Source: Aneurinibacillus uraniidurans (GTDB lineage Bacteria; Bacillota; Bacilli; Aneurinibacillales; Aneurinibacillaceae). Taken from it: a stretch of DNA of 64,000 nucleotides. The DNA lies in contig NZ_CP116902.1 in assembly GCF_028471905.1 (NCBI RefSeq), positions 452,001-516,000 of the forward strand, read 5' to 3'. Position numbers and translations under genes: made by a program. The number at the start of each line of letters is the position of its first letter. Position 1 is the stretch's first letter. Below, piece after piece: positions 1 through 64,000 of this stretch. Below the pieces are notes generated by a model. The model saw only the letters and a program-made list of their open reading frames with translations, did not search any database and was not told the DNA's origin.

Positions 1-390
1 GTATGGCGCAGCTATCAGCAAGCGTTAGAAGTACTGCACCTTAAAAAATGTTTTCCAATGGAACTTGCTGGGGCAGCGGGCTATGGTGAACTGGGAATAT
101 ATCGTTTGCTGCCACAAATAAAACGCTGGAATGAGGAACAGGGCTACCAGAATGATAAATTGGCACGGCTTGTAGCATATGATCAGCATAATCAGAGTAA
201 CTTAGTGGAAACGTTAGATGTATTTTTATGTGCAGCTGGTAAGGTAAATACAGCTGCACAGCAGCTTCATATTCATCCAAATACACTGACTTACCGATTG
301 AGACGTATTTGTGAGGTCGGGGGCATTGACTTGCAAAATGCAAACGACAGGGCGACCTTATTTCTTGATTTGCAAGTTCGGAAGTACTGA
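1..390 (+). CDS. PucR-family transcriptional regulator, C-terminal part (AdeR-like)
   Basis: The reading frame is open from the first base, so the gene starts outside the window. The visible 129 residues contain a PucR-type C-terminal helix-turn-helix: a helix ending in LVETLDVFLCAAGKVNTAA, then LHIHPNTLTYRLRRI, typical of the HTH_30 domain. The gene sits directly upstream of alanine dehydrogenase on the same strand. In Bacillus subtilis the PucR-family activator AdeR lies next to ald and activates it, so an AdeR role is inferred from family plus position. A terminator separates the two genes, so they are probably separate transcripts. Confidence 0.8.
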   Translation, partial: VWRSYQQALEVLHLKKCFPMELAGAAGYGELGIYRLLPQIKRWNEEQGYQNDKLARLVAYDQHNQSNLVETLDVFLCAAGKVNTAAQQLHIHPNTLTYRLRRICEVGGIDLQNANDRATLFLDLQVRKY

Positions 391-398
391 ATAGTAGA

Positions 399-445
399 AG
401 GCTATCTCAAGCGTCATATTCTGGCAAAGGGGATAGCCTTTTTTT
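399..445 (+). terminator. Rho-independent terminator after the PucR-type gene
   Basis: AGGCTATC at 399-406 pairs with GATAGCCT at 432-439 and is followed by a run of T. It closes the regulator transcript before ald. Confidence 0.8.
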
Positions 446-461
446 GTATAAAGTAAGAGGG

Positions 462-479
462 TTTGTGGAAATCTACAAA
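462..479. promoter_or_regulatory. imperfect dyad upstream of ald, possible regulator site
   Basis: TTTGTGGAAATCTACAAA is an imperfect inverted repeat (outer arms TTTGT and ACAAA) about 115 bases upstream of the ald start, between the PucR-gene terminator and ald. An activator site for the adjacent PucR-type protein would be expected in this interval. The assignment is inference only. Confidence 0.25.
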
Positions 480-593
480 TAAAGAGAAGCAATTTTTAGT
501 TTTCTGATAAAGAAAAAGAACAGAAAAATCAATACAATGAATGTACATAAAGGATAGACATTTAATTCAGTCAACTATAGAGGGGGCTAAAAG

Positions 594-1724
594 ATGATTA
601 TTGGAGTTCCAAAAGAAATCAAAAATAATGAAAACCGTGTAGCTATGACGCCGGCAGGTGTAGCCGCATTTGTACATGCGGGACATCAGGTCGTAATTGA
701 GACGCAGGCAGGTGTCGGAAGCGGATTTACAGATGAACAGTACGTACAAGAAGGTGCTACAATTGTAGCGGCAGCAAAAGAAGCGTGGGCAGCTGACATG
801 GTTATGAAAGTAAAGGAACCGATTGCAGAAGAATATACGCATTTCCGTGAAGGATTAGTATTATTCACCTACCTTCATCTAGCCCCTGAACCAGATCTGA
901 CCAAAGCACTAGTGGACAAGAAAGTAACCGCTATCGCATATGAAACCATCCAGCTTGACAATGGTGCGCTGCCGCTTTTGACACCGATGAGTGAGGTAGC
1001 AGGCCGAATGTCTGTTCAGATTGGTGCGCAATTCCTTGAGAAATCGAAAGGCGGAAAAGGTGTCCTGCTCGCTGGTGTACCAGGTGTGGAAGCTGGGCGC
1101 GTAACGGTTGTAGGCGGTGGGATCGTTGGTACAAATGCGGCCAAAATTGCACTTGGCATGGGTGCGAAAGTAACATTGCTTGACATCAATCCAGATCGCC
1201 TGCGTGAACTGGACGAACTCTTCCAAGGGCATGTTCAAACATTGATGTCGAATCGTTACAATATTGCTAAAGCGGTGAAAGAAGCAGACCTTCTAATCGG
1301 AGCTGTTCTTGTACCAGGGGCGCGTGCACCACGCCTTGTGAGTGAAGAGATGGTGAAAGAGATGGAGCCAGGATCTGTTATCGTTGATGTAGCGATCGAT
1401 CAAGGTGGTTCGATTGAAACAATTGACCGCGTGACAACGCACAGTGATCCGACTTATGTAAAACACGGTGTCGTTCATTATGCAGTGGCGAACATGCCAG
1501 GAGCAGTAGCTCGTACATCAACACTGGCGCTTACAAATGTCACAATCCCATACGGTGTTCAGATTGCGACGAAAGGCTACAAAAAAGCCGCCCAGGAAAA
1601 CCGGGCACTTGCTCGCGGCATTAATGTAGTGGATGGCAAAGTGACGTATAAAGCAGTTGCTGATGCGCTTGGCTACCCACATGTAGAGGTAGATACGATT
1701 TTAAATGGTGAAGTAAACGTATAG
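594..1724 (+). CDS. ald: alanine dehydrogenase
   Basis: NAD-dependent alanine dehydrogenase converts L-alanine to pyruvate and ammonia and reverses the reaction. It supports growth on alanine and sporulation in bacilli. At 376 residues it has the normal family length. Arg15, Lys74 and His95 match the substrate-binding and catalytic positions of the family. The Rossmann motif GGGIVG lies at residues 174-179, followed by the acidic residue of LLDINPDR that holds the NAD ribose. The start has a strong GAGGGGG ribosome binding site. It is a single-gene unit between two terminators, downstream of a PucR-type regulator likely to control it. Confidence 0.97.
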
Positions 1725-1751
1725 TATCATATAAAAAAGCAGACATACAAA

Positions 1752-1785
1752 GAAGCGTCGGGATAATCTGACGCTTTTTTCTTTT
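1752..1785 (+). terminator. terminator after ald
   Basis: AGCGTC at 1754-1759 pairs with GACGCT at 1770-1775, followed by TTTTTTCTTTT. Confidence 0.8.
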
Positions 1786-1987
1786 AAGGTGTGGAATAAT
1801 ATGTTATGTTTTTTTATAATATGATAATGGTATTTATTAGGATTTAGCTACGAAAGTCACTAGATATATAAGTTTAAAGTCCTTTGCTGAATATAAATAG
1901 TTAGTATAAAGTATATGTGATGGAATAAAAGTTTCTAATACAAATGGGTTGGAATTTGCTAAGCAAACACGAGGAGAATACAGACAT

Positions 1988-2311
1988 ATGATGGACTACA
2001 TAGATAATACAGCTGTGTTTTTATGCTCACTGCTGATCTTGGGTATTTTTTATAAAAATACAAAGCGTAACGATGTTCGTTCCTTTTACTGCTGCTTTTT
2101 TGCATTCACGACATTTGTTGTGCTCTGTAATTTACGGTTTGATTTATCTATGAATGGATATTTCTGGTGTTTTTATACTGCTCAGAGTCTGTATGTTCTG
2201 CCACTCCTCCTAAAAATACAGCAGCAAAAACATCGTGTGAAAAAAGTTCGTGTGCGTGTGCCGGCCCGTAAGCATAAAGTAGAAATGGAACGGCAGTCTA
2301 TTGCACAATAA
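1988..2311 (+). CDS. small membrane protein of unknown function
   Basis: I do not recognise this 107-residue protein. The start was placed at ATG 1988 because GAGGAG at 1971-1976 lies at a suitable distance; an in-frame start at 1949 lacks such a site. Two to three hydrophobic segments fill roughly residues 6-80. They are followed by a very basic, glutamine- and lysine-rich tail (QQQKHRVKKVRVRVPARKHK) that would face the cytoplasm. The gene stands alone with its own terminator. The preceding 260 bases after ald are AT-rich and show no other gene. Confidence 0.6.
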   Translation: MMDYIDNTAVFLCSLLILGIFYKNTKRNDVRSFYCCFFAFTTFVVLCNLRFDLSMNGYFWCFYTAQSLYVLPLLLKIQQQKHRVKKVRVRVPARKHKVEMERQSIAQ

Positions 2312-2323
2312 TAGACAAGAAAC

Positions 2324-2355
2324 AAGGCGTCCTGTTTGGGACGCTTTTTGTTTTA
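2324..2355 (+). terminator. terminator between two small convergent genes
   Basis: GCGTCC at 2327-2332 and GGGACGC at 2338-2344 form a short stem followed by TTTTTGTTTT. The gene on the other strand ends at 2365, so the hairpin mainly serves the plus-strand gene. Confidence 0.7.
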
Positions 2356-2364
2356 TCTACAACA

Positions 2365-2682
2365 TTATAAAACAGCGAGTACGAGGGAAGTACAGAGAAG
2401 CCAGGGCAGACACAAAACGGAAAGCATGAGCGCAGCGTAGGCAGCCTGTGTTAGGGTGGAAGGATCAAGCGTTTTTTTTCTGAGGATGTTGACAGTGTTG
2501 AAGGCAAGTGCAAGCGCAGCAAAACCGGTTCCCCATTTTAATGCGATGATTACATAATAAAATCCAGTGAACGTCAGAAAAAAAGATGTGATAGAGAAAA
2601 TAAGTGCGCTAAATACAAGACCGAAGCTGAGTAGGGTGCGATTGGAGAGCGTTTTTTCCTGATAATCGATGGTATTTGTCAT
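2365..2682 (-). CDS. small hydrophobic membrane protein of unknown function
   Basis: A 105-residue protein I do not recognise. The start is the ATG at 2682 (MTNTIDYQ) because a perfect AGGAGG lies 8 bases upstream on the minus strand; the longer frame has no comparable site. Three predicted membrane segments follow: near residues 20-45 (rich in Phe and Ser), 50-70 and 80-105. A short charged loop (NILRKKTLDPS) sits between the second and third. The protein ends inside its last hydrophobic segment. It is divergent from the next gene, with about 100 bases between the two starts. Confidence 0.55.
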   Translation of the reverse strand: MTNTIDYQEKTLSNRTLLSFGLVFSALIFSITSFFLTFTGFYYVIIALKWGTGFAALALAFNTVNILRKKTLDPSTLTQAAYAALMLSVLCLPWLLCTSLVLAVL

Positions 2683-2782
2683 AACAGGACCTCCTTTTTT
2701 GAGGGCATACATATGCTATACAAAATCTAGGGAAACATGGGAGAATAAAAGAATAGAGCAGGAGACAAAGGGGGATGTACAA

Positions 2783-3073
2783 ATGAGCGGGTTAGCTCGG
2801 TTCGGACTTATAACGTTGTTCTGTACAGCGCTGCGATTCAGTCTGGGTGAACATACGATCAGCTTTTTATGGTTTTTCGTATTGTACTTTCCATTTATTA
2901 ATTGGAGCGTATACTGGACGATGCTTGCGATTCGGACAGGAATCAATTGCTTAGCCCGGTATGAGAAAGTTACCCTTCCAAAGCTGCGGGCATTCTATAC
3001 GTGGTATTTGAATGTGCCGGGAGCATGTGCATTCGCTGAAGTAGTTTATCAAGGCTATTTATACAATCGTTGA
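2783..3073 (+). CDS. small membrane protein of unknown function
   Basis: A 96-residue protein I do not recognise. ATG 2783 was chosen because AAAGGGGG at 2767-2774 precedes it; a longer frame starting at 2669 would overlap the divergent gene and lacks a site. It has two likely membrane segments (about residues 5-22 and 25-52, with FLWFFVLYFPFINWSVYW), then an amphipathic C-terminal part rich in Tyr and Trp. It could share a control region with the divergent small membrane protein. Confidence 0.5.
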   Translation: MSGLARFGLITLFCTALRFSLGEHTISFLWFFVLYFPFINWSVYWTMLAIRTGINCLARYEKVTLPKLRAFYTWYLNVPGACAFAEVVYQGYLYNR

Positions 3074-3245
3074 TTCGTGGCATACAATACACTTTTTTTG
3101 GCTTGCTTACATATACTGAGGCAAATACGTGCATAGGTAAGATGATTCATTTTAACAAAACGTTAACGCTGCTTTATTATATGTATTCACATTCGTTCGT
3201 TATGATGAAAAAATGTGGAGTTGGCAAACAAAGGGAGTGTACAGT

Positions 3246-3467
3246 GTGAACAGAACATGTGAGAACTGCTGGTGGGTATGCCCGGATCGGAAAGCGTGTG
3301 TATTTCCGGCAGAGTTAAAGAGACTAGGAACAGAAGTAGATGCTGGGTCTGTCTGTTGGGGATGGAGACCCGTAGAGAAAGACGAAAAACATGATTATAT
3401 GGATAAGTATGGAAGGGAAATTGACCGCATCGGGATTTTTCCTACTGTAAGCCTATTCTCAATGTAG
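3246..3467 (+). CDS. small cysteine-rich protein of unknown function
   Basis: A 73-residue protein. GTG 3246 is preferred over the ATG at 3213 because AAAGGGAG at 3230-3237 sits 8 bases upstream of it. The N-terminal half holds five cysteines in the order C-x2-C-x3-C-x4-C and a later SVCWGW, with several tryptophans. This spacing suggests metal binding or a redox-sensitive fold; neither is shown. The C-terminal half is charged and ends in a short hydrophobic stretch. No membrane or signal segment is visible at the N terminus. It stands alone between small membrane proteins and the HD-GYP gene. Confidence 0.55.
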   Translation: MNRTCENCWWVCPDRKACVFPAELKRLGTEVDAGSVCWGWRPVEKDEKHDYMDKYGREIDRIGIFPTVSLFSM

Positions 3468-3643
3468 GAAGACTAGTAGGAACATCGCTCAGATTTTTAG
3501 GGCTACATTAACTTTTCAACCGGGTTGACTGGTGAATCTTCTATATACAATCCTGTACAACTAGATAAAATAAGACATCACGTAGGAAAGTTGTTGCGAT
3601 ATAATAGCAATAATAACCTAGTAGGGTAAAGGGGAGAAAGAGG

Positions 3644-4699
3644 ATGCGCCAAGTCAGTCTAGAAAGCGTAGAGGCAGGACAGGTACTTGCCAAAAGCATC
3701 TATACAAGTGATGGACGAACATTGTTAAATCAAGGCGTGCTGCTAACACCTGGGATGATTAACAAGTTATATCGAATTGGTGTTACCATGGTATATATTC
3801 AAGACGAGCGCTTTGATGATATCAAAATGGAAGATGTCGTATCGGAAGAAACACGCCGCGAAGCGATCTCTAATGTTGCAAATGTGCTTCAGTGTGTTCA
3901 GACTGGTAAGGATTTTGACACGCGTGCGGTTTCAAAAACGATGGGTACGATCGTAGATGAGATCTTCCAACAAAAAAATGTACTGTTGAACCTAAATGAC
4001 ATTCGGACACAGGACAATCATCTGTTTATTCATTCTATGAATGTATGCATTATGTCTTGTGTGATAGGAATGCAGCTCGGCTACAATACAACAAAGCTTA
4101 AGGAACTCGCCCTTGGTGCTTTGCTCCATGATGTAGGCAAAGTTGTGATGCCAGATGATCCGCTCCGTAAGACAAAAGAAGGGGACCATCATGCGTGGAT
4201 TGGATTTAATGTGCTCCGTAAAAAGCATGAAGTAAGTCTGGCGACGGCGCATATCGCGCTGCAGCATCATGAGCATGTAGATGGACAAGGTGAGCCGCGT
4301 GCGATTGCAGGTGCAGATATTCATGATTATGCGAAAATCGTAGCGATAACGAATTTCTACGATAATCTGCTCTCTGAATTTTCAACAGATCAGCCGAATA
4401 TGACGCCGTATGAAGCGGCAGAATTTATTATGGGACTGGCAGGTAAACGGTTTGACCATGAGATGGTCATTCAGTTTCTACGCTCAATTGCCTTGTATCC
4501 GACAGGAGCATCTGTGCTTCTGAGTACGGAAGAGGTTGGGGTTGTCGTTGGACAACACAAAGGCTTGCCATCCCGTCCAATCGTGCGTGTTTTTAAAGAG
4601 AGTAGGCGCGGGGGGAAATATGATTACGATGATACAGAAGTAAGAGAAGTAGATCTGGGTCAGGAGACAACGGTTTTTATCGAGTCTATCTTAAAATAA
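3644..4699 (+). CDS. HD-GYP domain protein, putative c-di-GMP phosphodiesterase
   Basis: HD-GYP proteins hydrolyse cyclic di-GMP at a metal centre. Residues 1-60 form the short N-terminal domain common in Bacillales members. The HD-GYP domain spans roughly 110-320, with metal-ligand candidates His130, His162-Asp163 with Lys166, His182/183 and HHE at 208-210, followed by DG at 213-214. The signature that normally reads GYP reads GEP here (residues 216-218), so the tyrosine is replaced by glutamate, while the metal ligands are kept. Activity is likely but should not be assumed. It stands alone, preceded by an AAAGGGGAG ribosome binding site. A diguanylate cyclase lies near 57 kb. Confidence 0.85.
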   Translation: MRQVSLESVEAGQVLAKSIYTSDGRTLLNQGVLLTPGMINKLYRIGVTMVYIQDERFDDIKMEDVVSEETRREAISNVANVLQCVQTGKDFDTRAVSKTMGTIVDEIFQQKNVLLNLNDIRTQDNHLFIHSMNVCIMSCVIGMQLGYNTTKLKELALGALLHDVGKVVMPDDPLRKTKEGDHHAWIGFNVLRKKHEVSLATAHIALQHHEHVDGQGEPRAIAGADIHDYAKIVAITNFYDNLLSEFSTDQPNMTPYEAAEFIMGLAGKRFDHEMVIQFLRSIALYPTGASVLLSTEEVGVVVGQHKGLPSRPIVRVFKESRRGGKYDYDDTEVREVDLGQETTVFIESILK

Positions 4700-4824
4700 T
4701 CGCGACCTGTGACATGGGAGAAAATACGAGAACGATTACAAGGTTGGGACAGGCGAATGCCTTTTCCATTTTCTAATCGCTCTTTTGTTTTCTTCTGGAT
4801 TTTTTTACAAGAAAGGAGAGCAAC

Positions 4825-5616
4825 ATGATCATTGATCTTCAGGGCGTAACGTGGAAGCGAGAACAAAAAAATATTCTAAATAATGTGACATGGAAAGTGA
4901 ATCCGGGTGAGCACTGGGCTGTCATGGGGCTCAATGGGTCTGGAAAAACATCGCTGCTCAATATTATTAACGGATATATGTGGCCATCCAAAGGAAGTGT
5001 CAGTGTGCTGGGGAAAAAATTTGGCACGTATGATTTGCGAAAGTTGCGCCATTCCATCGGCTGGGTCAGTACATCCATGCAGGAGAAGCTGTATAGGACG
5101 GAAACGGTCGAACATATCGTACTGAGTGGAATTGATGCCTCTATGGGGCTTCTGTATGAGAAGCCCGGGGCAGAAGCGTACGACCGAGCGCATGTATTGC
5201 TTGAAGAGCTTGGATGTGCTGCGATGGCGCAGCGACCGTATGAGACACTTTCACAGGGAGAGAAACAGCGGGTGCTCATTGCGCGGGCGCTGATGGCTCA
5301 ACCGAAACTGCTCATTCTTGATGAACCGGCTACCGGGCTTGATGTATTCGCCAGGGAGCAGTTGCTGCAGACGGTGGAGCGCATGGGTCAGCGTACGGAT
5401 GGGCCGACTTTGATCTATGTAACACATCATCCAGAAGAAATTATGCCTATATTCAGTCACGTATTGCTGCTGAAAAAGGGGGAAGTATTCCGAGCTGGGC
5501 AGACAGCGGATATTCTGACGTCTGAGACAATGTCGGAATTTTTTGATACATCAGTTGAGATTGCATGGCGCGGTGGTCGGCCGTGGCTTACGATTTGCCA
5601 GAAGGAGAGAGAGTAA
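4825..5616 (+). CDS. ABC transporter ATP-binding protein (YlmA/ModF-like)
   Basis: A 263-residue ABC ATPase with every core motif: Walker A GLNGSGKT at 35-42, signature LSQGE at 142-146, Walker B LLILDEP at 162-168, and the switch histidine in YVTHHPEE. Its overall form, with long spacing before the signature and a C-terminal extension ending WLTICQKERE, resembles the YlmA/ModF group of ATPases that occur without an obvious permease. No membrane component is adjacent. The start has AGAAAGGAG. Its stop overlaps the start of the next gene (TAATG), so the two are translationally coupled, although no functional link to a flavin oxidase is known to me. Confidence 0.85.
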   Translation: MIIDLQGVTWKREQKNILNNVTWKVNPGEHWAVMGLNGSGKTSLLNIINGYMWPSKGSVSVLGKKFGTYDLRKLRHSIGWVSTSMQEKLYRTETVEHIVLSGIDASMGLLYEKPGAEAYDRAHVLLEELGCAAMAQRPYETLSQGEKQRVLIARALMAQPKLLILDEPATGLDVFAREQLLQTVERMGQRTDGPTLIYVTHHPEEIMPIFSHVLLLKKGEVFRAGQTADILTSETMSEFFDTSVEIAWRGGRPWLTICQKERE

Positions 5617-6986
5617 TGAATGAGAGAATGATAGAAGAATTGCGGGAGTTGCTGTCGTCGGAACAAGTTAGTGTGAACCCAACTGTGCTTGAACAGCATG
5701 CAAAAGATGAATCCCATCACCCTGCCCATCTACCGGATGTAGTGATATTTCCGGCCTGTACGGAAGATGTAAGTCGGGTGCTGGCATGGGCGAATGAGAA
5801 TCGTGTACCGGTTGTACCGTTCGGGGTAGGGTCCGGGCTGGAAGGACAAGCGATTCCGTATCAGGGTGGCATCTCGCTTGACTTTCAGCAGATGAATCGC
5901 ATTCTTGAGATTTGTGCAGAAGATATGCTGGTGCGAGTGCAGCCGGGCGTAACTCGAATGCAGCTTAATCGAGAGTTAAAGAAATACGGCTTGTTTTTCT
6001 CGGTTGATCCAGGGGCAGATGCAACGCTTGGAGGAATGGCGGCTACGAATGCGAGCGGCACCACATCGGTGCGTTACGGTATTATGCGTGATCAAGTGCG
6101 GGACCTGGAAGTTGTGTTAGCAGACGGTCGTGTAATCCGAACGGGCGGCAAGTCGACCAAGTCATCATCAGGGTATCATCTGACCGGTCTGTTTGTTGGC
6201 TCGGAAGGCACGTTCGGTGTGTTTACAGAGCTAACCTTGCGTTTGTACGGCATTCCAGAAGCCACGATGTCAGCGCGTGCGAGTTTTCCTGCGATCGATG
6301 ATGCGGTCAATACGGCGTATGCAATCATGGCGTCTGGTATTCCAGTAGCTCGTCTGGAACTTGTAGATGCACGTTCCATTCGACAGGTCAATGCATATAA
6401 AGGCACCGCGTATCCTGAATCTGCCACATTGTTCCTTGAATTTCACGGCAATGAAGCCGGTCTTAACCAGGATGTAGCGTTTGCCCGTGAATTGGCAGAT
6501 GAGCAGCATTGTACCGCTTTTGTATTTGAGTCGGAATCACTTGGACAGGCAGCGCTGTGGGAAGCGCGTCATCATATGGCATATGCGTTCATGCATGGCT
6601 ATCCAGGGCGCGGCATGCTCACAACAGACGTATGTGTCCCGTTGTCTGAATTGACAGGTGCCATCGCCTTTGCAGAAGAACAGCTCGCTTCTACGGGTAT
6701 GATCGGCGCGATTGTTGGACATGTAGGAGACGGAAATTTTCATACATTATTGATGATCGATAAATCAAATCTGCAGGAAGTCGAACAAGCTGAGAATGTG
6801 AATGGCTGCATTGTAGACTACGCGCTTGCACGTGGTGGTACATGTACAGGTGAGCACGGAGTTGGTATTGGAAAAATAAAGTATCAAGAAAAAGAGCATG
6901 GTGCCGCATTAGGTGTAATGAGGAGTATGAAGGAAATGTTTGATCCGCAAAATATTCTGAATCCAGGAAAAATTTTGCCCCTTTAA
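5616..6986 (+). CDS. FAD-linked oxidase, GlcD/D-lactate dehydrogenase type
   Basis: A 456-residue member of the vanillyl-alcohol oxidase superfamily. It has an N-terminal PCMH FAD-binding domain (VVPFGVGSGLEG, then DPGADATLGGMAATNASG) and a C-terminal cap with the motifs HVGDGNFH and CTGEHGVGIGK. These are typical of the glycolate oxidase subunit GlcD and of FAD-type D-lactate dehydrogenases, which oxidise 2-hydroxy acids to 2-oxo acids. The start at 5616 shares bases with the upstream stop and has AAGGAGAGAG before it; an in-frame start at 5565 lies inside the ABC gene and was rejected. No GlcE/GlcF partner is adjacent, so a stand-alone D-2-hydroxyacid dehydrogenase is likelier than a glycolate oxidase complex. 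Confidence 0.88.
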   Translation: MNERMIEELRELLSSEQVSVNPTVLEQHAKDESHHPAHLPDVVIFPACTEDVSRVLAWANENRVPVVPFGVGSGLEGQAIPYQGGISLDFQQMNRILEICAEDMLVRVQPGVTRMQLNRELKKYGLFFSVDPGADATLGGMAATNASGTTSVRYGIMRDQVRDLEVVLADGRVIRTGGKSTKSSSGYHLTGLFVGSEGTFGVFTELTLRLYGIPEATMSARASFPAIDDAVNTAYAIMASGIPVARLELVDARSIRQVNAYKGTAYPESATLFLEFHGNEAGLNQDVAFARELADEQHCTAFVFESESLGQAALWEARHHMAYAFMHGYPGRGMLTTDVCVPLSELTGAIAFAEEQLASTGMIGAIVGHVGDGNFHTLLMIDKSNLQEVEQAENVNGCIVDYALARGGTCTGEHGVGIGKIKYQEKEHGAALGVMRSMKEMFDPQNILNPGKILPL

Positions 6987-7057
6987 ATCATGAAAGAGTG
7001 TGCGTATAATTACTTATCAGAAAAATAAAATAATACATACAAAGGGGAAGTTCTACT

Positions 7058-8101
7058 ATGATGAGAGCAAAAAAATCACTTGTCAGTATGCTGTTGATGC
7101 TTATGCTCGTGTTTCTTGCTGCCTGTGGTGGTGGGGACAAGCAGGTATCTGGAGAGAAGAAGACAGATGCGAACAAAAAGCCTGTGAACATTGGGATTAC
7201 CCAAATTATTGAACATCCAGCTCTTGATGCTACGCGCGAAGGCTTCATTCAGGCCTTAAAAGAAAATGGATATGCGGATGCTAACATTGATTATCAATCT
7301 GCACAGGGGGATCAAAGTACAGTAGCATCAATCGCTCAAAAGTTCGCAGCCGATAAGAAGGATGCGATCCTAGCAATTTCTACACCGAGTGCGCAATCGA
7401 TGATAAAAGCGACAAAAGGAACGGATATTCCGGTATTCTTCGGGGCGATTACCGATCCGATTTCAGCTAAGTTGGTAGATAACAAAGATAAGCCGGGACA
7501 CAATGTCACAGGTGCTTCTGACACACATCCAGAAGCAATCGGTAAGATGTTCGAATTAATTAAGGGATTATATCCGAATACGAAAACTGTAGGTGTGATT
7601 TATAACTCTGGGGAAGCAAATTCTGTTGTGAATGTGAAGAAAGCTAAAGAGTCCATGAACGGAATGGGCATGAAGACAATAGAAGCAAATGCTAGCAACA
7701 CATCTGAAGTGAAGCAGGCAGTGGATTCTCTTGTTGGTAAGGTTGATGTGATTTATGTACCGAAAGATAACACAGCAGTAGCTGCGATCAAAACGATTGT
7801 ACAAGTAAGTGAGAAAAATAAAATTCCGTTGTTTGTTGGTGAAACAGATTCCGTTCGTGCAGGTGGATTTGCTGGCTTCGGTATCGACTATAAAGACCAC
7901 GGCTACCAGTTAGGCTTAATGGCGATTAAAGTTCTGAAAGGCGAAGCAAAACCTGGTGATATGCCGGTTGAGTACCCGAAAGAGTTGAAGCTTGTTGTTA
8001 ATAAAGAAGCGGCAGCGAACGAAGGAATCGATCTAGCGAAATTTAAACCAATTCTTGATAAATACAACGCAACGTATGTAGAAAAAACAGAAAAGAAATA
8101 A
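7058..8101 (+). CDS. ABC transporter substrate-binding lipoprotein (TrpX/ABC_sub_bind family)
   Basis: A 347-residue exported lipoprotein. The N terminus has a basic start, a Leu/Met-rich hydrophobic core and the lipobox LAAC, with the acylated cysteine at about residue 23, followed by a flexible GGGDKQ linker. The body matches the ABC_sub_bind (DUF534) family, related to TrpX-like binding proteins: NIGITQIIEHPALDATREGF at the start and FGAITDPISAKLV, then GVIYNSGEANSV. In this family the binding protein is normally followed by a permease and an ATPase; here the next genes are NfeD and flotillin, so it appears orphaned. It has a good ribosome binding site (AAAGGGGA) and its own terminator. 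Confidence 0.88.
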   Translation: MMRAKKSLVSMLLMLMLVFLAACGGGDKQVSGEKKTDANKKPVNIGITQIIEHPALDATREGFIQALKENGYADANIDYQSAQGDQSTVASIAQKFAADKKDAILAISTPSAQSMIKATKGTDIPVFFGAITDPISAKLVDNKDKPGHNVTGASDTHPEAIGKMFELIKGLYPNTKTVGVIYNSGEANSVVNVKKAKESMNGMGMKTIEANASNTSEVKQAVDSLVGKVDVIYVPKDNTAVAAIKTIVQVSEKNKIPLFVGETDSVRAGGFAGFGIDYKDHGYQLGLMAIKVLKGEAKPGDMPVEYPKELKLVVNKEAAANEGIDLAKFKPILDKYNATYVEKTEKK

Positions 8102-8111
8102 GTAGATAAAA

Positions 8112-8146
8112 AGAGGACGGGTACCATAACTCGTTCTCTTTTTTTG
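8112..8146 (+). terminator. terminator after the binding-protein gene
   Basis: AGAGGACG at 8112-8119 pairs with CGTTCTCT at 8132-8139 (one G-U pair), followed by TTTTTTT. It isolates the binding-protein gene from the nfeD-flotillin pair. Confidence 0.75.
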
Positions 8147-8222
8147 AATAAAAGTTAAATTTTTGAAACAAAAAGGCGTTGTAGAGCGTAAAAGAAGTAG
8201 CGAGGAGAAGAGGAGGAGCTTT

Positions 8223-8726
8223 ATGATCACGCTGTATATGGGATGTCTGATAGCGGGGGTCCTGCTTGCGGTTGTCATGCTTTTGTTTGGGGACTGGCTG
8301 GGTGGAGTCGCGCACAGTTTGCATGTTATACAGCCCACTTCGTTGATTGTTGGACTGACCGTATTTGGCGGCGCTGGTGTGATGTTGCTTCGCTATACGG
8401 AGTTGGCAGACGGAGCTGTATGTATAGCTTCTATTATCTCCGCTATTTTTTCAGCATTTTTCATGTATTTTTTGTATGTGCGACCGATGCGGAACGCAGA
8501 GAATTCGACTGGATTCTCGATCCAGGACTTGAATGGGCGTGTCGGAGAGGTTTTGACTTCTATTCCTGCTCATGGTTATGGGGAAGTTCTGGTTCGTTTT
8601 GGTGCAGGGAATGTCGCACATACGGCAGCCGGATTGAATGGGGAAGCCATTGGGGAAGGGGCGCGCGTGTTAGTAATCGAAGCAAGAGAAGGAACATTGT
8701 ATGTAATCCACTATGATGACATCTAA
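8223..8726 (+). CDS. NfeD-like membrane protein (YuaF type)
   Basis: A 167-residue protein with three N-terminal membrane segments (about residues 3-22, 35-55 and 60-85) and a C-terminal OB-fold NfeD domain starting near residue 100 (LNGRVGEVLTSIPAHGYGEV). ATG 8223 was chosen because GAGGAG stands immediately upstream; earlier in-frame starts have no such site. NfeD proteins of this size pair with flotillins, as in the yuaFG (floT) operon of B. subtilis, where they help organise membrane microdomains. The flotillin gene follows after 12 bases, which supports the assignment. Confidence 0.88.
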   Translation: MITLYMGCLIAGVLLAVVMLLFGDWLGGVAHSLHVIQPTSLIVGLTVFGGAGVMLLRYTELADGAVCIASIISAIFSAFFMYFLYVRPMRNAENSTGFSIQDLNGRVGEVLTSIPAHGYGEVLVRFGAGNVAHTAAGLNGEAIGEGARVLVIEAREGTLYVIHYDDI

Positions 8727-8738
8727 GGGGGAGAAGCT

Positions 8739-10244
8739 ATGCCAGAGTTTTTGGTAATACCCGCAATTATTGTTGTTGTGATTCTTCTGGTTGGTCTTGC
8801 ATTTTGGGCACGGTACAAGACGGTAAGCCCGGATGAAGGGATGATTGTTACCGGTTCATTTCTTGGCAGTAAGAATGTTATGACTGATGAATCGGGGCGC
8901 AGCATTAAGATTGTACGTGGTGGGGGAGCATTTATTCTGCCGATTTTTCAGCAAGCTGAGTTTATTTCCCTGTTGTCGCATAAGCTCGATATTTCAACGC
9001 CGGAAGTATATACGGAGCAGGGGGTTCCAGTGATGGCTGATGGGGTAGCCATTATCAAAATTGGCGGTTCAATTGAGGATATCTCCACAGCAGCGGAACA
9101 GTTCCTTGGTAAACCGATCGAGGCATTAAAAGGGGAAGCGCAGGAGGTTCTCGAGGGGCATCTGCGGTCTATCTTAGGTTCGATGACCGTGGAAGAAGTA
9201 TACCGCAATCGTGATCGCTTCGCCCAGGAAGTACAGGGAGTGGCGGCGAAAGATTTGCGTAAGATGGGTCTGCAAATTGTTTCCTTCACAATTAAAGATG
9301 TACGAGATAAACACGGCTATCTCGATGCGCTTGGTAAACCGCGAATTGCGGCAGTCAAGCGGGATGCGGATATTGCAGAAGCTGAAGCGGTGCGGGATTC
9401 ACGGATCAAAAAAGCATTAGCTGAAGAAGAGGGACAAAAGGCAGAGCTTCTGCGGGATACGAATATCGCTGAAGCTGAGAAGGCCAAGGAACTGAAAGTA
9501 GCGGCATTCAAGCGCGAACAGGATACGGCACGCGCCGAAGCTGATCAAGCGTATTCCATTCAGGAGGCACGTGCGAAGCAGCAGGTTGTAGAAGAACAGA
9601 TGCAGGTGGAGATCGTGCGTAAAGAGCGGGAAATTGACCTGGAGGAAAAAGAGATTGTCCGCCGGGAAAAGCAGTACGATTCAGAAGTGAAGAAAAAAGC
9701 GGATGCAGACCGATATGCAGTCGAACAAGCGGCAGAAGCAGAAAAAGCCAAGCAGATGCGGGAAGCTGATGCGCATAAGTATCGGATTGAAGCGGAGGCA
9801 GCGGCGCTTGCTGAGCAGAAGCGATTAGAAGGGCAGGCGTTAGCCGATGCGGAACGAGCGCGTGGGACGGCAGAAGCAGAAGTTATTCGGTTACGTGGTC
9901 TGGCGGAAGCGGAAGCGAAAGAAAAGCTTGCCGAAGCATTCCAGAAGTTTGGCGAAGCGGCTGTACTTGATATTATTGTGAAGATGTTGCCTGAATTAGC
10001 CGGTAAAGTAGCAGAGCCAATGAAAGGAATCGACAAGCTGACGGTAGTCGATACCGGGAACGGGGCCGGGGCGACACGGGTGAGTAATTATGTAACGTCT
10101 CTTATGGCGACAGCGCCGCAGATGGTCAAAGACGTATCGGGACTGGATCTGGGCGAGTTGATTCAGAATTTAACACGCAAAGTCCCTGTTCAGAGTGAAT
10201 CAAGCGAGCTTCCAAAACCATCGGATTCATTGAATGAAGGGTAA
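8739..10244 (+). CDS. floT: flotillin-like protein FloT
   Basis: A 501-residue SPFH-family scaffold protein of membrane microdomains. It has one N-terminal membrane-inserting segment (about residues 5-24), then the SPFH/band-7 domain (about 40-210) with HKLDISTPEVYTEQGVPV. A long coiled-coil region (about 210-400) rich in Ala, Glu and Lys with repeated EAEA motifs follows, as in YuaG/FloT and metazoan flotillins. The C-terminal part carries VKMLPELAGKVAEPM and a proline/serine-rich tail. It forms an operon with the nfeD-like gene and is closed by a strong terminator. Confidence 0.93.
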   Translation: MPEFLVIPAIIVVVILLVGLAFWARYKTVSPDEGMIVTGSFLGSKNVMTDESGRSIKIVRGGGAFILPIFQQAEFISLLSHKLDISTPEVYTEQGVPVMADGVAIIKIGGSIEDISTAAEQFLGKPIEALKGEAQEVLEGHLRSILGSMTVEEVYRNRDRFAQEVQGVAAKDLRKMGLQIVSFTIKDVRDKHGYLDALGKPRIAAVKRDADIAEAEAVRDSRIKKALAEEEGQKAELLRDTNIAEAEKAKELKVAAFKREQDTARAEADQAYSIQEARAKQQVVEEQMQVEIVRKEREIDLEEKEIVRREKQYDSEVKKKADADRYAVEQAAEAEKAKQMREADAHKYRIEAEAAALAEQKRLEGQALADAERARGTAEAEVIRLRGLAEAEAKEKLAEAFQKFGEAAVLDIIVKMLPELAGKVAEPMKGIDKLTVVDTGNGAGATRVSNYVTSLMATAPQMVKDVSGLDLGELIQNLTRKVPVQSESSELPKPSDSLNEG

Positions 10245-10250
10245 AAATAT

Positions 10251-10290
10251 AAAAGCGATGCACACTATCAGCGTGTACATCGCTTTTTTT
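10251..10290 (+). terminator. terminator after floT
   Basis: AAAGCGATG and the following ACAC pair with GTGT and CATCGCTTT around a short loop, followed by a T run (10284-10290). Confidence 0.85.
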
Positions 10291-10311
10291 GCATAGAAAA
10301 GGGTATTTTGC

Positions 10312-10320
10312 TGATATAAT
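10312..10320 (+). promoter_or_regulatory. extended -10 promoter element for the DHH phosphoesterase gene
   Basis: TGATATAAT fits the extended -10 form (TG, one base, TATAAT) of SigA promoters and lies 45 bases before the start codon. No good -35 box is visible at the usual distance, which is common for extended -10 promoters. Confidence 0.5.
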
Positions 10321-10365
10321 GAAAGACACGGGATATATGACTGGATAGAGAGACGAAGGAGCAAA

Positions 10366-11433
10366 ATGATGAAACAAAAATCAACAACGAGCATGCAGGA
10401 TTTTCTGGCGAAAGCACAGAGCAGAGGGATTAAAGTACAAATTAGTTCGGATGATGCGGATAAGCTGTTTACAGCGGCGCAGACAGAAAAGCGCCCTCTT
10501 CGCCGCGATAAGCCGCGTGCTGTGAAGTTGTTTACCCACAATGATACGGATGGCGTAAGCTGTGGCATTCTGGCCCGGATGGCGTTTGGCGATACGGTGC
10601 ATATCGACTATTCCAATTACGATGATATTAACAACAAAGTCTCTCGTTTTTTGGATTTTCATCTGAGCAAGTATGATCTTGTTTTTATTACCGATATTTC
10701 GGTGAATGAAGAAGTCGCTGATGTTATTGAGAAAATGAGTGCATACGCCCGGGAGAAAGTTATGCTGTTGGATCATCATCAGACCGCAGAGGGACTGAAT
10801 CAATATGAGTGGGCCCAGGTTACCGTAGAGCAGAACGGGGTGCGCGAAAGTGGCACTACGCTTTTCTACCGGCATTTGATTACAGAAGGCTGGCTGGCAG
10901 ATAGCCCGGAGCTTGCCCGCTATGTTGAGATGGTACGTCAGTATGATACATGGGACTGGAAAGAAAATAACAACCTGCATGCTAAACAGCTGAATGATCT
11001 GTTTTATATTCTGGGGCGAGATCGTTTTGTCGCTCGATTCACAGCAGATTGCTCCCCGGATTTTACAGATTCTGAACAAATGTTGCTCGAGATCGAGCAG
11101 GAAAAAATCGAGAAGTACATCAAAGGGAAATCAAAAGATGTGCAGATTCGGGATGTGAACGGCTATACTGCGGGTGTCGTATTTGCGGAGCAGTACATTT
11201 CTGAGCTGGGTAATGCGCTGGCAGAAGCGAACCCGGAAGTCGATTTTGTAGCGATCATTAATATGTCGCGTGTGATTAGCTATCGAACCGTTAAAGATGA
11301 GATCAACGTTGGTGATATTGCTGCCTTTTTCGGTGGCGGTGGTCATGCAAAAGCAGCGGGTAGCCCCGTGTCGAAAGAAATGAAGCAGGCTGCTGCCAGC
11401 CTGCTATTTGAACAGATACAATCCCAAAAATAA
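10366..11433 (+). CDS. DHH-family phosphoesterase
   Basis: A 355-residue protein with the DHH phosphoesterase fold. Metal-binding motifs are THNDTD at residues 57-62, a later ITD near 110, and DHH at 136-138. The C-terminal DHHA1 substrate domain ends with FGGGGHAKAAG. Relatives hydrolyse short oligonucleotides, nucleotide phosphates or cyclic dinucleotide products; the exact substrate cannot be read from the sequence. There is no N-terminal membrane or PAS domain, so it is not a GdpP. The start has GAAGGAG upstream. It is a single-gene unit. Confidence 0.82.
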   Translation: MMKQKSTTSMQDFLAKAQSRGIKVQISSDDADKLFTAAQTEKRPLRRDKPRAVKLFTHNDTDGVSCGILARMAFGDTVHIDYSNYDDINNKVSRFLDFHLSKYDLVFITDISVNEEVADVIEKMSAYAREKVMLLDHHQTAEGLNQYEWAQVTVEQNGVRESGTTLFYRHLITEGWLADSPELARYVEMVRQYDTWDWKENNNLHAKQLNDLFYILGRDRFVARFTADCSPDFTDSEQMLLEIEQEKIEKYIKGKSKDVQIRDVNGYTAGVVFAEQYISELGNALAEANPEVDFVAIINMSRVISYRTVKDEINVGDIAAFFGGGGHAKAAGSPVSKEMKQAAASLLFEQIQSQK

Positions 11434-11452
11434 TCGTATGGTCTGCAATAGA

Positions 11453-11490
11453 AAATCCCGGCTGCTATATAGGCAAAGCCGGGATTTTTT
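11453..11490. terminator. bidirectional terminator between convergent genes
   Basis: AAATCCCGGC pairs with GCCGGGATTT, with a T run on the plus side and a shorter one on the minus side. It ends the DHH gene and probably also the convergent 3D-domain gene that stops at 11503. Confidence 0.8.
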
Positions 11491-11502
11491 CTGTGTATGC
11501 AC

Positions 11503-12153
11503 TTAGTCTGGGAGTTTCATCACACGTACTTGCACTTCTTTACGTCCCCAGGCATTCGCATCTTCTTCTGTCGCGAAGACGAGATCAATCGCATTGCCTT
11601 TAATCGCACCGCCCGTATCTTCAGCACGACATGTACCATAACCCTCTACCCACAGAACGGTGCCAAGCGGGATGTAATCCGGGTCAACGGCTACGATACC
11701 AGGGCGAATTTTCGTTCCAAGTTTTGTTTTGCCCGGTCCGGTGTAGCCAGATGCATTGGCTGTAAATACCATACCTTCACGAGCTTGGCGCATTTCGCTG
11801 CGAGACGTATTCTTTTTCTTCTGAGAGAGCGCTCGTTCTTTTGCTTTCTTAGATTGGGCGATGGTGATAACGTCAGACGGTGTACCATAAGCTAGACCAG
11901 GTGAAACTAATTCTTTTGCTGAGGCTTCTCCGTTTTGCAGCGGTGTCAGAAGAAATGATGTTTCGCTCTGGGGCTGCAAGTTGGCAGAAAGACTTTTTTC
12001 GGTAGATTGAGGAGCTTCAGCAAGAGAATTAACCAGATGGATAAGCAAGAACAACGTGATGACAGGGATTCCGATACGTAAAGACCACCTATTTGCCTTA
12101 TGACTATTGGGTTTCCTAAATATGGACAGCGACATGTTTTTTATTTTTTGCAT
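11503..12153 (-). CDS. 3D-domain cell-wall protein (secreted or membrane-anchored)
   Basis: A 216-residue protein whose C-terminal 100 residues form a 3D (Asp-Asp-Asp) domain, the double-psi beta-barrel of lytic-transglycosylase-like proteins. The three conserved aspartates appear in VAVDPDYIPLGT, AEDTGGAIKG and NAIDLVF. Start ATG 12153 is fixed by AGGAGG seven bases upstream; the longer frame from 12225 has none. One hydrophobic segment (about residues 28-45, IGIPVITLFLLIHLV) anchors or exports it, followed by a low-complexity linker of about 90 residues. It lacks the LysM or G5 domains of the larger YabE-like relatives. A peptidoglycan-remodelling role is likely. Confidence 0.85.
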   Translation of the reverse strand: MQKIKNMSLSIFRKPNSHKANRWSLRIGIPVITLFLLIHLVNSLAEAPQSTEKSLSANLQPQSETSFLLTPLQNGEASAKELVSPGLAYGTPSDVITIAQSKKAKERALSQKKKNTSRSEMRQAREGMVFTANASGYTGPGKTKLGTKIRPGIVAVDPDYIPLGTVLWVEGYGTCRAEDTGGAIKGNAIDLVFATEEDANAWGRKEVQVRVMKLPD

Positions 12154-12306
12154 GCAAGCCTCCTCTTGTAAATAGTAATGTTTTCTTATTTGGTTGATTA
12201 TATCACATAACGTGAAATTTGTCACATTTTTTCAGAAAATTTTAATTAATGATGAAGAATGGTAGGGAAAGCTACAGGTGCATGCGGATGACTCAGCTAA
12301 ATAAAT

Positions 12307-12336
12307 TTGGTTGTACAGAAGCGGATTTGCTATAAT
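12307..12336 (+). promoter_or_regulatory. SigA-type promoter of mnmA
   Basis: TTGGTT (12307-12312) and a perfect TATAAT (12331-12336) are separated by 18 bases, 55 bases upstream of the mnmA start. Confidence 0.6.
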
Positions 12337-12390
12337 GAGTGAACGAAGCAGACTTGCTTCCGAATTATGCAAATAAGGAAGTTGATATAG

Positions 12391-13497
<1,107 letters not shown>

Positions 13498-13512
13498 CAT
13501 CAACTTTATGAA

Positions 13513-13557
13513 AAAAGCTGTACGCCTGCCTTCTGGCAGATGTACAGCTTTTTTTCT
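13513..13557. terminator. strong bidirectional terminator between mnmA and acnA
   Basis: AAAGCTGTAC and GTACAGCTTT, with an inner CTGCC/GGCAG pair, form a long stem with T runs on both strands. It ends mnmA on the plus strand and the convergent aconitase gene on the minus strand. Confidence 0.85.
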
Positions 13558-13564
13558 GTGAAGA

Positions 13565-16303
13565 TTAGGAAGGGGATGGAATTGATTCAGGCGGTTCCTG
13601 AACCAGATTGCGGAGCACCATCTGGAGAATTCCACCGTTTCGGTAATAATCAATCTCGACATCGGTATCAAGTCGAACGATACAAACGAAAGAGAAAGTT
13701 GAACCATCCGGTCGTGTCGCTTGAACAGTAACGTTCTGACGCGGCTGTACATTATCTCCGAAATCAACAATTGAAAAAGTTTCATTTCCTTGGATGCCAA
13801 CGCTTTCTGCATTTTCACCTTCCTGGAATTGAAGCGGAAGTACACCCATACCGACCAGATTGCTGCGATGAATTCGCTCGTAGCTTTCAGCGATGACGGC
13901 CTTAACTCCAAGTAACAGCGTTCCTTTGGCTGCCCAGTCACGAGAGCTTCCGGTTCCATATTCTTTACCAGCGATAATCATGAGCGGTGTGTCGGATTCC
14001 TGATATTTCATGGCCGCATCATAAATGGATATGACTTCTCCAGTTGGTAAGTATGTCGTGACACCTCCTTCTGTTCCAGGAGCAAGCAGGTTACGGATCC
14101 GGATGTTAGCGAATGTGCCGCGCATCATGACCTCGTGATTTCCTCGACGTGAGCCGAAGGAGTTAAAGTCGCGTATCTCGACGCCTTTAGATTGCAAATA
14201 CAGACCTGCTGGACCGTCTGGCTTAATCGCACCCGCCGGGGAGATGTGATCAGTTGTAACGGAATTGCCGAGTAAGGCGAGCAATTTGGCATTCTGAATC
14301 GGTTTGATCGGATGAACATCGAGCGAGAAGTCCGTAAAGAAAGGTGGCGACTGAATATATGTGGATTGCTCATCCCACGTATAAATTTGCTCTTTTGGAA
14401 TCTCGATTTCATTCCAGCGTTTGTTAAAGGCATGGACATTGTTATATTTTTCACGATACATTTCCGGTGTAATAACAGAATCAATCACAGCCTGGACTTC
14501 GGCAGGCGATGGCCAAATATCTTTCAGATAAACCGGGTTATTGTTGTCATCATGTCCGATAGGGTCGTTGAACAGGTCAATATCCATTGTTCCGGCAAGC
14601 GCATACGCAACCACAAGCAGAGGGGAAGCCAGATAGTTAGCTTTGACAAGTGGGTGAATACGACCCTCAAAGTTACGGTTTCCGCTTAACACAGCCGCTA
14701 CAGTCAAATCATTTTCTTGAATGGAACGAGACACTTCCGGGGTGAGCGGGCCGCTGTTACCGATACATGTTGTACAGCCGTAGCCAACGGTTTGAAATCC
14801 AAGCTGGTCCAAATATTGTGTCAGCTTAGCATCATCAAGATACTGCGTAACGACACGGGAGCCAGGGGCAAGGCTGGATTTTACATTCGGATTGCGGCGA
14901 AGCCCTTTCTCGACAGCTTTTTTGGCGAGGAGTCCCGCGCCGAGCATAACAGATGGATTGGATGTATTCGTACAGCTTGTAATCGCTGCGATGACAACGG
15001 AGCCATTATGTAATGAGGCCGTGTTACCATCTGGATACGTAACCGTTACTTCCTGATTGATTTTTTCATCTGACAGGCCGAAGCCGCCTTCTTTGATTGG
15101 TTTGCGAATCGTTTTCTCAAAGTCTTCCTTCATGTGCGTCAGTTCAATCCGATCCTGCGGGCGCTTCGGTCCGGCAAGTGATGGTACGACAGAAGATAGA
15201 TCAAGTGTGAGCACTTCTGAGTACGTTAGTGATGTCGTATCATCTCGGAACATGCCTTGTGTTTTTGCATATTCTTCTACAAGCTTGATGTGCTCTTCAG
15301 AGCGTCCGGTTGTGCGTAAATAGCGCAGTGTCTGCTCGTCAATTGGGAAGAAGCCGACGGTAGCTCCATATTCTGGTGCCATATTGGCAACAGTTGCTCG
15401 GTCTTCAAGCGGCATAGTGGACAGTCCTGATCCGAAGAACTCCACGAACTTTCCAACCACACCTTTTTTACGCAAAATATTCGTAACCGTAAGTGCAAGG
15501 TCGGTCGCAGTTGATCCTTCCGGGAGTTCGCCAGTTAACTCGAAGCCGACGACGCGCGGAAGCAGAAAATACATAGGTTGACCAAGCATAGCTGCCTCTG
15601 CTTCGATCCCCCCAACACCCCAGCCAAGTACGCCAAGTCCGTTTGCCATTGTTGTATGGGAATCCGTACCGACAAGTGAATCAGGAAATACAGTCATGCC
15701 TTCTCCCATTTTTCGTTCGGTTACAACGGATGCGAGATACTCGATGTTAACCTGATGCACGATGCCGACAGCTGGCGGGACTGCGCGGAAGTTCGAGAAC
15801 GCTTGAGTTGCCCAGCGCAGGAACTCATAGCGTTCCAGATTGCGCTCGAACTCGCGCTCCATATTGTGGCTGAGCGCTGTTTCCGAACCGGCCTCATCGA
15901 CCTGTACAGAGTGATCAATGACAAGATCAACAGGAATGAGCGGATTGATTTTTTCAGCGGGTATGCCGAGTTTAGCTACTGCCTGACGCATCGCAGCAAG
16001 ATCGACGACAGCCGGAACACCTGTGAAATCTTGCAGAATTACGCGGGCAGGCAGAAACGGAACTTCATGCATGTCTTCCCGTGCGGGATTTGGATTCCAG
16101 GATGCAACTCGTTTTACATGTTCCTCTGTAATCGCCCGCCCATCCATATTACGCAGGACGGCTTCAAGTAAAATTTTGATTGAAACAGGCAGGTGGGCGA
16201 TTGGCCCAAGGCCGTTTTCTTCGAGTGCTTGTAGACGATAATACGTCTGCCCACTCGGAAGCTGTGCACGGCATATATCACGTAAAGATTGTTTATTGAT
16301 CAT
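13565..16303 (-). CDS. acnA: aconitate hydratase
   Basis: Aconitase interconverts citrate and isocitrate in the TCA cycle through a [4Fe-4S] cluster; in bacilli the apo-protein also binds RNA. The length of 912 residues is normal for AcnA. Cluster cysteines are Cys444 (ITSCTN) and Cys510/Cys513 (GCTTCIG). Substrate-binding motifs include [21 protein letters not shown] and, in the swivel domain, [14 protein letters not shown] and [10 protein letters not shown]. The start has GGAGGT before it. It is monocistronic and convergent with mnmA; the 160 bases upstream carry AT-rich repeats that may hold its promoter, but I cannot assign a regulator. Confidence 0.98.
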
Positions 16304-16462
16304 ACAAGTACCTCCGTGTATCCAGATTTGTGCTGTTTTAGTATGTACGGTTTTATACGAACTATAAGTGTGGAAAAGGAAGGATGTATGAAGTATTCTT
16401 GCTTACTTCATGCTAAGTAATGTACTTCTTACACTTCACGATTTCAAAGGAGGACATGTTTT

Positions 16463-16648
16463 ATGACGCATACCCAATATGATCCGAATGAGCGCGAACA
16501 TATGGCGTTTATTGAGGATGTGTCAGAAGGAATGGACCGCATGATGGATGAAGGGGGCGGTGTGGTAGATGAAGTGATCGCATACGAAACCCCGACTATG
16601 CGTAATGATCTGGTTGAGAATGCGGCTGATTACCAGCAAACAGAGTAG
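16463..16648 (+). CDS. small acidic protein of unknown function
   Basis: A 61-residue strongly acidic protein preceded by an excellent AAAGGAGG site. No hydrophobic segment, cysteine or known motif is visible. Glu/Asp and Met are frequent (MDRMMDEGGGVVDEV). It is its own transcription unit, with a strong terminator right after it, and is divergent from acnA. Similar small acidic proteins in spore formers often have unknown roles. I do not recognise the family. Confidence 0.6.
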   Translation: MTHTQYDPNEREHMAFIEDVSEGMDRMMDEGGGVVDEVIAYETPTMRNDLVENAADYQQTE

Positions 16649-16663
16649 CATACGTAGGAGAGA

Positions 16664-16706
16664 AAAAGTGCCATCCTGATCCAGATACGGATGGCACTTC
16701 TTTTTG
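16664..16706 (+). terminator. terminator after the small acidic protein gene
   Basis: AAGTGCCATCC pairs with GGATGGCACTT, followed by CTTTTT. The T tract runs into the -35 box of the ccdC promoter. Confidence 0.85.
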
Positions 16707-16731
16707 ACGAATAAAAAAGCTGATGTATAAT
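16704..16731 (+). promoter_or_regulatory. SigA-type promoter of ccdC
   Basis: TTGACG (16704-16709), a 16-base spacer and a perfect TATAAT (16726-16731), 28 bases before the start codon. The -35 box overlaps the T tract of the preceding terminator. Confidence 0.7.
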
Positions 16732-16758
16732 GAAATTGTATAGAAAGGAGAATGTCTC

Positions 16759-17256
16759 ATGAATGTAGCTGTACTAAGTACGTTTGTAGTACTTTTCATG
16801 GCTGTAACGGTTTTTTTTATACGAATGCGTGCGGCCAAAAAGCCAGTTTCGGTTAAAAAGATTGTGCTCCCACCCTTTTTTATGAGTACGGGATTTACGA
16901 TGTTTCTTTATCCGCCTACGCATGTACCGGTCTCGTATGCGGTTGCTGCATTTGTCTTTGGAATGGTGCTGTCGTATCCGTTGATTGTAACATCACGTTT
17001 TGAAGTAGTTGGCGATCATATATACATGAAGCGCTCGAAAGCCTTTGTATTTATTTTGCTTGGTCTGATTGCAATTCGGACGACTTTGAAATCGTACATT
17101 GGCATGTATATCAACCCAATGGAAACAGCCGGGATCTTCTTTATCCTTGCATTCGGGATGATTGTGACATGGCGAATTGCGATGTACTTTACGTATATGC
17201 GTTTTCAGCGTGACCTAAAAAATGACTATAATCTTACGATGGATCCAGGCCGCTAG
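16759..17256 (+). CDS. ccdC: CcdC family membrane protein
   Basis: A 165-residue integral membrane protein with four or five membrane segments. The family-typical pattern is an N-terminal segment followed by RMRAAKKPVSVKKIVLPPFFMSTG, then a second half ending in a basic tail. This matches CcdC/YneJ of bacilli, named for its place beside the cytochrome c maturation gene ccdA. Here ccdA is absent, so the link to cytochrome c biogenesis rests on family name only. The start has AAAGGAG. A terminator hairpin begins inside the last codons of the gene. Confidence 0.82.
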   Translation: MNVAVLSTFVVLFMAVTVFFIRMRAAKKPVSVKKIVLPPFFMSTGFTMFLYPPTHVPVSYAVAAFVFGMVLSYPLIVTSRFEVVGDHIYMKRSKAFVFILLGLIAIRTTLKSYIGMYINPMETAGIFFILAFGMIVTWRIAMYFTYMRFQRDLKNDYNLTMDPGR

Positions 17257-17269
17257 TGAGCGGCTTTTT
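17249..17269 (+). terminator. terminator overlapping the ccdC stop codon
   Basis: GCCGC (17249-17253) pairs with GCGGC (17260-17264), followed by TTTTT. The stop codon TAG at 17254-17256 lies in the loop. Confidence 0.7.
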
Positions 17270-17344
17270 GTATGTTTAAAATATATTGTCTGTGAATATT
17301 GACAAAAGACTGAAAAGTTATTATTATGATTTCATTCGAGTAAC

Positions 17345-17359
17345 ATCAGATGATCTGAT
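17345..17359. promoter_or_regulatory. operator-like dyad upstream of the FadR/LutR-type regulator
   Basis: ATCAGAT-G-ATCTGAT is a perfect inverted repeat around one central base, 22 bases before the regulator start. Two related copies occur before the lactate permease gene (18103-18132). The position suggests autoregulation by the GntR-type protein. Confidence 0.65.
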
Positions 17360-17381
17360 TACACAGGAAGGTGACGTTTAC

Positions 17382-18083
17382 GTGAAAACGGTACCAATGA
17401 TACGGACGCGAAAAACATATGAAGAGGTAACCGAGTATTTACGTGAGCTAATTGTGTCAGGGGGATATATGCCTGGTGAGCAATTACCTTCATTACGCGA
17501 ACTTAAGGACATGCTTGGTGTGAGCCAATCAACCATTCGGGAAGCATTAAGTTCACTCAAAACGATGGGTCTGATCATAATCAAGCAGGGAGAAGGTACA
17601 TTTGTGACGCAGTATAACCCGGAAGAACTGCTGTCGGCATTTGAAGCGATTCGTCCGGTTACTCGACAGGATATCATTTCTCTTCTTGAAGTTCGTAAAA
17701 TCATTGAAAGTGGAACGGCCAAACTGGCTGCTGAACGTAGAACAGACGGTGAATTACTGGAAATAGAGAAAGCGCTTTCTTGTATGAAGCAGGCACTTGA
17801 GAATGGTGAACTTGGACATGAGGCTGATTGGAAGTTTCATTACGCAGTAGCCCGTGCTTCTCATAACCATGTGCTTGAATCTGTCATGCTGTCCATTTCA
17901 GAAACAATGGAGACAGCCCTGCGTACGAGTCGAATGAAACTGTATACGCGCCGTGGAAATCCGGAAGCACTGTACCAGGAGCATGTAGGTATCTATGAGG
18001 CCATTCGTGCGCAAAACGTAAACAAGGCAGAAGAGGCCATGTTGTATCATCTAGTAGGAGTGGAGAAAAAGATGCTGTCTTAG
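17382..18083 (+). CDS. lutR: FadR-subfamily GntR regulator (LutR/LldR-like)
   Basis: A 233-residue regulator with an N-terminal winged helix (YEEVTEYLRELIVSGGYMPGEQLPS, then GVSQSTIREALSSLKTMGLI and GEGTFVT) and a C-terminal helical FCD ligand domain containing the metal-site histidines of DWKFHYAVARASHNH and YQEHVGIYEAI. LutR/LldR proteins of this type respond to lactate and control lactate permease and lutABC, which follow here. GTG 17382 is chosen because AGGAAGG stands upstream; a longer frame from 17286 would run through the operator-like dyad at 17345. The symbol is assigned from context. Confidence 0.85.
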   Translation: MKTVPMIRTRKTYEEVTEYLRELIVSGGYMPGEQLPSLRELKDMLGVSQSTIREALSSLKTMGLIIIKQGEGTFVTQYNPEELLSAFEAIRPVTRQDIISLLEVRKIIESGTAKLAAERRTDGELLEIEKALSCMKQALENGELGHEADWKFHYAVARASHNHVLESVMLSISETMETALRTSRMKLYTRRGNPEALYQEHVGIYEAIRAQNVNKAEEAMLYHLVGVEKKMLS

Positions 18084-18102
18084 CATTTTTTTATCACATA
18101 AC

Positions 18103-18132
18103 ATCGGATGACCTGACTTCAGATGACCTAAA
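18103..18132. promoter_or_regulatory. tandem operator-like dyads before the lactate permease gene
   Basis: Two adjacent copies, ATCGGAT-G-ACCTGAC (18103-18117) and TTCAGAT-G-ACCTAAA (18118-18132), resemble the perfect dyad at 17345-17359. Their centres are exactly 15 bases apart, so they are not on the same face of the helix by a whole number of turns. They are likely binding sites for the adjacent FadR-type regulator, controlling the permease-lutABC transcript. Confidence 0.6.
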
Positions 18133-18205
18133 AATATAAAAGAGGGTATACGCCGCAAGGCTTGCCATATAAAAAACAGTTACAGAGAAAAAAGAGGTGG
18201 ATATC

Positions 18206-19861
18206 ATGCAAACGTGGACACAAATATACAGTCCGCTAGGAAGCCTAGGGTTGTCAGCTGTTGTTGCACTTATTCCAATTGTTTTCTTCTTCCTGGCACT
18301 TACTGTGTTTCGAATGAAGGGACATACTGCAGGCTTGATTACAGTTCTGCTGTCGCTTGTGATTGCCATACTTGTATACAAAATGCCAGTCTCGATGGCA
18401 CTTGCAGCTACAGGGTATGGATTTATGTATGGGTTATGGCCGATTGCCTGGATCATTGTAACCGCTGTCTTTTTGTATAAAATCACAGTGAAAACCGGGC
18501 AATTCGAAATCATTCGTTCGTCTGTAGTATCGATTACGGAAGATCAGCGTCTCCAAATGCTGCTTGTTGGCTTTGCGTTTGGTGCGTTTCTCGAAGGGGC
18601 AGCTGGCTTTGGTGCACCAGTAGCCATTACAGCGGCACTGCTCGTTGGCCTTGGATTTAATCCGCTGTATGCGGCAGGTTTGTGTTTGATTGCCAACACA
18701 GCGCCGGTAGCATTCGGGGCGATGGGAGTTCCGATTATAACCGCTGGACAGGTTACTGGAATTGAGGCACTTCATATTGGACAGATGGCGGGCCGCCAAT
18801 TGCCGCTGCTTTCGTTGTTCGTACCGTTCTGGCTTATCATAATTATGGATGGGATTCGCGGTGTGCGTGAGACATGGCCGGCTATTTTAGTGGCAGGTGG
18901 ATCATTTGCGATTACACAGTATTTTACAGCTAATTTCATCGGACCGGAGTTGCCGGATATTACATCTGCGCTCGTCAGCCTGATTGCGTTAGCTGGATTC
19001 CTTAAAGTATGGAAACCAAAGCGAATCTTCCGTTTTGAAAACGGTGGCTCTGCAAGTGTAGAGAAAGTAAACACGGAAGTAAAATATACGGGTGGACAGA
19101 TTTTTAAAGCGTGGTCTCCGTTTATTATTCTGACCTTGATGGTAACGATTTGGAGTTTACAGCCGTTTAAAGATTTGTTCGGGAAGACAGGCCCATTAAA
19201 AGCGCTCGTCTTTAAAATTCCGGTGCCGTATCTTGATAAGCTTGTCATTAAAGCACAGCCAATTGTAACGAAGCCAACGCCGTATGATGCGGTGTTTAAG
19301 TTCGATATTTTATCGGCAACCGGTACAGCGATTTTACTAGCTGCGATTATTACGATGGTTGTTTTGAAGCTTAAGCCGAGTGAAGGAGTCAAATTGTTTG
19401 GCGAGACGTTAGCAGAATTGAAAAAGCCAATTCTGTCAATCGGCCTGGTGCTTGCGTTTGCGATGATAGCCAACTATTCGGGTCTATCTTCTACACTGGC
19501 ACTTGTACTGGCAGGGGCAGGCGGATTGTTCCCGTTCTTCTCGCCATTCCTTGGCTGGCTGGGGGTATTCCTCACCGGTTCCGATACGTCAAGCAATGCG
19601 CTGTTCTGTAACTTGCAGAGTGTAACGGCGCAGCAAATTGGTGTAAAAGAGACGCTGCTTGTAGCGGCAAATACAACAGGTGGAGTTACCGGTAAGATGA
19701 TTTCGCCGCAGTCGATTGCGGTAGCCTGTGCGGCGGTAGGGCTGGTTGGTAAAGAGTCTGATCTGTTCCGCTTCACGCTAAAGCACAGCTTGTTCTTTGC
19801 CACGATCGTTGGGGTGATCACATACATCCAGGCATATATGCTGCCATGGATGATTCCGTAA
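18206..19861 (+). CDS. lutP: L-lactate permease
   Basis: A 551-residue integral membrane protein of the LctP family, about 13 membrane segments, that takes up lactate (or glycolate) with protons. Family motifs are [20 protein letters not shown] in the first half and [20 protein letters not shown] in the second, plus [18 protein letters not shown]. The ATG at 18206 follows AAGAGGTGG; a GTG three codons earlier lies inside that site. It is the first gene of the lactate-use transcript and carries the tandem operator-like dyads in its leader. Confidence 0.95.
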
Positions 19862-19903
19862 GATAGAGAAATACGGGAAGAGATATTGAAAGAAAAAGTA
19901 GAT

Positions 19904-19950
19904 GGGAGAGGTCGCTGGGAAGTCTGATGGCGGTTCTCCCTCTTGTTGTT
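19904..19950 (+). terminator. possible attenuating hairpin between lutP and lutA
   Basis: GGGAGAG (19904-19910) pairs with TTCTCCC (19934-19940) with one G-U pair, followed by a mixed T-rich tract (TCTTGTTGTTT). It could reduce read-through from permease to lutABC rather than fully end transcription. Confidence 0.4.
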
Positions 19951-19972
19951 TAGATGAATGGAGGAATCAATC

Positions 19973-20707
19973 ATGAAAGTGTCGATTTTTATTACGTGCC
20001 TGTCAGACGCAATTTATCCGCGTGTAGGCGAAGCGATGGCACGTTTATTGGCAAGACAAGGTGTAAAGTTGCATTTTCCTGAGACGCAGACGTGCTGTGG
20101 ACAGCCAGCGTTTAACAGCGGCTATTGGGACGAAGCGCGGGCGAGCGCGAAAACATTGCTGGATGCATTTGAAGACAGTGATTTTGTTGTTTCGCCATCC
20201 GGGTCTTGTACGGGGATGATTCATCATTATTACCCGCAGTTGTTTAAAGATGATCCAGTTATGCTGAAGCGTGCGGAAGCCTTTGTCGAGAAGACGTATG
20301 AGTTCTCTCAGTTTCTCGTTGGCGTACTTGGTGTAACAGATATCGGGGCATATTTTCCGCATAAAGTAACGTATCATCCATCCTGCCACGGCAGTCGTCT
20401 GCTTGGCATTAAAGAGGAGCCGCGTACGCTGCTTGAAAACGTCAAAGGAATGGAGTTCGTTCCGCTACCGTTTGCCGAAGATTGCTGTGGTTTCGGAGGG
20501 ACATTCGCAATCAAAATGTCGGAGATTTCCGGTGCGATGGTCGAAGAGAAAGCTAATCATGTACTGGAAACGGATGCTGAGGTGTTGGTTGGCATGGATA
20601 TGGGCTGTCTGATGAATATTTCAGGTCGTCTAAGTCGGGAAGGGAAGCCGATACGAGTGATGCATATCGCAGAATTGCTGTACGAAGGGGTGAAACAACA
20701 GTCATGA
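19973..20707 (+). CDS. lutA: lactate utilisation protein LutA (Fe-S oxidoreductase)
   Basis: LutA, LutB and LutC together oxidise L-lactate to pyruvate in the cytoplasm. LutA (244 residues) has two CCG-type cysteine-rich domains: the first with Cys9, SGSC and TCCGQPAFNSG (Cys41-Cys42), the second with HPSCHGSR and DCCGFGGTF, as in the heterodisulfide reductase D/GlpC family. ATG 19973 is preceded by GGAGG. Its last codons overlap the start of lutB. Confidence 0.96.
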   Translation: MKVSIFITCLSDAIYPRVGEAMARLLARQGVKLHFPETQTCCGQPAFNSGYWDEARASAKTLLDAFEDSDFVVSPSGSCTGMIHHYYPQLFKDDPVMLKRAEAFVEKTYEFSQFLVGVLGVTDIGAYFPHKVTYHPSCHGSRLLGIKEEPRTLLENVKGMEFVPLPFAEDCCGFGGTFAIKMSEISGAMVEEKANHVLETDAEVLVGMDMGCLMNISGRLSREGKPIRVMHIAELLYEGVKQQS

Positions 20708-22203
20708 GTTCATTAGATCCAAAGTTAAAACTAAAAGAACGTGCTCACGTATCCTTAAATGACGAGTTCCTTCGTAATGCAGTTAAATATACGACAGAAA
20801 AGCTGCGCTCTGGTAAGAAGCTTGCGTCAGAAGAACTGGGCAACTGGGAAGAGTGGCGAGAACGTGCCCGTCAGATTCGCCTGCACACGATTGCGAATCT
20901 TGATTATTATCTTGGGCAATTTGTGCAAAATGCACGCGAGGCGGGGATACACGTTCACTTCGCCCACACGGCTCAGGATGCGGTAGACATTACGATGCAG
21001 ATTGCCAAAGAGAAGCAAGCGCGTTCGGTCGTGAAATCCAAGTCCATGGTATCGGAGGAGCTTCATATTAATCACCGCCTCGAAGAGATCGGGGTTGAAG
21101 CGATTGAGACGGATCTTGGTGAATATATCATTCAACTCGCGGGTGAAACGCCGTCTCATATCATCATTCCGGCCATTCACAAAAACAAACAACAAGTAGC
21201 CGACCTGTTTTCAGAGGAGGCGGGCGAAACGCTTCCAGCCGATACACCGGTGCTGGCTGGTTTTGCGCGGGCGAAACTGCGAGAGAAGTTTCTTGAAGCG
21301 GATATCGGCATGACTGGCTGTAACTTTGCGATTGCGGAAACGGGCTCGATCTCATTGTTTTCAAATGAAGGAAACGCTCGGATGGTAAGTACGGTGCCGA
21401 AGACGCAGATTACGTATATGGGAATGGAGCGCATCATTCCATCGCTTGACGATCTGGAAGTGATGGCGACGATGCTGCCGCGTTCGGCAACGGGTCAGAA
21501 GCTGACTGTTTATATGTCGGTAATTACAGGACCGCGCCGCCGCGAGGATTCGGACGGGCCGGAAGAGATGCACCTTATCATTTTGGATAATGGTCGTTCT
21601 CAGCAGCTAGGTGACCCGGAGTTTCAGGAAGTGTTGAACTGTATTCGTTGCGGAGCCTGCTTAAATGCGTGTCCGGTATATCGTCATGTCGGCGGCCATA
21701 CGTATGGCTGGGTGTACAGTGGTCCGATTGGGGCTGTATTAACCCCGCGTCTGAATGAGGATAAGCAGAAATGGGGCGAGGTTGCTTACGCATCCAGTCT
21801 ATGTGGAGCATGCTACGAGGCATGTCCGGTTAAAATTCCGCTGCACGATATGCTCGTCTACATTCGTCGTCAGAACGTGGAGAGCGAGTTGACCCCAGGA
21901 GCGGAGCGAAGCGCGTTTAAAGGCTTTAAATATGTCATGTCTGATCATAAGAGATTCCGTCGGGCCTTAAAGCTTGGTAAGCTTGGTCAGAAGTTCGTTG
22001 CTCAGGATGGAGTTATCAAATCAAAGTTGGGTCCTTTGAAAGCATGGAATGAATACCGTTATGCGCCAACGCTGGCGAATGAGTCGTTCCGCGATTCGTG
22101 GAAAGCCTTGGACCACGATTTGCAGCGGGAAGTAGCCGAGATGGACCCGGCTGTGCTGAAACGCCTGAAAGAAGCGAAACGGAAGCAGGAGGGGAGAGAA
22201 TAA
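20704..22203 (+). CDS. lutB: lactate utilisation iron-sulfur protein LutB
   Basis: A 499-residue protein of the LutB family. The N-terminal LUD domain (about residues 50-300) contains TGCNFAIAETGSI. It is followed by two ferredoxin-like cluster motifs: CIRCGACLNACPVY from residue 313 and CGACYEACPVKIP from about residue 367. It passes electrons from lactate oxidation onward. The start overlaps the lutA stop (ATGA) and its own stop overlaps the start of lutC (TAATG), showing tight translational coupling. Confidence 0.96.
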   Translation: MSSLDPKLKLKERAHVSLNDEFLRNAVKYTTEKLRSGKKLASEELGNWEEWRERARQIRLHTIANLDYYLGQFVQNAREAGIHVHFAHTAQDAVDITMQIAKEKQARSVVKSKSMVSEELHINHRLEEIGVEAIETDLGEYIIQLAGETPSHIIIPAIHKNKQQVADLFSEEAGETLPADTPVLAGFARAKLREKFLEADIGMTGCNFAIAETGSISLFSNEGNARMVSTVPKTQITYMGMERIIPSLDDLEVMATMLPRSATGQKLTVYMSVITGPRRREDSDGPEEMHLIILDNGRSQQLGDPEFQEVLNCIRCGACLNACPVYRHVGGHTYGWVYSGPIGAVLTPRLNEDKQKWGEVAYASSLCGACYEACPVKIPLHDMLVYIRRQNVESELTPGAERSAFKGFKYVMSDHKRFRRALKLGKLGQKFVAQDGVIKSKLGPLKAWNEYRYAPTLANESFRDSWKALDHDLQREVAEMDPAVLKRLKEAKRKQEGRE

Positions 22204-22877
22204 TGGCAATAAGTGAACAGGAATTTTTAAATCATATTGCGCAGCGTTTGAACCGTCCGCGTGTAACGGAGAAGCCACAGCACCCGTTTCGTGGGGCACC
22301 GGACTTCTGGCTGCAATATGAGCTGACACCGGATGAGCGAATCCAACTATTCATGACGAACTGGCGTGCAAACGGTGGGGCAGCAGAACGTGTGGAAAGT
22401 ATGGAAGACGTACGGAATTATATCGTAAAGATGGCGCAGACGATGAAGGCAAAATATATGATCCGCTTTGATCATCCAGCTTTGAACGAGCTGAAGATCG
22501 AATCGGAGCTGCCGGATGTTGAGATGACTGTCTGGAATGAAAACGGGGATAACTTGCTGGCGAAAGCTGCTGGGGCTGACATTGGCATTGCTGTGATGGA
22601 TTATGCGATTGGGCATACAGGAACGACGGTGGCAGTATCGTCTTCCACCCAGGGACGTTCGGTTAGTTTGCTGCCGACTGTGTTTGTCGCGATTATCCGG
22701 GCGGAAGATGTGAAGACGCGAATGGGTGAAGTGATGAAAGACTTAACTCGTCGTTTTGGTACGAAGCTGCCGGCAGGGATTCATTTTATCAGTGGTCCAA
22801 GTCGGTCAGCAGATATTGAAAATGATTTGACAATCGGAGTGCATGGACCAGGAATTGTGCATGCGCTTATTGTGTAA
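22203..22877 (+). CDS. lutC: lactate utilisation protein LutC
   Basis: A 224-residue LUD-domain protein, third component of the lactate oxidation complex. The family motifs AAGADIGIAVMDYAIGHTGT and LLPTVFVAIIRAEDV are present, and the protein ends with ENDLTIGVHGPG, typical of LutC. ATG 22203 shares bases with the lutB stop and has AGGGGAGAG before it; the longer frame inside lutB was rejected. It closes the operon and is followed by a terminator. Confidence 0.95.
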   Translation: MAISEQEFLNHIAQRLNRPRVTEKPQHPFRGAPDFWLQYELTPDERIQLFMTNWRANGGAAERVESMEDVRNYIVKMAQTMKAKYMIRFDHPALNELKIESELPDVEMTVWNENGDNLLAKAAGADIGIAVMDYAIGHTGTTVAVSSSTQGRSVSLLPTVFVAIIRAEDVKTRMGEVMKDLTRRFGTKLPAGIHFISGPSRSADIENDLTIGVHGPGIVHALIV

Positions 22878-22885
22878 GGAGCAAA

Positions 22886-22922
22886 AGGACCATACGTGCT
22901 GCGGTGCGTATGGTCTTTTTAT
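22886..22922 (+). terminator. terminator of the lactate operon
   Basis: GACCATACG pairs with CGTATGGTC, followed by TTTTT. Confidence 0.85.
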
Positions 22923-23029
22923 GTGTTGAGTCTAGGGTAGCAATCAAGTGGGATAAAAAAGAAAATAGGTATTTTTTTCTTTCCCCCAGACATACTACAA
23001 AGGAACTTACACTGACCGAGGTGACCCAT

Positions 23030-23377
23030 ATGAACGAATATACAAAAGCCATTCATGAGTACAAAGAAAGTGTCAAGATGTTTCAGCAAACAAGTTCGGA
23101 TTTTACGAATGCCTATCATGCATTCACCGGAGCAGCGTTTGCGGATGGAGCGGTGTCACAGAAAGATAAGCATCTGATTGCGCTTGGCGTAAGTCTGGGG
23201 ACGCAGGATGAGTATTGTATTTTGTATCACACAATGGAAGCGCTCCATAAAGGGGCAAGTGAGCAGGAAGTTTACGAAGCGTTCCAGGTATCAGCTGCGC
23301 TACGCGGTGGTTCAGCTTTTTCCCAGCTTTCGCTTGTGCAGCATGCACTGTCCGAATTCCGAGGGCAAATCCAGTAA
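23030..23377 (+). CDS. carboxymuconolactone decarboxylase / AhpD-like protein
   Basis: A 115-residue protein of the CMD/AhpD fold, almost entirely helical. The family core is visible in FADGAVSQKDKHLIALGVSLG and DEYCILYHTMEALHKGAS. It keeps Glu, one Cys and His of the AhpD active-site pattern but lacks the second cysteine of CxxC, so a peroxidase-type disulfide relay is unlikely. ATG 23030 follows GAGGTG; the longer frame from 22904 runs through the lutC terminator. The substrate is not predictable. It precedes the germination operon by 22 bases, but a functional link is not evident. Confidence 0.75.
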   Translation: MNEYTKAIHEYKESVKMFQQTSSDFTNAYHAFTGAAFADGAVSQKDKHLIALGVSLGTQDEYCILYHTMEALHKGASEQEVYEAFQVSAALRGGSAFSQLSLVQHALSEFRGQIQ

Positions 23378-23399
23378 TCAGCAGGGGAATGGTAAAACC

Positions 23400-24905
23400 A
23401 TGATGAGAGAGGAGCAAAAAAGTTTACTAAGCACTAGCTTTGAAAAAAATATGCAGCAGATAAAGCAGCAAACCGGAAAGAGTACAGACTTGATTAGTAG
23501 GGAGTTTTGTTTTGGTAAAGAAGGGATCAAGGCTGGATTTATTTATATCGATGGCATGACAGACAAGGAGATGGTATTCCGTCTTATTGAGTCCATTATG
23601 ATACACATGGAAGCGGCAGATCTTACGACAGAGCAGGTTCAGCAGCAAGATGTAGTAACCGTATGTAAGCAAATCGCCATTACAGTAGGGGATATTCAAT
23701 CTGTTCCTGATTTCCAAGCTGTATATAAAGCTATTTTGTCTGGTGACACGGTTATTCTGATTGAGGGTTGTACACAAGGTGTAGCCGTCAGCACAAGAGG
23801 ATGGGAAGCACGGGGAGTTGGGGAACCGACAGCGCAAACAGTCGTCAGAGGACCGCAGGAAGGTTTTACGGAAACGTTGCGTACGAACACGGCTATGGTA
23901 AGGCGAAAAATCAAAAATCCGAATCTCTGGTTGGAAACAAAGCAGATTGGACAGGTTACCCAAACGGACGTCGCCATGATGTACGTTAAAGGGATTGTAG
24001 CTGATGAAGTAGTGGATGAGGTGCACCGTCGGCTTGATCAAATTGATATCGATGGCATCCTTGAAAGTGCGTATATTGAGGAACTGATTCAGGATAGGAC
24101 GTACACGCCTTTTCCAACTGTACTGAATACAGAACGACCCGATATTGTTGCCGCTGCGCTTCTGGAAGGACGCGTGGCCATTTTTGTTGATGGAACGCCG
24201 TTTGTCTTACTAGTCCCCGCGTTGTTTACACAGTTCTTGCAGTCGGCTGAAGATTATTATCATCGCTCTGATTTTGGTCTGCTTCGTTTTCTACGCTACC
24301 TTTCCTTGCTTATCTCCATGATGGCACCCTCTCTCTATATTGCGATTACAACGTTTCATCAGGAAATGCTGCCAACCACTCTTTTGATTAGTTTGGCGTC
24401 TCAGCGGGAAGGGATTCCGTTTCCGGCTTTTGTGGAGGCCCTGATGATGGAAATTACGTTTGAGCTTTTGCGTGAGGCAGGGATTCGAATGCCGCGAGCC
24501 GTTGGCACCTCGATCTCGATTGTAGGAGCTCTCGTACTTGGACAAGCTGCCGTACAAGCAGGCCTGATATCGCCGGCTATGGTCATTGTTGTGTCTATCA
24601 CAGCTATTTCTAGTTTTATATTTCCGAGTTTCGATATAGGGATTTCTGTAAGGATGCTGCGTTTTATTTTGATGGGGCTTGCTGCATCGTTTGGTTTATA
24701 TGGGATGATTGTCGGGATCATTGCGATCATTCTTCATTTATGCAGCCTGCGTTCTTTTGGGGTTCCTTATATGAAGCCTTTTTCGCCATTTGTGTTAGCG
24801 GATCAGAAGGACAATCTGCTTCGTGTACCCTGGCAGAAAATGCGTACTCGCCCCCACTTATTGAATCAAAAAAACATTGTTCGGCAGAAAAAAAGAAATC
24901 CATAA
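23400..24905 (+). CDS. spore germination protein, GerA (A-subunit) family
   Basis: The A subunit of a germinant receptor sits in the inner spore membrane. This 501-residue protein has a long N-terminal hydrophilic domain (about residues 30-280) with the family marks FIYIDGMTD, LIEGCTQGVAVSTRGW and VVRGPQEGFTE. A C-terminal membrane domain with five to six segments follows (TPFVLLVPALFTQF, then SLYIAITTFHQEMLPTTLL, VGGTSIS-type motif VGTSISIVGALVLG). The start at 23400 follows AGGGGA at 23383. It opens an A-C-D-B operon. Confidence 0.95.
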   Translation: MMREEQKSLLSTSFEKNMQQIKQQTGKSTDLISREFCFGKEGIKAGFIYIDGMTDKEMVFRLIESIMIHMEAADLTTEQVQQQDVVTVCKQIAITVGDIQSVPDFQAVYKAILSGDTVILIEGCTQGVAVSTRGWEARGVGEPTAQTVVRGPQEGFTETLRTNTAMVRRKIKNPNLWLETKQIGQVTQTDVAMMYVKGIVADEVVDEVHRRLDQIDIDGILESAYIEELIQDRTYTPFPTVLNTERPDIVAAALLEGRVAIFVDGTPFVLLVPALFTQFLQSAEDYYHRSDFGLLRFLRYLSLLISMMAPSLYIAITTFHQEMLPTTLLISLASQREGIPFPAFVEALMMEITFELLREAGIRMPRAVGTSISIVGALVLGQAAVQAGLISPAMVIVVSITAISSFIFPSFDIGISVRMLRFILMGLAASFGLYGMIVGIIAIILHLCSLRSFGVPYMKPFSPFVLADQKDNLLRVPWQKMRTRPHLLNQKNIVRQKKRNP

Positions 24906-24929
24906 CGAAAATTAAAAGGGGAGTATGGC

Positions 24930-26141
24930 ATGAAGCGAACGATTATCGTTTTAGCAAGCCTCCTCATCATTGTGACGGTAATAACGGGATGTTGGAATCG
25001 AAGAGAATTAAATGAGATTGCAATTGGGGTAGCAATCGGAGTAGATAAACGAAAAGATAACTATGTTTTGTTTGTGCAAGTTGTGAATCCAGGGGTTATT
25101 GCTCAGAAAGGAGGAGGAGGGGGGCCTATGTATACTCCGGTCACAACGTATGAGATGCAAGGGAAAAGTATATTTGAGGCGTTCCGTCGGATGACAACCG
25201 TAGTTCCGCGTAAGATTTACTTTTCTCATCTGAGGATCGTAGTGATCAGTGAACAGGTAGCACGTGGCGGAATACGAAATGTATTGGACTTTTTTTCCCG
25301 TGATCATGAAATGCGCAGCGATTTTTACGTCGCTGTGGCAAAAAATACGAAGGTGAAGCAAGTCCTTAGTTCCTTTACAGCGATTGAAAAGCTTCCGGCG
25401 GCTAAATTGTTTAGTTCTCTTCAGGTGTCAGAAAAGGCCTGGGCACCTACTGTTGGTGTGCATTTGGATGAATTGTTATCTAGTTTAGTAAGTCCGGGCA
25501 AAGCGGCCGTGTTACAAGCGGTTGAACTGAAAGGGGAAAAGCCGGTGGCAAGAACCATGGAGAATATAGGGCGAATTTATACACCCGCCTATTTGCGGTA
25601 CACATCCGTTGGCGTATTTAAAAAAGATAAGCTGGTCGGCTGGTTAAATGAGAATGAAAGCAAAGGCTACAATTATATTATGGGAAAAGTAAAAAGTACG
25701 GTTGGATATGTACCATGCGCCAAAGGAGGGAAGGTGACGGTTGAAGTAATTCGCACAAAGACAGATATGAAAGCAAAGGTGAAAAACGGAAAACCTGAGA
25801 TCAATATTAAGGTTTTTATGGAAGAAAACATAGGGGAAGTACAGTGTAACATTGATTTATCAAAGCTAAAGACGATTCGTGACATCGAGAAAAAAGGCGA
25901 GAAAAAGACAAAAGAACTTATGGAGTCGGCGATAAAGGCTGCACAACAAAAATATAAATCAGATATTTTTGGATTTGGAGAGGCCATTCATCGAGCTGAT
26001 CCAAAAATATGGAAACAACTGGAGAAAAATTGGGGTGAGGAATTTTCAAATCTTGCAGTGCATGTCAACGTGGATGTCAAAGTTCGACGTACCGGTACTA
26101 CAGGAAATTCTTTTATCAATGAATTAGAAAAGCATAAATGA
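24930..26141 (+). CDS. spore germination lipoprotein, GerC family
   Basis: The C subunit of the germinant receptor is a lipoprotein on the outer face of the inner spore membrane. Its 403 residues begin with a signal peptide and lipobox VITGC (Cys21), then the family pattern CWNRRELNEIAIGVAIGVDK. Further GerC marks are SIFEAFRRMTTVVPRKIYFSH and the C-terminal VKVFMEEN-type domain. It lies 24 bases after the A subunit with AAAAGGGGAG as the ribosome binding site. Confidence 0.95.
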   Translation: MKRTIIVLASLLIIVTVITGCWNRRELNEIAIGVAIGVDKRKDNYVLFVQVVNPGVIAQKGGGGGPMYTPVTTYEMQGKSIFEAFRRMTTVVPRKIYFSHLRIVVISEQVARGGIRNVLDFFSRDHEMRSDFYVAVAKNTKVKQVLSSFTAIEKLPAAKLFSSLQVSEKAWAPTVGVHLDELLSSLVSPGKAAVLQAVELKGEKPVARTMENIGRIYTPAYLRYTSVGVFKKDKLVGWLNENESKGYNYIMGKVKSTVGYVPCAKGGKVTVEVIRTKTDMKAKVKNGKPEINIKVFMEENIGEVQCNIDLSKLKTIRDIEKKGEKKTKELMESAIKAAQQKYKSDIFGFGEAIHRADPKIWKQLEKNWGEEFSNLAVHVNVDVKVRRTGTTGNSFINELEKHK

Positions 26142-26159
26142 TGAAAGGGACACAGCGGT

Positions 26160-26396
26160 ATGTGGGGGATTGTTCTTGTAATCGTGCTTATAGCAGTTGT
26201 AAAGGCGCTTATCGAAGTCCCTGCTCTTGTGCGAAAGAAACAGAAAAAGGAATTGTGGGTATTTTTTCTGTTTTTAATCCTGGGAACAGGACTTAGCATC
26301 GCGCAGTTCTCACATATGCGGATTCCGAATCCGTTAGATTTGCTTACAAGTATGTATAAGCCGCTTAGTAACGTCATTCGTAATGTCTTAAAGTAA
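26160..26396 (+). CDS. small two-helix germinant-receptor D-type subunit
   Basis: A 78-residue membrane protein with two predicted membrane segments (about residues 2-20 and 32-50) separated by a basic loop (VRKKQKKE). Small two-helix D subunits of this size are encoded within or beside ger operons in bacilli and modulate germinant receptor function. Position between the C and B subunit genes and the size fit that class; sequence identity of these proteins is low, so the call is partly from context. Confidence 0.7.
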   Translation: MWGIVLVIVLIAVVKALIEVPALVRKKQKKELWVFFLFLILGTGLSIAQFSHMRIPNPLDLLTSMYKPLSNVIRNVLK

Positions 26397-26412
26397 AAAG
26401 GGCGGTGAGACG

Positions 26413-27501
26413 ATGCGTGGAGAAGGGAAAATTAGAGCGAGTTCATTTGCTTTGTTAGTTATGTTATACACAATTGGCAGTTCGATTTTACTTTCCCCTT
26501 CTAGTCTTGCCTTCGAAGCAAAGCAAGATGCCTGGATGGGTGCAATTTTAGGGATAGGAGTGGGAGTGGCAGCTACAAGTTTGTACAGCCGGTTAGGAAA
26601 GTATTTCCCAAATATGACGTTAGTGGAATATAGCGAAACGATTCTCGGTAAGTGGTTGGGGAAAGTAATTTCTTTTTTATTTATTTGCTTTTTCTTTATT
26701 ATTGCCTCCCTTATTTTACGAAACCTTGGAGATTTTTTAACCACGCAAATTATGCCAGAAACCCCGATTCAATTCGCCGAGATTTTGTTTGTTGTCATTG
26801 TGATTATGGGTGTCCGTCTCGGATTGGAAACGTTAGCGGGAGCGGCGGAGATTTTTTTTCCATGGTTCATTTTACTTTTGCTGATCCTTATTTTGTTTCT
26901 AATTCCTGAGGTAGATATAAAAAAAATACAGCCCGTATTTGAAGAAGGAATAAAGCCGATCATACGTGCTTCTCTTCCGCTTATGGGGTTCCCGTTTTTT
27001 GAGTTGGTAGTTTTTTCGATGTTTATTCCGTATGTTGATAAGCAAGACAAGGTTGGAAAAGCACTTGTTATCGGGGCAGGTGCAGGAGGATTTGTGTTAT
27101 TCATTCTTACATTTTTATCAGTGCTTGTACTTGGCCCTACTGCTACCGCAGGAAATGCGTATCCTAGCTATCTGTTGGCGAAAAAAATCAATATCGCGAA
27201 TTTTATTACGCGCATCGAAGCGATTATGGCGATTATGTGGTTTATTACCATTTTCTTTAAGCTGTCCCTTGCCTTTTATGCATCTATCTTAGGACTTGCT
27301 CAATTGGTAAAGCTAAAAGAGTACCGTATCTTGACGCTACCTTTCAGTATGATTTTGATTGTAGCTTCTCTCGTGCTTGTGCCGAATACGCCCTACCTTA
27401 TAGAGTTTAATGAATCCATTTGGTGGCTATATTCTGCTACCTATGGACTGGTTTTCCCAACTTTATTATTGGTGGTAGCTATGTTGCGAAAAAAAGTGTA
27501 A
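26413..27501 (+). CDS. spore germination permease, GerB family
   Basis: The B subunit belongs to the amino acid-polyamine-organocation (APC) fold and is thought to bind the germinant. It has 362 residues and about ten membrane segments, starting RASSFALLVMLYTIGSSILL, with the usual charged loops and MGFPFFELVVFSMFIPYV in the middle. It ends the A-C-D-B operon. GGGCGGTGAGACG upstream provides the ribosome binding site. The germinant cannot be predicted from sequence. Confidence 0.94.
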   Translation: MRGEGKIRASSFALLVMLYTIGSSILLSPSSLAFEAKQDAWMGAILGIGVGVAATSLYSRLGKYFPNMTLVEYSETILGKWLGKVISFLFICFFFIIASLILRNLGDFLTTQIMPETPIQFAEILFVVIVIMGVRLGLETLAGAAEIFFPWFILLLLILILFLIPEVDIKKIQPVFEEGIKPIIRASLPLMGFPFFELVVFSMFIPYVDKQDKVGKALVIGAGAGGFVLFILTFLSVLVLGPTATAGNAYPSYLLAKKINIANFITRIEAIMAIMWFITIFFKLSLAFYASILGLAQLVKLKEYRILTLPFSMILIVASLVLVPNTPYLIEFNESIWWLYSATYGLVFPTLLLVVAMLRKKV

Positions 27502-27574
27502 AGCGTTATCTCCATATTCTTCGCGATATTCAGCCATACTACGAGTGAAATCGTATCACGAAGGAGGATAATAA

Positions 27575-27739
27575 GTGGAAGATAAAAAACTGAATTCAAA
27601 AGAAATCAAAGAATGGGATCCACTCGATACACCGCAAATCGCTAACGCGGAAGAAGAGAAAACGATTGACGAGCGGCTTGCTGCTGTTAATGAGAACATT
27701 GACAGGATCAGGCATGGTGTAAGGATAGAATCAGAATAA
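27575..27739 (+). CDS. 54-residue hydrophilic protein of unknown function
   Basis: A short reading frame starting at GTG 27575 behind a perfect AAGGAGG site (27561-27567). The product has 54 residues, is strongly charged, mostly helical in character (EEEKTIDERLAAVNENIDRI) and has no cysteine or membrane segment. A terminator follows 11 bases after the stop, so it forms its own unit or the last gene of the germination operon (73 bases after gerB). Ribosome binding site, codon pattern and terminator together support a real gene. I do not recognise the family. Confidence 0.6.
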   Translation: MEDKKLNSKEIKEWDPLDTPQIANAEEEKTIDERLAAVNENIDRIRHGVRIESE

Positions 27740-27750
27740 AGTAGTAAGGG

Positions 27751-27795
27751 ATTGTCTCGCGAGCTGTTTTGGAGCTTTTGAGACAATTTTTTTTG
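27751..27795 (+). terminator. terminator after the 54-residue gene
   Basis: ATTGTCTC (27751-27758) pairs with GAGACAAT (27780-27787), with an inner GAGCT/GGAGC-like stem, followed by a run of eight T. Confidence 0.85.
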
Positions 27796-27830
27796 CGTTA
27801 AAACATCTTTCCCGATACGGACAAGGAAAG

Positions 27831-27846
27831 TTGGCACATTCCATAC
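27831..27846 (+). promoter_or_regulatory. possible sigma-54 (SigL) promoter of rocA-rocD
   Basis: TTGGCAC at 27831 fits the -24 element of sigma-54 promoters exactly. The -12 element at the right distance reads ATACA instead of TTGCA, so it is imperfect. It lies 44 bases before the rocA start. In B. subtilis the roc genes depend on SigL and RocR, which makes the match more meaningful, but no RocR-type gene is in the window. Confidence 0.4.
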
Positions 27847-27889
27847 ATACGTTTAAATATAGGAAAATGAAATTTTAGGAGGGAATCCG

Positions 27890-29440
27890 ATGATTCCATA
27901 CCGTCCTGAACCATTCACCAACTTCCTCGAAGAACAAAATATGAAAAAAATAAATGAAGCGCTCGAAAAAGTACAGACGGAACTTGGCCGTGATTATCCA
28001 TTGGTCATTGGTGGCGAAAAAATCATGACTGAGAAGAAAATGATCTCGATCAACCCATCTGCAAAAAACGAAGTCATTGGACGTACAGCGAGTGCGAGTC
28101 AGGAGCTTGCCGAAAAAGCGCTGCAAAATGCGGCCCAAACGTTTCAAACATGGTCCCGTGTTCCGGCTCACCAACGTTCGCGCTATCTAGTAAAAGCGGC
28201 GGCCATCATGCGTCGACGTAAGCATGAGTTTTCCGCCTGGTTAATGCTTGAAGCAGGCAAGAACCGTGTGGAAGCGGATGCGGACACAGCGGAAGCTATC
28301 GACTTTATGGAGTATTACGCACGCCAGATGACTGAGCTGGCTGATCGTGGACGACAGACACTTGTGCCCATGGAGGGCGAAGATAACGATCTAACATATA
28401 TACCGCTTGGCGTGGGTGTTATTATCCCGCCGTGGAATTTTGCACTTGCAATCGTTGTCGGGATGACAACAGCCGCAATTGTCACCGGGAATACCGTGAT
28501 TTTGAAGCCGGCAAGTCAGACGCCGGTGATCGCATACAAATTTTATGAACTGCTTGTAGAAGCGGGCGTTCCAGCAGGTGTCGTGAATTTTCTGCCAGGT
28601 GATCCGACAGAAATCGGTGACTTCCTGGTGGACCACCGCCTGACACGCTTCATTAGCTTCACCGGTTCCCGTGCAATCGGCCTGCGTATTCATGAGCGTT
28701 CGTCCAAAGTTGCTTCAGGCCAGATCTGGATGAAGCGTCTGATCGCAGAGATGGGCGGCAAGGATGCGATTGTCGTGGATAAGGATGCAGACCTTGAACT
28801 AGCGGTACAGGGCATTGTAGCATCGGCATTCAGCTTCTCGGGCCAGAAATGTTCAGCATGTTCCCGCGCGATCATTCATGAGGATGTATATGAAGATGTG
28901 CTAAATCGTTGTGTGGAGCTGACGAAAAATCTGAAAGTCGGCGACGTGCGCGACGCGTCTAACTACACGGGGCCGGTGATTGACGAGAAAGCGTTCAATA
29001 AGATCATGGAGTACATCAAGATTGGTCATCAGGAAGGACGCCTCGTAGCAGGTGGTAAACCAGCGGGTGACACCGGATTTTTTATCGAACCGACGATTTT
29101 TGCGGATGTAAACCCGAATGCACGCATCATGCAGGAAGAAATATTTGGACCATTCGTGGCGTTTACAAAAGTACGTGATTTTGATCATGCGATGGAAGTG
29201 GCGAACAATACCGGCTATGGATTAACAGGCTCCTTTTATTCACGCAACCGGGAACTGATCGAGCGGGCACGTGTGGAGTTTCATGTCGGCAATTTGTATA
29301 TGAATCGCAAATGCACCGGTGCCATTGTCGGGGTGCATCCGTTTGGTGGCTTCAATATGTCTGGTACAGATTCGAAAGCAGGCGGCCCGGATTACTTGCT
29401 ACAGTTTACGCAGCCGAAGCTGATCTCGGAAGCGCTGTAG
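27890..29440 (+). CDS. rocA: 1-pyrroline-5-carboxylate dehydrogenase
   Basis: This aldehyde dehydrogenase oxidises L-glutamate gamma-semialdehyde to glutamate with NAD, the last step of proline, arginine and ornithine breakdown. It has 516 residues, normal for RocA/PruA. The catalytic cysteine is Cys321 ([10 protein letters not shown]), with the general-base glutamate in [10 protein letters not shown] and the cofactor motif FTGSRAIG. The C terminus has [18 protein letters not shown], typical of this group. AGGAGG precedes the start. It forms an operon with rocD, 23 bases downstream. Confidence 0.96.
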
Positions 29441-29463
29441 AAGGGAGAAGGGGGACATATATC

Positions 29464-30666
29464 ATGCCAGCGGAAAGCAGAAGTGATTCGATCATTAAGC
29501 AGACAGAACAATACGGAGCGCATAACTATCATCCGTTGCCGATTGTTATTGCCCGGGCAAAAGGCGTCTGGGTGGAAGATGCGGAAGGGACAACATATCT
29601 GGATATGTTGAGCGCTTATTCTGCGCTTAACTATGGTCACTGTCACCCGAAAATCATTCAGGCACTGAAAGACCAGGCAGATAAAGTTACGCTTACATCA
29701 CGGGCATTCTACCATGATCGGCTGGGCGAATTTTATGAAAAAGTAGCAAAGCTAACCGGAAAAAACATGGTGATTCCGATGAACACAGGTGCGGAGGCAG
29801 TCGAAACGGCGATTAAGGCGGCTCGTCGCTGGGCGTATGATGTGAAAGGAGTGGAAGCAAACCAGGCGAATATTATCGTGTGCGAAGGAAATTTCCACGG
29901 GCGCACGACAACGATCACCTCGTTCTCGTCAGAAGAAAGCTACCGACGCGGCTTCGGGCCGTTTACACCGGGCTTTACGCTAATTCCATATGGGGACATT
30001 CAGGCACTGCAGGATGCGATCACACCGCATACGGCTGCTTTTTTGGTGGAGCCGATTCAGGGGGAAGCAGGGATTATCATTCCACCAGCGGGATTCCTCA
30101 AGCAGGCGAGCGAAATTTGTAAGCAGAGTAATATCTTGCTTATCGCCGACGAAATTCAGACCGGATTAGGTCGCACAGGGAAGCAGTTTGCGACAGATTG
30201 GGATGGCATTCAGCCGGACATCTATATCATAGGTAAGGCATTGGGTGGAGGGGTATATCCGATCTCTGCGGTAGTGGCAGATGCGGAGATTCTTGGTGTA
30301 TTCGAGCCAGGTTCGCATGGCTCAACGTTCGGGGGTAATCCGCTTGGTTGTGCGGTAGCAATTGCTGCGCTTGATGTACTAGAAGAGGAGCAGCTCATAC
30401 AGCGTTCCCGTACGTTTGGTGATTACTTTAGGCAGCAGCTGCTTACGATTAAGAGTCCGCTTATTAAGGAAGTGCGTGGCCGTGGTTTGTTCATCGGTGT
30501 GGAGCTGACCGAAAAAGCACGCCCGTACTGTGAACGTCTTAAAGATCATGGGCTTTTGTGCAAAGAAACGCATGACACAACCATTCGTTTTGCGCCGCCC
30601 CTTATCATTTCTCAACCGGAGCTGGACTGGGCGATTATGCGGATTCGTCAGGTCTTGCAAAAATAA
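29464..30666 (+). CDS. rocD: ornithine aminotransferase
   Basis: A PLP-dependent class III aminotransferase that converts ornithine and 2-oxoglutarate into glutamate semialdehyde and glutamate, feeding rocA. It has 400 residues. The PLP lysine is Lys258 in [12 protein letters not shown], preceded by the cofactor aspartate in [15 protein letters not shown]. The glycine-rich [13 protein letters not shown] loop is present. ATG 29464 follows AAGGGGGA; an in-frame start at 29311 lies inside rocA and was rejected. A near-identical reaction set is shared with the acetylornithine aminotransferase family, but context supports rocD. Confidence 0.95.
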
Positions 30667-30706
30667 TCCTATCGCGGTATGCTTACCATAACATGACGTA
30701 TACAAC

Positions 30707-30855
30707 GCAATAGGTGCCCCGATCCGGGGAGAATAGGGAAGAAAACACGCGGGCCCGCCACTGTAACCGAGGAGCCGTTCATAGTCACTGGAGCAATTCC
30801 GGGAAGGCTGTGAACAGATGGCTATGATCCGGCAGCCAGGAGACCTGCCTATTGC
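30707..30855 (+). promoter_or_regulatory. cobalamin riboswitch
   Basis: An adenosylcobalamin-type aptamer. The closing stem pairs GCAATAGG (30707-30714) with CCTATTGC (30848-30855). Inside are the conserved GCCACTG core (30757 onward) and the B12 box GCCAGGAGACCTGCC near 30834-30849. It lies between rocD and cobT and is followed at 30903 by an intrinsic terminator, so it most likely acts by premature transcription termination when B12 is plentiful. The 313-base gap between rocD and cobT is filled by this element and its terminator. Confidence 0.95.
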
Positions 30856-30902
30856 AAGCATTGCCGTTCACGTGGAACGAACGGATACGAACCGGATATG
30901 GC

Positions 30903-30936
30903 ACGTCCAGGTCTTCTTTGACCTGGGCGTTTTTTG
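30903..30936 (+). terminator. expression-platform terminator of the cobalamin riboswitch
   Basis: CCAGGTC and GACCTGG form a stem with outer ACG/CGT pairs, followed by TTTTTT. It lies 48 bases after the aptamer and 43 bases before cobT, the expected place for the riboswitch terminator. Confidence 0.85.
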
Positions 30937-30978
30937 CGTTGTCGCGCATGAACATACATAAATGGAGGAGAGCATACG

Positions 30979-32046
30979 ATGAGTACAGCGACTACAACTA
31001 AAATTACGAACACCCTACAGGGAATTCAAGTCCTTGATCAGAATGCGATGGCTGCGGCCCGCGCACGTGTTGATTTTTTAACGAAGCCGCCAGGAAGTTT
31101 GGGTGAGCTAGAGGAAATGGTCATTCGTTTGGCAGGCGTTCAGCGTACGGCGCAGCCGACACTGGATAAAAAAGCAGTTACGGTGATGTGTGGTGATCAT
31201 GGGGTAACGGAAGAAGGAGTCAGTGCATTTGGGTCCGAATTGACAGGCATGATGATGGGGAATTTTACGCGCAAGGGAGCGGCGATCAATGTGTTCTCCC
31301 GCCAGATGGGTGCTGACGTTATTGTAGTGGACGTCGGAAGTGCATGTGAGACACCGGCAGATGTGCGGAATGAGAAAGTGAAGAACGGTACCGATAATAT
31401 GGCCAAAGGTCCGGCAATGAGTCGGGAAGAGGCAATGGCTGCGATCGAAGTTGGTATTCGTCTAGCAGAGGAGCTGGCCTCACAAGGTTATCAAGCAGTG
31501 GCACTCGGTGACATGGGAATCGGCAATACAACGCCGAGTGCAGCACTTGTAGCCGCTGTGACAGGTAAAGCGGTGGTGGAGATTACAGGATGCGGTACAG
31601 GGATTGATGAGGAGAAGCGTCAGGCGAAAGCAGGAGTGATTGAACGATCACTCCAGATTAACGACATCGATAGCAGCTGGCGTGAACGAATGGATGCAGT
31701 TGATGTGCTTGCTCGTGTTGGTGGACTGGAAATCGCAGGACTAGTTGGGGTGACACTTGGGGCGGCTGCACAAGGGATAGCTGTGATCGTCGATGGTGTC
31801 ATTGCGGGTGCGGCTGCGATCATGGCATTTGAGATGTGTGAGAACGTGCAGGGATACTTGTTTGCGTCTCATCTCTCTCAGGAACCGGCACATAAGGCAG
31901 CTCTGACGCATATGTCACTTACTCCTGTCCTCCATTTACGGATGCGTCTGGGTGAAGGATCGGGTGCGGTGCTTTTGTATCCGCTGCTTGAAGCATCTCT
32001 GCGTATGATGTATGAGATGGCGACATTCTCTGATCTTGGATTATAG
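30979..32046 (+). CDS. cobT: nicotinate-nucleotide--dimethylbenzimidazole phosphoribosyltransferase
   Basis: CobT activates 5,6-dimethylbenzimidazole to alpha-ribazole phosphate for the lower ligand of cobalamin. It has 355 residues with the family pattern: KPPGSLGELE near the start, VMCGDHGVTEEGVSAF, ALGDMGIGNTTPSAA, and the catalytic glutamate region LRMRLGEGSGA at the end. It is the first gene after the riboswitch and has AATGGAGGAG upstream. A terminator follows, so the rest of the B12 genes need read-through or another promoter. Confidence 0.97.
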   Translation: MSTATTTKITNTLQGIQVLDQNAMAAARARVDFLTKPPGSLGELEEMVIRLAGVQRTAQPTLDKKAVTVMCGDHGVTEEGVSAFGSELTGMMMGNFTRKGAAINVFSRQMGADVIVVDVGSACETPADVRNEKVKNGTDNMAKGPAMSREEAMAAIEVGIRLAEELASQGYQAVALGDMGIGNTTPSAALVAAVTGKAVVEITGCGTGIDEEKRQAKAGVIERSLQINDIDSSWRERMDAVDVLARVGGLEIAGLVGVTLGAAAQGIAVIVDGVIAGAAAIMAFEMCENVQGYLFASHLSQEPAHKAALTHMSLTPVLHLRMRLGEGSGAVLLYPLLEASLRMMYEMATFSDLGL

Positions 32047-32058
32047 TAGAAAGAAATA

Positions 32059-32099
32059 AAAACCTGTTTGCCCTACTTGTGAGGCAGACAGGTTTTTTG
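32059..32099 (+). terminator. terminator after cobT
   Basis: AAACCTGTTTGCC pairs with GGCAGACAGGTTT (one mismatch), followed by TTTT. It separates cobT from the MFS gene. Confidence 0.85.
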
Positions 32100-32180
32100 T
32101 ATCATGATATACTGCGAAAATGATCCAAAGTGGCATGATAAGGATACATACGGAAAGTGTAATAGAAGGGGTGTGGAAAG

Positions 32181-33680
32181 ATGGCAGAAAAGCATATGAA
32201 CCGTCGAAATGTCACCATCGCCATGATGGTCGCCACGTTTCTAGCTGCGATCGAAGTGACGATTGTGAGTACTGCGATGCCGCGCATTGCGAGTGACCTT
32301 GGCGGACTTGAGTTGATTAGCTGGGTGTATGCCGTATACTTGCTGACGACAGCGGTTACAACGCCGATCTATGGCAAGCTGGCTGATTTATTCGGTCGTA
32401 AAATTATTTTTACCATTGGGGCGATTGTGTTCCTGATCGGGTCCATGCTGTGTGGGCTAGCGAACTCGATGGAACAGCTGATCTTGTTCCGTGCGCTACA
32501 GGGGATCGGGGCAGGTGCGGTGCTTCCGGTAACGTTTACGATTATTGGCGATATTTATACATTTGAGGAGCGGGCCAAAATTCAAGGCTGGTTCAGTTCA
32601 ATCTGGGGCATATCGGGCATTGTCGGCCCGCTTGTTGGTGGTTTTTTTGTCGATCAATTGTCCTGGCACTGGATTTTCTTCATTAATGTACCGTTTGGCA
32701 TCATTTCGATTATTATGCTGTGGATGTATCTGGAGGAATCATTCGAGAAGAAGAAAAAGCATATTGATTATGCGGGGGTTATCACATTCACAATTGGGGT
32801 AACAGCGCTTCTGTATGCGTTTCTAACAGGAGGCCAGCAGTACGCTTGGAATTCATCGGCTATTATTGGATTGTTTGTTGTAGCAGTCGTATTTCTAGCA
32901 ATCTTTATTCGAGTGGAGCTGGCATCACCGGAGCCGATGCTTCCGCTTAGCCTGTTCAAAATCCGGACGATTTCTGTATCGAATACAGCATCGTTGCTGC
33001 TGAGTGCGTTATTGATTGCGATGAATGCATACTTGCCGATGTGGGTGCAGGGCGTGTACGGCAAAGGAGCGACGAGTGCCGGGTTGATTCTGACGCCAAT
33101 GTCGATCGGATGGCCACTTGGCGCGATATTGTGTGGGCGGTTCATTATAAGCATTGGGGCACGCAGGACATCGTTGATCGGGATTACGATTTTACTTGCG
33201 GCATCCCTCTGGCTTGCTACCGTGTCGATTGCAACACCACAGCTTGTATTAACGCTTATTATGTTTGTGGCTGGACTTGGTTTTGGTCTATCGATTACGG
33301 TGTTTACTGTTGTGGTGCAGTCGTCTGTCGATTGGAATCTGCGCGGGGCGGCGACAGCGTCGAACTCCTTCCTGCGCACGCTTGGGCAGACATGCGGAAT
33401 TGCGATATTTGGGACACTGTTTAATTCTGCGCTTGCTGGTTATATGAGTGGGCATCGTGTTCCAACGGGTGATATGAATCAATTGTTGAACCCGGCTACG
33501 GCAAAACTGCTTCCACCAGAGATTGTCGCGGTTATGCGTGAGGGACTGGCTAGTAGTTTGCATCAAGTATTTTTGACCTTGTTCTTCCTTGCGGGGGCGG
33601 CACTTCTGATTACGCTTTTCTTGCCTCGGAAAAACCCAGAGGCAGCAGGGGCTGGAAAGGCTGCTGCTGAGCAGAAATAA
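32181..33680 (+). CDS. MFS transporter, DHA2 (EmrB/QacA) family
   Basis: A 499-residue transporter with 14 predicted membrane segments. It carries DHA2 motifs: ATFLAAIEVTIVSTAMPRIASDL in helix 1 and GKLADLFGRKIIF (motif A), and GIGAGAVLPVTF in helix 4. Members of this family usually export drugs or other small hydrophobic molecules by proton antiport. It is flanked by terminators on both sides inside the cobalamin gene cluster, so a corrinoid role cannot be inferred from position alone. No riboswitch precedes it. Confidence 0.88.
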   Translation: MAEKHMNRRNVTIAMMVATFLAAIEVTIVSTAMPRIASDLGGLELISWVYAVYLLTTAVTTPIYGKLADLFGRKIIFTIGAIVFLIGSMLCGLANSMEQLILFRALQGIGAGAVLPVTFTIIGDIYTFEERAKIQGWFSSIWGISGIVGPLVGGFFVDQLSWHWIFFINVPFGIISIIMLWMYLEESFEKKKKHIDYAGVITFTIGVTALLYAFLTGGQQYAWNSSAIIGLFVVAVVFLAIFIRVELASPEPMLPLSLFKIRTISVSNTASLLLSALLIAMNAYLPMWVQGVYGKGATSAGLILTPMSIGWPLGAILCGRFIISIGARRTSLIGITILLAASLWLATVSIATPQLVLTLIMFVAGLGFGLSITVFTVVVQSSVDWNLRGAATASNSFLRTLGQTCGIAIFGTLFNSALAGYMSGHRVPTGDMNQLLNPATAKLLPPEIVAVMREGLASSLHQVFLTLFFLAGAALLITLFLPRKNPEAAGAGKAAAEQK

Positions 33681-33686
33681 AAATAG

Positions 33687-33727
33687 AGACAAAGGCGGAG
33701 CCATGTGTGGCCTCCGTCTTTTTTCTG
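33687..33727 (+). terminator. terminator after the MFS gene
   Basis: GGAGCCA pairs with TGGCCTCC around a TGTG loop (one bulged base), with outer GAC/GTC, followed by CTTTTTT. Confidence 0.7.
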
Positions 33728-33793
33728 TTTCGGATAGGCGGCTTTCTATTGTATGCTAGATAAATAAAATAGAGAGAGAAGGGCGGTTGGAGA

Positions 33794-35308
33794 ATGAGAG
33801 CAATTATGCTGCAGGGAACATCGTCAGACGTGGGGAAAAGCGTGCTTTGTACGGCGCTGTGCCGCATCTTTTATGAAGATGGCTGGAAGGTTGCGCCGTT
33901 CAAGTCGCAAAATATGGCACTGAATTCATACATAACACGCGATGGTAAGGAAATTGGGCGAGCGCAGGGCGTGCAGGCGGAGGCATGCCGCATTGACGCG
34001 ACGGCTGATATGAACCCGATCTTGTTGAAGCCAAAAAAAGATATGATTGCAGAAGTGATTGTACGAGGCGAGCATTATGCAGATATGGGAGCAGGTGCGT
34101 ATCGAGAAGATTATGTGCCGAAAGCATTGCCCGTGCTACAAGAGTCGCTTGACCGGCTGGCAGAAGAATATGAAGTGCTTGTGATGGAAGGGGCGGGAAG
34201 TCCGGCAGAGATTAATTTGAAAGATCGTGACATCGCCAATATGAAGGCGGCCGAGCTTGCAGATGCTCCTGTTATTCTCGTAGCTGATATTGACCGAGGG
34301 GGAGTGTTCGCCTCGCTTGTTGGAACACTGGCACTGCTCGATGAATCAGAGCGGGCTCGTGTGAAAGGGTTTATTATTAATAAATTTCGCGGAAAATTCT
34401 CGCTTCTTAAATCCGGACTTGACTGGCTGGAAGAACATACAGGCCTTCCCGTATTGGGCGTTATCCCATATGCGGATACAGGGGTGGAAGCGGAGGATTC
34501 GCTCGCGCTATCGAAACTGCGGCTCAAAAAACAAGATGAAACCGGGGACGCACTTAAAGTAGCGGTCATTCGTCTGCCGCGTATTTCGAATTTTACCGAC
34601 ATTGATCCGCTGTATGATGAGCCGGGTGTAACGGTGCGCTTACTGGCGTCTGTGGCCGAATGGAACAATCCAGATATCATCATTATTCCAGGAACGAAGA
34701 ACACGACGGATGATTTTTTATGGCTTACGGAAACCGGGCTGGCGGCTAAAATTCAGGAAGCGGCACAGGCTGGTGCGCACGTTGTTGGGATATGCGGGGG
34801 CTATCAAATGCTTGGAACGACACTTCTGGACCCGGACGGTGTAGAGTCGGTACATGCAGAAGTAGAAGGTCTCAGCTTGCTTCCGCTTGTGACAACCTTT
34901 CAGGCGGGGAAACGCACGGTGCGCACGATGGGGCATGTAAATGGAGCTGCCTTTGCAGTCGGACAGGAAGTGCAAGGATACGAGATTCATCTCGGTCGTA
35001 CAGATCGGGGAGCGGGCGGCGTTCCGTTGTTTACGCTTGAGGATGGCCATACGGACGGTACGCTGAATGAAGCGGGGACGGTATGGGGGACGTATCTGCA
35101 TGGTGTATTTCATAATCGTTCCTTCACCCGTGCCTGGTTAAATGACATTCGGCATAAGCGAGGATTGGAGCAAGTAGAAGTTGATGTGAAGACTGAGGCG
35201 GAGATGCGGGAAGCAAGTTACACCGAGCTGGCCGCACTCGTTCGACACCATCTTGATATGGATAAAGTATATGAGATTGTCGGCCTCACGCAGCCGACAC
35301 GCATCTGA
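33794..35308 (+). CDS. cbiP: cobyric acid synthase
   Basis: CbiP/CobQ amidates four side chains of adenosylcobyrinic acid a,c-diamide with glutamine and ATP. The 504 residues include the P-loop-like QGTSSDVGKS at residues 7-16, DRGGVFASLVG, and a C-terminal class-I-like glutamine amidotransferase domain with the nucleophile Cys334 in GICGGYQMLG and the active-site histidine in YLHGVFHN. It opens the long B12 run that continues to cbiB. The preceding 110 bases have no second riboswitch. Confidence 0.96.
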   Translation: MRAIMLQGTSSDVGKSVLCTALCRIFYEDGWKVAPFKSQNMALNSYITRDGKEIGRAQGVQAEACRIDATADMNPILLKPKKDMIAEVIVRGEHYADMGAGAYREDYVPKALPVLQESLDRLAEEYEVLVMEGAGSPAEINLKDRDIANMKAAELADAPVILVADIDRGGVFASLVGTLALLDESERARVKGFIINKFRGKFSLLKSGLDWLEEHTGLPVLGVIPYADTGVEAEDSLALSKLRLKKQDETGDALKVAVIRLPRISNFTDIDPLYDEPGVTVRLLASVAEWNNPDIIIIPGTKNTTDDFLWLTETGLAAKIQEAAQAGAHVVGICGGYQMLGTTLLDPDGVESVHAEVEGLSLLPLVTTFQAGKRTVRTMGHVNGAAFAVGQEVQGYEIHLGRTDRGAGGVPLFTLEDGHTDGTLNEAGTVWGTYLHGVFHNRSFTRAWLNDIRHKRGLEQVEVDVKTEAEMREASYTELAALVRHHLDMDKVYEIVGLTQPTRI

Positions 35309-35321
35309 ATGAGGAGGGCGT

Positions 35322-35969
35322 ATGGCAGAGCGATCGTATCCGGCACTGCTTCGTATTGAAGGAATGAATTGTGCTGTTGTCGGTGGTGGACATGTGGCTT
35401 TTCGCAAAGTAAATAGCCTACTTGACGCCGGGGCGTGTGTAACGGTGATTAGCCCGTTGCTTACAGATGAGCTGGCTGAGTATGCATCGAACAATACAGT
35501 TATATGGAAGAAAAAACGATTTGAGGCCGATGATTTGATCGATGCTGTACTTGTCATTGCAGCGACTGATCAGCCCGATGTGAATGTAGCAGTACGGGAA
35601 GCCATTCGGCCTGGGCAGTGGATTGCGGTAGCAGATCGCCCGGATTTGAGTACTTTTATTGTACCGGCGCAAGTGCGGCGCGGGCGCCTTCTGCTTACCG
35701 TATCAACAGAAGGGGCGAGTCCTGGACTGTCCCGACGCATTGCTCGTGAATTAGCTGCACAGTACGATGAAACGTATGACATATACACGGAATGGCTGGC
35801 GGATAGCCGGAAGATTGTGCTGGAACAGATTGATCATCCTGCAGCACGACGGAGTATATTCGCTGGGCTTTTGACGGATGAATTCTGGACGATTGCGTCT
35901 AACAATGATCGTTCGACATGGGATGTGGAACTGAAAAAGCTTATGCGTAAGGCGGAGCGTATCGAGTAG
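35322..35969 (+). CDS. precorrin-2 dehydrogenase / sirohydrochlorin ferrochelatase-type protein
   Basis: A 215-residue protein of the Met8p/CysG-N/SirC/YlnF type. The NAD-binding motif GGGHVAFRKV (residues 20-29) is followed by an ISPLLTDELAEYA segment, AATDQPDVNVAV and STEGASPGLSRRIARELA. These proteins oxidise precorrin-2 to sirohydrochlorin, a step shared by siroheme, heme d1 and anaerobic B12 synthesis. It is the only corrin-ring-stage enzyme in the window. A GAGGAGG site precedes the ATG. Its place between cbiP and bluB ties it to cobalamin synthesis, though it might also serve siroheme. Confidence 0.88.
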   Translation: MAERSYPALLRIEGMNCAVVGGGHVAFRKVNSLLDAGACVTVISPLLTDELAEYASNNTVIWKKKRFEADDLIDAVLVIAATDQPDVNVAVREAIRPGQWIAVADRPDLSTFIVPAQVRRGRLLLTVSTEGASPGLSRRIARELAAQYDETYDIYTEWLADSRKIVLEQIDHPAARRSIFAGLLTDEFWTIASNNDRSTWDVELKKLMRKAERIE

Positions 35970-36000
35970 GCGTATTAAGAAATGAGGAGAGTGTGGATAG

Positions 36001-36642
36001 ATGTTTACAGAGAAAGAGCGGGACGCGATTTATAAGGTCATTCAGACACGCAGGGACGTGCGAACATTTCGCCCAGACCCACTGCCAGCCGATGCGGTGG
36101 AACGTATTCTGGAAGCAGCGCATCACGGTCCGTCAGTCGGGTTTATGCAGCCGTGGAATTTTATTCTCGTGACAGCGGATGAGATAAAAGCAAAGCTGGC
36201 ATGGGCAGCCGATAAGGAACGACGGGCGCTTGCGATTCATTATGAAGGAGAGCGGTCGGAAAAATTCATGAGTTTAAAAATCGAGGGCTTAAAAGAAGCG
36301 CCGCTTACGATTTGTGTGACGTGTGACCCGACACGGGGTGGTTCACATGTGCTCGGTCGTAATTCCATTCCGGAAACGGATATTATGTCTGCTTCGTGTG
36401 CAATTCAGAACATGTGGCTTGCTTCCTGTGCAGAAGGAATTGCCCTGGGCTGGGTCAGCTTCTATAAGAAAAATGATGTACGGGACATCCTCGGTATTCC
36501 GCCACATATCGAGCCAATTGCCCTGTTGTCACTCGGATACACCGATCATTACCCAACAGCTCCGATTTTAGAGACAGAGAAGTGGGAGCGGCGGCGGGCG
36601 CTGGATGACTTAATTTATCGTGAGAAATGGGGCGGGAAATAA
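36001..36642 (+). CDS. bluB: 5,6-dimethylbenzimidazole synthase
   Basis: BluB is a flavin destructase of the nitroreductase fold that uses oxygen to turn reduced FMN into dimethylbenzimidazole, the lower ligand activated by CobT. The 213 residues include RRDVRTFRPDPLP, AAHHGPSVGFMQPWNF, and the BluB-specific GRNSIPETDIMSASCAIQNMW and ALGWVSFY. The gene points to an organism able to use oxygen when it makes B12. Its stop overlaps the start of cobO (TAATG). Confidence 0.95.
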   Translation: MFTEKERDAIYKVIQTRRDVRTFRPDPLPADAVERILEAAHHGPSVGFMQPWNFILVTADEIKAKLAWAADKERRALAIHYEGERSEKFMSLKIEGLKEAPLTICVTCDPTRGGSHVLGRNSIPETDIMSASCAIQNMWLASCAEGIALGWVSFYKKNDVRDILGIPPHIEPIALLSLGYTDHYPTAPILETEKWERRRALDDLIYREKWGGK

Positions 36643-37190
36643 TGGAGAAGCCAGACCAAAAACGTGGACTGACACTTGTATATACAGGTGATGGAAAAGG
36701 GAAAACAACCGCAGCGTTAGGGCTTGCCGTCCGGGCTGCTGGGCGTGGGAAGCGTGTGCTGGTTATTCAGTTCATCAAGTCTCCTGAGCGGACATATGGA
36801 GAGAAAATCGTATTCGATAAAATCGGAATTGAAATTCACCAGAAAGGTAGTGGGTTCACGTGGCTGAAAACGCCAGAAGAACATCGCAGTGCGTTGACAG
36901 AAGCGTGGGCGTTTACCAAAGAGAAGGTGATGAGTGGCGAGTACGATGTGGTCATTCTCGACGAGTTAAATAACGCGCTTGCGATTCAGACATTTCCCAT
37001 TGATGATGTGCTGCCACTCGGTGAAGTACTGGAGCTGGTTGCGAATCGTCCGTACGGCATGCATCTCATTATTACTGGTAGAAGCGCACAACCGGAGATC
37101 GTGGAAGCAGCCGATCTTGTTACAGAGATGAAGCCGGTGAAGCATTATTATGAAGAAGGTATTCCGGCTGTGCTAGGGATTGAGTTTTAA
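36642..37190 (+). CDS. cobO: cob(I)yrinic acid a,c-diamide adenosyltransferase
   Basis: This CobA/BtuR-type ATP:corrinoid adenosyltransferase adds the upper 5'-deoxyadenosyl ligand. It has 182 residues, with the P-loop GDGKGKTTA at residues 16-24, VIQFIKSPERTYGE and the VVILDELNNAL (Walker B) segment. The start at 36642 overlaps the bluB stop; the upstream start at 36627 lies inside bluB. Its own stop overlaps the cobD start. Gene order and coupling fit the cluster. Confidence 0.95.
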   Translation: MEKPDQKRGLTLVYTGDGKGKTTAALGLAVRAAGRGKRVLVIQFIKSPERTYGEKIVFDKIGIEIHQKGSGFTWLKTPEEHRSALTEAWAFTKEKVMSGEYDVVILDELNNALAIQTFPIDDVLPLGEVLELVANRPYGMHLIITGRSAQPEIVEAADLVTEMKPVKHYYEEGIPAVLGIEF

Positions 37191-38293
37191 TGGCGCATAT
37201 TGAAACATTCGGACATGGCGGTGATCTACGAACTGCGGCGGCTGTATTTGGCGTGCCGGAAGATCAGCTGCTTGACTTTAGCGCGAATATTAATCCATTA
37301 GGACCGCCCGCTGATTTGATGAAAAAACTTGTCAGAGATATGGGGCGCCTCGTGCATTATCCGGATCCGGCACATCGTGGATTAATCAAAGCACTGGCGA
37401 AAAAATATGGGGTGAGCGAGCGCATGCTGGCGGTGGGCAATGGTGCAGCCGAGTGTATGGCGCTTGTCCTGCTGGCACTTGCGCCGCGAACTGTCGGGGT
37501 GATTTATCCTTCATTTGTCGAATACACACAGCTTGCCCGCCAGTTTGGAGCACGTGTCATAAGCTGTACGGGCAGGGCGGAAGATGGATTTTTGCCGACG
37601 CTTCCTGAGTTGCACACGTTGATTAAGCAGGTTGATCTAATCTTTGTTGGACATCCGAACAATCCAACCGGCTTAATGTATGATGTTCAGATTTTACGCA
37701 AGCTGGCTGCCTGGGCAGATGAATTCAGCACGTATGTAGTGATTGATGAGGCGTTTCTTGATTTTTTGCCGGAAAACGAGCAGCCGACTCTTATGAAAGA
37801 ACTGGGGCGATATCCGCGCGTTATACTCATCCGGTCGATGACCAAATTTTATGCGATTCCGGGCTTGCGACTTGGATTTGCAGTAGCTGACCCGGCACTA
37901 ATTCGCAAGATGAAAGGAAAGCAAGTACCGTGGAGTGTAAATGCGCTTGCACTTGCAGCCGGTGAGGTGTGCTGTGAGCAGAACGAATATGAGGAAGCGA
38001 CGCGACTGTTAGTTGATACAGAGCGTGCTTACTTGATTCAGCGGATTCGGGAATGGTTCGGCTGGCGCGTCTGGTCGGGCAAAGCCAATTTTCTGCTGAT
38101 TCGTCTGCATAAAGAAATGACGGCGGATATGATGCAGCTTGCACTTGGCAAACGGGGCATTATGATTCGTAGCTGTGCGATGTATCCAGGGCTGACACCG
38201 CATGATATTCGGATTGCGGTGCGTCTGCGCGAAGAAAATGACCGACTGCTAGAAGCATTCGGTGCGGTACTGATTGAGGGAGGACAGCTATGA
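37190..38293 (+). CDS. cobD: threonine-phosphate decarboxylase
   Basis: CobD is a PLP enzyme of the class I/II aminotransferase fold that converts L-threonine phosphate into (R)-1-amino-2-propanol phosphate, the arm that links the corrin to the nucleotide loop. The 367 residues start HGGDLRTAA and contain DFSANINPLGPP, HPNNPTGLMYD, VIDEAFLDF and the PLP lysine in RSMTKFYAIPGLRLGFA. The start overlaps the cobO stop. The threonine phosphate it needs can be made by the PduX-like kinase further along the cluster. Confidence 0.95.
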   Translation: MAHIETFGHGGDLRTAAAVFGVPEDQLLDFSANINPLGPPADLMKKLVRDMGRLVHYPDPAHRGLIKALAKKYGVSERMLAVGNGAAECMALVLLALAPRTVGVIYPSFVEYTQLARQFGARVISCTGRAEDGFLPTLPELHTLIKQVDLIFVGHPNNPTGLMYDVQILRKLAAWADEFSTYVVIDEAFLDFLPENEQPTLMKELGRYPRVILIRSMTKFYAIPGLRLGFAVADPALIRKMKGKQVPWSVNALALAAGEVCCEQNEYEEATRLLVDTERAYLIQRIREWFGWRVWSGKANFLLIRLHKEMTADMMQLALGKRGIMIRSCAMYPGLTPHDIRIAVRLREENDRLLEAFGAVLIEGGQL

Positions 38294-38838
38294 GCATCAT
38301 CATGGTAACCGGTGGGGTGCGCTCTGGCAAGAGTGCGTTTGCGGAACAACTGGCAGGTGAGAATGGTACATCCGTACTCTATATTGCCACGGGCGTAAAT
38401 ACCGATATAGAAATGGAAGAGCGGATTGCTCTACATCGTGCACGCCGCCCGGAAGCGTGGGGGCTGCTGGAAACACCGCTGGATATTGTAGGTCCAGCAG
38501 GGGAGTATGAGAATTACGAGACCGTTTTATTTGATTGCGTATCGACGTGGATAACGAATCAACTGCTGGCTGTTCCAGAAGAAGAATGGCGAGCTGAGGT
38601 GCATACACGCAATATTATCGCACAGGCAGACGCATGGCTTGAGAGGCTGCGTACTTATAAGGGATGCGCCATCATTGTATCAAGTGAAACGGGACTTGGC
38701 GGGGTGGCGATGTCGCGACTTGGACGTTGGTTTCAAGATGTACTTGGCACAGTGAATCAACGAATTGCGACTCAAGCAGACGAGGTATATGCTGTGCTGT
38801 CTGGCATTCCGCTTTGCCTTAAGGGGGAGCGGAGATGA
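38290..38838 (+). CDS. cobU: adenosylcobinamide kinase / adenosylcobinamide-phosphate guanylyltransferase
   Basis: CobU phosphorylates adenosylcobinamide and then attaches GMP to form adenosylcobinamide-GDP. Its 182 residues show the P-loop GGVRSGKSAF (residues 8-17) and the guanylylated histidine region RIALHRARRPEAW, plus LFDCVSTWITNQL. The start overlaps the cobD stop (ATGA), and its stop overlaps the cobS start. Confidence 0.95.
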   Translation: MSIIMVTGGVRSGKSAFAEQLAGENGTSVLYIATGVNTDIEMEERIALHRARRPEAWGLLETPLDIVGPAGEYENYETVLFDCVSTWITNQLLAVPEEEWRAEVHTRNIIAQADAWLERLRTYKGCAIIVSSETGLGGVAMSRLGRWFQDVLGTVNQRIATQADEVYAVLSGIPLCLKGERR

Positions 38839-39575
38839 ATGCATTGTTTCATGCGATCGCGTTTTTGACCCGGTTGCCAGTTCCACGCTTGAGTGCGGAG
38901 ACGAAGGACTGGGAACGAAGCCCGGCCTTTTATCCGGTGGTCGGCTTGCTGCTTGGTCTTCTGCTAGCAGCTTGGAGCTGGTTGATGCAGCAGGTTTTCC
39001 CTGCCTCTCTTGCAGCTGTCTTGACCCTTACCTTCTGGGTTTTTATCACAGGGGGGCTGCATTTGGATGGCTGGATGGACTTAGCGGATGGGCTTGGTAG
39101 CTGGCGTGACCGGGAAAAAATATTTGCGATTATGAAAGATAGCCGGGTTGGTGCGATGGGTGTGATTGCTGCCATTTTGCTATTTATGGTGAAGGGGGTA
39201 GCATTGTATGAGATTGCTTCATCCGGCTGGATTACGATGCTTGTGCTGCCGCCACTTCTTGCCCGGACGATGCTTGTTGCGGCGATTTGGTTCTGGCCAT
39301 ATGTAACGGAGAAGGGATTGGGGAGCGGACTTCGTAGCGGGCTTACCCGAACGATTGTGGCAGTAGGACTGTGTGGAACGGCAGCGGCTATCATTAGTGT
39401 ATATCAACTGCGTGGTCTGTTTGTTGTAGGTTTGTCTGTTGTACTGGCGGTACTATTCACACAGCGTATTCATCGGAGGCTAGGTGGATTAACAGGAGAT
39501 TGTTATGGAGCACTCGTGGAGTGGACAGAAGCGTGTGCCCTTATTGCGATCGTCGCTGCAGGGAGGTTCGTATGA
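38835..39575 (+). CDS. cobS: adenosylcobinamide-GDP ribazoletransferase (cobalamin synthase)
   Basis: CobS is an integral membrane enzyme that joins adenosylcobinamide-GDP and alpha-ribazole (or its phosphate), finishing the cobalamin nucleotide loop. The 246 residues contain about six membrane segments and the acidic active-site motif DGWMDLADGLGS near residue 78, after AFLTRLPVPRLS at the N terminus. Overlapping starts and stops couple it to cobU and cobC. Confidence 0.95.
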   Translation: MNALFHAIAFLTRLPVPRLSAETKDWERSPAFYPVVGLLLGLLLAAWSWLMQQVFPASLAAVLTLTFWVFITGGLHLDGWMDLADGLGSWRDREKIFAIMKDSRVGAMGVIAAILLFMVKGVALYEIASSGWITMLVLPPLLARTMLVAAIWFWPYVTEKGLGSGLRSGLTRTIVAVGLCGTAAAIISVYQLRGLFVVGLSVVLAVLFTQRIHRRLGGLTGDCYGALVEWTEACALIAIVAAGRFV

Positions 39576-40159
39576 GGTGGATCTGGATGCGGCACGGTGA
39601 GACCAAGGAGAATCGCGAGCGCTGTTATCTCGGGCATTACGATGCGCCCCTTTCTGCTCGTGGCCGACAGCAGGTGGAAGCAGCGGCGGAACTTCTTGCT
39701 GGACAAACCATCACTCGTATATATACAAGTGATTTGCTGCGCTGTGTAGAGACGGCAGTGGGTATAGCTGCTGCCAGGGGAGTTGTTCCTATCCATACAA
39801 GCGGGCTGCGTGAGTTGGACTTTGGCGAGTGGGATTGTAAGACATACGACGAAATTATGAACGATGACCCTGAACGAGTAAAAAGCTGGTATAATAACCC
39901 GTACATAACAGCTCCTCCTAATGGTGAGACACTCTTGATGCTTGGTGATCGTGTCGATCGCTTTCTGTGTACGCTGTCGCTAGATATGCAAGCAGATGAG
40001 ACGGCTTTACTTGTTAGTCACGGCGGTCCCATTCGCTGGTTTCAGGCAACATGGATGACGGATCAGGCTGCACCATTCTGGCAGATGCCGGGTGTTGAGC
40101 CAGCCGGTTTTTTCGCCGTGAGCTATAACGGAGAGCGTTGGATAGTAGAGAACCTATAG
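39572..40159 (+). CDS. cobC: alpha-ribazole phosphatase (histidine phosphatase family)
   Basis: A 195-residue histidine-phosphatase protein with the catalytic motif MRHGET (His8) and partner residues in IYTSDLLRCVETA, RELDFGEWDCKTYDE and LLVSHGGPIR. CobC dephosphorylates alpha-ribazole phosphate or adenosylcobalamin phosphate. The start at 39572 overlaps the cobS stop and has GGGAGG before it; an in-frame start at 39500 lies inside cobS. Place in the cluster separates it from general phosphoglycerate-mutase-like proteins. Confidence 0.9.
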   Translation: MRWIWMRHGETKENRERCYLGHYDAPLSARGRQQVEAAAELLAGQTITRIYTSDLLRCVETAVGIAAARGVVPIHTSGLRELDFGEWDCKTYDEIMNDDPERVKSWYNNPYITAPPNGETLLMLGDRVDRFLCTLSLDMQADETALLVSHGGPIRWFQATWMTDQAAPFWQMPGVEPAGFFAVSYNGERWIVENL

Positions 40160-40211
40160 ATAAAGATAAAAAATAGAAACACCCATATGAGGATAGAAAA
40201 AGGAGAGAATC

Positions 40212-41081
40212 ATGAAAGCTGCAACAGGGACTGCTTGCCATACATTTGGCGAATTACTGCAGGGGCAGTATGATGGCGTGCCGTTCCTCGTTTCCCTGCC
40301 GATTCAAAGCTATGTCAGGGCGACGTTTTATCCCGGAGGAGCGGGGGAACTCATCACATCCCCTCGCAAAATTAAAGTGCGCCGCATTCTGCGGCGGCTG
40401 ATGAATGAATATGAGATTCCATTCGAAGGGACATTGCTGCTCGAGCAGTCGCTTCCTGAAGGAAAAGGATTTGCCACGAGTACAGCAGATATGGTTGCGG
40501 CTTGCCGTGCTGTATCAAAGGCGTATCGGCTTCATCTGCTGCCGCATCATATTTCGTCGCTTCTTGTACAGGTCGAGCCGACAGATGGCATTATGTATGA
40601 TGAGATTGTGGCGTACCGCCATCATCAAGGAGAGGTAATCGCTTCGCTCGGTCAATTGCCACCGCTTCGGATCATTGGCGCAGATCGGGGAGGAAGAATT
40701 GACACCGTGTCATTCAATCGACAGGCACAGCCTTATACGGTACAAGAAGAAAAGGAGTATGAAAAACTGCTTGTAATGCTTCAGGAAGCATGTCGTTCGG
40801 GAGACAGCGAGCTGATTGGTTATGTGGCAACCAAAAGTGCAGATCTGCATCAGAAGCGATTGTCACACCCTGATTTTGAGCGGATGAAAGAGATGTGCCG
40901 CGAAATTGGGGGGCTTGGTGTGACGATTGCTCACAGTGGAACACTGGCCGGAATCTTACTTGATGCGTCTTCATCTGATTACATCGAGCAGGAGAAAAAA
41001 TTGTGCGAGCGAATGAAGGGATGGCATCGGCCTCTGTATAAGTTTTCCGTCGCAAGAAGTCAGAAAGGGATACACGTATGA
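40212..41081 (+). CDS. pduX: GHMP-family L-threonine kinase, PduX-like
   Basis: A 289-residue kinase of the GHMP fold. The phosphate-binding segment is LPEGKGFATSTADMVA, preceded by the PduX-type start GTACHTFGELLQGQ and followed by VEPTDGIMYDEIVAYRH. PduX phosphorylates L-threonine, making the substrate of CobD, so it completes the aminopropanol-phosphate branch. An AAAGGAGAG site precedes the ATG. Its stop overlaps the next gene. GHMP kinases vary in substrate, so the threonine specificity is inferred from both sequence resemblance and neighbours. Confidence 0.85.
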   Translation: MKAATGTACHTFGELLQGQYDGVPFLVSLPIQSYVRATFYPGGAGELITSPRKIKVRRILRRLMNEYEIPFEGTLLLEQSLPEGKGFATSTADMVAACRAVSKAYRLHLLPHHISSLLVQVEPTDGIMYDEIVAYRHHQGEVIASLGQLPPLRIIGADRGGRIDTVSFNRQAQPYTVQEEKEYEKLLVMLQEACRSGDSELIGYVATKSADLHQKRLSHPDFERMKEMCREIGGLGVTIAHSGTLAGILLDASSSDYIEQEKKLCERMKGWHRPLYKFSVARSQKGIHV

Positions 41082-41785
41082 GTCAACCGTTTCTAAATCA
41101 CACGTTTTATCGGTCTTCCATCTGGCCGGATCTTACCATTACGAATACAGATGAACATGTACTGATACGCACAGTAGACCCGATGACTGTGTTTAGCAAT
41201 GCGCTTTGGCAGGGGGGGCTTACGCATGCGTCCCATTTTGTCAATTGGAAAGTCCCGCTTGATTACCGCTGTGCCGACCCGGTGGAGCTTATGCGTACCC
41301 AGATTAGGGTTTGGGGATATCCTGTAGGTCGCACGGTCGGACTGCAAACAGCGGCCAAACTGACCCATGCGTCGATCCAGGAAGAAGCGGGCGATAAATA
41401 TCGCCTCATTTGCTGTGTGACAGCAGGAACAGGCAATGCAGCAAGGGCTGGGAGGGAACGAACTACCTTCTCAGCGTATGCGTGCGGAACGATTAACACG
41501 TTTGTACTCATTGACGCCAGCATGACAACATCTGCCATGATTAATGCCATTATAACGGCGACAGAGGCGAAAGCAGCGGCTCTTCAAGATCTTGGGATTA
41601 CGGAAGAAGCCGGGGAGATTGCAACGGGTACGACAACGGACGCAGTCGTGCTTGCGTCAAGCCAGAATAAACAATATGGTGATCCGCACCAGTTTGCCGG
41701 AGTGGCGACGACGATTGGCAATGCGATTGGCCGGCTTGTGTATCAAGCTGTGTATGAGGCAGTTGCCACACAGAAGGAGGGCTAG
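41078..41785 (+). CDS. cbiZ: adenosylcobinamide amidohydrolase
   Basis: CbiZ hydrolyses the amide that joins the aminopropanol arm to the corrin, turning imported (pseudo)cobinamide back into cobyric acid for remodelling with the cell's own lower ligand. The 235 residues contain the family pattern TAGTGNAARAG in the middle and ATGTTTDAVVLAS near the C terminus. It starts inside the pduX stop (ATGA). With cobU, cobS and bluB it indicates that external corrinoids are salvaged. Confidence 0.9.
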   Translation: MSQPFLNHTFYRSSIWPDLTITNTDEHVLIRTVDPMTVFSNALWQGGLTHASHFVNWKVPLDYRCADPVELMRTQIRVWGYPVGRTVGLQTAAKLTHASIQEEAGDKYRLICCVTAGTGNAARAGRERTTFSAYACGTINTFVLIDASMTTSAMINAIITATEAKAAALQDLGITEEAGEIATGTTTDAVVLASSQNKQYGDPHQFAGVATTIGNAIGRLVYQAVYEAVATQKEG

Positions 41786-41786
41786 T

Positions 41787-42749
41787 ATGGAGCGGGCTTT
41801 TGTGTTACTAGCCGCTTATATCATTGACCTTGTAGTCGGTGATCCGCGTTGGCTCACGCATCCAGTTGTCTATATGGGACGTGCGATCAAGTGGTTAGAG
41901 AACAACATCCGGCATGCTTTTCCAAAGGAGGAGCAATTGAGGCGGGCGGGAATCTTTTTGCCGATCCTGCTTGTTGGGGGAAGCTTTCTCTTCGTATGGT
42001 TGTTGTTGAAAGCGTTGGCACTCATTCATCCATGGCTGGCATTCGTAGTAGAAGCCTGGCTCATCTCAACGACCATTGCGACAAAAGGGCTGGCGCAGGC
42101 GGGCAGAGAGATTTACCAGCTATTGCAGCAGGGAGATCTGGAAGGTGCGCGTCGGGCACTTTCGATGGTTGTCGGACGAGACACGCAGTTTTTGAATGAG
42201 CGGGAAGTATCGCGTGGTGCAGTGGAGACAGTAGCAGAGAATATCGTCGATGCGATTCTGTCGCCGTTATTTTATGCAGCACTTGGCGGTGCTCCACTCG
42301 CGATGGCATATCGCGCTGCTAATACGCTTGATTCGATGGTCGGCTACAAAAATGATAAATATCGGAACCTTGGTTGGGCGTCAGCCCGGTTTGATGACTT
42401 AGCCAACTACATTCCGGCCCGGCTGGCGGCGATTGTGCTGACTGGGGTCAGTTGGATCATGCGGTATAATTCGCGCGGCTGCCGGGATATGATTCGGCGT
42501 GATGCACGTCTGCACCCGAGCCCGAACAGCGGATTTACGGAGGCGGGCGTAGCCGGGGCGCTGGAGATTCAGCTTGGTGGCTTGAATTATTATCAGGGCA
42601 TTCCCTCTAAGCGAGCGAAGCTTGGTGATCCAGTACGACCAATCGAGCCAGAGGATATTCGGCGTACGATTAGCCTGATGCACGGCACTGCATTTTTCTT
42701 TCTACTATTTAGTCTGCTTGCTGTACTGTTTGTTTCACTTCTTACATAA
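41787..42749 (+). CDS. cbiB: adenosylcobinamide-phosphate synthase
   Basis: CbiB/CobD(Pseudomonas) is a membrane protein that attaches aminopropanol phosphate to adenosylcobyric acid. The 320 residues include the N-terminal DLVVGDPRWLTHPVVYMGR, RDTQFLNEREVSRGAVETVAENIVD and the C-terminal NSGFTEAGVAGAL, with four to five membrane segments. ATG 41787 follows AAGGAGG; the ORF extends further upstream inside cbiZ and was trimmed. It is the last gene of the cluster and is closed by a terminator. Confidence 0.95.
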   Translation: MERAFVLLAAYIIDLVVGDPRWLTHPVVYMGRAIKWLENNIRHAFPKEEQLRRAGIFLPILLVGGSFLFVWLLLKALALIHPWLAFVVEAWLISTTIATKGLAQAGREIYQLLQQGDLEGARRALSMVVGRDTQFLNEREVSRGAVETVAENIVDAILSPLFYAALGGAPLAMAYRAANTLDSMVGYKNDKYRNLGWASARFDDLANYIPARLAAIVLTGVSWIMRYNSRGCRDMIRRDARLHPSPNSGFTEAGVAGALEIQLGGLNYYQGIPSKRAKLGDPVRPIEPEDIRRTISLMHGTAFFFLLFSLLAVLFVSLLT

Positions 42750-42774
42750 GTAGTATGATCCGGAATTTATGGTT

Positions 42775-42807
42775 AAAAAGTCGCTTCCGTGGAGCGACTT
42801 TTTTTTA
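42775..42807 (+). terminator. terminator of the cobalamin cluster
   Basis: AAAAGTCGCT pairs with AGCGACTTTT around TCCGTGG, with a T run. Confidence 0.88.
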
Positions 42808-42857
42808 TGGACAGCGTCCAATAGGATAGAGAGCACAAGAGCGAGGGGGAGACGAAC

Positions 42858-43622
42858 GTGAACAGCAAAGAAGAAATCATTCGCCAGGTGAGAGAAATGG
42901 GGAGCGAGAATAGGAAGGCAACAGTCTATCACTTGCCATACGGGGAGGTCGAATCAGAATCTGTCCAAGAGCCAGTTCCTCCAAAGTCAAAAAAGAAAAT
43001 GTGGCTGCTGCGTGTTCCAGGGATGCGCATGTGGAAAAAAGTACGCGGCTTTCTAGTAGCAATGGTAGTCGGAGGATTGTTTGTGGCAGGCGGTATGGTG
43101 ATGGGTGATAAATGGTTTAGTACGCCTATGAACAGTCAGACCGTGGTCGAAGAGGTACGAGAGCTTTCGTATTTGACGACGGCAGAAGCAGTGGTCACCA
43201 CTACTCTTACAGGTGAAGATGCCTACAAGTTTTATAATATGGAGCTTCCAGGCACAAAGCGGGTCGTACATATGGATGTTCCAGCTAAATTGCTTGCTGG
43301 CATTAACATGAAGCAGGTAACAGAAAATAATATATCCATTGATCAGGCAAGCAAGCAGATTACCATCCTTCTGCCGCATGCCAGTTTTTTGCAGGAGCCA
43401 AACATCGACATGGATAAAGTAAAGCTGTTTTCAGAATCAGGCATGTTCCGCCGAGATTTATCACCTGAGGAGCAGCAAGAATTGCTTGTAGAGGCACGCA
43501 GTAAGCTGGAGCAGGAAGCAGCTGAAAGTGGTGTGCTTCAGACAGCGGAAGATCGGGCGGTGCGGGTATTACAGCAGATTTATAAGCCGGTTGGTTATCG
43601 TGTGAACGTGGCCTTTCAGTAA
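42858..43622 (+). CDS. DUF4230-like membrane-anchored protein
   Basis: A 254-residue protein with a charged N-terminal cytoplasmic part (about 65 residues), one membrane segment (FLVAMVVGGLFVAGGMVMG, about 66-84), and an extracytoplasmic domain. The domain pattern VEEVRELSYLTTAEAVVTT followed by two beta-rich parts and a C-terminal LQQIYKPVGYRVNVAF resembles DUF4230 proteins, whose function is unknown. It starts at GTG 42858 behind GAGGGGGAG. A short space separates it from a small HTH gene on the same strand. Confidence 0.65.
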   Translation: MNSKEEIIRQVREMGSENRKATVYHLPYGEVESESVQEPVPPKSKKKMWLLRVPGMRMWKKVRGFLVAMVVGGLFVAGGMVMGDKWFSTPMNSQTVVEEVRELSYLTTAEAVVTTTLTGEDAYKFYNMELPGTKRVVHMDVPAKLLAGINMKQVTENNISIDQASKQITILLPHASFLQEPNIDMDKVKLFSESGMFRRDLSPEEQQELLVEARSKLEQEAAESGVLQTAEDRAVRVLQQIYKPVGYRVNVAFQ

Positions 43623-43687
43623 TAAACTCTTGAAATTCAGCTAGTAGATACGGAATAATAGAAGCAGAGAGAAACCGGAGTTTTGTA

Positions 43688-43707
43688 AGTGAAGTGAAGT
43701 GAGGTGA
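43688..43707 (+). repeat. tandem AGTGA pentamers covering a ribosome binding site
   Basis: Three copies of AGTGA followed by a variant GGTGA, four pentamers in a row. The last copy provides the GAGGTGA ribosome binding site of the next gene, six bases before its start codon. Confidence 0.7.
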
Positions 43708-43712
43708 AACGT

Positions 43713-43982
43713 ATGGATATGAACGATCTGTTTACGCTTGGGCTTGATCCGTTTGAATTTATGATTTATATGTTCCTCATTCAATTTGGTTCCAAGCGAG
43801 ATTGTGGAATCTTTCCGTCAATCCGAAAAATTGCAGCTGTGTGCAACATGAATAAGAATACAGTAGAGCGAAAGATAAAAAGCCTCGAGGAAAAACAGCT
43901 CATTAAAGTACACAAATATCAGAATAAAAATTGCTATGAGTTTTTACCAGTAGCACAGCCATTAGTATTGCAGGAAAGCTAA
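43713..43982 (+). CDS. small helix-turn-helix protein, replication-initiator-like
   Basis: An 89-residue protein with a winged-helix segment: FMIYMFLIQFGSKRDCGIFPSI leading into RKIAAVCNMNKNTVERKIKSLEEKQLI. This is the HTH_36 type seen in phage and plasmid replication initiators and DnaD-like proteins. Here it stands alone as a short chromosomal gene. Its target is unknown. Start ATG 43713 follows the GAGGTGA made by the pentamer repeat. Confidence 0.6.
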   Translation: MDMNDLFTLGLDPFEFMIYMFLIQFGSKRDCGIFPSIRKIAAVCNMNKNTVERKIKSLEEKQLIKVHKYQNKNCYEFLPVAQPLVLQES

Positions 43983-43995
43983 TCGGCAAAGAAAA

Positions 43996-44056
43996 ACAAG
44001 GCCAGGGAAAATACCGGCGGCTGACCGGGATCTTCTCGGGCCTTGTTGTCTTTTTA
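43996..44056. terminator. bidirectional terminator between the HTH gene and cls
   Basis: ACAAGGCC (43996-44003) pairs with GGCCTTGT (44039-44046), with an inner CCGG-containing stem. T-rich tails lie on both sides. Confidence 0.7.
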
Positions 44057-45568
44057 TAGCAGAGGGGAGAGCAGACGAGCGATGGACTCAAGTACTCGAT
44101 GATGCCATGGTCGTCTTTGATAGTCGGCTAAGGTCAACTCTTTGCTATCTTTGAGATCGTCGAAGAAGTCGGCTTCTAGCTTGGCAACAGAATTGCTGTT
44201 ATATAAAATAGCATTCACTTCAAAATTATGCTGAAAGCTGCGAATGTCCATGTTAGCTGTGCCAATCGATGCAACCAGCCCGTCAACCAGTAAAATTTTG
44301 GCGTGGACAAATCCAGGTTGATACAGATAAAAGCGCACCCCTGCTTCAAGAAGTTCCTGAAAATACGAGCGAGACGCCCAGAAAACCGTATGATGGTCAG
44401 GGCGGCTCGGGAGCAGAATCCGTACATCAAGGCCGCTTAACGCCGCTGTTTTAAGCGCCATTGTAATGGAATCGTCAGGCACGAAGTACGGAGAAGTAAT
44501 ATAGATTTTCTCCTGAGCAGTAGCGATGATCGAAAAATACATCTGCCAGATCAGCTCCCAGTCTGAATCTGGACCGCTTGCAGCGATCTGGATGATCTCC
44601 TCTTCTTCGATCTCGCCAAGCGGTGGGAAATAGCGGTCATTATTCACATTTTGGCCGGTTACGAAAAACCAGTCTTTCAAAAAGATATTCTGAAGAAGAT
44701 ATACCGCTTCCCCCTTAAGTTGGACATGGGAGTCTCGCCAGAAGCCAAAACGTGTGTCCTTACCCAAATATTCATCCCCGATGTTTAGCCCGCCGACAAA
44801 GCCAATTTTACCGTCTACGACGACAATTTTGCGGTGATTGCGGTAGTTGAGCTTATTATTTAAAAACGGAAGAATTACCGGGAAAAAGGTTGCAACCTCC
44901 ACCCCTGCCTCCCGCAGTTCAGCAATATAGGCTCGATCAAGCCCCACACTTCCGACCCCATCATAAATAACCCGTACCTTTACACCTTGTCGTGCTTTAT
45001 CGATCAATACCTGCTTGAATTGCTGACCAGTAGCATCATGACGAATGATGTAGAATTGGAAATGAATGTGATCCTTCGCCTCAGACATGTCGGCAATCAT
45101 CTGTCGGAATGTCTCATCCCCGTTCGTCAGAATACGGGAGGCATTGTGAACGGTAAAAGGTGACTGGGATACATTCGTCATCAAATTCAGCAAACGGCGC
45201 TTGGAGGCCAGGTGCGGATACATCCAGAAATCGCTTTCTTTTAGCAGAGGGCGTGGACGAGTCTCAAGCTTTTTTAAGACGTCCGCGTTGCTAATAAATT
45301 TATGACGAAATAGTTTTCGCTTACGTACATTGCGCCCGATCAAGACATATAAAATAAAGCCAACAATAGGGAGGAAATTCAAGACAATGAGCCAGGCGAC
45401 TGTACGTGATGGATTGCGGTTCTCCAGCACAATGAGAAAGGCAATCAAAAACACGGACAGGGAAAAAAGAAAGGTAAAATACGGCTCAATGATTCCCCAG
45501 AAAGAAGTAGCCGGGTGGCCAGAGGCAGTTGCTAGCTCAAGAACCGGGCTAGAAAAGTTCCATATCAT
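44054..45568 (-). CDS. cls: cardiolipin synthase
   Basis: A phospholipase-D-superfamily membrane enzyme that condenses two phosphatidylglycerols into cardiolipin. The 504 residues include two N-terminal membrane segments (about residues 28-75) and two HKD-type motifs: HRKIVVVDGKIGFVGG in the first half and HAKILLVDGLVASIGTANMD in the second. The first motif keeps H-x-K-x4-D. It is monocistronic on the minus strand and divergent from yvyE. The ribosome binding site is AAGGTTGGTG, weaker than for most genes here. Confidence 0.95.
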   Translation of the reverse strand: MIWNFSSPVLELATASGHPATSFWGIIEPYFTFLFSLSVFLIAFLIVLENRNPSRTVAWLIVLNFLPIVGFILYVLIGRNVRKRKLFRHKFISNADVLKKLETRPRPLLKESDFWMYPHLASKRRLLNLMTNVSQSPFTVHNASRILTNGDETFRQMIADMSEAKDHIHFQFYIIRHDATGQQFKQVLIDKARQGVKVRVIYDGVGSVGLDRAYIAELREAGVEVATFFPVILPFLNNKLNYRNHRKIVVVDGKIGFVGGLNIGDEYLGKDTRFGFWRDSHVQLKGEAVYLLQNIFLKDWFFVTGQNVNNDRYFPPLGEIEEEEIIQIAASGPDSDWELIWQMYFSIIATAQEKIYITSPYFVPDDSITMALKTAALSGLDVRILLPSRPDHHTVFWASRSYFQELLEAGVRFYLYQPGFVHAKILLVDGLVASIGTANMDIRSFQHNFEVNAILYNSNSVAKLEADFFDDLKDSKELTLADYQRRPWHHRVLESIARLLSPLL

Positions 45569-45639
45569 CGTACACCAACCTTGTATGTTATTATGGTTTA
45601 TTATATATAGAAAGTTATCGGGAAGAAAGGAAGTTAACG

Positions 45640-46308
45640 ATGCTTAAACGTTATTTGACAGTTCGACCTGAAGGGGAGACAGAAATTGACATCAAACGTT
45701 CACGGTTTATTAGTTATGTGAAGCGGGTGGAGACACCGGAAGAGGCTGTGACGTTCATTCAAGGAATTAAGAAAAAACATTGGGATGCCACACATAACTG
45801 TTCAGCGTATATCGTAGGTGAGCACGATCAGCATCAGAAAATGGATGACGACGGTGAGCCGAGTGGTACCGCAGGCAAGCCGATTCTGGAAGTGATAAAG
45901 AAAAAAGGGCTAAAGGATACAGCAATTGTCGTGACCCGTTATTTTGGCGGCATCAAGCTTGGGGCAGGCGGTTTAATCCGCGCTTACGGCAAATCGGCCA
46001 GCGCAGGAGTTCGAGCAACCGGCGTAGTGGAGCGAATTCTTACACGCGGCCATCATTTTGCCTTTGATTATACGCATTGGGGTAAGGTGGAGAATGAATT
46101 AAATGCGCATGGCTATCAAGTTTTGAACGTTGAATACCTGGATCGGGTGACGGTGACAGTAGGGGAAGAAGAGGGCAAGGAAGAGCCGCTTACGAGCTTG
46201 ATGATCAATCTGACAAGCGGGCAGGTCGAGTGGACACCGGGAGACCTGGCATATATCGAGCGTTTGCAGGAAGCAGAAGATGATATTGATCTGGAAGAGG
46301 ATGAATAA
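45640..46308 (+). CDS. yvyE: YigZ/YvyE family protein (IMPACT/UPF0029)
   Basis: A 222-residue protein of the YigZ/IMPACT family. The first domain has the hallmark SRFISYVKRVETPEEA, ATHNCSAYIVG, DDGEPSGTAGKPIL and VTRYFGGIKLGAGGLIRAYG; the second is the small C-terminal DUF1949 domain. Its biochemical role is not settled; links to translation regulation come from the eukaryotic IMPACT protein. GAAAGGAAG precedes the start. It faces away from cls. Confidence 0.9.
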   Translation: MLKRYLTVRPEGETEIDIKRSRFISYVKRVETPEEAVTFIQGIKKKHWDATHNCSAYIVGEHDQHQKMDDDGEPSGTAGKPILEVIKKKGLKDTAIVVTRYFGGIKLGAGGLIRAYGKSASAGVRATGVVERILTRGHHFAFDYTHWGKVENELNAHGYQVLNVEYLDRVTVTVGEEEGKEEPLTSLMINLTSGQVEWTPGDLAYIERLQEAEDDIDLEEDE

Positions 46309-46358
46309 CAGCAGGGTGAACTAGCTAGCGGAACAATACTCGCATTCGTTACGGTGGT

Positions 46359-46367
46359 TGGTATAAT
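46359..46367 (+). promoter_or_regulatory. extended -10 promoter element before the YciI-like gene
   Basis: TGGTATAAT matches the extended -10 consensus and lies 41 bases before the start codon. The -35 region is weak. Confidence 0.5.
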
Positions 46368-46407
46368 AGACGAGGACATATACTTTATAGCGAAAGGACG
46401 AAGCGAT

Positions 46408-46680
46408 ATGCATTATGCAGCATTTTTACCGATTATCGACCAGGAGAAAAACAAAGAGCATCGCCCGGCCCATCTTGCACACATTAACGAACTGTTTAAG
46501 CAAGGAAAAGTAATGGCAGCAGGCCCTTTCACAGATGGAAAAGGTGGTCTTGTCATTTACATCGCCGATACGTATGAAGAAGCGCTGGAGATGGCTGAGA
46601 AAGATCCGGCTGTAACATCAGGTGCCCGCACACTGGAGTTACGGGAATGGGGCGCACTGAATTTGCCGCTTGAAGGATAA
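46408..46680 (+). CDS. YciI-like protein
   Basis: A 90-residue protein of the YciI dimeric alpha-beta barrel family: MHYAAFLPIIDQEKN, HLAHINELFKQGKVMAAGPFTDG, then EEALEMAEKDPAV. The central histidine of the family (RPAHLAHI) and an aspartate in FTDGKG are kept, as expected of a possible active site, but no reaction is established for this group. ATG 46408 follows GAAAGGA; a frame from 46354 would start upstream of the -10 box and was rejected. Confidence 0.8.
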   Translation: MHYAAFLPIIDQEKNKEHRPAHLAHINELFKQGKVMAAGPFTDGKGGLVIYIADTYEEALEMAEKDPAVTSGARTLELREWGALNLPLEG

Positions 46681-46717
46681 GGAACGGCACACTACTTTGG
46701 TGTGAGGAGGAATACAA

Positions 46718-47656
46718 ATGGAAGTAATCAAAATTTCACCGCGCGGTTACTGCTATGGGGTTGTTGATGCGATGGTGCTTGCGCAGCAGACAGCTAAAAA
46801 CTTTGATCTGCCGCGTCCGATTTATATTCTCGGCATGATCGTACACAATCGCCACGTTGTAGAGGCGTTTGAAGATATGGACGTGATCACGCTTGATGGT
46901 CCAGATCGCATGGAGATGCTGGAGCGAGTGGAGAAGGGAACGGTCATTTTTACGGCACACGGCGTGTCTCCGCAAGTGAAGGAGCGTGCTCGTGAGAGAG
47001 GGCTGACAGTAGTCGATGCGACCTGCCCGGACGTTACGAAAACGCACGACTTAATCCGTGAGAAAACTGCGGAAGGCTACCATGTGATCTACATCGGCAA
47101 GAAAGGACATCCAGAGCCGGAGGGAGCGTTCGGTGTAGCACCGGGGCGGGTGCACCTTATTGAGAAAGAAGAAGATGTGGACAGGTTGCAACTTCATGAT
47201 GAGAAGCTGATTGTGACGAATCAGACAACGATGAGTCAGTGGGATATTCGTCATATTATGAATAAGGTGATTGCATGTTACCCAGCGTGTGAAGTGCATA
47301 ATGAGATCTGCCTGGCGACGCAGGTGCGTCAGGAAGCGGTTGCTGAGCAGGCAGGAGAAGCAGACTTGCTTATTGTAGTCGGTGATCCGCGCAGTAATAA
47401 CTCTAACCGTCTGGCACAGGTGTCGATGGACATCGCAGGCACACAGGCATATCGGATTGGAGACCTAAGCGAACTCGATATTGAATGGTTGAAGGGTAAG
47501 CAAAAAGTTGCCGTGACGGCCGGAGCTTCTACGCCAACACCGTTGACGAAAGAAGTGATCAGATTTCTAGAGCAGTTCGATGAAACGAAACCGGAGACAT
47601 GGGAGAAGAAGCGAACTGTGAATCCACAAAAAATGCTTCCTACTTATAAGGGGTAG
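46718..47656 (+). CDS. ispH: 4-hydroxy-3-methylbut-2-enyl diphosphate reductase
   Basis: IspH (LytB) carries out the last step of the MEP isoprenoid pathway, giving IPP and DMAPP through a [4Fe-4S] cluster. Its 312 residues keep the three cluster cysteines: Cys12 (RGYCYGV), Cys103 (DATCPDV) and Cys198 (HNEICLAT). The catalytic region TNQTTMSQW and the ending [15 protein letters not shown] match the family. GGAGGA stands upstream. It is monocistronic. Confidence 0.97.
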
Positions 47657-47661
47657 CAATT

Positions 47662-47700
47662 AAAAAGCAGACAGACCATAAAGGACTGTCTGCTTTTTTG
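47662..47700 (+). terminator. terminator after ispH
   Basis: AAAGCAGACAG pairs with CTGTCTGCTTT, followed by TTTT. Confidence 0.88.
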
Positions 47701-47752
47701 TTGCCGAATTATTGGGCATTATAGTTGTATTTTGTTTCCCTTGAACATATAA

Positions 47753-47769
47753 TTTGCATGAGGGAAACT
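47753..47769 (+). promoter_or_regulatory. MntR-like box, distal copy
   Basis: TTTGCATGAGGGAAACT resembles the manganese-responsive MntR operator of bacilli (TTTGCCTTAAGGAAAC). A second copy with an identical 15-base core occurs 135 bases downstream, and both precede an Nramp manganese transporter gene. An inverted partial copy (GTTTCCCT at 47734-47741) stands just upstream and pairs perfectly with the AGGGAAAC of this box, giving a possible hairpin. Confidence 0.65.
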
Positions 47770-47887
47770 TTTTGATTGAAAAACTAGGTGGCTTCTTTCC
47801 GCCATAAAAGTTTCTTTCGGGAAAAATATTGTGATACAAGCAACTTTTAGGCACCGAGGTAATAGTATAAATCATTGAAAAATCAAT

Positions 47888-47903
47888 TTTGCATGAGGGA
47901 AAA
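47888..47903 (+). promoter_or_regulatory. MntR-like box, proximal copy
   Basis: TTTGCATGAGGGAAAA shares 15 identical bases with the box at 47753 and lies 52 bases before the mntH start. A TATAAAT sequence at 47876 onward could be a -10 box just upstream, so repressor binding here would block transcription. The roughly 300 bases between ispH and mntH hold these boxes, the ispH terminator and short hairpins, but no gene. Confidence 0.7.
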
Positions 47904-47954
47904 TTAATTTGTCTAAAGAAAGATGACGTATGAAAATAGGAGGGGAAGGCGAAG

Positions 47955-49280
47955 GTGAATTCTCTAGATACTTCTAACCCGGAAGTTTACGCTAATCCAT
48001 CATATAAAGCGGATAAGACACTAGAAGCTGCCCGTGCTTCGATTTCTGGACAACGCAAGGGAATACGGGCGTTACTGCCATTCCTAGGACCAGCATTTGT
48101 TGCATCAATTGCCTATATTGATCCGGGCAATTTCGCCACAAATATTCAAAGCGGATCTCAGTTTGGATATAAAATGCTCTGGGTAGTAGTAGTAGCAAAT
48201 TTAATGGCGATGTTATTACAAAACATGTCCGCAAAGTTGGGAATTGCAACGGGAAAAAATCTATCAGAATTGTGTCGGGACCATTTTCCGAAATGGCTTT
48301 CCTATACGATGTGGGTAGTATCAGAATTTGCAGCGATGGCAACTGATTTAGCCGAATTTTTAGGTGCAACTCTCGGTTTAAATTTGTTGTTTGGGATACC
48401 GATGCTGTACGCAACATTTCTCACAGGTATTGCCACATATCTTATACTCATGTTGGACCGCTATGGATTTCGACCACTTGAAAAATTTATTGCCGGGTTT
48501 GCCCTCATGATCGGGGGGTGTTATATTGTCGAAACCTTCTTATCCAAACCAGACTTCGGTCAAGTAGTATACCATAGTGTTGTACCATGGCTAGGAAACG
48601 CCGATAGTATAATGTTAGCTGTAGGAGTTATAGGCGCAACGGTAATGCCTCATGCGATCTATCTTCATTCTAGCTTGACGCAAAACAGGATTGTACCACG
48701 TAATGATGAAGAAAAAATCAAGATTTACAAATTTAATACAAAAGAAGTCATTATTGCGCTATCGTTTGCAGGCTTTGTTAACCTTGCGATGATGTATATG
48801 GCTGCTTCCGTTTTTAACGACAAGGGTCATACCGATATTGCAGATATTCAGTCTGCTTACCACACACTTACTCCATTATTGGGATCTGCAGCAGCGAGTG
48901 TTTTCCTAGTTTCTCTACTTTGTTCTGGAATTTCAAGTTCTGTTGTAGGAACGATGGCAGGGCAAGTCATCATGCAAGGATTTGTAGGATTTTCTATTCC
49001 TATTTGGCTTCGACGAGTTATTACCATGTTACCGACTGTTATCGTTGTTGCTTTAGGCGTTGATCCAACGCAAACTCTTATAGTCAGTCAAGTGATATTA
49101 AGCATTGTACTTCCCGCCCCGATCATTGCGTTGATTTACTTTACTAGGAAGAAAGAGATCATGGGAGTTCTTGTGAATTCTAAAAAAGTAACCGTATTAT
49201 CCATCATTTCAGCTACATTGATTTTAGGGTTAAATTTGTTCTTAATTTATCAAACCTTTGCAGATTTTCTTCACCTGTAG
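47955..49280 (+). CDS. mntH: Nramp-family divalent metal (manganese) transporter
   Basis: A 441-residue proton-coupled Mn(II) importer with about eleven membrane segments. The metal-binding motif of helix 1, DPGNFATNIQSGSQFGY, starts at residue 56, and helix 6 has MPHAIYLHSSL with the expected Met and His. It starts at GTG 47955 after GGAGGGGAAGGCGAAG. By eye it is more AT-rich than the adjacent ispH and cls genes. Two MntR-like boxes upstream suggest manganese repression. Its terminator is one of the related set described at 49343. Confidence 0.95.
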   Translation: MNSLDTSNPEVYANPSYKADKTLEAARASISGQRKGIRALLPFLGPAFVASIAYIDPGNFATNIQSGSQFGYKMLWVVVVANLMAMLLQNMSAKLGIATGKNLSELCRDHFPKWLSYTMWVVSEFAAMATDLAEFLGATLGLNLLFGIPMLYATFLTGIATYLILMLDRYGFRPLEKFIAGFALMIGGCYIVETFLSKPDFGQVVYHSVVPWLGNADSIMLAVGVIGATVMPHAIYLHSSLTQNRIVPRNDEEKIKIYKFNTKEVIIALSFAGFVNLAMMYMAASVFNDKGHTDIADIQSAYHTLTPLLGSAAASVFLVSLLCSGISSSVVGTMAGQVIMQGFVGFSIPIWLRRVITMLPTVIVVALGVDPTQTLIVSQVILSIVLPAPIIALIYFTRKKEIMGVLVNSKKVTVLSIISATLILGLNLFLIYQTFADFLHL

Positions 49281-49342
49281 ACATAGCATTAGAGATCACG
49301 TCAAAACAAAAATAAATTTCCCTAGAGTATTTTGAGCAAATG

Positions 49343-49385
49343 AAAAGCCTGGCATGTCCTTTATAGGATAGTATGCCAGGCTTTT
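49343..49385 (+). terminator. terminator after mntH (member of a related set)
   Basis: AAAAGCCTGGCAT pairs with ATGCCAGGCTTTT, with an inner TCCT/AGGA stem around TTATAT. Nearly the same plan is seen at 51926, 56193 and 58003. Confidence 0.85.
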
Positions 49386-49428
49386 GCTTGTATGTGATTT
49401 TTTTGTTTTAATAATTTTCAAAAAATAC

Positions 49429-49457
49429 TTGCTGTACTAAGACAGAGGTGTTATGAT
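49429..49457 (+). promoter_or_regulatory. SigA-type promoter of the 67-residue gene
   Basis: TTGCTG (49429-49434), a 17-base spacer and TATGAT (49452-49457) form a near-consensus promoter 38 bases before the start codon. Confidence 0.65.
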
Positions 49458-49494
49458 ACAGATAACAAGAAAACGGATATGGAGGGATTTTGTT

Positions 49495-49698
49495 ATGATA
49501 CAGAATCATGTAGGTCGCCAATATTGCCTGTCGCGTGAAATGAGATCATTTGTTGTCGAGGAGATGGATCGTCTATTCTTCGCCTGTCGTTATGAAGGTT
49601 CGAATGAAGGCTTTGTGATTGAGAAAGATGCATTCCATCGTCAGGTACAGCGCGGCCGCATTGTAGCAGGTCCAGTTGACACGGCACTCGCTATTTAA
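49495..49698 (+). CDS. small protein of unknown function
   Basis: A 67-residue soluble protein. ATG 49495 follows GGAGGG. The composition is balanced and charged, with one pair of phenylalanines (DRLFFACRYEG) and a basic end (RQVQRGRIVAGPV). No known motif is visible. It has its own promoter, and a second unknown gene follows after 54 bases, so the two may be co-transcribed. Confidence 0.55.
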   Translation: MIQNHVGRQYCLSREMRSFVVEEMDRLFFACRYEGSNEGFVIEKDAFHRQVQRGRIVAGPVDTALAI

Positions 49699-49752
49699 GT
49701 AGGAACCAGGCGTCAGTCCACCGCATAGGATACAGAGAAAAAGGTGATGCGG

Positions 49753-50109
49753 ATGAGACGACGGGCATATAGGAGACAACAGAGCTCCTGTAATGAAGTG
49801 AAACAGGGGCACGTAGCGGTTCCAGAAAACTTTTTGATGATTCAGCAGTTCGTGGATAAAGGGGGAAATCCATGGCGGCTGAATCCGGTTGAGACAGCAG
49901 AACGAGTCGGAATCGCCAATTTAGGCTTTAGTCCGGGGGACAAATTTGTCTTCCGTAGCTACTATGTAGATTACGGTTCCGGTTTAAATCATGCACTGGT
50001 TGATGCGCAGCATGGAATTTGTAAGTTCCTTGTTGAGTTGTATCAACCGGTACGCCAAGGAGGCTCAGGTATCTGGGCCGTACAGAGAGTTACATTATTA
50101 GGTGTATAG
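49753..50109 (+). CDS. protein of unknown function, 118 residues
   Basis: An N-terminal basic stretch (MRRRAYRRQQSS) is followed by a compact globular domain with many aromatic and glycine residues (FSPGDKFVFRSYYVDYGSG). There is no signal peptide, membrane segment or motif I recognise. The ATG at 49753 is favoured by AAAGGTG at 49740-49746; two earlier in-frame starts lie inside that site. It shares a strand with the 67-residue gene and ends in a strong bidirectional terminator. Confidence 0.5.
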   Translation: MRRRAYRRQQSSCNEVKQGHVAVPENFLMIQQFVDKGGNPWRLNPVETAERVGIANLGFSPGDKFVFRSYYVDYGSGLNHALVDAQHGICKFLVELYQPVRQGGSGIWAVQRVTLLGV

Positions 50110-50122
50110 TTGATCGATAGGA

Positions 50123-50158
50123 AAAGAGCAGGCTGCTAACAAGCAGCCTGCTCTTTTT
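50123..50158. terminator. bidirectional terminator between convergent genes
   Basis: AGAGCAGGCTGCT pairs perfectly with AGCAGCCTGCTCT around AACA, with T runs on both strands. It ends the 118-residue gene and the convergent cupredoxin gene. Confidence 0.9.
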
Positions 50159-50534
50159 ATTTTACTTCAAGCGTTCCGCTGAATCCGACTTCAGGATGTC
50201 CGGGTGTATCCGAGATAAATGTGAATATGCCTTTTTTGACTGCCTGGAATTCAATGGTACTCAGCTCATCTTTTTTAAGGTCCCGTGAGAAAATATGATA
50301 ATCAGGGAGTGTGAAATTGTGGACCTGATTATCAGCGTTGCGAATTACGAGCGATACGGTATCCCCCTGCTTGCATATTAGATGTTTGGGAGAGAATCCG
50401 TTTTTTGTGATCATAATCGTTTGGGACACTCGGGTTGTAAGTGTAAAAACACGGCCATGTTGCTGATTCCAGGCAAATACGGCTATATTGATCGCAAGCA
50501 GTAGCAGGACCCATCCAATACGAGTGCGACGCAT
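50157..50534 (-). CDS. membrane-anchored cupredoxin-domain protein lacking the canonical cysteine
   Basis: A 125-residue protein with one N-terminal membrane or signal segment (IGWVLLLLAINIAVFAW) followed by a cupredoxin fold: ITKNGFSPKHLICKQGDTVSLVIRN, then VHNFTL, and the C-terminal FTFISDTPGHPEVGFSGTLEVK. In cupredoxins the copper ligands are His, Cys, His and often Met. Both histidines are present (VHN and GHP), but the Cys position before GHP is Thr or Pro and no Met follows, so a type 1 copper site is doubtful. It is the last gene of a three-gene cluster and overlaps the stop of the gene before (TAATG). Confidence 0.8.
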   Translation of the reverse strand: MRRTRIGWVLLLLAINIAVFAWNQQHGRVFTLTTRVSQTIMITKNGFSPKHLICKQGDTVSLVIRNADNQVHNFTLPDYHIFSRDLKKDELSTIEFQAVKKGIFTFISDTPGHPEVGFSGTLEVK

Positions 50535-51163
50535 TAACGTTGAGGACTTTCGGGGCCGGCACCCGGCTGTGTTTTGCTGCGGAACTGTTCAGCTAGATTA
50601 ACTGTGAACAGATGGTGTGTCGGATAGAAATATACATACGGCTCAATGCGACGGTTTTCTGGTGTGATTTGGAACATCCACATTTCGGGAGTTGTCATTG
50701 TACCTTCGTTCATGCGGACATTGTAATAAACAGTATCCCAGTATCCATTTTTATAAGAGAGTAACGTTAATTGACCGTGCAGACGAGCAAGTGCATCGCT
50801 CGCAAAGCGCGGATCACGAATGACGGGAGCGGGGAAGACAGGTGTAAGTCCATTTTTATCTGTTTTGGTTCGGTATCCGTTCTCAGCTACTACGACTTCT
50901 GCATCTGCGAGCGGTTTCTGAGTAGTCGAATCAATGACTCTGACTTGAAGCGGAGCCCACCTGTCCCATTTGTTTGCACCTGGGATGTCAGGTCCTGGCT
51001 TTATAGGTGGCTGTAAGGTCAGGGGATCGCTGCTTTGACGCTGAACGGTCTTATATTTAAACTCTGGAAGAGGCTTGTGTTCGGGCTGTGGCGCCGCCTT
51101 AGTCTGGAGAGGCAAAGCGCTAAGCAGTGCAGACAGCAGAAGAGGGGGCAACCACTTTTTCAT
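50534..51163 (-). CDS. exported protein of unknown function
   Basis: A 209-residue protein with an N-terminal signal peptide (MKKWLPPLLLSALLSAL, cleavage likely near QTKAA). The mature part begins with a proline-rich linker and then has a beta-rich segment, PLQVRVIDSTTQKPLADAEVVV, resembling a carboxypeptidase-regulatory-like or Ig-type domain. It ends in a part rich in Tyr, Phe and Met. ATG 51163 is chosen because GGAGG lies just before it; the frame extends to 51181. It sits between the SpoIID-like gene and the cupredoxin gene, and the three are very close or overlapping. Confidence 0.65.
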   Translation of the reverse strand: MKKWLPPLLLSALLSALPLQTKAAPQPEHKPLPEFKYKTVQRQSSDPLTLQPPIKPGPDIPGANKWDRWAPLQVRVIDSTTQKPLADAEVVVAENGYRTKTDKNGLTPVFPAPVIRDPRFASDALARLHGQLTLLSYKNGYWDTVYYNVRMNEGTMTTPEMWMFQITPENRRIEPYVYFYPTHHLFTVNLAEQFRSKTQPGAGPESPQR

Positions 51164-51177
51164 ATGTTTTCCTCCAA

Positions 51178-51822
51178 TCATGGGATTTTCACCAGCTTTT
51201 TGCCTTCGTAATAGAATTGCAGGATTTCGAGCATATTTTTGCTTTGTTTGTCTGCTAAGTATTGACTTCCATTTTGAGACATTTTTTGAGCGTTACGGTA
51301 TTGATAGTTCGGGTCATTTGGATAGCCTGCACGATAGTTCAGCTCAAAAATTGTATCATCTTGTTTTACATAAGCAAGGTCCATGACTTCATCGAATGCA
51401 GCATTGGTACGCGGCATGCTAGTACCTTCCCGATACACCTGGAAGTTGGTCGTGTTATCAACCGCGAACTTCTGATTATCAATCGTTACCGTATTGAGCG
51501 CGTGGTACCAGGCGAACATTTTGATGGCCATTGCGCCAGCTTTCAGAGATTCGGGCTCCCAGGTTGGCAGCCATTCGTTCGGCAGTACATTACGGATATA
51601 CGTTTCAAATGGCAGGGACATTACATACAAAATACGGCCGCGTGGATTCGGTTCACCACCTGGCTTACTCTCACGTACGGCCACAAGCAGACTGCCTGGA
51701 ACGGGAGTTTGTCCAATCTTAGCTTCAGTTTGCGCGTTTGCTGCTGGTACGGTTCCAAATAGTTGGATCGCTAGACAAACGAGTAGAACCGCACACAGCG
51801 TGTAAAAAGAATAACGGCGCAT
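51178..51822 (-). CDS. secreted SpoIID/LytB-domain protein
   Basis: A 214-residue protein with a signal peptide (residues 1-29, ending PAANAQ) and a SpoIID/LytB-type domain: MSLPFETYIRNVLPNEWLPTWEPESLKAGAMAIKMFAWYH, then near the C terminus MSQNGSQYLADKQSKNMLEILQFYYEG, the typical ending of SpoIID relatives. SpoIID is a peptidoglycan lytic enzyme of engulfment; the conserved Glu of NEWLP (first catalytic-site glutamate in SpoIID) is kept. AAAGGAGG precedes the start. It is the first gene of a three-gene set with two other exported proteins. Confidence 0.85.
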   Translation of the reverse strand: MRRYSFYTLCAVLLVCLAIQLFGTVPAANAQTEAKIGQTPVPGSLLVAVRESKPGGEPNPRGRILYVMSLPFETYIRNVLPNEWLPTWEPESLKAGAMAIKMFAWYHALNTVTIDNQKFAVDNTTNFQVYREGTSMPRTNAAFDEVMDLAYVKQDDTIFELNYRAGYPNDPNYQYRNAQKMSQNGSQYLADKQSKNMLEILQFYYEGKKLVKIP

Positions 51823-51925
51823 GCATATTCCTCCTTTACTATGTAAGCATCTTTCTTGCTATGACTTAGTATGGGAAGAAACGGTTATTTTGTTCGTTGA
51901 AATAATTGGAAATTAGGATATAGGA

Positions 51926-51968
51926 AAAAGCCTGCATATTCTCTATAGGAGAGTATGTCAGGCTTCTT
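51926..51968 (-). terminator. terminator after the chemoreceptor gene (related set)
   Basis: On the plus strand AAAAGCCTG ... CAGGCTT with an inner TCTC/GAGA stem around TATA; read on the minus strand it follows the chemoreceptor gene and ends in T-rich sequence. It is a less regular member of the set at 49343, 56193 and 58003. Confidence 0.75.
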
Positions 51969-51978
51969 TATCGAATGT

Positions 51979-54093
51979 CTATGAGATTTTAAACTGTTTC
52001 ATTAACTGCTCAAGATTTTCAGCTGTTTTGAACAAGGAAGAAGCCGATTCTTGAATGTTATTCATAATAGCCAATTGATCTTCAGCGGATTCTACAATTT
52101 GATTTGTATTATCAGCAGATTGTTTCGCTACATGGTTCATAGATTCTACAGAAGCAGTGACCTCTTCTGTGCTTGCAGACATTTGTTCCGACACAGCAGA
52201 CATTTCCTGAATTTGATCGGAAGCATTTTCGACAACATGCATAATTGTGCTAAACATTTCATTTACCTGGTGAATGACAGAAATACCGGATTGTACATTT
52301 TGTTTGTTTTCATCCATGGATTGAACAGCTTGGTCGGTATTGATTTGAACCTTCGTAATCAATTTACTAATTTTATCTGCGGATGCTCCGGTTTGGTCAG
52401 CCAGCTTCCGAATTTCATCGGCGACAACAGCAAACCCTTTGCCAGCTTCGCCAGCTCGCGCGGCTTCGATAGCGGCATTTAATGCAAGTAAGTTGGTTTG
52501 TGCTGCTACTTCAGTAATCAGTTGAAGGATTTGTCCAATTTCTTTTGAGTCATCGTTAAGTGTTTGCACAATAGATGCTGTCTTTTGTGTGGCATCTTGT
52601 ATTGATTTCATTTGTTGAATCGATTGTTGAATCGATGAGTTCCCTTGATGGACTTGATTTATGATTTCGGTAGAGCCTTCTGCGATAGTAGAAGCTGTTT
52701 CGGCTACACGTTGAATACCGATGGCCATTTCTTCGATTGCTTGTACACTTTCTTCCGCACTTTTTTCTTGTATGATTGCTCCATTTGCCACTTTCTGAAC
52801 GGAAACGGTTAGTTCATTAGCTGAGTGCGTTCCTTGATCGGTATTCGTTTTTAATTGAGAAGCGGAAAGAGCGACATTGTCTGTAGTTTCTTGTATATTT
52901 TCAAGCATGTTCTTGATGTTCGTTTTAATCTCAATGAGAGCAATCGCTAGATCTTTAATCTCGTCTTTCCGGCGTAATGATCGCTCAGAAACTTCAAAAG
53001 AAAAATCTCCATTCGCCATTTTCTTACAGTGTTCAATTGTTCGTCTGATTGGTTGTACGATATTTCTTGTGATAAATACGAGTATCACCGCTAGGATAAT
53101 AACTCCCACAATGGCCATGATCGCATTTGTTGTCATAATTTTATTGGAATCAGCCATGACCTCATTCATAGGTGCAGCTACAACGTACGCCCAAGGAGTA
53201 GTCGTATTTCCAATTGGAATCGGTTGTGTAACTTTATATAAATTTGTTTTAGCAGTTGGAGAATAGTCCGTAATCGTATAGCCTGTTCCGGTTGTTAGAG
53301 CGTGTTTAAGCTGTTCTTTGTTCTGTAATCCTTTCATATCGTCTATTGTTTTACCGATATTATCCTTGTTTGGATGAGCGACAAATGTACCATTGCTCGA
53401 TAAAAGTACACCAAATCCAGAATCATAAACTTTGAGTTTGCTGTTCAATTCATTCAAATGGTCAAGAGAAACGTCAATTCCCACAACACCGATGAATTGG
53501 TCATGTACAAACATGGGAACAATTAACGAGGTAATCAGTACTTTTTTTCCATGTATTTCGTAAAAGTATGGATTCATGATGGTTTCTTTTCCGGATTTCT
53601 TAGGAAGGAAATAGTAATCAAAGTCACTCGTTTCTTTCATAGACTCCGTTCCTTCGATACGTGAAGTAGTGATACCGTTGTCTCCACGCGCCCAGAATAA
53701 GCTGAAGCGTCCAGCTTGGTCATAATCACTTGCATAGCGGGTCTGGATGGCTTTATCTCCTAAGGCATTTGGTTCAGAAACACTCCATACACCGAGAAAA
53801 TCTTTGTTTTTTTCTAACGTGCTTTTTAACATATTTTTATATGTGTCCGGTGATATGTTATTTGATTCTTTCATTGATTCGATTGTGTACGCGAGTGTAC
53901 GGGCTGAATCAAGAGGGGATTGGAGCTGCAAAGAAATACGATTTGCTTGTTCAGTTGCCAATGATTTTGCTAGTTTTTCGGCTTCTTTTTCTGTCATATT
54001 TTTGGATAAAACCGATGTTGTGCCGAATATTGCAGAAAATATTAAGAGAACAGCACCGAGAATAATGAGAAGACTTCGTGTTTGTAGGTTCAT
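51979..54093 (-). CDS. methyl-accepting chemotaxis protein
   Basis: A 704-residue transmembrane chemoreceptor. An N-terminal membrane segment (residues 7-29) is followed by an extracellular double Cache (dCache) sensor domain of about 280 residues, a second membrane segment near 325-345, a HAMP domain ([23 protein letters not shown]) and a long cytoplasmic signalling domain with the conserved hairpin [20 protein letters not shown]. The ligand is unknown. GTAAGAGGTA precedes the start. It is monocistronic on the minus strand. Confidence 0.95.
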
Positions 54094-54239
54094 TACCTCT
54101 TACTCCTTTGGGTATTAAAATTCAGGTCCATTGTACTAATGATACGTCACTTTCATATAAATGGTAAATAAAATATTTGTACAATTTCGTACATTATTTG
54201 CGTACAGATGCAAGCCTAAGGAAAGTACCTGCGTAAGAA

Positions 54240-54281
54240 AAAACCGCAATCCCTATTTCCAATAGGAGTTGCGGCTAAAAA
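54240..54281 (-). terminator. terminator after the dehydrogenase gene
   Basis: CCGCAA (54244-54249) pairs with TTGCGG (54269-54274), with an inner CCTATT/AATAGG stem. Read on the minus strand it is followed by TTTTTT and lies just after the stop of the dehydrogenase gene. Its two-stem plan recalls the neighbouring related terminators. Confidence 0.75.
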
Positions 54282-54316
54282 TATATGGGGGGTTCTGTGG
54301 GAATTTGGTGTTCCAT

Positions 54317-55348
54317 TTACTTATTCACATAGAAGTGTAATGGGTAAGTTCGGTATTGAGCAGGCGGTAGTTTTTCTGTCGTATAAAATCCTGCCGGAGC
54401 TTGTAATAGCTGCGGAATACGGTTTACAATTGTGGCACATGTCAGTTCAACCGTCGCCGGACAGGAAATTTTCACTTCTGTATTGGGCTCGCCTTTAATC
54501 ACCCAATCATTACGATCAACTTCATTTTCTGCATATACTTTTCCGATGCACTCCGTCACGATTACAGGTCCCTGATGTGTTACAGTTGTTACGACCGCAG
54601 ACATGCCTGTAGCATCTCCTGCTGGAATGGTTTTATCTAATGTTTGTGAATACAAGTCTTGTTTACATGTAGTTGGCACAAGTTCTTGATTCATTGATTT
54701 TATGGTCCAGCCGAACTGTGAGCATAACCATTCGTTCGCATTCCACATGAAGGACGGCAATTCATTATTGCATGCAATTTTCTCTTCGAACTCTTGCAAC
54801 GTTAGTCCAGCGCCATGAACGTTAGCAAGTGCAATCCCATATTCTTCAACGTTATAACTGGACTGGCCTTCGATACGGATAATTTGATGTGTGGCACCTG
54901 CTAATGTTGTAATCAGATTTCCCCAGAATACATCTTGGTAGCCGGAGCCGGTTAATGTGCAGTTGTTTTCTTTTGCCAGACGATCCAGGCGGTTCGTTAG
55001 TGCTGGTGCTGTTGTCCATGGGTAGAATGCTTCTTCGCATGTGCTAATGGCATTTACACCATGTTTTGCTGCTAATTCAAACGCTGCATATGTATCAGAT
55101 AGCAGACTTGTAGTTGAAATGATACAAACATGAGCGTCACACTCTTTGAACACTTGCTCTGCATCAGAGCGAACAGGAATATTGAGTTGAACGCCTAACT
55201 CTGCTACCTCTCCGATATCTTTACCAACACGACTTGGATTACGATCAATTGCTCCAACGATTTCTGCTCCTTTTTCATAAAGGTATCGAAGAAAGTACTT
55301 TCCCATTTTTCCACAGCCATATTGGATTACTCTTATTTTTTCTCTCAT
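54317..55348 (-). CDS. 2,4-diaminopentanoate dehydrogenase-like oxidoreductase
   Basis: A 343-residue NAD(P)-dependent enzyme with the dihydrodipicolinate-reductase-type N-terminal Rossmann fold: IRVIQYGCGKMGKYFLRYL (residues 5-23), then AIDRNPSRVGKDIGE, and the catalytic region STTSLLSDTYAAFELAAKHG. It most resembles 2,4-diaminopentanoate dehydrogenase (Ord) of clostridial ornithine fermentation. None of the other genes of that pathway is in the window, so the natural substrate may differ. It stands alone, with two divergent starts and a promoter region on the plus side. Confidence 0.72.
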   Translation of the reverse strand: MREKIRVIQYGCGKMGKYFLRYLYEKGAEIVGAIDRNPSRVGKDIGEVAELGVQLNIPVRSDAEQVFKECDAHVCIISTTSLLSDTYAAFELAAKHGVNAISTCEEAFYPWTTAPALTNRLDRLAKENNCTLTGSGYQDVFWGNLITTLAGATHQIIRIEGQSSYNVEEYGIALANVHGAGLTLQEFEEKIACNNELPSFMWNANEWLCSQFGWTIKSMNQELVPTTCKQDLYSQTLDKTIPAGDATGMSAVVTTVTHQGPVIVTECIGKVYAENEVDRNDWVIKGEPNTEVKISCPATVELTCATIVNRIPQLLQAPAGFYTTEKLPPAQYRTYPLHFYVNK

Positions 55349-55497
55349 CTTTTCTCTCCCATTTCTATTTTTTCATAGCATCGATTCTATAGTAACGATT
55401 AATTTACTTTTTTTCAATAAATGTGTTATTTTTATATTTTTATCCAAAAATGATGTCGTAAGAAATGTGCAGGTGGAATTAAAAGAATACTTGCAAC

Positions 55498-55526
55498 TTG
55501 TCAACTGAATCTTTTAATAGTATATT
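55498..55526 (+). promoter_or_regulatory. SigA-type promoter of the nitroreductase gene
   Basis: TTGTCA (55498-55503), a 17-base spacer and TATATT (55521-55526), 36 bases upstream of the start codon. Confidence 0.6.
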
Positions 55527-55561
55527 TACTATAAAAAGATAATTAAGGGGAGGATATTTTT

Positions 55562-56188
55562 ATGAATGACTTTGTATCTCTAGTAAAAGAAAGACGTTCG
55601 GCTAATAAGTTTATTCAGGGAGTGACAATTCCCCAAGAAGAGTTAGACGAGATGTTTTCTCTTGCCAAATTTGCTCCTTCAGCATTTAACCTACAGCATG
55701 CACATTATGTAGTTGTTACGGATCCTGATATAAAGGAAAAGGTATACGAGGCTGCATACAAACAATATAAAGTTCATACAGCTTCAGCAGCTATTCTAGT
55801 ACTCGGAGATACACAAGCATATCAAGAAGTAGAGAAGATTTATGAGGGAATGCTTCATTTAGGTGTGTTAAATAAGCAAGAGTATGATATGACTGTAGAA
55901 AGCATAATTCAGATGTATGAGAATGGTGGAGATATGTTCAAGCGGGATGAAGCCATTCGAAACGCTAGCTTATCCGCTATGCAGTTTATGTTAATCGCAA
56001 AATCGAGAGGCTGGGATACTTGCCCTATGATCGGTTTTGATCCTGAAGTTATGCGGAAAACGTTACATATCCCAGATAGGTATATTCCGGCTCTACTAAT
56101 TACAATCGGGAAAGAGGATACCTCCAGCCAGAGACCACGTGGATATCGTAAGCCAGTGAGGGAATTTGTTACATATCAATCGTTTTGA
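55562..56188 (+). CDS. nitroreductase-family protein
   Basis: A 208-residue FMN-binding protein of the nitroreductase fold: RRSANKFIQGVTIPQEELDEM, then LAKFAPSAFNLQHAHYVVV and IAKSRGWDTCPMIGFDPEVM. It is similar to oxygen-insensitive NAD(P)H nitroreductases and YodC/YfkO-like enzymes of bacilli; the natural electron acceptor is unknown. It keeps the FMN-binding arginine motif at the N terminus. A GGGGAGG site precedes the ATG. It is monocistronic, between its own promoter and a terminator of the local related set. Confidence 0.85.
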   Translation: MNDFVSLVKERRSANKFIQGVTIPQEELDEMFSLAKFAPSAFNLQHAHYVVVTDPDIKEKVYEAAYKQYKVHTASAAILVLGDTQAYQEVEKIYEGMLHLGVLNKQEYDMTVESIIQMYENGGDMFKRDEAIRNASLSAMQFMLIAKSRGWDTCPMIGFDPEVMRKTLHIPDRYIPALLITIGKEDTSSQRPRGYRKPVREFVTYQSF

Positions 56189-56192
56189 CTAT

Positions 56193-56237
56193 AAAAAACC
56201 TGACATTCTACTCCTATACGGAAGATGTCAGGTTTTT
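56193..56237 (+). terminator. terminator after the nitroreductase gene (related set)
   Basis: AAAAACCTGACAT pairs with ATGTCAGGTTTTT, enclosing CTCCTATACGGA. It has the same CCTGACAT/ATGTCAGG core as the terminators at 51926 and 58003. Confidence 0.85.
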
Positions 56238-56386
56238 ATTTATGATCTTTATAGTTGTTCGAATTGTGGTGATAAAGTTCTAGGTATAAAGTATCCAATC
56301 GTATGAGATTTATGTTAAAATCAGTGAATAATATGAGGTTATATAGTTTGGTATGCTAGATAAGGTGGAGAGAGGGCGAAATAGAA

Positions 56387-57979
56387 ATGAAAAAAATGAA
56401 ATTTTCTTTGCAACATTTAATTGTATTTGTCGCTCTTTTAACATTTATTTTTACTCTCGGCAGCAGTTTATGGAGTGGTTATAGTACTGATAAACAAGCG
56501 CTTATTACAAATACCTTAGAAACCAATCGTGTATATGCTCAAAAACTCGCAAAAACAACAAATATTTTTTTGAAATCGACGATGCAAACTTTACAATACA
56601 GTTCCAAGGATATTGCTCCTTTTATGAATAAGGATGAGGGAAAACTTCTTCATGAGGCGAATCGTTTAAAAATACAGACAAATATTTTTAACTCTGTGAT
56701 CATCGCGAATGCTGAAGGTAGAATTTTAGCTACATCACCCCAGTCTCTGCATATAAAAAACAAAATGCTCACATCGCCTGGCGGTCAGCAAGCTTTAAAA
56801 GAAAGAAAGCCGCTTATCTCAAAACCATATACTGCCATAATAGGAAAACTTGTTATCTTTATTTCATATCCCATTACCGATGAAAAGGGAAACTATCTTG
56901 GGCTAGTGGGGGGGACGCTTTATTTGAAGGAAACGAATGCATTGAATGAACTGCTAGGACAGCATTTTTATAAAGATGGTTCCTATGTTTATGTAGTAGA
57001 TGGGGATGGCCGCATTATTTATCATCAGGATCCTACCCGAGTCAACGATCTTGTAGCAGAAAATCATGTCGTTCAAAAGCTTATAAAAGGAAAGAGTGGA
57101 GCTGAACGAGTGATAAATACGAAAAGCAAAGACATGCTTGCTGGGTATGCATATGTTCCAATTGCGGATTGGGGAATCGTTTCACAGCGTCCAATAGAGA
57201 TGGCATTAGCACCTGCTACGAATATGATTAATGAAATGATAAAAAAATCACTTCCTTTCTTACTCGTATCGCTACTAGTTATTTGGTGGATTTCTAAGAA
57301 GATTGCTCAACCTTTGCATCAATTGGCGCATTATACTGAGAACAGCACAGAATTTAATCAAGAAAAAAGCATAGAGAATGTATCTGCCTGGTACTATGAA
57401 GCGATTCAATTGAAGAAATCCCTTCTGCACAGCTTAGCTTTCTTGCATGATAGAATTAATGATTTTATGTATCAGTCTACAACTGATCCATTAACAAATC
57501 TCACAAATCGCCGAACAATGGATGAAAGAATGAAGAAATGGACAGAAAGCAGCACGCCTTTTTCATTAATCTTATTGGATATCGATCACTTCAAGAGTAT
57601 TAATGATACGTATGGACATTCTGCAGGGGATGAAGTTTTGATATTGTTAGCGAAAAACATGAGAGAAGTTACGCGGGAGCAGGATGTATGCTGTCGTTTC
57701 GGAGGAGAGGAGTTTCTGATCCTTCTTCCTTATACGGGGAAAAATGAAGCCTCTAAGGTAGCGGAACGATTACGAAGGAGTATGGAAACAAGCACAAGTT
57801 CATTTGGCGAGGTTGTAACCATTTCAGCGGGGATTTCTTCTTATCCTGATTGTACAGCTGAAATAACAAAACTAATCGAGTTAGCAGATGAATGTTTGTA
57901 TAAAGCTAAAAAAAGCGGAAGGAATCGTACGATTGTATTTGAGAATTCTACTAGCACGCAGAACAGTGCCCCCTATTAG
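56387..57979 (+). CDS. diguanylate cyclase with extracellular dCache sensor
   Basis: A 530-residue membrane-bound c-di-GMP synthase. One N-terminal membrane segment (residues 10-32), an extracellular double Cache sensor of about 240 residues, a second membrane segment near 288-305 and a cytoplasmic GGDEF domain. The active-site motif is GGEEF at residues 439-443. An inhibitory-site RxxD (REQD, 430-433) stands five residues before it, so product feedback is likely. DIDHFKSINDTYGHSAGDEVL is the nucleotide-binding segment. The signal sensed is unknown. It pairs functionally, not genetically, with the HD-GYP gene near 4 kb. Confidence 0.95.
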   Translation: MKKMKFSLQHLIVFVALLTFIFTLGSSLWSGYSTDKQALITNTLETNRVYAQKLAKTTNIFLKSTMQTLQYSSKDIAPFMNKDEGKLLHEANRLKIQTNIFNSVIIANAEGRILATSPQSLHIKNKMLTSPGGQQALKERKPLISKPYTAIIGKLVIFISYPITDEKGNYLGLVGGTLYLKETNALNELLGQHFYKDGSYVYVVDGDGRIIYHQDPTRVNDLVAENHVVQKLIKGKSGAERVINTKSKDMLAGYAYVPIADWGIVSQRPIEMALAPATNMINEMIKKSLPFLLVSLLVIWWISKKIAQPLHQLAHYTENSTEFNQEKSIENVSAWYYEAIQLKKSLLHSLAFLHDRINDFMYQSTTDPLTNLTNRRTMDERMKKWTESSTPFSLILLDIDHFKSINDTYGHSAGDEVLILLAKNMREVTREQDVCCRFGGEEFLILLPYTGKNEASKVAERLRRSMETSTSSFGEVVTISAGISSYPDCTAEITKLIELADECLYKAKKSGRNRTIVFENSTSTQNSAPY

Positions 57980-58002
57980 ATAACTTGACTCTGTTTTGTA
58001 AT

Positions 58003-58045
58003 AAAAGCCTGACATCTTCCTTATAGGATCGTATGTCAGGCTTTT
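58003..58045 (+). terminator. terminator after the diguanylate cyclase gene (related set)
   Basis: AAAAGCCTGACAT (58003-58015) pairs with ATGTCAGGCTTTT, with an inner TCCT/AGGA stem around TATA. It is the most regular member of the set. Confidence 0.9.
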
Positions 58046-58065
58046 ATATGTTTCTATAGGGGCTC

Positions 58066-58410
58066 CTATATACTACAGCCGCAGCCTCCGCTTGAGCAGG
58101 ATGGCGCAATCTCTTCTAGGCGACCAATTGGAAACGCTTTTTCTTCGTCTGAAGAGCGGAAGTGGCCCCATGCCATAACGCCGTTCAGGTAGCGGACAAA
58201 AAACGGTTCCTCATAGCCGATCACGATATATTCCTGACCGGACATATAATCATCTGGATCAAGCAGATAAGAGCGGGCCATAAAAAATTTTGATTCGAGA
58301 ATCGATGCTTCCGAAATATATCCAGCCTGGTATTTACGCATGCTTTCCTGCCGAAGCTTCTGCATCTCGGCTTGTAGCTGTTGTTGAGTCATTTCGCTGT
58401 AGCGAATCAT
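58066..58410 (-). CDS. YfhH-like protein (DUF1811)
   Basis: A 114-residue soluble protein. The family order is visible: RYSEMTQQQLQAEMQKLRQE, a helical part with ARSYLLDPDDYMSGQEY and VRYLNGVMAWGHFRSSDEEKAFPIGRLEEI. YfhH is a small Bacillales protein of unknown function. Unusual is the cysteine-rich tail SCSSGGCGCSI, which could bind metal or form disulfides. ATG 58410 follows AGGAGG on the minus strand; a start at 58461 lies within the next terminator. Confidence 0.75.
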   Translation of the reverse strand: MIRYSEMTQQQLQAEMQKLRQESMRKYQAGYISEASILESKFFMARSYLLDPDDYMSGQEYIVIGYEEPFFVRYLNGVMAWGHFRSSDEEKAFPIGRLEEIAPSCSSGGCGCSI

Positions 58411-58459
58411 ATGTGAACCTCCTATTCGAGTAGCTAATACCGTTAGTATAGCATAATGC

Positions 58460-58511
58460 AAACGAGGCTGCCCCAGTCGCTGTGCTACAGCTTTTGGGGC
58501 AGCCTCGTTTG
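58460..58511 (-). terminator. terminator after the CotF-like gene pair
   Basis: AAACGAGGCTGCCCC (58460-58474) pairs perfectly with GGGGCAGCCTCGTTT (58496-58510). Read on the minus strand it follows the stop of the gene at 58518, ending the cotF-like transcript. Confidence 0.85.
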
Positions 58512-58517
58512 TTAGTG

Positions 58518-58856
58518 TTATTGCATCTGTCCGCTATACGGAATCTGAGAGAGATAGCTGTTGAATTTCTGATACGCTTGATCGAGCTTCGGCTGCTGGG
58601 CAGCTTCAAGTGTATATATCCCTTGCTGGAACATGACATTATAGATGTCACGTGCGCACTGGTGCGTTTCTGTCAGGCACGTCATGATAGCTTGATGCAA
58701 GGAATCGTGACTTGCCTCACGTGTTGCGATGTTGAAGCCATCTGTTAAATACTTTTCAGTCGACAGAATGTCTGTGATGCGATCCATATCAGACATAGTT
58801 GTACCACTTGACTGTGCAGCCGGAGTTTTTGGATTTCCGATTTGTGTGTTTGGCAT
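58518..58856 (-). CDS. CotF-like spore coat protein
   Basis: A 112-residue protein with the coat F fold: two or more helices with TDILSTEKYLTDGFNIATREA, then HQAIMTCLTETHQCARDIYNVMFQQG and a terminal helix ending in YSGQMQ. CotF relatives lie in the spore coat of Bacillales; some are involved in hydrophobic surface or coat assembly. The N terminus is Pro/Thr/Ser-rich and disordered. AAGGAGG precedes the start. It follows a second, similar gene by 12 bases. Confidence 0.85.
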   Translation of the reverse strand: MPNTQIGNPKTPAAQSSGTTMSDMDRITDILSTEKYLTDGFNIATREASHDSLHQAIMTCLTETHQCARDIYNVMFQQGIYTLEAAQQPKLDQAYQKFNSYLSQIPYSGQMQ

Positions 58857-58868
58857 GCCGATTCCTCC

Positions 58869-59150
58869 TTATTGTGCTGGCAGTGATGCTGTTACGGAAT
58901 TGTTGTTGTTCTGGCAGTGTTGAAGCAGCGTATTATAATGGCGCTGGTGCATCTGACCAGCCTGATCAATGATCTGTTTGATCTGCGGGTCGGTACATTC
59001 CTGTGCGTAGTGACTGCATTTTTTTGCGGCGACGAGCAGCCAGTTCATTTGGTCTTCTAAATAACCGAGGTCTTTTCCCGTAATTACTTGCGGTGGGGTG
59101 GTTAACATTGGTTGTTGAGCCTGACTTTGGCCTGTCATTTGTTGCTGCAT
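58869..59150 (-). CDS. CotF-like spore coat protein, shorter paralogue
   Basis: A 93-residue protein with a Gln-rich N terminus (MQQQMTGQSQAQQP), then LEDQMNWLLVAAKKCSHYAQECTDPQIKQIIDQAGQMHQRHYNTLLQHC, a shorter variant of the coat F helical pair with the CxxxHYxxxC-type arrangement. ATG 59150 follows AAAGGAG; the frame extends upstream to 59216 without another good site. It is the first gene of a two-gene coat operon on the minus strand. Confidence 0.8.
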   Translation of the reverse strand: MQQQMTGQSQAQQPMLTTPPQVITGKDLGYLEDQMNWLLVAAKKCSHYAQECTDPQIKQIIDQAGQMHQRHYNTLLQHCQNNNNSVTASLPAQ

Positions 59151-59193
59151 AATGGATGCTCCTTTCAATCGTAGTGTACAGCTAGTAGTGTGT

Positions 59194-59229
59194 ACAAAAA
59201 AAGCTGACGCATGCACTCATGCGTCAGCC
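59194..59229 (-). terminator. terminator overlapping the end of the P-loop gene
   Basis: GCTGACGCATG pairs with CATGCGTCAGC, and a run of T follows on the minus strand. The stop codon and last codons of the P-loop gene lie inside the hairpin. Confidence 0.85.
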
Positions 59230-60029
59230 ATTGTAAGTTTTGCAATTTGGATGGTAATCGTGTGCAGTTCAATATTCAGATGCTGCACATACGTATCATA
59301 TATATACTGTCGCACGGTTTCTGCGACTGCTGGCAGGGAAGAGCTGCGTCCTGTTTTTAGATGAAGTTCTACTGTGACAGTTGGCAGGTCATTTAGGTGA
59401 ACTTCAATCTTGCCAACTCCTTCTACTTCAGGAACGGCAAGACAGCTCAAGGTTACCAGCTTGCGGAGCACGGTCTCAGCCACATGCATACGTCCACCGC
59501 CAAAATCAGGCTGCACAATCGTCGTCTCGCCAATGACTTCTTTGCGAGCGGAAAAAATCTGCTTACCCTGCTTAATCAAGCGGGAGAAGAAATTCTGATC
59601 TACCTGAATGTGTGGAATCGGAATGACATGCTTACCTTCTGTTTGACGTGTATATAAGGCTGCTTTGATCTGGCTGGATGAGCGAATATCTTCAATGGAA
59701 ATGTACGTCTGAATCGGGCCGACTTCGAGTGCATCGGCAATGCGATTCACCATTTTACGCGATGTACCGAGTAAAAGAATGCGCTCGATGCCGTACGCTC
59801 GAATAGCATCTCGTACTTCTGTTCGATGCTCATCATAGAAAAAAATGGCCCGTTTAACAGCCTGCACGGTTGTTTTCTCATACTTGGCAGATGTACCGCA
59901 TACTTTGCGCCCGCGATAAATCAGCAGGCCATCATCAATAATGGCCTGAATGTTATATTTATGTGCGACCTCAAGAGCGCTTGTGCTTTTGCCCGTTCCA
60001 CTCGGGCCATGCAATGCAAAAACGTCCAT
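59217..60029 (-). CDS. P-loop nucleotide-binding protein with possible Asp23/Gls24-like C-terminal part
   Basis: A 270-residue protein of unknown function. The N terminus has a P-loop ALHGPSGTGKST (GPSGTGKS at residues 8-15). This is followed by LLIYRGRKVCGTSAKYEKTTVQAVK and further on by a serine- and isoleucine-rich middle. The C-terminal part, from about residue 165, contains IGETTIVQPDFGGGRMHVAETVLRKLVTLSCLAVPEVEGVGKIEVHLNDLPTVTVELHLKTG, whose start and central pattern recall Asp23/Gls24 envelope-stress proteins. The combination of a nucleotide-binding fold with such a domain is unusual. It is between the coat genes and proC on the minus strand, 30 bases from proC. Confidence 0.6.
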   Translation of the reverse strand: MDVFALHGPSGTGKSTSALEVAHKYNIQAIIDDGLLIYRGRKVCGTSAKYEKTTVQAVKRAIFFYDEHRTEVRDAIRAYGIERILLLGTSRKMVNRIADALEVGPIQTYISIEDIRSSSQIKAALYTRQTEGKHVIPIPHIQVDQNFFSRLIKQGKQIFSARKEVIGETTIVQPDFGGGRMHVAETVLRKLVTLSCLAVPEVEGVGKIEVHLNDLPTVTVELHLKTGRSSSLPAVAETVRQYIYDTYVQHLNIELHTITIQIAKLTMADA

Positions 60030-60059
60030 ACTGTGTCTCCTTTTGCTGAATAGAAGCGA

Positions 60060-60893
60060 TTATTTGGATGTAATGGAGGACTGGGCGCCCATTTCTTCAG
60101 AACGTTCAGTAGCACGACGGATGCAAGCGCGAATAGCTTCCTGGAAACCATGCTCGGCCAGTACTGCCAGGCCAGCGGCGGTTGTGCCGTTCGGACTCGT
60201 TACATTGCGGCGTAGAACATCCGGCTCAGCACCTGGTTCAAGCAGCATGTTCGCAGCACCGATGATCGTTTGTAGGATGAGACGGCGGGCCACCTCAGGC
60301 GCAAGGCCGATGTCGCGTCCTGCGTCTTCCATTGCTTCTACGAGATAATATACGTAAGCCGGACCACTACCAGACAGTCCAGTAACAGCATGCAGTTCTT
60401 CTTCTTTGACAACTTCTACGATTCCAACCGCTTCAAAAATTGCTGTCGCAATCGCCATATCTTCATCTGTTGCATATTGACCTGGAGCAAGTGCGGTAGC
60501 GGACATGCCGATAGCCGCTGATGTGTTCGGCATAGTGCGAATAACGGCTGCATTATGACCGAGCAGACTGGAGATATAGTCTGTTGGTGTGCCAGCTAGC
60601 ACCGAAATCACGAGTTGATCAGGACGTGTAAATGAACGAATGCCCTCGATTGCCGAGTCCACATCTTTTGGTTTCATAGCCAGTACGAGAATATCGGCTG
60701 TGCGAATGGCTGTTTCTTTGTCGGGTGCGGCAATGCCATAACGAGTAACAAGTTCGGTTATGCGCTCGCTGTTGCCACGGTTGCTCGCGAAAATTTGCTG
60801 AGAGGGCAGCAGTTTTTTCGAGACTAGCCCTGAGATGAGAGCTTCTGCCATGGAGCCTGCGCCGATGAAACAAATGCGTTTTTCCTGAAGCAT
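60060..60893 (-). CDS. proC: pyrroline-5-carboxylate reductase
   Basis: ProC reduces 1-pyrroline-5-carboxylate to proline with NAD(P)H, the last synthetic step. Its 277 residues begin ICFIGAGSMAEALISGL (residues 7-23, the Rossmann motif), with VLAMKPKDVDSAI and the C-terminal GLSGSGPAYVYYLVEAMEDAGRD that forms the active site. It follows proA by 15 bases in a proB-proA-proC order on the minus strand. AAGGAAGG upstream is the ribosome binding site. Confidence 0.95.
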   Translation of the reverse strand: MLQEKRICFIGAGSMAEALISGLVSKKLLPSQQIFASNRGNSERITELVTRYGIAAPDKETAIRTADILVLAMKPKDVDSAIEGIRSFTRPDQLVISVLAGTPTDYISSLLGHNAAVIRTMPNTSAAIGMSATALAPGQYATDEDMAIATAIFEAVGIVEVVKEEELHAVTGLSGSGPAYVYYLVEAMEDAGRDIGLAPEVARRLILQTIIGAANMLLEPGAEPDVLRRNVTSPNGTTAAGLAVLAEHGFQEAIRACIRRATERSEEMGAQSSITSK

Positions 60894-60908
60894 AAGTAGG
60901 TACCTTCC

Positions 60909-62156
60909 TTAACGAATTTGGCCTGCGCCATGAATGATATATTTTGATGATGTGAGCGCTGGAAGTCCCATTGGGCCGCGTGCATGCAGCTTCTGGGTGC
61001 TGATGCCAATTTCGGCCCCGAAGCCGAATTCGAATCCATCGGTAAACCGGGTGGATGCGTTATGGTAAACGGCAGCGGAATCGACGCGAGTGAGAAATGC
61101 ACGTGCATTTTCAGCTGATTCAGTAATGATCGCTTCCGAATGTTTGGTGCTAAAACGGTTAATATGAGCAATCGCTTCTTCAACAGAATCCACGATACCA
61201 ATTGTCATAATGTAATCATTATATTCAGTTGACCAATCTTCGTCCGTCGCAGGGAGGATCGCCAGGTCAGGAGCCAGCTCACGGGTACGTGCGCAGCCAC
61301 GCAGTTCCACATTTTTCTCTGTGAGAGCAGTTAGGATGTCAGTGAGATGCTGCTTGGCCCAGTCTGTATGAACGAGCAATGTTTCAGCGGCATTGCAGAC
61401 GGCTGGCCGTTGTGTTTTGGCGTTGAGTACAATGTTTGTCGCCATGTCCAGCTTTGCGCTTGCATCGAGATAGATGTGGCAGTTACCGGCCCCTGTCTCA
61501 ATAACCGGAACAGATGAATTCTCAACAACAGATCGGATAAGTCCTGCACCACCACGTGGGATGATAACATCGAGATAACCGTTCAAGCGCATCATGCGAT
61601 TTACTTCTTCTCGTGTGCCTTCATCGAGCAGTTGGATGGCTTCAACCGGGATTGCTGTGTCCGTCAGTGCTTCGCGCAAGATGGTAACAAGTGTCCGGTT
61701 AGAATGAAGAGCGGAGGAGCTTCCGCGCAGGACGACTGCGTTGCCTGCTTTTAGGCACAGACCGGCTGCATCTACGGTTACGTTCGGACGCGCTTCATAA
61801 ATGATGCCGATAACGCCGAGCGGAACCCGTACTTTTTCGACCTGCAAGCCATTTGGCAGCTCCCACGCTTCGAGAACATCACCGACTGGATCAGCGAGAG
61901 TCGTAACCTGACGTAGTCCGTCTGCCATATCTTTAATGCGTGCTTCTGTTAAGGTCAGGCGGTCAAGCATGGCATGCGTAATGCCGCTTTCTTTGGCAGC
62001 AGTTGTATCTTGCGTGTTCGCTTCAATAATATGTGCCATATGTGTCTCAAGCGCATCTGCCATGGCGAGAAGCGCTTGATTTTTTTGTTCGGTAGTCAGA
62101 GCTGTCATCGCAGCTGCTGCTTCACGTGCGTGAGTCGCTTTATCGATCAGATTCAT
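60909..62156 (-). CDS. proA: glutamate-5-semialdehyde dehydrogenase (gamma-glutamyl phosphate reductase)
   Basis: ProA reduces gamma-glutamyl phosphate to glutamate semialdehyde with NADPH, the second step of proline synthesis. It is an aldehyde-dehydrogenase-fold protein of 415 residues. Marks are VPLGVIGIIYEARPNVTVDAAGLCLKAGNAVVLRGS and the catalytic cysteine in AVCNAAETLLV. Its start overlaps the proB stop, as usual for proBA. Confidence 0.96.
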   Translation of the reverse strand: MNLIDKATHAREAAAAMTALTTEQKNQALLAMADALETHMAHIIEANTQDTTAAKESGITHAMLDRLTLTEARIKDMADGLRQVTTLADPVGDVLEAWELPNGLQVEKVRVPLGVIGIIYEARPNVTVDAAGLCLKAGNAVVLRGSSSALHSNRTLVTILREALTDTAIPVEAIQLLDEGTREEVNRMMRLNGYLDVIIPRGGAGLIRSVVENSSVPVIETGAGNCHIYLDASAKLDMATNIVLNAKTQRPAVCNAAETLLVHTDWAKQHLTDILTALTEKNVELRGCARTRELAPDLAILPATDEDWSTEYNDYIMTIGIVDSVEEAIAHINRFSTKHSEAIITESAENARAFLTRVDSAAVYHNASTRFTDGFEFGFGAEIGISTQKLHARGPMGLPALTSSKYIIHGAGQIR

Positions 62157-63310
62157 TGAATAATCTCCTCCCGTGTGTCTTCTTTATCTTCTTCCATATA
62201 TAACGTTACCCAGTTGTCGCGGTGAATCGCCTCGATCCGGGACGTTCCAAGTACTTCTTGACAGGCTGGACCAGATTCACCTTTAACCTGGCGAAGTTGA
62301 TTTGCATCATAGCGTACTTCACCTTTGCCAAGGCGGCGGCCCAGTGTATCCCATACTTCTACCACATCACCTGCTAAGAAGCTTCCACCGACGTCTGTGA
62401 TGCCAGATGGTAAGAGACTTTTTCCTCCGTATAGAAGGGCAGAAGCAGCACCCGCGTCGACTTCAATTCGTCCCGCACAGTCCGCATGGAAGGCGATCCA
62501 TTGCTTGTGTGATTTAAGGGAGCCTTGCATTTCGTTACGGAAATACGTCCCTGCTCCTTCGTTTGCGAGAATACGCAGCAGCTTATCGGCTCCATCCCCG
62601 GTTCCAACGAAGATTTCGATGCCAAGGGAGAGAGCAAACTTGGCGGCATTAATTTTCGAGCGCATGCCCCCGGTGCCAACGCTTGAGCCTGCACCGCCTG
62701 CAAGCGCCTCAATCTCCGGTGTAATCTCATGTAGGAGACTGAATTTTCGCGCATGTGGATTTGAGCGAGGGTCCGCATCGTATAAACCGTCTGTATCAGT
62801 TAGGATCATTAGACCATCGGCATGTAGAAATCCGGCCACAAGTGCGGAGAGCATGTCGTTGTCACCAAAGGTTAATTCATCGACAGCCACACAGTCATTT
62901 TCATTAATAATCGGAATCATGCCCCGTTTAAGTAATTCATTCAGCGTATTGTACGCGTTGTGATAACGATTCCGTTTGGCAAAATCGTCTCGTGTCAGCA
63001 GAATTTGTGCGGCGGTTAATCCGTGTATGCCGAGTCCTTCATTGTATGCTTGAATAAGAAGCCCCTGACCAACCGCTGCAGCTGCCTGTTTGCCTTCGAT
63101 AGTTACAGGGCGGGATGGATAACCAAGTGCGGTAAATCCAGCCGCAACTGCTCCGGACGAGACAAGAATGACATCATGCCCTGCCTGGCGCAGAGCTGCG
63201 AGTGCATCCACATGTCCGATTAATTTCTCGTGGGACAGCCCGCCGTTCGGATTGGTAAGAGAACTGCTGCCAATCTTCACTACTATGCGATTTTTCTTTT
63301 TGTTATCCAT
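62153..63310 (-). CDS. proB: glutamate 5-kinase
   Basis: ProB phosphorylates glutamate, the first and usually feedback-inhibited step of proline synthesis. The 385 residues comprise an amino-acid-kinase domain (VVKIGSSSLTN at the start, SSGAVAAGF, ILLTRDDFAKR, TDTDGLYDADPR, and GTGGMRSKINAA) and a C-terminal PUA domain after residue 275. AAAGGAGAG precedes the start. The T-box leader upstream indicates control by uncharged tRNA-Pro. Confidence 0.96.
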   Translation of the reverse strand: MDNKKKNRIVVKIGSSSLTNPNGGLSHEKLIGHVDALAALRQAGHDVILVSSGAVAAGFTALGYPSRPVTIEGKQAAAAVGQGLLIQAYNEGLGIHGLTAAQILLTRDDFAKRNRYHNAYNTLNELLKRGMIPIINENDCVAVDELTFGDNDMLSALVAGFLHADGLMILTDTDGLYDADPRSNPHARKFSLLHEITPEIEALAGGAGSSVGTGGMRSKINAAKFALSLGIEIFVGTGDGADKLLRILANEGAGTYFRNEMQGSLKSHKQWIAFHADCAGRIEVDAGAASALLYGGKSLLPSGITDVGGSFLAGDVVEVWDTLGRRLGKGEVRYDANQLRQVKGESGPACQEVLGTSRIEAIHRDNWVTLYMEEDKEDTREEIIQ

Positions 63311-63341
63311 CCCGATCTCTCCTTTGTTTTATGCCAATAAA

Positions 63342-63600
63342 AAAGCCTTTCGTCCTTATTGAAATAAAAGGACGAAAGGCTAGCTTCCGTGGTACCACCT
63401 TGATTGACGCATGATTGTCGATATGCGCCCGCTCTCCTTTTTGGTAACAGGGTGAGGGAACCCCGGCTAGCTTCATTTGCCAGCACTCAGAGGGAGGTTC
63501 GGACATGCCATACGGCGAATCTCGCAGCCATGGATTCGCTCTCTGATCGCTGGGCGTATGTCGTACTAGTCCTCGTCAACGCATTGTGTATAAGTACTTT
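63342..63600 (-). promoter_or_regulatory. T-box leader (tRNA-Pro) of proBAC
   Basis: A T-box riboswitch on the minus strand. The T-box sequence AAGGTGGTACCACGGAAGCT (reverse complement of 63382-63401) is followed by a terminator hairpin whose arms are AGCCTTTCGTCC and GGACGAAAGGCT (63344-63355 and 63370-63381), with T residues after. Stem I contains GAACCT, where CCT (63495-63497 on the plus strand) stands after GAA as a specifier usually does. CCU reads as proline, as in B. subtilis proBA. The 409-base gap between proB and the last gene is filled by this leader and its promoter. Confidence 0.92.
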
Positions 63601-63601
63601 C

Positions 63602-63630
63602 ATTATGTTGTCCCTTTATCCAATTGTCAA
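63602..63630 (-). promoter_or_regulatory. SigA-type promoter of the proBAC T-box transcript
   Basis: On the minus strand a perfect TTGACA (63625-63630), a 17-base spacer and CATAAT (63602-63607) lie directly upstream of the T-box leader. Confidence 0.8.
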
Positions 63631-63718
63631 GCCAGCGTAAAAAATTGTAGATTGCATAATCTGTCAATCACTGCACACGCTAGTAAATGATTCTTTGGGA
63701 AGAAACGGGGGAACTGCC

Positions 63719-64000
63719 ATGGTTGATTTTAAAAAGCCGAAAATAATCAAGTCAAAAAATAAACAGGAAGATGGCGAGGAAGAACAGAAGCAGCCATCGC
63801 CTGACATTACAGCATTCAAAAAAGATGATCGGCAGCTTCCGCCGTTTGATCAAATTCCGATCGATCCATCCAGCGAAGTGAACACAGCACGTTTGAAGGA
63901 AGCGTTCGATAATGTGGATGTGTTTGTCGCCCACTCGCTTCGTTTTGCACGGGCCCAAAAAGATGAGGAAGCGCCGCTATGTGGTGCGATTTATTTTTTG
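63719..64000 (+). CDS. start of a protein, possibly GerA-type germination protein (incomplete)
   Basis: A reading frame from ATG 63719 to the window end, 94 codons in frame, behind CGGGGGAAC. The first 40 residues are hydrophilic and basic (MVDFKKPKIIKSKNKQ), then PPFDQIPIDPSSEVNTARLKEAFDNVDVFVAHSLRF and APLCGAIYFL. The pattern of a basic N terminus, a short Asn/Lys-rich helix and then a beta strand ending in IYF suits the N-terminal domain of GerA-family proteins (lvYIDGL), but the part visible is too short to be sure. The gene continues outside the window. Confidence 0.4.
   Translation, partial: MVDFKKPKIIKSKNKQEDGEEEQKQPSPDITAFKKDDRQLPPFDQIPIDPSSEVNTARLKEAFDNVDVFVAHSLRFARAQKDEEAPLCGAIYFL

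Follow-up and report, generated by a model that had tools for sequence, protein, structure and literature searches.

An exported SpoIID-type enzyme and its partner in Aneurinibacillus and the Alicyclobacillus group: a possible split counterpart of SleC

What is the role of a tight cluster of three genes for exported proteins in Aneurinibacillus uraniidurans, and does such a cluster have a precedent? The genes lie in a window of 64,000 nucleotides, by which we mean the whole stretch of DNA that was analysed. A first-pass annotation of this sequence had described them as encoding a SpoIID/LytB-like protein, a beta-rich protein that could not be named and a cupredoxin-like protein, and had viewed the set as an unfamiliar module that might work at the cell wall or in spore formation. 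A literature search of partial coverage found no paper on this module. We favour, with somewhat better than even confidence, an explanation in which the first two genes, A and B, encode a SleC-like spore peptidoglycan enzyme split into domains on separate genes, with forespore expression and a partner that acts in trans.

Gene calls and surroundings

The three minus-strand open reading frames were confirmed in a row where they had been placed, with 14 bases between A and B and a TAATG overlap in which the start of C sits inside the stop of B. The features of the locus are as follows.

51178 to 51822, minus strand: gene A, 214 aa, predicted exported compact SpoIID-type lytic transglycosylase with a SleC-like catalytic domain (from PF08486, the structural model and its 9h68 match)
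50534 to 51163, minus strand: gene B, 209 aa, predicted exported protein of transthyretin/CarboxypepD_reg fold, like the SleC N-terminal region (from the model, its 9h68 match and the linkage to A)
50157 to 50534, minus strand: gene C, 125 aa, probably membrane-anchored cupredoxin-fold protein without type-1 copper ligands (from PF13473 and the ligand positions)
51891 to 51896, minus strand: candidate -35 element CGAACA, weak and sigma-G-like, 17 nt upstream of CATACTA
51867 to 51873, minus strand: candidate -10 element CATACTA, found 42-51 nt before A in 9/9 family upstreams
50119 to 50156, no strand assigned: GC-rich stem-loop and T-run, probable terminator behind C, read by eye from the sequence

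The 14-base gap takes the start of B as the ATG at 51163, which has GGAGG in front of it; an alternative in-frame ATG at 51181 would overlap the stop of A. As the first reading had it, each protein begins with a signal or membrane segment: judged by eye, the N-termini of A and B are signal-peptide-like and that of C resembles a membrane anchor.

Two short plus-strand ORFs adjoin the operon. Relatives of the one at window positions 49744-50109, for which Pfam returned nothing, lie beside the operon in seven other genomes of the Aneurinibacillus family, and relatives of the other, at 49453-49698, do so in five. On the far side (51979-57979), genes for an MCP, a diaminopentanoate-dehydrogenase-like protein, a nitroreductase-like protein and a GGDEF protein, the last two named by eye, separate the operon from a YfhH/CotF-like block. 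The same block, again named by eye, stands beside the operon in six relatives; five of these six also have a GNAT-like gene (name by eye), which is missing in the window.

Predicted folds of A and B

Pfam bears out the SpoIID/LytB domain that had been read in the first gene. A matches SpoIID (PF08486) above the gathering score, at 2.2e-10 and 41.5 bits with a cut-off of 23, and this is its sole Pfam match up to E 1; within that limit neither the SleB/CwlJ family (PF07486, Hydrolase_2) nor a C-terminal peptidoglycan-binding part was found in its 214 aa. The catalytic-Glu region and the C-terminal MSQ-G motif of SpoIID/LytB proteins align with A, but A is without the middle insert of SpoIID and falls below the cut-offs of both NCBIfam models, TIGR02669 and the SpoIID equivalog TIGR02870 (35.9 bits of 234.75). 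In a Foldseek search with the AlphaFold2 model of A (pLDDT 95.5), the top four rows were the four chains of SleC 9h68, the zymogen of Clostridioides difficile (E 1.4e-8), followed by SpoIID. VIA-align matched the model to SleC residues 147..326 (Z 18.1, 166 residues, 2.9 A), which is a tie with SpoIID 5i1t at Z 17.2. By sequence the A profile matched SpoIID 4rwr best (1.8e-13) and SleC second (1.9e-10), running along SleC in a single collinear stretch and along the SpoIID entries in two pieces. In the printed alignments the Glu of the VLPNEW motif of A is aligned to a Glu in both SpoIID and SleC, a position which we take to be that of the SpoIID catalytic Glu. Taken as a model-based prediction, the SpoIID-type fold of A is well supported. 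The genome has three SleB/CwlJ-family matches, so A is not its sole candidate cortex enzyme.

Long-form relatives of A were also encountered, their domains being read by eye. Those of a Thermoactinomycetaceae MAG, a Kurthia MAG and an Anaerolineae MAG carry an extra N-terminal domain, two actinobacteria have a crystallin-like domain at the N-terminus, and a Patescibacteria MAG has YRFWS repeats behind the enzyme.

What kind of protein is B? The earlier description of it as beta-rich and unnameable stands in so far as the model is a beta-sandwich and no Pfam family reaches its cut-off, the best sub-threshold match being CarboxypepD_reg at 0.0045; NCBIfam gave no match for the window protein. 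It needs amending in that the model resembles the N-terminal region of SleC. The B model has a pLDDT of 81; confidence is mostly high between about residues 51 and 170, apart from a dip at 121-130, and low at the N-terminus. Foldseek placed 9h68 first and the transthyretin-like domain of carboxypeptidase D next; VIA-align matched B to SleC residues -2..128 (Z 12.4, 99 residues, 2.6 A), with the carboxypeptidase D domain as runner-up at Z 10.8. The fold is widespread, reaching Z 5 or more in 483/999 aligned chains, and a profile search found no sequence link of B to SleC, its best PDB match having an E of 0.72. On the Alicyclobacillus side a long Pro/Ala-rich stretch often precedes the B domain. 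Judged by the model, B resembles a counterpart of the SleC N-terminal region.

Both in Foldseek and in VIA-align, the A and B models occupy consecutive, non-overlapping ranges of SleC 9h68, of which the residues up to about 128 are presumably the part removed on activation. Since 9h68 ranks first in the PDB for both models, the pair looks like SleC cut into an enzyme and a pro-region-like partner. The idea that the module is without known precedent is not supported, because A and B match two domains of the clostridial protein.

Linkage of the genes and the place of C

The suggestion to search relatives for the same gene order was rewarded within one family. Among 61 genomes searched, 8 of the 11 that belong to the Aneurinibacillus family preserve the order A-B-C, and they represent four genera (g1-g4). 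All three genes are missing from G004 and G006, and G001 has lost most of A and the whole of B, retaining the promoter element CATACTAT; these three genomes indicate that the module is dispensable. The G001 remnant is a 152-aa ORF (L074:5830-6288) in which part of the first 69 residues of A is in frame with the cupredoxin part of C.

Beyond the family too, A and B stand together at the ortholog loci that we collected. A contig scan that used the A alignment and two peptide patterns only, and of which the best 80 of 86 loci were kept, yielded 51 A orthologs from Aneurinibacillus, Alicyclobacillus, Tumebacillus, Ferroacidibacillus, Sulfoacidibacillus and MAGs. At all 51 loci among these best 80 of 86, B directly follows A on the same strand, while C lies within the fetched flanks at five, every one Aneurinibacillus-side. 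Viewed from the partner, B occurs in 49 of 398 Bacilli genomes, 48 with a strong match and one (G312, excluded from the strong set) with a weak match at 2.6e-9; in each of the 48 strong-B genomes A is the gene immediately upstream, and it lies on the same strand. A-type matches without B exist, for instance two in G288. The linkage of A and B is well supported.

Of the 48 strong-B genomes, 47 have A and B as separate open frames. The sole fusion, in G002 (L067:6001-7206), is a natural in-frame joining of the two into one 401-aa ORF, enzyme first, with the signal peptide of B lost at the joint; the size of this loss is not that of a point sequencing error.

Additionally, among the best 80 of 86 loci the Alicyclobacillus group has a second, more distant copy of the enzyme, A', 35-48% identical to A. 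It forms a paralogous pair with B', an exported protein whose domain is carboxypeptidase-regulatory-like and whose gene precedes that of A' at 17 of the 21 loci examined of 23 (L131-L134 and L136-L154, with L148 and L149 left out). The B'-A' gene order, partner first, is the domain order of SleC. Members of the B' set (A6), which omits the truncated B' of L152, give weak Pfam matches to CarboxypepD_reg and bMG3, and the profiles of B and B' align in hhalign with an E of 4.9e-6 and a probability of 86%. B' has no significant sequence match to SleC, the best, at 0.034, being to another protein.

The third protein had been thought cupredoxin-like, and it is one: C exceeds the gathering score of Cupredoxin_1 (PF13473; 2.7e-11, 43.9 bits, cut-off 27) and its profile matches are cupredoxins, with the N-terminal cupredoxin of nitrite reductase 2dv6 at 5.6e-13 and nitrosocyanin at 1.8e-7. 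The fold being a true cupredoxin fold by sequence, the alternative of another structural family, raised beforehand as a way in which the annotation might fail, is set aside. The type-1 site of these relatives is not shared by C. In 14 aligned sequences the Cys is absent throughout, with Ser in its place in 14/14, and both the second His and the Met are present in 3 and missing in 11, which counts against the type-1 copper binding that could have been envisaged. The absence of Cys and Met from the window protein was correctly noted at the outset; of the two histidines regarded as kept, the His of HN is found in 14/14 and the His of GHP, in 3/14, is no family feature.

Might C hold a metal in some other way and supply or sense it for A and B? 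Such a non-type-1 site, predicted at His72 with Asp109/Glu115, seems to us improbable. It would fit the invariant columns of the 14 sequences, which include H72, S108, D109, P114, E115 and G120, and the occurrence of C in 47 of the 48 strong-B genomes (hand count); set against it are the missing type-1 site, the Asn that replaces Asp109 in the fused copy of G001, which lies outside the 14-sequence alignment, and a further 29 genomes, 27 of them of family f23, in which C is found (E up to 1e-20) although strong B is lacking (hand count). Outside the Aneurinibacillus family A and B adjoin while C lies elsewhere, so a fixed trio that includes C is not supported.

As to the surroundings of C, on the Alicyclobacillus side it lies about 20-50 kb from A-B on the same contig in six genomes. 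In family f23 C is found without A-B and adjoins IspH-like and MFS-like genes (L079:2838-5372, in G035), and genes of these two kinds, named by eye in both cases, also neighbour the triad in the Aneurinibacillus family.

Promoter motifs and competing explanations

A sporulation-sigma promoter had been proposed as something to look for upstream of 51822, and a sporulation-type element, CATACTA, is present there. It precedes A in 9/9 upstreams of the Aneurinibacillus family, namely those of the eight operons and of the remnant in G001 (shuffle mean 0.125, maximum 2), and by eye a -35-like NGA[AT]CA at a spacing of 17-18 nt accompanies it in 5/9. On the Alicyclobacillaceae side a different motif, GYATR-N13-16-GGGNA, precedes A in 40/46 upstreams (shuffle mean 0.21, maximum 2), in upstream segments cut off where the profile match begins, a point which may differ from the true start codon. 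Half of these upstreams (23 of 46) had been inspected before this SigF-type pattern was drawn up; it matches 21/23 of the viewed and 19/23 of the unviewed; a stricter ten-base form matches 31/46 (shuffle mean 0.11). The sigma-G and sigma-F consensus promoters resemble the CATACTA and GYATR-N13-16-GGGNA motifs, respectively. A sigma-F spacing of 15 nt is given as usual, with 14 nt at sigG, in PMC5942855, and PMC7438776 describes how recognition by SigF and by SigG overlaps in C. difficile.

The controls are mixed. In the same genomes spoIIR, which we take to be a forespore gene, is preceded by GTTTAN-N17-CAYACTG in 9/10. For gpr, a looser SigF-type pattern (of the GYATA-N15/16-GGnnA type) was found in 4/7 members of the Aneurinibacillus family, and in Alicyclobacillus the looser GGnnA pattern occurs in 2/3, about 120 nt ahead of where the gene presumably starts, a distance that makes gpr an unconvincing yardstick; for spoIIR in Alicyclobacillus it occurs in 0/3. 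Before B', at 12 of the 17 starts, the SigF-type pattern was seen in 0/12 and a loose CATA-type -10 pattern in 1/12. Judged from these motifs, with controls that point both ways, the promoters before A are probably of forespore type, and for the Aneurinibacillus family a SigE reading may also apply. Before spoIIR the looser pattern matched in G000 and G005 only, about 245 nt ahead of the domain, and these matches were taken as chance; the SASP genes of the window's own genome proved too varied to decide as a yardstick for SigG promoters. The SigK consensus includes a final TA that is missing from CATACTAAG/CATACTATC, and for this reason the Aneurinibacillus motif was not read as a mother-cell SigK promoter.

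What would such a pair do? According to our preferred explanation of a split SleC-like enzyme, A would be a lytic transglycosylase of compact SpoIID type, its VLPNEW Glu standing at the catalytic-Glu position of SpoIID, and B a free version of the SleC N-terminal region, where the pre-pro sequence lies. Both would be made in the forespore from the forespore-type promoter and exported to the space between the two spore membranes, the site of the cortex and the germ-cell wall. There B may act in trans as a binding partner of A that assists its folding, keeps it inactive or positions it, a task attributed in SleC to the pro-region acting in cis; A may subsequently cleave spore peptidoglycan, either while the cortex matures or when the spore germinates. 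C would be an accessory exported protein of cupredoxin fold and, in the Aneurinibacillus family, part of the operon. The complex, the trans inhibition, the cortex substrate, the timing, the role in germination and any role of C are parts of this scheme that we infer.

A and B probably work like SleC, and yet they are not classed as SleC, since they lack its one-chain architecture and its C-terminal part. The substrate of SleC, the clostridial spore cortex-lytic enzyme, is cortex that contains muramic lactam. SleC carries a C-terminal peptidoglycan-binding part, which A lacks, and is a single chain with its pro-region first, whereas A and B are two exported proteins whose gene order, like the G002 fusion, is the opposite. 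Clostridial pro-SleC is described as a zymogen processed by CspB (PMC3567191, PMC4619724); a 2012 survey lists SleC as absent in bacilli and present in some clostridia (PMC3533761), and A-B in contrast is found in Bacilli. The C. difficile gene is reported under sigma-K (PMC3789822), unlike the forespore-type motif before A. That motif also departs from the mother-cell promoter of SpoIID, which is under sigma-E control. In Bacillus, SleB-YpeB is a forespore-made exported cortex enzyme encoded beside an exported partner, an arrangement that A-B shares, but the domains are unrelated. YpeB may keep SleB inactive (PMC13393411).

The same fold evidence could serve a construction rather than a germination enzyme. 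A and B might be a forespore-side wall remodeller and its helper in engulfment or in germ-cell-wall/cortex synthesis, a counterpart of SpoIID, and we rate this as unlikely, though worth weighing: the fold of A ties SleC with SpoIID, its best sequence match is SpoIID 4rwr, SigF-like motifs would mean early forespore expression, and surveys list SpoIIP, SpoIIB and GerM as undetected in Alicyclobacillus acidocaldarius (PMC3533761, PMC7924749). The missing SpoIID insert and the low TIGR02870 score of A speak against it, as do the match of the B model to the SleC N-terminal region and the lack of the module in two genomes of the Aneurinibacillus family. Further removed, and in our judgement rather improbable, is a general autolysin-type pair of the vegetative wall, a SpoIID/LytB-like enzyme with a generic Ig-like adaptor, in which the likeness of B to SleC would reflect a common beta-sandwich. 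The wide spread of the B fold agrees with this, as do the long-form A relatives in Actinomadura, Patescibacteria and Anaerolineae, which are not known to form endospores; but the same solved protein is the best structural match of both A and B, and forespore-type motifs precede A in two groups. The initial view of a module of exported proteins with a possible wall or spore role has gained ground: given the conserved order and the sporulation-type promoter element, the module is real and most likely spore-related.

We further propose, as a tentative extension of the split SleC-like enzyme, that Bacilli have a two-component SleC zymogen in which a separate pro-region chaperones or inhibits a cortex-cutting transglycosylase in trans. 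Spore activation would then proceed by dissociation or removal of the partner and not by cleavage of a propeptide, and the same domain pair would be seen in four arrangements: enzyme-partner genes, partner-enzyme genes, a natural fusion and the clostridial single pro-enzyme. If the split enzyme is real, A and B give, as separate proteins, the parts needed to test the role of the SleC pro-region, a question left open in PMC4619724. A split, forespore-made SleC counterpart in Aneurinibacillus and the Alicyclobacillus group would, if true, connect cortex breakdown in clostridia with that in Bacillus. The Alicyclobacillus group are spoilage spore formers.
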